DNA of 33,545 nucleotides from Promethearchaeota archaeon. GTDB lineage: Archaea; Asgardarchaeota; Lokiarchaeia; Sigyniarchaeales; SOKP01. A program made the position numbers and the translations under genes. The notes beneath the pieces were generated by a model. The model did no database searches, was not told the DNA's origin, and saw nothing but the letters and a program-made list of their open reading frames with translations. Every line of letters starts with the position of its first letter. The stretch's first letter is position 1. The stretch is taken from NCBI GenBank assembly GCA_030667705.1, contig DAOUVJ010000011.1:1-33545 (forward strand), given 5' to 3'. Positions 1 to 33,545 of the stretch are shown here, one piece after another.

Positions 1-139
1 TGAATTCATCATTAATAACCTATTGAAAGTGCAATAATATAAACAACATTTTGATAATGTGATAGTCAACTATTAAATCTAACTTTTATTTTTCACCAGA
101 GGAAATGATAATCCTCTTATATAAAAAATTGAGAAAAAT

Positions 140-223
140 GCAGGAGGAGGGATTCGAACCCTCGAACTCCTATGAGACTAGAGCCTCGGTCTAGCACCGT
201 TGACCATGCTTGGCAACTCCTGC
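140..223 (-). tRNA. tRNA-Leu (anticodon GAG)
   Basis: Reverse complement GCAGGAG...CTCCTGC gives a 7-bp acceptor stem. Anticodon arm CTAGA-CCGAGGC-TCTAG, long type II variable arm, T arm GAGGG-TTCGAAC-CCCTC. Confidence 0.93.
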
Positions 224-234
224 TTTTCCTAGAT

Positions 235-345
235 CACAAGGTTGTATGTAACTTGCGCTGCTACGATTGTGCCGTAATGTAATTTTGGATCCTTCGGTGG
301 CAATGCCACAAAGACTCCGCTTTGCTGAAGTGTCACAACCTGATA
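235..345. ncRNA. Candidate structured RNA of unknown class (strand uncertain)
   Basis: GC-rich island in AT-rich intergenic DNA, closed by aggttgt (239-245) / acaacct (335-341), with an internal hairpin gtggcaatgccac. No ORF and no tRNA T-loop. Confidence 0.35.
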
Positions 346-478
346 TGGGAAATGTTACTTAAATCAAGATTTCAAATATTTTAAAATCAAGACTTAATTT
401 CATAAAATAAGAGAAATTTTAAAAACCTTTTTTTAAAGATAATAATAATTTTAAATAATCATATTTTGAGTAATTGTA

Positions 479-1276
479 ATGATAGATTATAAATACATTG
501 AAATAGAGTATTTTAAAAAGAAGAGTTATGCAATTTTATCCTTTAATCGCCCTTCTAATTTGAATGCTTTTAATTACGACCTTATTAGCGAGTTTTGTGA
601 TGCATTAAGAACAGTAATGAAAGAAAAATCCATCAATTGCGGGATAATAACAGGAAAGGGAAAAGCTTTTAGTGTAGGAGGCGATATTAGTGAGTTTAAA
701 GGATATGCAGACCCAGCTGTATCAATGGCTAAAATGGCAGCAAAATTACATGAAGGAATACGACTAATCAAGAGCATAAAAATTCCTTTAATAGCTGCTA
801 TCAATGGACCATGTTTTGGAGCGGCTTTAGGTTATGCTTGTTCATGTGATTTAAGATTTTGTAATGAAAAAGCTACGTTTGGAGCTGCTTTTACAGGAAT
901 TGGTCTTTCTCCTGATAGTTCTACTTCTTTCCATTTACCTAAAATTGTCGGCTATTCACTAGCATCTGAAATGATTTTGCTAAATCGTATTTTAAATTCA
1001 CAAGAAGCCCAACATTATGGGTTAGTGAATAAGATATTTTTATCAGATGATAACTTTATTGAAGAAGTAAAAAAAGTAGTTTCTCAGTTGAGTACAGGAC
1101 CTATTGAGGCTTTTCAAGCAAGTAAAATGTTAATCCATAATTCATATCTTAATGATCTCGAAACGCATTTAGAAGAAGAAGCTAAATATATTGAAATATG
1201 TGCGGGAACCGAGGATTTTCTAGAAGGATTAAATGCTTTTCTTGAAAAAAGAAGACCTAATTTTAAAAAAAAATAG
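479..1276 (+). CDS. Enoyl-CoA hydratase/isomerase (crotonase) family protein
   Basis: 265-aa ORF with crotonase-fold motifs (GKGKAFSVGGDISEF, INGPCFGAALGYACSCDLRFC). Confidence 0.9.
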   Translation: MIDYKYIEIEYFKKKSYAILSFNRPSNLNAFNYDLISEFCDALRTVMKEKSINCGIITGKGKAFSVGGDISEFKGYADPAVSMAKMAAKLHEGIRLIKSIKIPLIAAINGPCFGAALGYACSCDLRFCNEKATFGAAFTGIGLSPDSSTSFHLPKIVGYSLASEMILLNRILNSQEAQHYGLVNKIFLSDDNFIEEVKKVVSQLSTGPIEAFQASKMLIHNSYLNDLETHLEEEAKYIEICAGTEDFLEGLNAFLEKRRPNFKKK

Positions 1277-1414
1277 TAAATATATATATTTCAATTTACT
1301 CTTCCTTAAAACTAGGATCTATGAACTTTTTATGTAATTATTTATTTTGGTTTAATAAAACTTTTTATTATGTAATTTTAATTAGTATTATACTTAGAGA
1401 AGAGTTGTGCACTC

Positions 1415-2428
1415 ATGTCAGTTGATACAAAAAAATTACAAGCGTTATTACAATGGTATATGCAGAGTATAGGAGAAAATTTAATAGCTGTTATTATTGT
1501 AAATCGAGAAGGATTAATTATCGATAAATTATTTGGCTCTTCAGAAAAACACTTGGATGAGGAAATAGTTGGTGGAGTAAGCGCTCTAGTTGAGCCTGTT
1601 TTGACAAGGATCACGAAAGAATTTAGCTCTGGATCCTTTGGTACGGGAACTTTTGATACGGAGGAATATAGATTGATTTTCTGCGAAGCTGGTCCTGAAG
1701 CTGTTTTAGTCACGATATTAGATGCAATTGCTGGAGTTGATCCAGTTTTTCCGTATGCTTATTTAACCGCAGAAAAGATTGCTCGAATTTTTGATGGAAG
1801 AACCGTAAGTCCTGTTATCCCAAAGCTAATTTCAGATAAAAAGGCGCATAATATTCAAAAAAAAGTAAATCAACTCCAAAAAATAAAAGTACAATCTGGA
1901 GAATATGCGTTCAAATTAATACTTGGAGGAGATGGCTCAGTTGGTAAGACAAGTATGGTTCATCGATTTGTTGATGACGATTTCGCAAAGGATTATAAAT
2001 CAACTATTGGAACTTCAATTATGAAGAAACAATGCAAATTTGATGGATTAGATAGCATTGTTCGATTTGTACTATGGGATCTTGCAGGACAGAGTCAATT
2101 CAAAAAAGTTAGACAATCTTACTTATCAAACGCTGAAGCAGGTATCTTAACATTTGATGTTACTAATCAAATATCATTTGAAAATATTGAAAATTGGCAT
2201 AAAGAAATCCTCTCAGCTTCCCCCAACATATCACTTATTTTAGTAGGAAATAAGATTGATTTAGAAGATGAAAGAGTAGTTTCTAGAGAAGATGGAGAAA
2301 AAACAGCTGAAAAACTTGGAACCCCATATATTGAGACATCAGCTAAGACAGGTGAAAGTATTAATGATGCTTTTAGAATGCTGGCATTGCAGATGATAAA
2401 AATAAATATTGTAGCTGAAGACATATAG
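1415..2428 (+). CDS. N-terminal roadblock/LC7-like domain fused to a Rab/Ras-like small GTPase
   Basis: 337 aa. About the first 130 aa match the roadblock pattern (IAVIIVNREGLIIDKLFG...). The C-terminal G domain has GGDGSVGKTS, TIGTS, WDLAGQ, NKID and ETSAK. Confidence 0.85.
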   Translation: MSVDTKKLQALLQWYMQSIGENLIAVIIVNREGLIIDKLFGSSEKHLDEEIVGGVSALVEPVLTRITKEFSSGSFGTGTFDTEEYRLIFCEAGPEAVLVTILDAIAGVDPVFPYAYLTAEKIARIFDGRTVSPVIPKLISDKKAHNIQKKVNQLQKIKVQSGEYAFKLILGGDGSVGKTSMVHRFVDDDFAKDYKSTIGTSIMKKQCKFDGLDSIVRFVLWDLAGQSQFKKVRQSYLSNAEAGILTFDVTNQISFENIENWHKEILSASPNISLILVGNKIDLEDERVVSREDGEKTAEKLGTPYIETSAKTGESINDAFRMLALQMIKINIVAEDI

Positions 2429-2429
2429 A

Positions 2430-2561
2430 GCCTCTGGGGGGAATTATTCAATCCGGAAGAAGTTTCGCGTAGTTTTTGAACCCCCGATCTACAGATTACG
2501 AATCTTTAGCATCCCCATATTAAAAGATGAGAAAGTTGCTATACCACTAAGCCACAGAGGC
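2430..2561 (-). tRNA. tRNA-Thr (anticodon CGT) with two predicted non-canonical introns
   Basis: Acceptor GCCTCTG/CAGAGGC. Removing about 2506-2534 and about 2444-2475 gives a 71-nt cloverleaf with ACAGA-TTCGTAA-TCTGT anticodon arm and GGGGG-TTCAATT-CCCCC T arm. Confidence 0.8.
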
Positions 2562-2610
2562 AAAAGATCTGTTTAATAAGTATAATTAAAAACAATTATA
2601 AAATTTTTCC

Positions 2611-3633
2611 ATGTCAGATTCTACTAAATTGAAGGAACTTGGTGAAAAAAAATTAATTAGAATTATAGAGGATATCATTTTTCAAAAAACAGGTAATCAT
2701 CCCTTAAAGGATGATTCTTTTTTCTACAAAATTGACAATTATTCTCTTGAAAAAGAAAAAGTCGTGGTATTCAATTCAGATATGTTTGTTTCTACAACCG
2801 ATGCTCCAAAAAAAATGACATTTTACCAAATGGGTCGTAAAGCTATTTTAATGAATATTAGTGATTTAGTCGTGAAGGGAGTTCATCCCGTTGGTGCTTT
2901 CATTTCAATTGGATTACCGCCTAATCTTATTGTTCAATCATTTAGAGAGATAATAGAAGGTGTGGTTGATTACTGTTGCAGATGGAATGTCAGTTATATA
3001 GGAGGAGATATGAACATGACAAATGAAATCATTATAAGTCCAACAGTTTTTGGATTTGAAGATCCTACTAAAATTATATACAGAAAAGGGATGGAAACTG
3101 GAGATATTTTAGTTATTACATCGAAATTTGGCTTAACAGGTGTAGGTTTTGAAATCTTATTAAACCGATATAAAGATTTCAATAAATTTAGTAGTTATGA
3201 AAGATCTATTCAAAGTGTTTTAGTACCTTTTCTTGATGACAAAATCGCTTTTATTTTAGCAGAAAATCAACTTTCCACGGCTAGTATTGATTCGTCAGAT
3301 GGTTTGGCAAGATGTTTAAGAGAATTAATGGTATCAAATCCAGGTATGGGTTTTGATATAAATTTAAATGATAATCTGGTTGATGATGAAGCTCGATCAT
3401 TTTCAAACGTGATTGATGTCCCGCTTGAAGATTTGATATTTAACGCTGGTGAAGAATTCATCCATGTATTCACAATAGCTCCAAATAATTATGAAAAAGC
3501 AAAAAGAATTATTAAATCGAAAAATGGGAAGATTTTTGTTATAGGTAAAGTCAATTCAGAGGGTAAAATTTACATAATTAATAAAAATAAAAGAAAAGAA
3601 TTACAATCTAAGGGATTTGAACACTTCTTATAG
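2611..3633 (+). CDS. thiL: Thiamine-monophosphate kinase
   Basis: 340-aa AIR synthase-like ATP-dependent kinase with ThiL motifs (MNISDLVVKGVHPVGAFISIGLP, YIGGDMN, IDSSDGLA). Confidence 0.85.
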   Translation: MSDSTKLKELGEKKLIRIIEDIIFQKTGNHPLKDDSFFYKIDNYSLEKEKVVVFNSDMFVSTTDAPKKMTFYQMGRKAILMNISDLVVKGVHPVGAFISIGLPPNLIVQSFREIIEGVVDYCCRWNVSYIGGDMNMTNEIIISPTVFGFEDPTKIIYRKGMETGDILVITSKFGLTGVGFEILLNRYKDFNKFSSYERSIQSVLVPFLDDKIAFILAENQLSTASIDSSDGLARCLRELMVSNPGMGFDINLNDNLVDDEARSFSNVIDVPLEDLIFNAGEEFIHVFTIAPNNYEKAKRIIKSKNGKIFVIGKVNSEGKIYIINKNKRKELQSKGFEHFL

Positions 3634-3773
3634 CCGTTGCTTCACCTTAAAACACGATATCTTAACGGTATTGAATGTACAGAAAAAGTTTTAAATTAGG
3701 GAGGATTTATTCTAATACAATTTTAATATTTCAAATGATTTAAGAACTATTTTTAAAAAAGTTCTAATGACAT

Positions 3774-3847
3774 GGGCCATTAGCGCAGGCAGGTAGCGCA
3801 GCAGGCTTTTAACCTGAAGGTCGTGGGTTCGATTCCCACATGGCCCG
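3774..3847 (+). tRNA. tRNA-Lys (anticodon TTT)
   Basis: GGGCCAT...ATGGCCC acceptor, CAGG-CTTTTAA-CCTG anticodon arm, GTGGGTTCGATTCCCAC T arm. Confidence 0.95.
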
Positions 3848-3971
3848 TTTTTATTTTCCAAAATTTTTAATAATTCTATTTAAATTTAGTTATTTCTGTT
3901 TCCATAATAAATTAAAATAAATTACATTCTTTAATAATAAATTAATATAATTTTATATTTTTTTCAAAGTC

Positions 3972-4982
3972 ATGATAAAATCTGAGTTGAAACTCCCTTC
4001 TGATGAATCAGAGCAATTAATTATTAAATCGCAAGATATAACAAACCCAGAATATGGAAATATACCAGAAAAACGAAGTATTGATGAATTACTTCAACTA
4101 GGTATTATTAATTTGGATAAACCTAGCGGACCAACGAGTCATGAGGTAGTTTCTTGGGTTCGTAAGATACTAAATATTCCTATTGCTGGTCATGGAGGGA
4201 CTCTTGATCCTAAGGTAACAGGAATTTTGCCTTGCGGTCTTGGTAGTGCTACTCGAGTTTTGTCCGCTCTGTTATCCGCAGGAAAAGAATATGTAGGTGT
4301 CATGTATGTTCATTCACTGGAGAATCCTAAAAAAATTGAAAAAGCCTTTAAGTTATTCACTGGGAAGCTCTACCAAACACCTCCACTTAAATCGGCAGTA
4401 GTACGAAGAATGAGAATAAGAGAGATTTATTATAATAAAGTATTAGAAATTAATAAACAACACGTTCTTTTTCGTGTGGGATGCGAAGCGGGTACTTACA
4501 TTAGAAAATTATGTTTTGACATAGGAGAAACTTTATGTACTGGAGCAAATATGTTAGAACTTAGAAGGACACGAGTGGGTAATTTTCAAGAGGATAATAC
4601 TTTAATGACACTCCAAAATTTGAAGGACGCATGGGAGTTATTTCAAGAAGAAGGCAATGAATACTATATTCGTAAAGTGATTCTTCCAATGGAAGAAATG
4701 GTATCACATCTTCCTAAAATATATTTAAGAGATACTGCTGTTGATGCTATTTGTCATGGTGCAGATGTTGCCGCAGCGGGTATTTGTTATATTGATGCTC
4801 GCATTAAACCAAATATGCAAGTTGCTATAATGACATTGAAAAAAGAATTAATTGGTTTTGGTATACCCATTTTTAATGCCATGAAAATTTATAAAGCAAA
4901 ATCGGGAATAATGGTAAAAATTGATAAGGTTTTCATGAAGCGAAAAATATATCCACACTGGAAAGGAAAGAAATCAAATTAA
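3972..4982 (+). CDS. cbf5: tRNA/rRNA pseudouridine synthase, Cbf5/TruB family with C-terminal PUA domain
   Basis: 336 aa. Contains LDKPSGPTSHEVVSWVRKI and the catalytic-Asp motif HGGTLDPKVTGILPCGLG, with a PUA-like C-terminus. Confidence 0.94.
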   Translation: MIKSELKLPSDESEQLIIKSQDITNPEYGNIPEKRSIDELLQLGIINLDKPSGPTSHEVVSWVRKILNIPIAGHGGTLDPKVTGILPCGLGSATRVLSALLSAGKEYVGVMYVHSLENPKKIEKAFKLFTGKLYQTPPLKSAVVRRMRIREIYYNKVLEINKQHVLFRVGCEAGTYIRKLCFDIGETLCTGANMLELRRTRVGNFQEDNTLMTLQNLKDAWELFQEEGNEYYIRKVILPMEEMVSHLPKIYLRDTAVDAICHGADVAAAGICYIDARIKPNMQVAIMTLKKELIGFGIPIFNAMKIYKAKSGIMVKIDKVFMKRKIYPHWKGKKSN

Positions 4983-4994
4983 TGTGAATATAAA

Positions 4995-5627
4995 ATGACT
5001 CATGATCATCAAGATTACTCAACGACCTTACCGGATGTTTCATTGAAGATACATACGGTTCCTGTAAGTTTAAGAAGACATTTATACATGTTTAAAACTA
5101 TTACGGGTGTTTTTTCGTATAAAAAATTAGATTTAGGAACCAAAGTATTAGTAGATCACATGATCATCCCTGATAAACCAAGTATATTATTAGATTTGGG
5201 TTGTGGTTATGGAGTCATCGGAATTGTCTTGGCTTATGAATCAACCTCTAGTTCCGTGTATTTTATAGATGTAAACAAACGTGCAATTTGGTGTACCCGG
5301 GAAAATGTGAGATTAAATTTACCAAATAATAAAGGAAAATACCGAATTTATACGGGGAATTATTTTAAACCCATAGAAGAAACAAAAGTAATGTTTGATG
5401 CCATATACATGAATCCCCCCTTGCGTCAAGGTCGAAAAGAGTTTCTAGATCTTTTTAAAACCCTACCTAATTACCTAAAACCAAATGGTTCATTTCAATT
5501 TGTAATTAAGAAGAAAATGGGAGCAGAATATGTATATAAATATTTACTTGATCTATTTTCAAATGACAAAATAAAGGTTTTATGCAAACGAAGTGGATAC
5601 TGGGTATTCCATTATTATCAAACATAA
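4995..5627 (+). CDS. Class I SAM-dependent methyltransferase, MTS/RsmC-like
   Basis: 210 aa. Motif I LLDLGCGYGVIGI and NPPLR (NPPY/F-type) motif; lies immediately downstream of cbf5. Confidence 0.85.
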   Translation: MTHDHQDYSTTLPDVSLKIHTVPVSLRRHLYMFKTITGVFSYKKLDLGTKVLVDHMIIPDKPSILLDLGCGYGVIGIVLAYESTSSSVYFIDVNKRAIWCTRENVRLNLPNNKGKYRIYTGNYFKPIEETKVMFDAIYMNPPLRQGRKEFLDLFKTLPNYLKPNGSFQFVIKKKMGAEYVYKYLLDLFSNDKIKVLCKRSGYWVFHYYQT

Positions 5628-5723
5628 CAATTTTTGAAAGTATTTTTTCGAATAATAACGTAAAATTTTTTAGAAATAGAATATTTCTTCATCTAATACT
5701 TACGTGAGATATGAGGATTCCTT

Positions 5724-5981
5724 TTGACTAAGAAGAAAAAAATTGACGTATTGCTCCATGAACTTGTTCCTAAACATTATCTTTTAACAAAGGAAGAAAC
5801 TAAAGAACTTTTAGATAAATTTAAAATAACTGTCACTGATTTACCTCAAATGTTTGAAAAAGACCCAGTTGCAATAGCAATCGGGGCAAAAGAGGGGGAT
5901 GTAGTTAAAATCGTGAGACAGTCTGAAACAACGGTGAAATCAATAGATTATTACCGTTTTGTTAAAAAAGAGAAAGTATAA
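5724..5981 (+). CDS. rpoH: DNA-directed RNA polymerase subunit H (Rpb5-like)
   Basis: 85 aa with TTG start. RpoH pattern HELVPKHYLLTKEET...DPVAIAIGAKEGDVVKIVR; lies directly upstream of rpoB. Confidence 0.93.
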   Translation: MTKKKKIDVLLHELVPKHYLLTKEETKELLDKFKITVTDLPQMFEKDPVAIAIGAKEGDVVKIVRQSETTVKSIDYYRFVKKEKV

Positions 5982-6020
5982 TTTCATTCTCATTATAAAA
6001 AATTAATAAGGTATATAGAT

Positions 6021-9000
6021 TTGAGTACTGAAAAATTATCTAACGTTGATAAATGGGCAGTTTTAAAAAGTCTTTTTGATGAAAAAGGTTTAGTTCGACA
6101 ACATCTTGATTCTTATAACAATTTCATCGAATATGAGATGCAAGCAATTGTAGATGAATCTAATGAAGTTGTTCCTGACATTCCAGGATTTAAAATAAAA
6201 TTTGGAAAGATAATTGTAGGAGTTCCAAAAGTTAGAGAAGCTGATGGAGCCACAATGGAAATAACTCCAATAGAAGCACGTATCAGAGAATTAAGCTATG
6301 CAGCCGATATAATCCTCGAAATGACACCAATTACTATTGATGAAAGGACACAAAGAGAAGAATCCGAAGAAACCTTAGATATTTATATTGGAAAGATCCC
6401 AATTATGCTAAAAAGCTGCCGATGTCCACTTGAAAGCTTGACAGAACAAGAATTAATTAATCGGGGCGAGGACCCGCTTGATCCAGGTGGTTATTTTATA
6501 ATAAATGGAACAGAAAGGGTTCTAGTCACTCAGGAAGATTTAGCACCCAACAGGATATTAGCAGAAGAGGCTAGTAGAAGTTCAAGTGCAACCCATCAAG
6601 CTAAGGTATTTTCAACTAGAAGTGGATTCCGAGCACCAGTAACAATTGAAAGAAAAAAAGATGGAAATTTAAGAGTATCTTTTCCTTCCGTTCCAGGAAA
6701 AATTCCACTCGCAATTTTGATGAGGGCTTTAGGATTACATTCTGATAGAGAAATTTTCCAAGCCATATCTGAAAATGAAGAAATTCAGAAAGAGTTAATT
6801 CCTGTAATTGATGTTGCTTCTGAAATCCAAGTTTTAAAAGACCCAGAGAAATCTCAACAAAACGCTTTAGATTATATTGGTAAAAGGGTTGCCATAGGGC
6901 AAACTAAAGATTATCGTATTAGAAGAGCACTTCAAGTTCTTGATAGATACTTATTACCTCACATTGGTAATGCTGAGGAAGATCGGATTAAAAAAGCATA
7001 TTATCTAGGACAAATGGCACAAAAAGTTATGGAACTTGCATTGATTCTTAGAGAACCAGATGATAAAGATCATTATGCTAACAAGCGATTAAAACTAGCA
7101 GGAGAGTTGTTTACATCTTTATTTAGGGTTGCTTTTCTTAATTTAGTAAAAGATATCAAATATCAGTTAGAGCGAACAGCAGTTCGAGGAAGAGCACCAA
7201 ATATTAAAACAGCAGTTCGAGCAGATGTAATAACGGAGCGTATTAGACATGCTTTAGCAACCGGCAATTGGGTCGGAGGTAAGGCAGGTGTTAGCCAATT
7301 ACTGAATCGAACCAACCATGTGGGAACATTAAGCCATTTAAGAAGGGTTATTTCACCATTAAGTCGCAGTCAACCTCATTTTGAAGCTCGAGATTTGCAT
7401 CCGACACAATGGGGAAAAATTTGTCCAGCAGAAACTCCTGAAGGACCTAATTGTGGATTAGTTAAAAACTTGGGTTTAGCTTCAATAATTTCGGTAGGGG
7501 CAGATGAAAGGATAATTGAAAACATAATTATCGACTTAGGGGTTATTCCAATTAATGAAGTAAAAAACGTTAAAGGTGATAAATCCAAAGTTTTCTTGAA
7601 TGGTAAACTTGTAGGAATTCACCAACAATACAATCCATTCATTCGCCAATTACGAGAAAAACGAAGAAAAGGTGAAATAGGTCAACATGTTAACATCGGC
7701 TTTTACATTGATTCAAAAGAAATCCAAATTAATTGTGACGCTGGAAGAGCAACCAGACCACTTCTTGTAATCAAAAATAAAAAGTTATTGATTACAGGAG
7801 AAGATATTGATAAATTAAAACAAGGCAAGTATGTATGGTCAGATTTGATTCAAAAAGGAGTAATCGAATATTTAGACGCAGAAGAAGAAGAAAACGCATA
7901 TATAGCAATGTTTGAGGAGGATATTTCTAATGAACACACTCATTTAGAAATTTCACCAGCAGCGATATTAGGTATCTGTGCTTCAATTATTCCATTCCCC
8001 GAACATAATCAATCACCTAGAAACACTTATGAAGCAGGAATGGTTAAACAAGCTTTAGGTTTGTTTGCGGCAAATATGCATTTAAGATTAGATACTCGTG
8101 GACATACACTTCATTACCCTCAACAAGCATTAGTAAAAACTAGTCCAATGGAGATAATAGGGATTAATAAACGTCCTTCAGGACAGAACTTCATTATAGC
8201 AATGATGAGTTACGAGGGTTATAATATAGAGGATGCTATTGTTATCAATAAAGCTTCAATTGAAAGGGGTCTTGCGAGAAGTCATTTCTTCCGAACCTAC
8301 GATGCTGAAGAAAGAAAATATCCAGGTGGGGAAGTTGATAAATTTGAGATTCCAGAAAGAGGCGTAAGAGGTTTCAAATCTGCTGAGTCTTATCGTTTAC
8401 TATCAGAAGAGGATGGAATTATTGAGCCCGAAACAACTGTAGGTGGAGGTGATGTGCTCATAGGTAGAACTTCTCCTCCAAGATTTATTAAATCATATGA
8501 AGAATTTGAATTAATGCAACCTAATAGACGTGAAACGTCAAAAAATATGAGACATAACGAGCAAGGAATAGTTGATACGGTAATCATCTCAGAAACTGTT
8601 GATGGAAATAAATTGGTTAAAATTAAGGTAAGAGATTTAAGGATACCTGAATTAGGAGATAAGTTTTCGTCACGCCATGGTCAAAAGGGTGTGCTTGGAT
8701 TAGTTCAACCTCAAGAAGATTTGCCTTTTACTTCTAAAGGTGTGATTCCGGATATTATTGTCAATCCGCATGCCATGCCATCTAGAATGACATTAGGTCA
8801 GCTTTTTGAAGGAATTAGCGGTAAGATCGCTTGTTCTACAGGAGAATTAGGAGATGCAACTGCTTTTGAATGGAAAGACATTACCAAACTTCAAGATCAA
8901 CTCGTACAAGCTGGGTTCGAATTCAATGGACGTGAAATAATGTATAACGGAATTACTGGAGAAAGGTATGAAGCAGGAATATATTGTACTCCAATTTACT

Positions 9001-9392
9001 ACCAGAAACTGTACCATCTGGTTGCTGACAAACTTCATGCTCGAGCACGTGGTCCAGTACAAATTTTAACAAGACAACCTACTGAAGGTCGAGCAAGAGA
9101 AGGGGGTTTAAGATTTGGAGAAATGGAACGAGATTGTTTAGTTGGACATGGTTCTGCCTTGTTATTAAAAGAACGTCTGTTAGATGAATCTGATAGGACT
9201 GTAATATTAGTCTGTGAAAAATGTGGATTGTTAGCTGTATATGATCGAAACCGAGATAAACGGTATTGTCCAGTGTGTGGTGAAGGAACCATTATTTCTA
9301 AGGTTGTATGTTCATATGCATTTAAACTATTGTTACAAGAAATGATGTCATTAGGGTTAGCACCACGTTTAAAATTGAAGGAAAAAATATAA
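6021..9392 (+). CDS. rpoB: DNA-directed RNA polymerase subunit B (single-chain B''+B')
   Basis: 1123 aa with TTG start. Contains GGYFIINGTERVLVTQEDLAPN, ETPEGPNCGLVKNL, GDKFSSRHGQKGVLG and a C-terminal zinc ribbon. Confidence 0.98.
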   Translation: MSTEKLSNVDKWAVLKSLFDEKGLVRQHLDSYNNFIEYEMQAIVDESNEVVPDIPGFKIKFGKIIVGVPKVREADGATMEITPIEARIRELSYAADIILEMTPITIDERTQREESEETLDIYIGKIPIMLKSCRCPLESLTEQELINRGEDPLDPGGYFIINGTERVLVTQEDLAPNRILAEEASRSSSATHQAKVFSTRSGFRAPVTIERKKDGNLRVSFPSVPGKIPLAILMRALGLHSDREIFQAISENEEIQKELIPVIDVASEIQVLKDPEKSQQNALDYIGKRVAIGQTKDYRIRRALQVLDRYLLPHIGNAEEDRIKKAYYLGQMAQKVMELALILREPDDKDHYANKRLKLAGELFTSLFRVAFLNLVKDIKYQLERTAVRGRAPNIKTAVRADVITERIRHALATGNWVGGKAGVSQLLNRTNHVGTLSHLRRVISPLSRSQPHFEARDLHPTQWGKICPAETPEGPNCGLVKNLGLASIISVGADERIIENIIIDLGVIPINEVKNVKGDKSKVFLNGKLVGIHQQYNPFIRQLREKRRKGEIGQHVNIGFYIDSKEIQINCDAGRATRPLLVIKNKKLLITGEDIDKLKQGKYVWSDLIQKGVIEYLDAEEEENAYIAMFEEDISNEHTHLEISPAAILGICASIIPFPEHNQSPRNTYEAGMVKQALGLFAANMHLRLDTRGHTLHYPQQALVKTSPMEIIGINKRPSGQNFIIAMMSYEGYNIEDAIVINKASIERGLARSHFFRTYDAEERKYPGGEVDKFEIPERGVRGFKSAESYRLLSEEDGIIEPETTVGGGDVLIGRTSPPRFIKSYEEFELMQPNRRETSKNMRHNEQGIVDTVIISETVDGNKLVKIKVRDLRIPELGDKFSSRHGQKGVLGLVQPQEDLPFTSKGVIPDIIVNPHAMPSRMTLGQLFEGISGKIACSTGELGDATAFEWKDITKLQDQLVQAGFEFNGREIMYNGITGERYEAGIYCTPIYYQKLYHLVADKLHARARGPVQILTRQPTEGRAREGGLRFGEMERDCLVGHGSALLLKERLLDESDRTVILVCEKCGLLAVYDRNRDKRYCPVCGEGTIISKVVCSYAFKLLLQEMMSLGLAPRLKLKEKI

Positions 9393-9469
9393 TTTATTTA
9401 CGTTTAAATTACTCATTTTTATTATTTTAATTCTCACATACCAGATTCAATTCTTCAAAAAAAAAAAAA

Positions 9470-9889
9470 TTAAATTCCAAATCCTAGGAATGAATAAAGT
9501 TCTGGTATCATTGTATACAATAGGAACAAGAAGAACAATGTAGTTAAAGAAATCCATACAGCGTGATCCCATGTAATGTCCAAGAAAAATTTTACTAGGA
9601 TTAAGATGATTAAGAATCCAATAATAGGCGTCAATTGAGTTAAATAGTTTGAGCCACTAAAAGCTATTAAATTACCAATTGCTCCTAATACTGAATTTAT
9701 TGCACCTAAAACTATAGGTATTATTAAGACACAAATGAAAGCTAGGAGAATTATCAAGAATTTTTTATCAGAAGCTTTAGTCTTGGATGCGATTAGTAAT
9801 ACCGCTATGTAAATGATCAATGCGACAATTATAGTTGCAACTATCAGCCATAAAACAAAAAAAAGTGTTTCTTCACCTTGAAATATCAT
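9470..9889 (-). CDS. Membrane protein of unknown function, about 4 TM segments
   Basis: 139-aa ORF with several hydrophobic segments; no competing ORF. Confidence 0.65.
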   Translation of the reverse strand: MIFQGEETLFFVLWLIVATIIVALIIYIAVLLIASKTKASDKKFLIILLAFICVLIIPIVLGAINSVLGAIGNLIAFSGSNYLTQLTPIIGFLIILILVKFFLDITWDHAVWISLTTLFFLFLLYTMIPELYSFLGFGI

Positions 9890-10040
9890 TACTTATCACT
9901 CTTTTATATTTTTTTTTGTATTATATTTTAATTTAAAAAGAAATACGTACCTTCTTTTTTAAATATTAACTCTTTTTTTTATTATAAGATTATGAGATTT
10001 AGTCTTATTTTTTACAATAATAAAAGAAAAATATTCATTC

Positions 10041-10283
10041 TCATACTCCAATACTAGTAAGGAAAAAGTGAGTTGCAAATCCGAGAAAGACTGAAGAAAA
10101 CACAATTGATAATACAGTTAATTTCATTGATAATTCTCTGCCATATTTAGTGTAAAGGATTAGTACGACTACAGAAAAAATTCCTATTAGTAAAAAAATC
10201 CACGCTAAGGCCCATAATGTTATTGAAGGTATTTCAAACTCATTAATTTGCATTATATTTAGAATCATTATAAATAGACTCAT
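10041..10283 (-). CDS. Small membrane protein, about 2 TM segments
   Basis: 80-aa ORF with two hydrophobic helices; same orientation as the preceding membrane-protein gene. Confidence 0.6.
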   Translation of the reverse strand: MSLFIMILNIMQINEFEIPSITLWALAWIFLLIGIFSVVVLILYTKYGRELSMKLTVLSIVFSSVFLGFATHFFLTSIGV

Positions 10284-10472
10284 ATTGTTATGATTATCGT
10301 AATTTAATGTTTTATTTTTTTTTAAGTTTATTAAAGTATTAATTCAGAAGAATGGAAAAAGCAATATTAATTGCTCCTATTAATTTTTATTGGTTTATTG
10401 AATATAAATGAATAAAGTTTAAAGCAATGAGAACTTGTTAATTTATATTTGTTAATATAAGGAGACTGTTAA

Positions 10473-11255
10473 ATGCACTATTTGAAGAAGTTGATAGAAA
10501 AACCAATTTTAGAAAACCCAGCTCAACAGCATATGGATATTCATAGACATTTCTATAGATATTCACGTGGGGATTTCCTCGGGCCGGCATTAAAAATTAG
10601 AACTACAAGTGGCAAAATTACACTTAAAGGAGCCCACGAATATGAAGATCTAATATTAGAATCAGTAGTAAGATCAATCGAAGATTCTATTAGTAACATT
10701 GAAATAAAGGGAAATTTAATTACAGGAAGTGATATCAGTAAAGACCTTACTAAATTAGGTTTTGATTGGAAGTTAAAAAAATCTACTGGGAAAACCAAGA
10801 ATTATAAATCAGTCATATTAGATAACATAACAAAAGATCAATTATTAGCCGGTTTAGAATCTTTTCGCATCAATAGTTATTTTCTTATATCGTTTAATAT
10901 TAATCCATCTTGTAAGATAATAACAAAAAAAAATATTCCTCAACCTTCAAGAAAAACCCCAGAGGATGATGATTTAAATAAACGAGTTCAATTTTGTACA
11001 GGTTATTTAAAAAATACTAAGAAAAATTTAGAATTCATTTTAGAATCAGCACTTTCAGATTTCAAATCAGAAATACCAGATAATTGGAAATCTATTTCAA
11101 TTTTAAATAATTATAAGATAACTGAAATTGAAACACCAAAAGATATAAAAGATTCTCGTTTATTACGGATTTTTGCAATACGGAAAGGTAAAATGATACG
11201 TTCAGTTGAAATAGACGATGAAGTTTATGAAAAGCAATATGATATTGTAGTTTAA
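10473..11255 (+). CDS. Hypothetical protein, upstream of tfe
   Basis: 260-aa ORF on the same strand as tfe, preceded by ataaggagactg; contains HRHFYRYSRGDFLGPALKIRTTSGKITLKGAHEYEDLILESVVRSI. Family not recognised. Confidence 0.8.
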   Translation: MHYLKKLIEKPILENPAQQHMDIHRHFYRYSRGDFLGPALKIRTTSGKITLKGAHEYEDLILESVVRSIEDSISNIEIKGNLITGSDISKDLTKLGFDWKLKKSTGKTKNYKSVILDNITKDQLLAGLESFRINSYFLISFNINPSCKIITKKNIPQPSRKTPEDDDLNKRVQFCTGYLKNTKKNLEFILESALSDFKSEIPDNWKSISILNNYKITEIETPKDIKDSRLLRIFAIRKGKMIRSVEIDDEVYEKQYDIVV

Positions 11256-11311
11256 TATAACACGAAAATTTAATTTTTAAGAAATATTCACATAACAGTG
11301 AAAAAAAAATT

Positions 11312-11896
11312 ATGCCTGAAAAAGAATTGAATCCTCTATTGAGCTCATTTCTATACATCATAGGAGGGGATGTAGCAATTGAAGTAGGTATTGAGCTCCT
11401 AAATTCTGAGAATAAAGATATCACTGATGAAGATATAACTGAAAACATCAAACAAAGATTAGGTGGGACCGAAGTAGATTTTGAACCAGATGATACTGAA
11501 ATCTTGAAATTGAATACAGTTCGTAAGACTTTATATAAATTATATGGCGAAAAATTAGCTCAATTTAGAAGGATTCGTGATAAATCAACTGGTTGGTTTA
11601 TATATTATTGGTGGCACGAATTTGAGAGGATAGAAGAAATTTTAGGTGAAAAGAAAAAATTAAATGAAAGAAAACTACGAGAACGGCTCCAATATGAAGA
11701 AAATAATTATTTTTTTACATGTCAAAATTGTAATGATCAAAATTTAAAATATATTTTTGAACAAGCTTTTGAATTTAATTTTAGGTGTCCAGAATGTGGG
11801 AATCCATTAGAAGCACAAAACAATCAAGAAATTATCAAGTTCTTAAAGGAGAAAATTACCCTAAATCAAAAAATTAACATAACTAAAGACATTTGA
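11312..11896 (+). CDS. tfe: Transcription factor E (TFE/TFIIE-alpha)
   Basis: 194 aa. Winged-helix region followed by RKTLYKLYGEKLAQFRRIRDKSTGWFIYYWW and a zinc ribbon (CQNCNDQ...CPECGNPL). Confidence 0.92.
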   Translation: MPEKELNPLLSSFLYIIGGDVAIEVGIELLNSENKDITDEDITENIKQRLGGTEVDFEPDDTEILKLNTVRKTLYKLYGEKLAQFRRIRDKSTGWFIYYWWHEFERIEEILGEKKKLNERKLRERLQYEENNYFFTCQNCNDQNLKYIFEQAFEFNFRCPECGNPLEAQNNQEIIKFLKEKITLNQKINITKDI

Positions 11897-11902
11897 TCTA
11901 GA

Positions 11903-12436
11903 TTATTTTTTCTTTTTTACAAATGCCATATCTCCTAACGATGTTCCTGAAGATTTTTTCATATATTTACCTACTTGAGCAGATGTATCTATAATCTCTG
12001 ATGTTGTAATTAATTTAATTCCATATACTTTCTCTATTTTTTTAGCTAATTTGATAGAAGGTTTTACTTTGCCCGTTTCGATCCTTCTAAGTAATGAGGG
12101 TTTTTCATTCAATTTTTGTGCGAATTGATCTTGATTTAATCCCAATGATTGTCTAACTTTTCGTATTTTAATAGTATAATCTTCGACAATTTCAAGTTCT
12201 CTTTGTGGTTCAATTCGAGATTTTATAGATTTTGTATTAGACATTTTTCTAAATTGTTCTACCTTTCGTTGGGGTGTAGAAGGTGTTTTTTTTACTATCT
12301 TTTTTCCATGTTGGGCACAATTTTGACATACTGTTATTTTTGCACCCTCTATTATAACTTTAATCCCTTTTCCCCAAATTATGCTTCCACAAATCTGACA
12401 CTCTTTATCCGTGTCGTCTATTCTTTTACTGCTCAT
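11903..12436 (-). CDS. Multiprotein bridging factor 1 homologue (aMBF1: zinc ribbon + HTH)
   Basis: 177 aa. CQICG...CQNCAQHGK, then an MBF1/Cro-type HTH (IRKVRQSLGLNQDQFAQKLNEKPSLLRRIETGKVKPSIKLAKKIEKVYGIKL). Confidence 0.92.
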   Translation of the reverse strand: MSSKRIDDTDKECQICGSIIWGKGIKVIIEGAKITVCQNCAQHGKKIVKKTPSTPQRKVEQFRKMSNTKSIKSRIEPQRELEIVEDYTIKIRKVRQSLGLNQDQFAQKLNEKPSLLRRIETGKVKPSIKLAKKIEKVYGIKLITTSEIIDTSAQVGKYMKKSSGTSLGDMAFVKKKK

Positions 12437-12670
12437 ACAATAACCTCGTGTTCAAAAATATTAAAGGATGTGAATATAATTATAAAATCTCTTCAAGAAC
12501 TCTTATATTTTTCGGTTTTAAAGCGAAGTTCATTATAAAATATAACCAATAAATTTTTTAGATATCTCCTTTTTTTGATATTTAGAGAAGACCTTAAATT
12601 TAAATGAATAAAAGTTTATTATTAAAATAGCTTTAATAAAAATACAAAACATACTTGGGGTCAATATTTT

Positions 12671-13882
12671 ATGACTGTTACTGAAGGTAAAAAAAAGAAA
12701 AGAGAGGAAACTAAGGATGGAGAATACCTAATCACGTATACTAGACATCTAGAAAAAAGACTTCGTAATTTAGAAACTGAAAAACAGTTATTAGATGCAG
12801 AACGTATGAGATTAGAACAAGAACTAAATGGTTTAAGGAACGAAATTGATAGACTGAGAGAACCTCCGTTAGTTTCTGCTACTATTATTGATTTACTTGA
12901 TGATAATGGCAAAGTTATTGTTAAAAGTTCCACGGGACCCAGTTTCGTAGTAAATGCAAGTCGGAAAGTCAAAAATGAAAAATTAACTCCAGGAATGAGA
13001 GTTGCTCTAAATCAAAGAACTTTTGCCATCATGGAAATATTACCTTTAAAATTGGATCCATTTGTTAAGGGCATGGAAGTTATCGATTCTATCCCTGATA
13101 TATCATATCAAGATATTGGAGGTTTGGCAGATCAACTCCTAGAAGTTAGAGAAACTGTTGAATTACCATTAAAACGACCAGATTTATTTGAGAAAATTGG
13201 AATTGAACCTCCAAAGGGTGTATTATTATATGGTCCCCCTGGTACAGGTAAAACTTTAGTTGCAAAGGCTATAGCTCATGAAACTGAAGCAACTTTTATT
13301 AGAATTATCGGATCCGAATTAGTTCAAAAATTCATTGGAGAAGGTGCTAGATTAGTTAGAGAAATCTTTAATATGGCTAAGAAAAAAGCCCCAACGATTC
13401 TATTTATAGATGAATTAGATGCAATTGGATCTCAAAGACTAAAAATAGCAACATCAGGAGATCGTGAAGTTCAAAGGACGTTAATGCAATTATTAAGCGA
13501 ATTAGATGGTTTTGAACAACGAGGAGATGTAAAAATTATTGGCGCAACGAATAGAGTAGATATTTTAGATCCAGCTTTATTGAGACCTGGTAGATTTGAT
13601 CGGATGATCGACTTTCCAATACCAAATGAAGAGGCACGTAATTCGATTTTTAAAATTCACACTAGATCTCTTAATATAAATGAAAAGATTAACATAAAAA
13701 GGCTTGTAGATTTAACTGAAGGCGCTACTGGTGCTGATATTAAAGCGATATGTACAGAAGCTGGAATGTTTGCAATTCGAAAAGAAGCTGAAGCAATTTA
13801 TGAAACTGATTTCATAGATGCTGTTGAAAAAGTGATGGCTAAAGTAAGGGGTAAGGGAAACGAATCCAGACTATATTCATAA
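12671..13882 (+). CDS. pan: Proteasome-activating nucleotidase (PAN, AAA+ ATPase)
   Basis: 403 aa. Coiled coil, OB region, Walker A GPPGTGKT, Walker B ILFIDELDAIG. C-terminus -LYS fits an HbYX motif. Confidence 0.95.
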   Translation: MTVTEGKKKKREETKDGEYLITYTRHLEKRLRNLETEKQLLDAERMRLEQELNGLRNEIDRLREPPLVSATIIDLLDDNGKVIVKSSTGPSFVVNASRKVKNEKLTPGMRVALNQRTFAIMEILPLKLDPFVKGMEVIDSIPDISYQDIGGLADQLLEVRETVELPLKRPDLFEKIGIEPPKGVLLYGPPGTGKTLVAKAIAHETEATFIRIIGSELVQKFIGEGARLVREIFNMAKKKAPTILFIDELDAIGSQRLKIATSGDREVQRTLMQLLSELDGFEQRGDVKIIGATNRVDILDPALLRPGRFDRMIDFPIPNEEARNSIFKIHTRSLNINEKINIKRLVDLTEGATGADIKAICTEAGMFAIRKEAEAIYETDFIDAVEKVMAKVRGKGNESRLYS

Positions 13883-13925
13883 GTACAAAACTTATTTTAT
13901 CTTTAATCATTTAAACCATTGAAAT

Positions 13926-14417
13926 ATGAAAAATTCTTCTTCTTTTCTCATTTTAAGAAAAATAAGAGCTATTTCAGATTATCAATTTGGACCTGCGATA
14001 ACAGATGTTCTTTTCGATAATACAGATATTATTCATTTAATTTTTTCCAAGAACACAGGTAAAATGAAACACATTTATGAAAAAGAAAAAATTCTATTAA
14101 ACTTTCGTCCAAAAATCGGATTATTTACATTAACTTTTCATTCGGCATCAAAAATAATATCTGAATTACCCATACCTAAAATGAGAGCCGTAGTTCTAAA
14201 TGACATTTCAGAATTCATTCGAAAAGGTCGAAATGTCTTTTGTAAACATTTACTAGAAATTGATAACAAATTACGACCATTAGATGAGGTTATTGTAGTG
14301 AACCATAAAGATGAGATACTTGCCATAGGTAGGTTATCGATGCCCATTCCATATATTAAAGCCTTTAACACAGGTATTGCAATCAATGTTCGGAAAGGTA
14401 ATAAATCAAAATTATAA
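13926..14417 (+). CDS. PUA-domain protein
   Basis: 163 aa. C-terminal PUA-like RAVVLNDISEFIRKGRNVFCKHLLEIDNKLRPLDEVIVVNHKDEILAIGRL; located upstream of nac. Confidence 0.75.
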   Translation: MKNSSSFLILRKIRAISDYQFGPAITDVLFDNTDIIHLIFSKNTGKMKHIYEKEKILLNFRPKIGLFTLTFHSASKIISELPIPKMRAVVLNDISEFIRKGRNVFCKHLLEIDNKLRPLDEVIVVNHKDEILAIGRLSMPIPYIKAFNTGIAINVRKGNKSKL

Positions 14418-14461
14418 AGCTCAATTAATTATATCAAATATAATAAATATCAAATTATCTC

Positions 14462-14944
14462 GTGATTATAATGGTTAAATTACCAAAAGATTTACAAAAT
14501 AAGGAAAAAAGTAAACCAAAAAGACCACAAGCAGTTAAACAAAGGGAAAGCTCACAAGCAGGCTCCCGACAGATGCGTAGACGCATGCAACAACAAGGAA
14601 TAGACATGGACCAAGTTGAAGCAACAAGAGTGATTATTGAAGGACCTGATAAAACCCTCATTATTGATCAACCAGAAGTAATTTTGATGAAACAAATGGG
14701 ACAAGAGATTTATCAAGTTATTGGGGATGCTCACGAAGCGTCTCAAGGCGAAGAAGTAATCATTGAATCAGAACAAGACGAAGAATTGTTATCCCAAGAT
14801 GAAGTAAAAGTAAAAATTACTGATAATGATGTGATGTTAGTAGCTACCCAAGCAAATGTTGATGCTGAAGAAGCACGTGCAGTATTAACTGATTGTGAGG
14901 GAGATATTGCAAAAGCTATTTTATTTTTGAAAAATCGGCCATAA
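14462..14944 (+). CDS. nac: Nascent polypeptide-associated complex protein (archaeal NAC)
   Basis: 160 aa. GSRQMRRRMQQQGIDMDQVEATRVIIEGPDKTLIIDQPEV NAC domain plus C-terminal UBA. The true start may be the ATG at 14471. Confidence 0.92.
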   Translation: MIIMVKLPKDLQNKEKSKPKRPQAVKQRESSQAGSRQMRRRMQQQGIDMDQVEATRVIIEGPDKTLIIDQPEVILMKQMGQEIYQVIGDAHEASQGEEVIIESEQDEELLSQDEVKVKITDNDVMLVATQANVDAEEARAVLTDCEGDIAKAILFLKNRP

Positions 14945-15015
14945 CAAAATAGCAAAAAAAAAAAGTTAAGAATCATAAACAATTAAAGTCACCATAACTC
15001 TACGGTTTAAAAAAT

Positions 15016-15369
15016 ATGTCAAGTGTAAAGAAAAAAAGACCCTCTCCTACTGATTCAGGTATTGAAGAGGACATTGTATTTGAAAAAATTATCCAATTTA
15101 CGGGTTGGATATTTTTACTTGCGATCATGGCAGTTTTAGGAGTATGGTTTATCTTAGATTTTACCATGGACTTAATTGAAATTGTACTTGAAGCCCCTGT
15201 ATTTGCAATTATTGTATTTTTGGGGATAAATTCTGCAATTAGTTTTGGTTTATCCTCAGTGATTAAAAGCAATAGGGATCTAAAGAAGAAATATTATTAT
15301 GACTGGTTAATTGGGGAATTTTTAATCTGTTTGTTTGCTATTTTCTCGGTTGCGGCATATCAATGGTAA
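15016..15369 (+). CDS. Small membrane protein of unknown function
   Basis: 117 aa with about 3 hydrophobic segments. Confidence 0.65.
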   Translation: MSSVKKKRPSPTDSGIEEDIVFEKIIQFTGWIFLLAIMAVLGVWFILDFTMDLIEIVLEAPVFAIIVFLGINSAISFGLSSVIKSNRDLKKKYYYDWLIGEFLICLFAIFSVAAYQW

Positions 15370-15375
15370 GATTTA

Positions 15376-15699
15376 CTATTTGTAGTCATTTCTCGCAGGA
15401 TTAAAGACATCAATAACTTCCGAATCTTCGAGTATAAACGCTCCATGTTTTTCATTTGAGTTAAAAATATAACTATCTCCCTCTTGTGCAATAAATTCTG
15501 ATTTTTCTGTAAAGAAACGTAATTTTCCTTTAATAACATAACCAACTTGATGTTGATCGTGGGAGTGTAATGGGACTTCAGAGCCTTTTTCAAGATAAAA
15601 ATGACAGAGCATTAAATCCTCATTATAGGTTAAAGTCCTTCTAAATATTCCATCTAAAGCTTTTACTGCTTGGATATCTCTCTTACTAATTTTATTCAT
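15376..15699 (-). CDS. Cupin-domain protein
   Basis: 107 aa. Cupin pattern GSEVPLHSHDQHQVGYVIKGKLRFF...AQEGDSYIFNSNEKHGAFILED. Confidence 0.88.
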   Translation of the reverse strand: MNKISKRDIQAVKALDGIFRRTLTYNEDLMLCHFYLEKGSEVPLHSHDQHQVGYVIKGKLRFFTEKSEFIAQEGDSYIFNSNEKHGAFILEDSEVIDVFNPARNDYK

Positions 15700-16113
15700 A
15701 ATTTCCTAAAAATAAACTTATTTTTTTTAAAATATACTCGTATTTAGTTTTCAATCAAATATATAATCTCATAAATAAATCTAAAAACCATCGATGACGA
15801 CATTTTTTTAACTTGGAGGGATATAATAATAAAAAACATCAGAACATCGATTTTACATGATGTAGTATGTTTAATAATAGTATATTGCTCAACCGATTTT
15901 AAAATTACTTTCAGATAATTGATAAAATAACTTTATATTGGAGAAACGAATAAATTTTTATATTAAAAAGTGTAAAATATTTACGATAAAGATTAATTGG
16001 TTATACTTATTATACCTATCAAGTAAGCCGACAAAATAAATTAACCGTTAATCCATTATCAAGAAATAAATTTGTATAAGAATATTTAATATTGAAAAAT
16101 TAGATGGAAAAAT

Positions 16114-18243
16114 ATGGTTTTAATTCGTGAATCAGAAGCAATAGAAGAAAATAGAAATAAATTAGGAAAGAAAGGGTTTTTAAATAATTTATTGCCAAGA
16201 GTCTTTAGAACTGAAGGAGACGTAGTAACATTTGAGCCAAAAAAGATAGAAGAGAGTATAATAAACGAAACAGGTATAGACCCTCATTCTGCTAATAAAA
16301 TAACGCAATTAGTTGTTCGAAGGATCATTTCTTCGGGAATGAAATTTCTCTCGGGACCACACATTAGAGAAATAGTATGCTCAATTTTATCTGAAGAACA
16401 TTATGAAGAGGCACGAAAATTATATACTCGAATTGGAATGCCTTTAATGGATTATGAAGCCATTTTAGAAAATGGGATTAATGAAAATGCAAATCAGGAC
16501 ATGAATCCTGAAAGCATTCACCATTGGGCAGCAAATCGGATTTCAGATGAATATGCTCTTTTGAGAATTTTAGATTCTGAAGAAGCTCATGCTCATTTAT
16601 ATGGTGATATTCATATTCATATGCTTAGGTATTTTGATTTGAGACCCTTTTGTCAAGAATGGGATCCGAGGATGATTTTGGAACACGGATTACCCCCAGT
16701 AGACAGTTGGGCACATTGTAGTAAGTCTGGACCTGCAGGAAGTTTAAGGGTTGCAGTAACCCATCTAGCAAAATGGTTAGGGATTATTCAAGGCGAATTT
16801 TCAGGTGGGCAAGGATATGACTATATAACGACATTTCTAGCGCCTTATGCAAGAGGTTTATCGAAGAGAGAAATTGAACAATCTATGCAGTGTTTAATTT
16901 TTGAAACAAACCAAATTTTCGCTGCACGTGGTGGACAGGTCCAATTTACATCAATTTCTTGCACTCCTACTATCCCTGATGGATTAATTGAGATCCCGGC
17001 CATTGGTCCTTATGGAAAAATAAATGGTACCTATGGCGATTATAAGAATGAATGCTTGGAACTCTTTGATGCTTTAACTGATGTATATATTCAAGGTGAT
17101 CATAATGGAAAACTTTTTGCATTTCCGAAACATGAGATTAAAATAAAGAAAGAATGGCTTAGTGAGTTTGAATCTTCTTACTTGAAAGTTATGGAAGAGG
17201 TCTCAACGATGGGCACACCATATTTTCTTAATATGTGTCCAGATTGGATGCTTGATAAAATTCACAGTTGCCAGAAATTTTTAAGCAGTAAGCAAATCAT
17301 TCAGCAATGCATTTTAGATCCAGAAAAAAGGAAAAATGCTAATATTTGGGAAAACTACGTGACTATAGGCTCTTTACAAAGTGTGAGCTTAAATTTACCT
17401 AGATATGCATATCTTTCTAATAACGAGGAGGATTATTTTCATATTTTAGATGAAAAGATGGAATTAGCATCAAGAATTTTGAGAAAAAAATGGAATTTAA
17501 TGGAAAAAAGATTGAAAACAGGTCATTTACCTCTATGTAGCGGTAAGATTAATGGTGAAACGATTTTTAAATTGAAAGATCAAAACCTTTCTATTGGTTT
17601 TACAGGATTGAATGAAGCTGTTCAAAGTTTAACTAATTTCGAATTGCATGAAAACGAAGAAGGTTATTCTTTAGGAAAGAGAATTCTTGAATATATGGTA
17701 GGTAAATGTAATGCCATGACAGAAAGAGATGGAAGATCGTATTCTCTTTGGGAACAGCCTAGCGAATCGGCGAGTAACCGATTAGCTAAGTTGGACCTTA
17801 AACACTTTCCAAAAAAAGCGATAACACAATCTTCTGGAGATTCTTCTTACTACACTAATTCAGGTCATATTAGATACGATGCGAACATTCCATTATCTAA
17901 GCGAATAAAATTACAAGGCGATTATCATCCCATAGTGGAAGGAGGGGTGATAACTCATATTTGGGTTGGCGAGCAAAAACCAGACATTCATAGGTTATGG
18001 GAACTGACAAAAAGCATCTGCTTGAATACAAATACGGGCTATTTTGCATATACTCTTGATTTTACTTACTGTCCTCATTGTAGAAAGATGTTCCGAGGGG
18101 GAGATTTTAAATGCCCTCATTGTCATTCTGAAGATGTAAAGGTTTACTCCAGAATTACGGGATATTATAGTGAAGTAAATAGATATAATCATGGTAAAAG
18201 AGCAGAATGGGAAACTAGAAAACGAGAAAAATTAAATTTTTAA
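16114..18243 (+). CDS. nrdD: Anaerobic ribonucleoside-triphosphate reductase (class III), with ATP-cone
   Basis: 709 aa. N-terminal ATP-cone, C-terminal zinc site CPHCRKMF...CPHCHSEDV, glycyl-radical segment SRITGYYSEVNRYN. Confidence 0.93.
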   Translation: MVLIRESEAIEENRNKLGKKGFLNNLLPRVFRTEGDVVTFEPKKIEESIINETGIDPHSANKITQLVVRRIISSGMKFLSGPHIREIVCSILSEEHYEEARKLYTRIGMPLMDYEAILENGINENANQDMNPESIHHWAANRISDEYALLRILDSEEAHAHLYGDIHIHMLRYFDLRPFCQEWDPRMILEHGLPPVDSWAHCSKSGPAGSLRVAVTHLAKWLGIIQGEFSGGQGYDYITTFLAPYARGLSKREIEQSMQCLIFETNQIFAARGGQVQFTSISCTPTIPDGLIEIPAIGPYGKINGTYGDYKNECLELFDALTDVYIQGDHNGKLFAFPKHEIKIKKEWLSEFESSYLKVMEEVSTMGTPYFLNMCPDWMLDKIHSCQKFLSSKQIIQQCILDPEKRKNANIWENYVTIGSLQSVSLNLPRYAYLSNNEEDYFHILDEKMELASRILRKKWNLMEKRLKTGHLPLCSGKINGETIFKLKDQNLSIGFTGLNEAVQSLTNFELHENEEGYSLGKRILEYMVGKCNAMTERDGRSYSLWEQPSESASNRLAKLDLKHFPKKAITQSSGDSSYYTNSGHIRYDANIPLSKRIKLQGDYHPIVEGGVITHIWVGEQKPDIHRLWELTKSICLNTNTGYFAYTLDFTYCPHCRKMFRGGDFKCPHCHSEDVKVYSRITGYYSEVNRYNHGKRAEWETRKREKLNF

Positions 18244-18288
18244 AACTAATTCTATTTATAAAATGAAAATAGAATTCTTAATTATATT

Positions 18289-18606
18289 ATGAAGAAAAAC
18301 ATTTCCTTTGATGAAATTCAATCTCAAATAAACGATTGGATCCATAATCATGGGGATTATTGGTCACCACTTTCAATGCTCAGTGCAGTAATGGAAGAAT
18401 TAGGTGAACTTGCTAGAGAAATAAACCACCAAGAAGGATTTAAGCCGAAGAAATTACAACAATCAGAATCGAAATTGGAAGAAGAATTGGGAGATCTTCA
18501 ATTTTCAATAGTTTGCATTGCAAATTATTATAAAATCGATCTCGTCGATGTTTTAATGAAAACTATGAAAAAGTATTTTAAAAGAGATTTTATTAGATTT
18601 GAGTAA
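18289..18606 (+). CDS. MazG-like nucleotide pyrophosphohydrolase
   Basis: 105 aa. Contains EELGELAREI and EEELGDLQFSIVCIANYYKIDL. Confidence 0.88.
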   Translation: MKKNISFDEIQSQINDWIHNHGDYWSPLSMLSAVMEELGELAREINHQEGFKPKKLQQSESKLEEELGDLQFSIVCIANYYKIDLVDVLMKTMKKYFKRDFIRFE

Positions 18607-18690
18607 TAATTTCTATTCTGATGGCACATACTTATAAAATTTTAATTGGTTGCATGTTTCTATATTCTATAAAACGAATTTGGAGCAATA

Positions 18691-19863
18691 ATGTTAAAAG
18701 AAGGTCTTACTAAACAGGAAATAACTGAAATTTTGGAAAAGAAGCTCAAACAAGATTTTTCTTACGATTCGGGATCAATATTAGGATCGATGTGTACGTA
18801 CCCAAACGATTTTGGGAAGGAAATCTACATGAAATATATTGCTAAAAATCTTGGTGACCCTGGTTTATTTTTAGGAACAACAAAATTAGAAGAAGAACTC
18901 ACTAAAGAAATTGGGAGTTTGTTCAACGGAAAAAACATTACTGGAACATTTACTACGGGAGGATCAGAAGCCAATGTTATAGCTATGAGAATTGCTAAGA
19001 AACTACATCCTGAGATATCTGAACCTGAAGTAGTCCTACCTATTTCTTCTCACATCTCTTTTGATAAAGCGGCAGATCTATTAGGTATAAAATTGAGGAA
19101 AGCAAAATTAAAGGAGAACTTTGAATTAGATCTTGACCACTATGCGAGTTTAATTAATAATAATACTTGTGGAGTAGTGGGGATTGCTGGAACAACAGCA
19201 TTAGGATTAATTGACCCGATAAAAGAAATAGGAAACTTAGTACAAGATAAAGATATCTATTTTCACGTAGATGCTGCTTTTGGAGGTTTCATTTTACCCT
19301 TCTTAAAGAACCTTGGCTACAAAGTTCCTTCATGGGATTTTTCTGTGAAAAATGTAGACTCTATAACAGCAGATCCACATAAAATGGGTCTCGGAATTAT
19401 TCCTTCTGGTGGATTTTTCTTGAGAGATGAATCAATTTTACAAAAGACGGGATTTGAAATTCCATATTTAGCGGGAGGAAATTTCAAGCACTTTCATTTC
19501 GTTGGAACTAGGCCAGGAGCTTCAGTAATAGCTTTTTGGGCCATAATGAAATACTTAGGTATCGATGGATTTACTAAAATGATCCAAAACTGCATGCAGA
19601 ACACTAATTATTTAGCTAAAAAAATTTCAGAAATTCAAGGGATTAAACTTGCTACAAAACCAGTTCTTAATTTAGTTGGTATTACAACAGAAGATAATGA
19701 ATCGATATGTGAAATTGACAATAAATTACGGGAAAAGAATTGGATGTTGGGTAAATTTATAGATTTTAATCTGATTAGGGTTGTAATAATGCCTCATGTT
19801 AAATATGAACATTTAACTCGATTTGTTGAGGATCTTGAAGAAATTTTAAGCGTCTCAAAGTAA
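18691..19863 (+). CDS. mfnA: PLP-dependent L-tyrosine/L-aspartate decarboxylase, MfnA family
   Basis: 390 aa. Group II decarboxylase motifs: TTGGSEANVIAMRIA, HVDAAFGGFILPFL, SITADPHKMGLG. Confidence 0.9.
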   Translation: MLKEGLTKQEITEILEKKLKQDFSYDSGSILGSMCTYPNDFGKEIYMKYIAKNLGDPGLFLGTTKLEEELTKEIGSLFNGKNITGTFTTGGSEANVIAMRIAKKLHPEISEPEVVLPISSHISFDKAADLLGIKLRKAKLKENFELDLDHYASLINNNTCGVVGIAGTTALGLIDPIKEIGNLVQDKDIYFHVDAAFGGFILPFLKNLGYKVPSWDFSVKNVDSITADPHKMGLGIIPSGGFFLRDESILQKTGFEIPYLAGGNFKHFHFVGTRPGASVIAFWAIMKYLGIDGFTKMIQNCMQNTNYLAKKISEIQGIKLATKPVLNLVGITTEDNESICEIDNKLREKNWMLGKFIDFNLIRVVIMPHVKYEHLTRFVEDLEEILSVSK

Positions 19864-19944
19864 ATCTTAATAAGAATGAAAGTAATTTTATAATGTAAGA
19901 ACTCTAAGATTTAAGAGAATACTACTTTAAGATTGAAATAAAGA

Positions 19945-20721
19945 ATGGCGAAAGATAAGAAAAAGTCATTGGGAATTAAAACAACAAGATATTTTACAAA
20001 AACTTGCTTAAATTGCAATTTTGAATATCCAAATTGGTTTACAAATTGTCCAAAATGCAATATTGCTTGGGATGAGTCGAAAAAAGAAGGAGAAGTTACA
20101 TTACCTTCTTCAAAAAAAACAATTAAAATCATAGTTAAAATTACTGAAGAAGATTTTGATGAATCACTTGAGCGAGTCCAATTGAATTTTTCTGCAGATC
20201 AAGGAAATTCATGGTATCAAATGGAAATGATAAGTAAAACGGATTATTTCATTGCAGAACTTGCAGATGTCCCTAATGGATCTACGATCATCTACTTTGT
20301 TGAAGTACGTTTAAAAAATGGAGAGATCATAGTAGAAAATAATGATGGTAATTATTACTATTACATTGTGGGATCACCTTATGAGGATGCTTCTAAATCA
20401 TCAACCATGTCCAAAAAAATTGAAAATCAAGAAACTTCTAATAAAGTAAAAATAGAGGACCTTAAAAAAGCTAAAAAACAAAAAGTAATCACTCGCCCTA
20501 TTAAACAAGAATATTTCAAACCAAAGACTGAAACGCCAAAAATACCCTCCCAAGTATCTAAAGTTCAGAGCCCTCAAAATCTAATAGATTATCGAGCAGA
20601 AGACAATTTAACGATATTTGGTAATCCTCAAACTGAAATAGATCCTGATCTTAAATTATGTCCTTACTGTAATTCTAAAATAAAGAAGATGTGGAATACA
20701 TGTCCTATTTGTGGAAAATGA
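19945..20721 (+). CDS. Protein with N- and C-terminal zinc ribbons flanking a beta-sandwich-like domain
   Basis: 258 aa. CLNCNFEYPNWFTNCPKC at the N-terminus, Ig/FN3-like pattern in the middle (FSADQGNSWYQMEM...DVPNGSTIIYFVEVRLKNG), CPYCNSKIKKMWNTCPICGK at the C-terminus. Confidence 0.75.
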   Translation: MAKDKKKSLGIKTTRYFTKTCLNCNFEYPNWFTNCPKCNIAWDESKKEGEVTLPSSKKTIKIIVKITEEDFDESLERVQLNFSADQGNSWYQMEMISKTDYFIAELADVPNGSTIIYFVEVRLKNGEIIVENNDGNYYYYIVGSPYEDASKSSTMSKKIENQETSNKVKIEDLKKAKKQKVITRPIKQEYFKPKTETPKIPSQVSKVQSPQNLIDYRAEDNLTIFGNPQTEIDPDLKLCPYCNSKIKKMWNTCPICGK

Positions 20722-20739
20722 ACATTAAGTATTAAAATT

Positions 20740-22416
20740 TTAAGTTAATTTATTCCCACATTTATTACAAAAATCGTAATCAGAAGATAATGTTGCCCCA
20801 CATTGAGAACAAATTAAGAAATCTTTAGGTTTGGGTTCTTCATCTATACTTGGTTTGGAGCTGGATGTTATTACTGTGAATGAATTAGATTCTGGTTCAA
20901 TGTCTGCTATATTCGGAATAATTCTCAAAGTAGACGATTCTTCTACCTTTGGTTCCTCACTCGCTGTGAAAGATACGAATGAGGCCGATTCTTCTATTTT
21001 TACCCCTTCTGTTTTTTGCGTTAGTGCTTGAAATAACGAAGGTGTACTTGTGGTTGCATCAGATTTAGGAAAAACTAATTCTTGTTCGGGTTCTTGCTTT
21101 TTCTTTTCTTTTTTACTTTGTTTCATTTCCTCAATTAATCGATCTTGTTTTTCCTTCTCTACTTTGATTTTATTTTCTTTTTCCTTTTTCTTCTTTTCTT
21201 TTTCAAGTTTTTTCTTTTCTTTTTTAGTTTCTGGCATATCAGCTAATGATTGTGAAAGAGAAGAATCAGAAGTTAAACTTGGTTCTGGTTCAAATGTCAT
21301 TGAGGCGGGTTTAGGTTTTATAGGTTCCTCTTTTTTTGAAACGATAAACGGTATGGTCTGCGTAGTGGAGGTTTCTGCTTTTTGTGTTTTAAATTCTTTT
21401 GGAGTGGGTGCAGGAACAGGTATATTAGAAGAAAATGGAACAGCTCTTGGTTTATATGATTCTTCTACTGGAGTTTGAGAGATTTTTGATGATACCATTG
21501 TTGTTTGGGGATTTTTTATTTCTTGCGATAATATTTCTTCTGGCGTTTTAAATTCAAATTCAGCAGGATCGGGTACGGAAATTTCTGGTGTGGATGCAGG
21601 CTCAAATGATGGTATGGGGTCTTTTTTTGAATCAATTACGGGTTCTGGTACGGGAGGGGCATCGTATTTGATTTCTGGAATTGTATTAGTCTTTACGGGT
21701 TCTGGTATGGGAGGAGCATCATATTTGATTTCTGGAATTGTATTAGTCTTTACGGGTTCTGGTACGGGAGGTGCAGCATAATCGGTCATTGTTTCTAATT
21801 GATTTGATGGCATTTTTTCCTCATTATTACTTACAGGGATTTGACCGGGATTATATACAATATTGTTTAATAGTTGTGTTGGAACTCCTTGACCAATCAT
21901 CAAGCAAGCTAAGATATAGAAACAATCTCCAACGCCATCCCCTGTTTTAGCAGAAGTCTCCATATAATAGAGGTTAAAATCGCGGGTAAAATTATTAATT
22001 TCTTCAAGCGAAACCATGCGTATATCAATTAAATCACTTTTATTTCCCACAAGCAACAGAGGAATTTCAGTTTTTAGATTAGCTCTCACTTCTTCAATCC
22101 ATTGAGGTAAATGTTCAAAACTTGCTGCATTGGTAAGATCAAATACTAACACGGCTCCAAGTGAACCTCTATAATACATTGGTCGGATTGAGCTAAAACG
22201 TTCTTGACCTCCTGTGTCCCAAAGTTGGAGTTTTGCTTTGATAGGTCCTTCAATAGTATTAATTGTAATTGTTTTTACGTGAAAGTCAACTCCAATCGTC
22301 ATTTTATAATCTTCTGTAAAAAAATCCTTGGAAAAGCGTAAAGTTAGGGCAGTTTTACCTACTCCGCCATCCCCTACAACGATTGATTTAAACAAATAGT
22401 CATATTCTTCTGACAT
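20740..22416 (-). CDS. Rab/Ras-like small GTPase with long Pro-rich and Lys/Glu-rich tail and C-terminal zinc ribbon
   Basis: 558 aa. G motifs GDGGVGKTA, TIGVDF, WDTGGQE, NKSD, ETSAK; low-complexity tail; C-terminus CSQCGATLSSDYDFCNKCGNKLT. Confidence 0.92.
   Translation of the reverse strand: MSEEYDYLFKSIVVGDGGVGKTALTLRFSKDFFTEDYKMTIGVDFHVKTITINTIEGPIKAKLQLWDTGGQERFSSIRPMYYRGSLGAVLVFDLTNAASFEHLPQWIEEVRANLKTEIPLLLVGNKSDLIDIRMVSLEEINNFTRDFNLYYMETSAKTGDGVGDCFYILACLMIGQGVPTQLLNNIVYNPGQIPVSNNEEKMPSNQLETMTDYAAPPVPEPVKTNTIPEIKYDAPPIPEPVKTNTIPEIKYDAPPVPEPVIDSKKDPIPSFEPASTPEISVPDPAEFEFKTPEEILSQEIKNPQTTMVSSKISQTPVEESYKPRAVPFSSNIPVPAPTPKEFKTQKAETSTTQTIPFIVSKKEEPIKPKPASMTFEPEPSLTSDSSLSQSLADMPETKKEKKKLEKEKKKKEKENKIKVEKEKQDRLIEEMKQSKKEKKKQEPEQELVFPKSDATTSTPSLFQALTQKTEGVKIEESASFVSFTASEEPKVEESSTLRIIPNIADIEPESNSFTVITSSSKPSIDEEPKPKDFLICSQCGATLSSDYDFCNKCGNKLT
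21640..21780 (-). repeat. Coding tandem repeat, 57-bp unit (about 2.5 copies)
   Basis: Near-identical units at 21640-21696 and 21697-21753 plus a partial unit from 21754. Encodes the 19-aa repeat APPVPEPVKTNTIPEIKYD. Confidence 0.9.
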
Positions 22417-22662
22417 GGCGATTCGACCATTTTCTTATGAGAATTATTATAATGAACTGATATAAAATTACTAAATTGTAGTAATTATTATTATTAATAT
22501 AAGTTTAATTTATTATATTTTTACTTATTTTACTATTTTACGTTTATACCTAATACGAGAACAATTTTCCTTTGAATATACTTCTATAAGAGAAAAAACT
22601 TTTGAGAGGATATTTTAATTTTTAATGAAGGAAGAAAATGTAAATTATTTGTTTGATATTAT

Positions 22663-23562
22663 TTATTTCTTCATGATTTTGCTTAATTCAGCTGCTTCTT
22701 TATTAAGATCATTATTTTCAACCCATTCTTTTAGATCTTCTAATTGATCTCCAACATAATCATATGAATAATCTTTATTTGGATAAATAACATTTAACAC
22801 TTCATTCTTATATTGTTCTAATGCATCAGTTATAGAATCTCTCACATTTCCAAAAGATTTCAAAAATTTTGGTTTGAAATCTGTAAAGATACCTAACATA
22901 TCATGTAATACGAGAATTTGTCCATCACAATATGGTCCCGCACCTATCCCGATTGTTGGAATATCTATTTCTTTAGTTATAAGTTCTGCGATTTGCCAAG
23001 GGATACATTCTAATACTATTGAGAAAACACCCGCTTCTTGAAGATTTTTAGCATCTAATATTAGGTGTTTTGCATTTTCAATTGTTTTTCCTTGCACCAT
23101 AAAACCTCCAAACCTATATATTTTTTGGGGTGTAAGACCAATATGACCCATCACTTCAATATCTGCATCTATCATTGCTTTGATAGTAGTACAAAGTTCA
23201 GTTCCTCCTTCGACTTTTACAGCTTCTGCACCTCCTTCTTGAATGAATCTACCTGCATTTCTTACAGCCTCGTTTTTATTTATTTTATAAGATAAAAAGG
23301 GCATATCTCCAACGATTAAAGCATTTGAAACAGCTCTACTCACGGCCTTAGTATGATGAATCATTTCATCCATTGAGACAGATAACGTATTCTGATATCC
23401 CAACATAACCATCGCTAATGAATCTCCTACAAGGATTAAATCTAAATCACACGCATCAACTATTTTAGCTATAGCGTAATCATAGGCAGTAATGGTTACT
23501 ATTTTTTCTCCATTTTGCTTTTTTTCTATTAGACTCTGTATAGTAACTTTTCTTAGGGACAT
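22663..23562 (-). CDS. panB: 3-methyl-2-oxobutanoate hydroxymethyltransferase
   Basis: 299 aa. PanB motifs: TAYDYAIAKIVDACDLDLILVGDSLAMVMLGY, VMGHIGLTPQ, PTIGIGAGPYCDGQILVLHDMLG. Confidence 0.97.
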   Translation of the reverse strand: MSLRKVTIQSLIEKKQNGEKIVTITAYDYAIAKIVDACDLDLILVGDSLAMVMLGYQNTLSVSMDEMIHHTKAVSRAVSNALIVGDMPFLSYKINKNEAVRNAGRFIQEGGAEAVKVEGGTELCTTIKAMIDADIEVMGHIGLTPQKIYRFGGFMVQGKTIENAKHLILDAKNLQEAGVFSIVLECIPWQIAELITKEIDIPTIGIGAGPYCDGQILVLHDMLGIFTDFKPKFLKSFGNVRDSITDALEQYKNEVLNVIYPNKDYSYDYVGDQLEDLKEWVENNDLNKEAAELSKIMKK

Positions 23563-23666
23563 GAGTTAACTACTATTTAATTTTGAAAAGTGATATGAAC
23601 ATTCGTTTTTATTTTTAACTAATTTAGTTTAATTATAGTCTTAAATAAGATAATAAAGTATTTTTT

Positions 23667-24623
23667 TCAAGTAAAAGCAATTTCCAATATCTTTTGGAAC
23701 TTTTCTAGTTCAATTTTTATCTCATTTATCATATTCGCTGGCATACTTACTTCTATATAAAAAATATTCTCTCCCTCTCTTGATGATACTAAGAACATTT
23801 TCACATATTCCGTTTTATCTTCTGAAATTGATACTCTATCATCAATATTCACATTATCATCCTTAAGTCTCTGAAAAAACTCTAGATCATCGTTGATTTT
23901 AGTACTAATAATCTCTTCAAATGCCCTTGTATCCATGGTTTCTTTATAATGATCTGCAATTACAATCCCTGATTCTGTATAAATTATTGCATGATTACAT
24001 TCAAACTTATCAACAAGGAGTTTTAATTCCTTACTAATTTGTTCCAAACTTAGCAATTTATTTAGAGAATAGGACATGGCTTTTGATATGGAAGAAATAT
24101 CATAATATGAAGTGTGAAAGAATTTGAAATTCATATCTTGATTTTGAGATGTGATTAAATTTTCTAACATGATAGCACGATCTTGAAAATCTGCATCATT
24201 TTTAAATTTCGGATCGTGTTTATTAAAACATATCACAACATCGTTCTTGTAGTCCATTCCTCGATAGATATTTAAAACATCATGTAAATATTGCATAACT
24301 TCATCAAACTTTAGCTCATCTTGAATATCAATGAGAAAGTAGAGATAATCAGTCTCCGAAAAATATATAGGATTACTGACGTAGATCTTTCTAAATTTTT
24401 TCTGTCCGCCCATATCCCATATGTTGATTCTATAGGTTTTGAGGAATTTAAATGAACTATAATCTATTTTTATTGTTGGTTTTAAATTTTTTACTCGTTC
24501 ATAAAAGTTATATTTCTGACGTAAAGCGATTAACGCACTGCTTTTTCCGGCATTATCTAAACCAGCGATAACTAATTTGTACTCTTTATATTTTTGCTTT
24601 CTATCTGACATCTTCAAGAACAA
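23667..24623 (-). CDS. Arf/Rag-like small GTPase with C-terminal roadblock-like domain
   Basis: 318 aa. G motifs GLDNAGKSS, PTIKID, WDMGGQKKFR, FNKHD. C-terminal about 120 aa (CNHAIIYTESGIVIADHY...IFYIEVSMPANMINEIKIELEKFQKIL) fit a roadblock/longin-type fold. Confidence 0.85.
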   Translation of the reverse strand: MFLKMSDRKQKYKEYKLVIAGLDNAGKSSALIALRQKYNFYERVKNLKPTIKIDYSSFKFLKTYRINIWDMGGQKKFRKIYVSNPIYFSETDYLYFLIDIQDELKFDEVMQYLHDVLNIYRGMDYKNDVVICFNKHDPKFKNDADFQDRAIMLENLITSQNQDMNFKFFHTSYYDISSISKAMSYSLNKLLSLEQISKELKLLVDKFECNHAIIYTESGIVIADHYKETMDTRAFEEIISTKINDDLEFFQRLKDDNVNIDDRVSISEDKTEYVKMFLVSSREGENIFYIEVSMPANMINEIKIELEKFQKILEIAFT

Positions 24624-24819
24624 GGATTAATTTATTGTATTTAATCTTTAATCTTTAAAAAATTAAATTATAAATCTTATTTCGGATATTTATTCTTATT
24701 TATTTTCAGCGGTTTTCAATATCTAATTTGTTTTATTCAATATTTTAGATAATTCAAAAAAATTTTTTAAGAAACAAATCCTTAAATATTCTGAAAGAAA
24801 GTTAGGATTTGAATAAAAT

Positions 24820-25845
24820 ATGGATCCAAAAGAAATTGATTTTTACTCACTTGGTTTCAACTTTATAGAAACCAAAACGATGTATATAGCAGACCATAAA
24901 GATGGTGAATGGAGCGATGGACAATTAGTTCCATTTTCAAACTTTGAGATATCACCAGCAGCATGTGTTTTAAACTACGGTCAAGGTATTTTTGAAGGTA
25001 TGAAGGCTCTCAGAACAAAAGATGGAGATATCACACTTTTTCGTCCAGAAGAAAATGCAAGGCGATTGAATAAAAGTGCGAGTCGAATGTTAATGCCCAA
25101 TTATGATATTGAGTTATTTATTAAAGCCCTCAAACAAGTTGTAAAGGCTAATGAGGATTTCATACCTCCTTATGATAGTGGAGGTGCACTTTATATACGA
25201 CCCTTGATGATTGGGAATGGTCCTATATTGGGAGTTAAACCTGCACTAGAATACAAACTTATCATCTACACCGTTCCTGTTGGACCGTACTTTCCTGAAG
25301 GTTTTAGAGGTATTGATTTAGAAATGTCCACAATTTACACTAGAGCGGCTCCAGGTGGAACAGGTTCAGCAAAAACTTGTTCTAATTATGCAGGATCAAT
25401 GTTACCAGTTAAAGAAACTAAATCTAGGGGTTTTTCACAGATTATATTTTTAGATGCAGTAAACAGAGAATATATCGAAGAAGTTGGAACAGCTAACTTT
25501 TTTGCGGTAATTGATGGTGTATTAATCACACCTAAAACTTCAGGGACCATTTTACCCGGAATCACAAGAAAATCGATATTAGAATTAGGTAATAAGAAAT
25601 TAGGAATGGTGACAGAAGAGAGGGACATATCTTATAAAGAAATTTTTGAAGGGTCTTGTACCGAGACTTTTTGTGCTGGAACCGCTGCTGTTATTACTCC
25701 AATTAAATCTGTTGTCTTAGAAGATAAAAAGAGAATATTCAGCGATGGTGAACCAGGAGAAATGACTAGAAAACTCTATGAACTATTAACAGGGATTCAG
25801 CGAATGGATATTGAGGATGAATTTGGCTGGATTGTAAAAGTATAG
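24820..25845 (+). CDS. ilvE: Branched-chain amino acid aminotransferase
   Basis: 341 aa. Contains LNYGQGIFEGMKALRTKDG, LYIRPLMIG, EEVGTANFFAVIDG, TPKTSGTILPGITRKSI. Confidence 0.94.
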   Translation: MDPKEIDFYSLGFNFIETKTMYIADHKDGEWSDGQLVPFSNFEISPAACVLNYGQGIFEGMKALRTKDGDITLFRPEENARRLNKSASRMLMPNYDIELFIKALKQVVKANEDFIPPYDSGGALYIRPLMIGNGPILGVKPALEYKLIIYTVPVGPYFPEGFRGIDLEMSTIYTRAAPGGTGSAKTCSNYAGSMLPVKETKSRGFSQIIFLDAVNREYIEEVGTANFFAVIDGVLITPKTSGTILPGITRKSILELGNKKLGMVTEERDISYKEIFEGSCTETFCAGTAAVITPIKSVVLEDKKRIFSDGEPGEMTRKLYELLTGIQRMDIEDEFGWIVKV

Positions 25846-25868
25846 ATTTTCTCTTTTTTTTCTAACAT

Positions 25869-27119
25869 TCATTTAATCATCATAATCAACATTATGATAA
25901 AATAAGCACCATAAAGAATCCCTAAACTCATAAAAGTTGGAATTGAAAGGACTTTAAAAGATTTTTTAAAATCTGTTTTAAAATAGTTAATATTATATGC
26001 GAGACACGGATGGAGTGGTGTTATTAAATAACCTAAAAAAATAGCTACGTACATAAAGGTAAAGTTAAATAAAGGCATAATAAATAATGAGTTTTGAGTT
26101 AGATAAATTGGAATTAATATAGAAATTGGCAATTGCACTCTGCCTGTGGCAAATCCTAAAAAAAAGCCAATAAGGATAAATAATTCAAAGGAAAGGTTTA
26201 AACTCCCTAAGTCCTCAGGAATACTAGAACTAATAAAAACATCTAAAAACAAGAACATTGCAATTATTAATAGAGGAAATCTCCAAACTTTCATTTTTTT
26301 CATAATTTTAATAATTGCAGAGGATGGTGTGTGAGAAATTTGTAAAGCGAGGCCAATACTAGCGCAAAGGCCAATTAACAGAAAAAATTCGGGTAAAATT
26401 AGGGGAAAGAATAATCTACCTAAGAAATCAATTACGGGAGCAACAATAATAGGAAAGACATTATATAAAACAACTTTAAGGTTTCTCTCTAAATTTGTGT
26501 TTCTTGATGTAATTGACCTTAATAACGTTGCATATCCAACTACAACCATCCCAAAAAATGGGAGAATTAGGGATATAATTATACTATAGAGAGCTAATCC
26601 CGATAGAGAACTAGCAACTAATATTGCAGAAGATAAGGGGTAAATTAAAAGTAAAGCATGTCGATACCATACATTAATGCTAACTTTTTTATGTGGAGAT
26701 AGGTACGGATCAATTTGATCCACAATTGGAGCTGACATTAGAGCACCTCCAGCAATGGGTAGGAGTCCAAATATGGCTGGACTTAACATTAATGAAATTT
26801 TATTCGAAACACGTAATTTTTTAATGAGTTCTAAAATTAATCCTGATTCTTCCATAATCCCCCCTAAAAGTGCTATGAGAGTAACAGATAAGGCAAGTAA
26901 TATAGTAGACAATTCGAAAAAAACGTTTAAACTGGATTTAATCAAATCTACGTTGGTAAGTAATCCAAGTAGTATCGATCCGAGGATTAAGACCACTCCT
27001 AATTCTTTTTTTGAAAGAATTAATATTAATATAAGAACAATTAGAAAACTCAACCAAGCAGGAATCATGAAGATCATAATTGTTAGTTTCTTAAAAACTA
27101 CTTTAAAACTAATTACCAC
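25869..27119 (-). CDS. DUF401-family multi-pass membrane protein
   Basis: Up to 416 aa, highly hydrophobic, with GLLPIAGGALMSAPIVD. The true start is probably a Met downstream of the ORF start. Confidence 0.75.
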   Translation of the reverse strand: MVISFKVVFKKLTIMIFMIPAWLSFLIVLILILILSKKELGVVLILGSILLGLLTNVDLIKSSLNVFFELSTILLALSVTLIALLGGIMEESGLILELIKKLRVSNKISLMLSPAIFGLLPIAGGALMSAPIVDQIDPYLSPHKKVSINVWYRHALLLIYPLSSAILVASSLSGLALYSIIISLILPFFGMVVVGYATLLRSITSRNTNLERNLKVVLYNVFPIIVAPVIDFLGRLFFPLILPEFFLLIGLCASIGLALQISHTPSSAIIKIMKKMKVWRFPLLIIAMFLFLDVFISSSIPEDLGSLNLSFELFILIGFFLGFATGRVQLPISILIPIYLTQNSLFIMPLFNFTFMYVAIFLGYLITPLHPCLAYNINYFKTDFKKSFKVLSIPTFMSLGILYGAYFIIMLIMMIK

Positions 27120-27124
27120 TTAGC

Positions 27125-27655
27125 TTATTTCTGCAGATAAGAGAGTCTATTTATTAACATATCAAAAGCCTCTTTTACATTATATCCCGTTTTTGATGAA
27201 ATTTTTAGGTAATCGATATGTATGTTATTCCTTTCTATAATATTATTAAGATAATTATCAATAATCATATTATTATCTACAAGGTCAAATTTTGTTCCTA
27301 ATATTAATGTTGGCATGGTATTAAATTCCTTTAGTCTTTCTAACCATTCTTCAACATTCTCAAGGCTTGAAATGCGTGTTAAATCAAATAAGATAAATAT
27401 TGCTACAGAACCATATACAAAATCCTCAAGTAATCTCCTAAATTGCCTTTGTCCTGCAAAATCCCACATCACGAAATTAATATCATTTCCATTAACTTTC
27501 ATGCTTTTGGAAAAGAAATCGATACCCCTTGTCAGTTCGCTTTTCACATCGAAATTATAATAAACTAAGCGATTTAGGAAGGAAGTTTTTCCAACTCCCC
27601 CTCCTCCAGTCACGATGACTTTCACATTCTGTGAAATTTGAGGCAACTCATTCAT
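27125..27655 (-). CDS. Ras/Rab-like small GTPase
   Basis: 176 aa. GGGGVGKTS, TRGIDFF, WDFAGQRQFR. G4 is degenerate (TKFD instead of NKxD). Confidence 0.9.
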   Translation of the reverse strand: MNELPQISQNVKVIVTGGGGVGKTSFLNRLVYYNFDVKSELTRGIDFFSKSMKVNGNDINFVMWDFAGQRQFRRLLEDFVYGSVAIFILFDLTRISSLENVEEWLERLKEFNTMPTLILGTKFDLVDNNMIIDNYLNNIIERNNIHIDYLKISSKTGYNVKEAFDMLINRLSYLQK

Positions 27656-27904
27656 AACTAATTTTATCTAATTTATGATTTAAAAACACATAATTAAATT
27701 TGATTTCTGTAATATAAGAACAAAATAAAAAAATTTCATTCTCATTATTAATAGAAATCATTGGTGATGAAATAACATTATTCATTATTTGTTTTAGGAT
27801 ACCGCTATTGAAGTTACCTATGATGAAATAATCCTACACATAAAAATCTGTTTAATATGAACTAATAAGTAAAAAACAAAAGACATTTCTTAAGATTAAG
27901 TATA

Positions 27905-28348
27905 TTAAGCTTTTTTAATTTTGCTAAAAGACTTCTTGTAATCTTTAGGATTTCCACCAGAGCTCAAAAAATCCACATATACTTTAAGGCTTTTTAAAAA
28001 TAAATCTCCTGCCATATCAAGAACAAATCGTTGATCTTCTAACTCAAATTCTGTCCAGAGTGTTACAACTACACTATCTCCCTTGGGAGAGAAAATGTAT
28101 CCAATTTTTTGCATTGGACTTCCTTCTTGTGTTGAAGTCATCCTTTCTTCAGGGATATTTTCAATTTCAGTATTAATAACATCTCCTACATTAGTTTTTA
28201 AGAAATATTTATTAGGTTCTGTTTGTTCACATTCGGTTACCACAATATTCCATACTGGAAGACTTAAATAATCATTTAGAATTTTATATACCTTTTGTAC
28301 AGAAGCGTTAATTTCTATACTTTTTTCTAACTTGGGCATAATTATCAT
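27905..28348 (-). CDS. SRPBCC-family protein (START/polyketide cyclase-like)
   Basis: 147 aa. Starts KLEKSIEINASVQKVYKILNDYLSLPVWN, with a C-terminal helix MAGDLFLKSLKVYVDFL. Confidence 0.75.
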   Translation of the reverse strand: MIIMPKLEKSIEINASVQKVYKILNDYLSLPVWNIVVTECEQTEPNKYFLKTNVGDVINTEIENIPEERMTSTQEGSPMQKIGYIFSPKGDSVVVTLWTEFELEDQRFVLDMAGDLFLKSLKVYVDFLSSGGNPKDYKKSFSKIKKA

Positions 28349-28425
28349 ATAATTTGATATTACTTTTGATCATAATATACATGAGATTTATTAAAAATAT
28401 TTATATTGACGTTCTTAATTAAGTT

Positions 28426-29799
28426 TTAAATCTCTTCTCTCAATTTGAGGATTTTTCGCTTTAATTTTTTGATTCGAGGATCAGGAACACTATAAATCAA
28501 ATTTTCTTCCATGATTTTAATAGCATTTTGGTAATTATGAATAGCTTTAATATAATCCTTATTTTTCTCAGACTTATCTCCCGTTTCAATAGAAAATTCA
28601 AGTTCTATTTCTTTCACTTTCTTTTCGGATTTAAATAGAAGGCGGGAAGCTCTTTTTTCTTCCTCTTTAAATTTGAATTCTCTTGATAGAAGCACGGCTT
28701 TTTTATATTCTTTTTCAGCACTTTGATAAGCTAATGAATGTTCAGCAGATTTGCCTTTCTTCATTATTTCTTTAATAATCTTTTTTCCTGTAAATTCATC
28801 CACATTTTGAATTTTACTTTTTAATTCAACCAAATCCTCATCATTAATAATCATTGAAGATAATGGTTGCATTTTAATCTCTCGTTTCTGAGTGGTATCT
28901 TGTTTATTTTCTAAATTGCTTAATATGGCTTCTAATGGCATTGTTATAATGATTTTTTTTTCTAATAATTGATATATTTCATATAAAACAACATTTAGTT
29001 GAATGTGGACAATTTTTTTGACTTTATTTAAGAGAGTGTTAATATAAAAGAATGATTTATCGCTTAGCGCTTCCTTCGCTAATTCATATATTGCTTTTTG
29101 TACCCGATTTTCATTAATTTGATCTAATAACTCAGGAGGAATAGCGTAGGTTAATGTCATGGGGAATACTAAATCGGTGTTAAATGAATCGATAATATAA
29201 TCATTCATTCCTTCATCATTAAATAAACCTGTCTCTCGTAGCGCTATAAAATTATCATTAAATGTATCTTCAAAGATATCTAAAAACTGATCTACATTTG
29301 ATTTCATGTGTAGAGACGCCTTATGATCGAGAATAAAACAAATTCGTATGAATTCTCCATTTTTTAGTAAAATATTAAAATCCTTATATTGAAATTCATA
29401 AAAATGATGTTCTATACTGGACGCATGCATATTTCCCGATACTTCGCTTGATTCTGAGAACGTGATGTTTGCTTGAATAAATCCACTTAGTAAACTAGCA
29501 TCAATTTCTGCACTTGATACGGGATAATTCAATAATGATAATCCAGATTCATTATCCATAATTATGATGTGTTTTATGTTGAGTACATCTAGAAATTTTT
29601 GCCAGATAGAATCTCTTTCCATTTCTTGACGTTTATCATCAGATATGATTTTTAATATTTTTAAATTAGTGGTTATTTCAAATCCCATTTCCTTTAATTT
29701 ATTAATAATACATATTCTACAGGAAATATCCTTATTAGCGCAAGTTCTTTTGTCATTTCGACAATTAAATCCTAATCCATTTATTATGAAGTAAACCAT
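28426..29799 (-). CDS. Cys-cluster / longin-like domain / helical TPR-like repeat protein
   Basis: 457 aa. N-terminal CX6CX5CX2C; longin-type segment IKHIIIMDNESGLSLLNYPVSSAEIDASLLSGFIQANITFSESSEVSG; C-terminal TPR/MIT-like helices. Confidence 0.75.
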   Translation of the reverse strand: MVYFIINGLGFNCRNDKRTCANKDISCRICIINKLKEMGFEITTNLKILKIISDDKRQEMERDSIWQKFLDVLNIKHIIIMDNESGLSLLNYPVSSAEIDASLLSGFIQANITFSESSEVSGNMHASSIEHHFYEFQYKDFNILLKNGEFIRICFILDHKASLHMKSNVDQFLDIFEDTFNDNFIALRETGLFNDEGMNDYIIDSFNTDLVFPMTLTYAIPPELLDQINENRVQKAIYELAKEALSDKSFFYINTLLNKVKKIVHIQLNVVLYEIYQLLEKKIIITMPLEAILSNLENKQDTTQKREIKMQPLSSMIINDEDLVELKSKIQNVDEFTGKKIIKEIMKKGKSAEHSLAYQSAEKEYKKAVLLSREFKFKEEEKRASRLLFKSEKKVKEIELEFSIETGDKSEKNKDYIKAIHNYQNAIKIMEENLIYSVPDPRIKKLKRKILKLREEI

Positions 29800-30055
29800 T
29801 TAATATCACTCTAAATTGAAATTTCATGTTTTATAAATTATCATTTTAGAAAACTACAAGATGTATTATTTAATCAATGTATACGCTATGAATAAGATTA
29901 TTGTTATTGTAATAACTGGTTTTTTAATTCCGCATTAATCAAAGATAATTCAACGATATTATTTTTCGAGGGTTTTTTATAGAAAATTTATTATAAAAGT
30001 GTGATAAAATCATTTTTTTGATGAAATTATCTAAAAAATAAAGGAGTTAAAAAAA

Positions 30056-30883
30056 ATGGATGCTAAAAAGATTAAGTATAAATGGTACCTAATTGGAAGC
30101 GTGGTTATTATTGGAACGATTTTTTCATTTTTATATGTGATCTTCTGGTCTACAATAAGTTATTCATTAACCCAATTACCTAATACTATGCTATCGGTTA
30201 TTGCTAGCTTAATTAGAATCGTTGTATTGGGAATAATGAGCTTATTATTATTCATCAAATGGTTTAAACAAGAGGCAATCTACACTTCAGATGCGTATTT
30301 CTTGTTTGCGTTGTTTTTTATGATTCTAACATGTGGAAAAATATTTGATTTGCATCATAACTTACTCTTAATAAGTGAACTTCACGATGACGCTTTTTTA
30401 TTAATATTTATTAAAATTAGATTTTTCCTGATCATCTTAAACCTTTTGCCAGTGTTGTATATTGGACTTCAAGCAATTATGACTCTTGCAAGTGCTTATA
30501 TAAAGGAAATGAGCAAATCTCAATTCAATAAGATAAGATCATTGATCCTTTTCATTTTTGCAGTTGTTTTCTCCATAATTATAGTTTTGGCCGCTAATAT
30601 AACCTCTCTTATTACAGTTCTTCCTTTCTTCACTATTTTAATATATATCGCTATCGCAATCATGTTCTTATTCATGTATAAGAATGAACATTTGTCTCAA
30701 GCGAATGGTTTAATAATTGGAATAGCCTTCTTTGCATTTGTTGCAAGTAATATCTTCAGAGCCATTATGTCAGTTTATGCACTGGATACTCCTTCAATCT
30801 TCTTCATAATTGAAGGTGTTGATATATTCGTTAATTTCTTGATGTTTATTGGATTCATAAGAAAACCCAAATATGCTATTTAA
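30056..30883 (+). CDS. Multi-pass membrane protein of unknown function
   Basis: 275 aa with about 7-8 TM segments; preceded by the SD-like aaggag. Confidence 0.75.
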   Translation: MDAKKIKYKWYLIGSVVIIGTIFSFLYVIFWSTISYSLTQLPNTMLSVIASLIRIVVLGIMSLLLFIKWFKQEAIYTSDAYFLFALFFMILTCGKIFDLHHNLLLISELHDDAFLLIFIKIRFFLIILNLLPVLYIGLQAIMTLASAYIKEMSKSQFNKIRSLILFIFAVVFSIIIVLAANITSLITVLPFFTILIYIAIAIMFLFMYKNEHLSQANGLIIGIAFFAFVASNIFRAIMSVYALDTPSIFFIIEGVDIFVNFLMFIGFIRKPKYAI

Positions 30884-30892
30884 AATTAAGAG

Positions 30893-31615
30893 ATGATAAA
30901 TAGAATGCAGATAAAGAATTGGAGGCAAAAATCTTTCCTCTTTATTATTTTTGGAATTATACAATACATTATCTTTACATTAATTGCGATGCTTTTTTAC
31001 GCTGGAGGAACCTTAGCAGATCCCTTAAGTTCGGGATATGATTTCTGGGGAAATTTATTTAGTGATTTGGGACGTATCATTGCTCTTTCAGGACAACCTA
31101 ACACTATAGCTTTTATAATTTTTACAATATCAGCCATGATTTTTTCGATATCTTTCATACCATTCACATTCGCCTTACCAGACTTCTTCAAAGGGGTAAG
31201 GAAACAATTCAACATCATTATAATTGCTACTGGAGTGGGATTGATATCAATAAGTTCTCTCATAGGTACAATTCTCACACCTTGGGATGTTTTTGGTCGA
31301 TTGCATTTACTTTTCGCAAATATTTTTAACATTATGGGAAGTCTGGTATTACTATTATACGCCATAGCAATTTTATATAATGATAATTATCCTAATATCT
31401 ACGCAATTGCCTATATCATCCTTTTAATATTTGGGATTATATATTCAATTATTTTAATGACAATCCCTAAATCGATTTCTACAGAAACGCTTACTTTTCA
31501 AGCTACAATGCAGAAAATATCACAATATTCTTTCTTGTTTTGTTTTATGATTCAAGGTTTTGGGGCTTGGAAGATCGGAAATAGTAAATTAAAGAGCAAA
31601 GTATCAATAAATTAA
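30893..31615 (+). CDS. Multi-pass membrane protein, possibly DUF998-like
   Basis: 240 aa with about 6 TM segments; GNLFSDLGR resembles the DUF998 N-terminal loop; likely operonic with the preceding gene (9-nt gap). Confidence 0.65.
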   Translation: MINRMQIKNWRQKSFLFIIFGIIQYIIFTLIAMLFYAGGTLADPLSSGYDFWGNLFSDLGRIIALSGQPNTIAFIIFTISAMIFSISFIPFTFALPDFFKGVRKQFNIIIIATGVGLISISSLIGTILTPWDVFGRLHLLFANIFNIMGSLVLLLYAIAILYNDNYPNIYAIAYIILLIFGIIYSIILMTIPKSISTETLTFQATMQKISQYSFLFCFMIQGFGAWKIGNSKLKSKVSIN

Positions 31616-31643
31616 TAATTGAAAATATAAATTTTAATAATCT

Positions 31644-31811
31644 ATGAAATCTAAAATGACAAATATAAAAAAAGCAGATGGGACTTTCCGGCATCCCGAT
31701 TTTCTTCAGTCATTAAATTTAGACTTAAAAGAAAGTAAAACACTGAAATTATTTGTCAAAATGAAAGATTATCGAGAAATAAACAAGCTACAATATGTTT
31801 TTACAAATTAA
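31644..31811 (+). CDS. Short hypothetical ORF (55 aa)
   Basis: Manual translation MKSKMTNIKKADGTFRHPDFLQSLNLDLKESKTLKLFVKMKDYREINKLQYVFTN*. No family match; could be chance. Confidence 0.25.
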   Translation: MKSKMTNIKKADGTFRHPDFLQSLNLDLKESKTLKLFVKMKDYREINKLQYVFTN

Positions 31812-32029
31812 ACTGCAATTTCTATTAATTATTTTTTTCTAATTTTCATCTCGTTCTGCAGGTTTTTGTTCAAAGAAAGAAAATTCTTGCTTACTTTTTA
31901 ATTATGGAATTAGATCGAAAATAAGTCTATTAAATGAGAAAGCTACATAAGAATAAAAAAATAAAAGGAAATAAATTTCTTGCAATTCTGCTTAAACACT
32001 TTCATATTCTTTCAGAAAGGTAATCACTT

Positions 32030-32140
32030 TTAAGGCATACCGCCACCTAGAGGGAACCAATTTGCGCATGCTCCAGAAAGCATTGAAAGCCCAAATGCAA
32101 GAATTCCTAAAACTGATAATATTGCGACTATTTTTTTCAT
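32030..32140 (-). CDS. 36-aa microprotein with signal-peptide-like N-terminus (not in ORF track)
   Basis: Manual translation MKKIVAILSVLGILAFGLSMLSGACANWFPLGGGMP*. Lys-Lys n-region, hydrophobic core, Ala/Gly-rich c-region. Confidence 0.55.
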   Translation of the reverse strand: MKKIVAILSVLGILAFGLSMLSGACANWFPLGGGMP

Positions 32141-32379
32141 TTGCTTCACTCTTATATGTGTTATTAGCATAAATAATTTATTTGCGTTACCAGTACCATC
32201 GCAGCATATGATTAAATATAATATATTTAAACCACTACAAAAAAAATTACCTAAGTGATTGATTAATTTTTAGTTAAAATCAGAAAAAATATAAAATCCC
32301 ACAGAAACAAACTCCCCCTTAAGCCTAAACATGTATTTCACTCCGTTTATGTAACCTTATCACTTTTAAAATCTCAATC

Positions 32380-33545
<1,166 letters not shown>

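What the first reader, a model, noticed from the sequence alone, without database searches (positions are those of the whole stretch)
1415..2428. Roadblock-Rab fusion: putative regulator domain N-terminal to its GTPase
The sequence shows a roadblock/LC7-like segment (about aa 1-130) followed by a complete G domain. In bacteria MglB (roadblock) is a separate protein acting as the GAP for MglA, and in eukaryotes roadblock dimers act as scaffolds or GEFs for small GTPases. A covalent N-terminal fusion could be a self-regulating or dimerising GTPase. There is no C-terminal Cys for prenylation.
Basis: partly seen in the sequence, partly recalled or inferred. Interest (0 to 1): 0.7.

Follow-up and report, generated by a model that had tools for sequence, protein, structure and literature searches.

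The report
Roadblock domain fused before Rab-like GTPase
This Lokiarchaeal gene really does encode one protein with a roadblock domain (a kind that usually pairs up and often partners small GTPases) joined in front of a complete Rab-like molecular switch; such fusions were already reported in these archaea, but this copy belongs to a family that looks like a single ancient fusion, kept across its whole class and in the same gene neighbourhood throughout most of its own family.

Summary
Observation confirmed. ORF 1415-2428 (+, 337 aa) carries an N-terminal roadblock (RB/LC7) domain (aa 1-128), a flexible linker (about 129-162) and a complete Ras/Rab-type G domain (163-328) with every nucleotide-binding motif and the catalytic Gln; there is no C-terminal Cys. 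Pfam alone barely sees the RB domain (E 0.09-0.12), but profile searches, the predicted fold and Foldseek (top hits: Asgard Roadblock3 homodimer, MglB, MglA:MglB) settle it. The architecture is not new: RB domains fused to Ras-like GTPases were reported for Lokiarchaeum in 2016, and RB/longin-GTPase combinations for MK-D1 in 2024. New detail from this work: (i) the N-domain family is in 82 of 83 Lokiarchaeia genomes searched, and only as stand-alone RB proteins in the other Asgard classes examined; (ii) the fused RB domains form one branch, compatible with a single fusion; (iii) the window's member is a conserved ortholog beside thiL-cbf5-rpoH-rpoB; (iv) its RB domain is at least as conserved as its G domain; (v) paralogs carry C-terminal add-ons, including a candidate anti-phage PDC-S11/DUF4268 module. 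Most likely mechanism (inferred): an RB-mediated homodimer holding two tethered G domains. Whether the RB is a cis GAP or GEF is untested.

The parts
1415..2428 (+). RB-G fusion protein, 337 aa, ATG start
1415..1798 (+). roadblock/LC7 domain, aa 1-128 (H5-19, E23-30, E35-40, H49-69, E77-81, E85-91, E96-103, H109-126)
   Evidence: AF2 secondary structure, Foldseek, profiles
1559..1690 (+). most conserved RB stretch, aa 49-92 (helix 2, strands 3-4: EEIVGGVSALVEPVLTRITKEFSSGSFGTGTFDTEEYRLIFCEA); in known RB proteins helix 2 carries the dimer interface and, in MglB, the MglA-binding face
   Evidence: conservation; PMC10933270 and PMC6785124 for the role of helix 2
1799..1900 (+). linker, aa 129-162; aa 140-161 predicted disordered (pLDDT < 50)
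1901..2398 (+). Ras/Rab-like G domain, aa 163-328
   Evidence: Pfam Ras 3.4e-50, Foldseek Rab27/Rab8/Thor-Rab
1928..1951 (+). P-loop GDGSVGKT, aa 172-179
2078..2092 (+). switch II DLAGQ, aa 222-226, catalytic Gln present
2249..2260 (+). G4 motif NKID, aa 279-282
2333..2347 (+). G5 motif ETSAK, aa 307-311
2611..3633 (+). thiL-like gene, downstream neighbour in 15 of the 18 fetched loci (one of the other three ends before it); part of the conserved neighbourhood, not of the protein
3972..9392 (+). cbf5, methyltransferase, rpoH, rpoB: rest of the conserved neighbourhood

Best explanation
A chromosomal, vertically inherited Lokiarchaeia protein in which a roadblock domain was fused once, in an ancestor of the class, in front of a Rab-like small GTPase. 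Shown: the domains, their folds, intact nucleotide-binding motifs, a disordered linker and strong long-term conservation of both halves. Inferred: the RB domains homodimerise through helix 2 and strand 3, so the protein is a constitutive dimer carrying two G domains on flexible tethers. The RB dimer acts as platform for its own G domains and for partners, much as the in-cis RB domain of Rag GTPases does but with the domain order reversed. The G domain cycles between GTP and GDP as the switch, and lipidation is not used.
For: RB fold and homology; top structural hits are RB homodimers. Complete G domain. Helix 2, strand 3, strand 4 and helix 3 of the RB are as conserved as the P-loop and switches; in all 16 orthologs compared the RB is more similar to the window than the G domain, by 1-12 points. 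Linker pLDDT < 50 at aa 140-161. The fused RBs lie on one branch; one clade of fused G domains is not rejected (AU p 0.65) and the RB and G distances correlate (Mantel r 0.63, p 2e-4). In-cis RB of Rag GTPases dimerises (PMC11016934); Asgard RB proteins crystallise as homodimers (PMC10933270).
Against: Dimerisation was not modelled or measured; only monomers could be predicted. The full-length model has modest confidence (pLDDT 73, pTM 0.69). Some RBs heterodimerise (LAMTOR2/3), and this genome has 14 other RB matches, 10 over Pfam's cut-off, that could be partners. The column-entropy difference between RB and G is not significant (p 0.20).
Confidence: 0.55

Rival explanations
1. Cis regulator: the RB dimer docks on the G domain's strand 2/switch face, as MglB does on MglA, and directly changes GTP hydrolysis or exchange of its own or its dimer partner's G domain.
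For: MglB and MglA:MglB entries are among the best structural matches of the N-domain; helix 2, the MglA-binding face of MglB (PMC6785124), is among the best conserved parts; an engineered MglA-link-MglB fusion was functional when co-expressed with MglB (PMC11016934); in another Asgard class the matched stand-alone RB lies in one gene row with a small GTPase and a second RB (L102).
Against: The G domain is Rab-like, not MglA-like; MglB's acidic GEF helix is absent (the segment after the RB is Lys-rich); in Rag GTPases, the natural in-cis case, no MglA-MglB-like interface exists (PMC11016934). Helix 2 conservation is equally expected from dimerisation.
Confidence: 0.27
2. Targeting or partner-docking module: the RB domain binds other RB or longin proteins, a membrane or another conserved partner and places the GTPase there, without touching its nucleotide cycle.
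For: The RB is at least as conserved as the G domain, as expected for a surface with a fixed partner; the genome has 14 RB matches besides the two fused copies; no lipidation Cys, so another anchor would be useful; a basic RB patch was proposed as membrane-interacting in one MK-D1 RB (PMC10933270).
Against: No partner identified; the neighbouring genes (thiL, cbf5, rpoH, rpoB) are housekeeping and give no partner; no membrane-targeting feature was tested.
Confidence: 0.3
3. The N-domain is a longin or another PAS/GAF-like fold, or the fusion is an annotation or assembly artefact.
For: Pfam Robl_LC7 is below cut-off for the window protein (E 0.09-0.12); one related MAG locus (L026) has the two halves in different frames.
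Against: RB strand/helix order with an N-terminal helix, Foldseek hits all RB; the same continuous frame in dozens of independent genomes; L026 is a single frameshifted copy.
Confidence: 0.02

Closest known systems
RB fused to Ras-like/Rag-like GTPases in Lokiarchaeum and MK-D1 (summarised in PMC4917890 from a re-examination of the genome; PMC10933270, 2024)
   Same: Asgard/Lokiarchaeal proteins joining a roadblock domain to a small GTPase; no C-terminal Cys
   Different: Those papers list architectures; the text read here does not trace this RB-first Rab-like family, its single origin, its gene neighbourhood or the C-terminal add-ons
Rag GTPases (RagA/C, Gtr1/2)
   Same: G domain with a roadblock domain in cis; the RB mediates dimerisation
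   Different: Rag order is G domain then RB; Rag G domain is Arf/Rag-type; here RB comes first and the G domain is Ras/Rab-type (Ras 3.4e-50 against Gtr1_RagA 1.2e-6)
MglA-MglB of Myxococcus and Thermus
   Same: Roadblock protein working with a small Ras-like GTPase; the N-domain model superposes on MglB (TM about 0.7)
   Different: Two separate proteins; MglB has an acidic C-terminal GEF helix; MglA has its own catalytic arrangement
Thor-Rab (7EZB etc.) and eukaryotic Rabs
   Same: G domain fold and motifs
   Different: Single-domain; eukaryotic Rabs end in prenylated Cys
CvnB/CvnD conservons of Streptomyces (from memory: roadblock CvnB and GTPase CvnD in one operon)
   Same: CvnB5 (3leq) is among the best PDB matches of the RB profile (1.4e-17)
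   Different: Separate genes in bacteria

Membership tests
Roadblock/LC7 superfamily (N-domain) | a-b-b-a-b-b-b-a fold | tested here: met
   AF2 pLDDT 86, Foldseek RB hits
Roadblock/LC7 superfamily (N-domain) | sequence homology to known RBs | tested here: met
   Pfam weak alone (0.09-0.12), profile 6e-24 to 9jue, hhalign 98% to stand-alone RBs
Roadblock/LC7 superfamily (N-domain) | dimerisation through helix 2/strand 3 | not testable with these tools
   only monomer prediction offered; the segment is highly conserved
Ras superfamily GTPase | G1-G5 motifs and catalytic Gln | tested here: met
Rab family proper | RabF1-F5 motifs | tested here: inconclusive
   by eye IGTSI, RFVLWD, QFKKVR, YLSNA, LTFDVT: partly Rab-like; motif list from memory, no scoring done
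Rab family proper | C-terminal prenylatable Cys | tested here: not met
   C-terminus MIKINIVAEDI; most relatives also lack a late Cys
MglB (GAP/GEF partner of MglA) | separate RB protein acting on a separate MglA | tested here: not met
   one continuous ORF
MglB (GAP/GEF partner of MglA) | acidic C-terminal GEF helix | tested here: not met
   aa 140-161 SDKKAHNIQKKVNQLQKIKVQS is Lys-rich and predicted disordered; feature from PMC6785124
Rag GTPase | Rag-type G domain followed by C-terminal RB | tested here: not met
   RB is N-terminal; G domain is Ras/Rab-type
Asgard RB-GTPase fusions (PMC4917890, PMC10933270) | RB and small GTPase domains in one Asgard polypeptide | tested here: met
   the individual MK-D1 proteins of the paper were not compared one by one

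The most novel reading that the evidence does not exclude
The RB-Rab unit is a dimeric switch module that Lokiarchaeia reuse with exchangeable outputs: bare in the window's ortholog, with unknown C-terminal domains in 520-560 aa paralogs, and with a PDC-S11/DUF4268 candidate anti-phage module in 670-704 aa paralogs, so that a Rab-like GTPase controls an immune effector.
Probability: 0.12. Interest if true: 0.75.

Novelty: new member of a known kind. Interest (0 to 1): 0.36.

Why it matters
Asgard small GTPases are used to argue how eukaryotic membrane traffic control arose. A Rab-like GTPase that carries a roadblock domain in cis gives a natural, single-chain system for asking whether roadblock dimers were first scaffolds or first GAPs/GEFs for Rab-like switches. 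The ortholog is near-universal in its family (62 of 65 genomes), so the answer would apply broadly. It is not a new architecture.

Tried and rejected
Pfam on the single N-domain was inconclusive and was replaced by profiles and fold. Foldseek of the full-length model was swamped by Rabs, so the N-domain was predicted alone. The viral structure library returned mostly Ras-family proteins of giant viruses matching the G domain: no lead. The longin reading was rejected on topology. An RB plus ubiquitin-like fusion suspected in L075 was dropped: it is one genome, the frame runs into an N gap, Pfam finds no ubiquitin fold, and its C-terminal part matches short separate ORFs elsewhere. PADLOC has no hit for the window protein itself. 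RB/G contact coevolution was not attempted: too few divergent sequences. The MglB residues known to drive its GAP action (Asn37, Arg98, PMC11016934) were not mapped onto this domain because no reliable residue-level alignment to M. xanthus MglB was at hand.

Full report
Observation. ORF 1415-2428 on the + strand reads 337 codons from ATG. Residues 167-327 match Pfam Ras at 3.4e-50.

Is the N-domain a roadblock? Eighteen relatives from Lokiarchaeota MAGs were fetched by sequence: 16 full-length, one cut by its contig end (L025) and one frameshifted (L026). Of 19 N-domains, 12 match Robl_LC7, best 2.6e-5. The family profile matches the MK-D1 roadblock 9jue at 2e-4; with more divergent fused and stand-alone relatives added it matches 9jue at 6e-24, a Thorarchaeal roadblock, CvnB5 and MglB (6e-5). 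That second profile contains stand-alone RBs by construction, so it shows membership through a chain of homologs rather than an independent test. hhalign of the fused family against four stand-alone RBs of the same genome gives 98% probability, E 4e-14. AF2 on 59 N-domains gives pLDDT 86, pTM 0.85 and the RB order H-E-E-H-E-E-E-H; Foldseek's best PDB hits are Roadblock3 of MK-D1 (1.8e-8), MglB (5.3e-8), MglA:MglB and Thorarchaeal RB. The helix before strand 1 argues against longin.

G domain. P-loop GDGSVGKT, switch I YKSTIG, switch II WDLAGQ, NKID and ETSAK are intact. Foldseek of the full model lists Rab27, Rab8 and Thor-Rab. The RabF motifs, judged by eye, are partly Rab-like. No Cys near the C-terminus; 10 of 85 fused frames have a Cys in the last 25 residues, none resembling a prenylation tail (by inspection).

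Conservation. dN/dS is about 0.09-0.13 for the full protein against three relatives. In all 16 orthologs the RB is 1-12 points more similar to the window than the G domain is; by column entropy the difference is not significant (p 0.20). The best conserved RB parts are helix 2, strands 3-4 and helix 3. aa 140-161 of the linker are predicted disordered.

Spread. With the N-domain profile, 82 of 83 genomes of the window's class match, and 23 of 145 outside it (count made's table). In the class the matches listed lie in long open frames of about 310-700 aa, nearly all with a G domain; the exceptions seen were a few frames cut by contig ends, stand-alone RBs and the gap-broken L075. Outside the class the matches examined are stand-alone frames; one search's table was cut off, so this is not exhaustive. 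Strong orthologs (E <= 1e-60) are in 62 of 65 genomes of the window's family. In the fetched loci the gene is followed by thiL (15 of 18), cbf5, a methyltransferase and, where the locus is long enough, rpoH and rpoB, in the same order as in the window; the two most divergent copies (L023, L024) lack this neighbourhood.

Origin. On the RB tree the 57 fused rows lie on one side of a branch (SH-aLRT 91) with one unfused row (L075) nested inside. On the G tree the fused rows need two or three changes, but holding them as one clade gives a better likelihood than the free quick search and is not rejected (AU p 0.65). RB and G distances correlate (Mantel r 0.63, p 2e-4), which is expected for parts of one protein. 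One fusion is therefore compatible with both trees, not proven; the single-domain G set came only from the window's genome.

Relatives with additions. Paralogs of 670-704 aa in several genomes carry a C-terminal region matching PADLOC PDC-S11 (1e-41 to 5e-77) and Pfam DUF4268. The alignment shows the position expected for the catalytic Glu of a PD-(D/E)XK nuclease (motif from memory) replaced in several copies, so activity is doubtful. Their neighbours show no clear defence island. Paralogs of 520-560 aa have an unrecognised C-terminal region.

Literature. [quoted passage not shown] The architecture is known. PMC11016934 notes that the in-cis RB of Rag GTPases dimerises and makes no MglA-MglB-like interface, which is why scaffold/dimeriser is preferred here over cis GAP.

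Mechanism. Shown: domains, folds, intact motifs, conservation, neighbourhood. Inferred: homodimer through the RB, two tethered G domains, RB as platform. Open: whether the RB alters hydrolysis or exchange, what partners bind, where in the cell.

Noticed in passing
L072, L073, L074, L141-L147 (paralog loci): RB-Rab paralogs with a C-terminal PDC-S11/DUF4268 candidate anti-phage module, 670-704 aa; expected catalytic Glu replaced in several copies.
   Followed up: partly
window 20740-22416 (-): Rab-like GTPase with a long low-complexity Pro/Lys-rich tail and a C-terminal zinc ribbon.
   Followed up: no
window 23667-24623 (-): Arf/Rag-like GTPase with about 100 further C-terminal residues; best PDB matches are GTP-binding proteins 8yl2 and 8zla, RagA aligned over 15-239. 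Possibly the opposite domain order.
   Followed up: partly
window 27125-27655 (-): A further single-domain Ras-like GTPase; the window has four small-GTPase genes.
   Followed up: no
L102: Another Asgard class: stand-alone RB, small GTPase (MglA-like by motif) and a second RB in a row.
   Followed up: partly
L083, L092: RB-G relatives whose switch II Gln is lost (FDLGGK, FDMSGS), possibly non-hydrolysing.
   Followed up: no
L006, L140 (own genome, C177 and C146): GTPases with a 175-residue N-terminal domain that is not this RB and looks longin-like by eye.
   Followed up: no
window about 2428-2562 (-): Reverse strand looks like an intron-containing tRNA that ARAGORN did not call.
   Followed up: no
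window 32417-33545 (-): 3' part of archaeal 23S rRNA, cut at the window end; the small minus-strand ORFs there are spurious.
   Followed up: yes
L026: One ortholog is split between two frames in its MAG, probably a sequencing frameshift.
   Followed up: no
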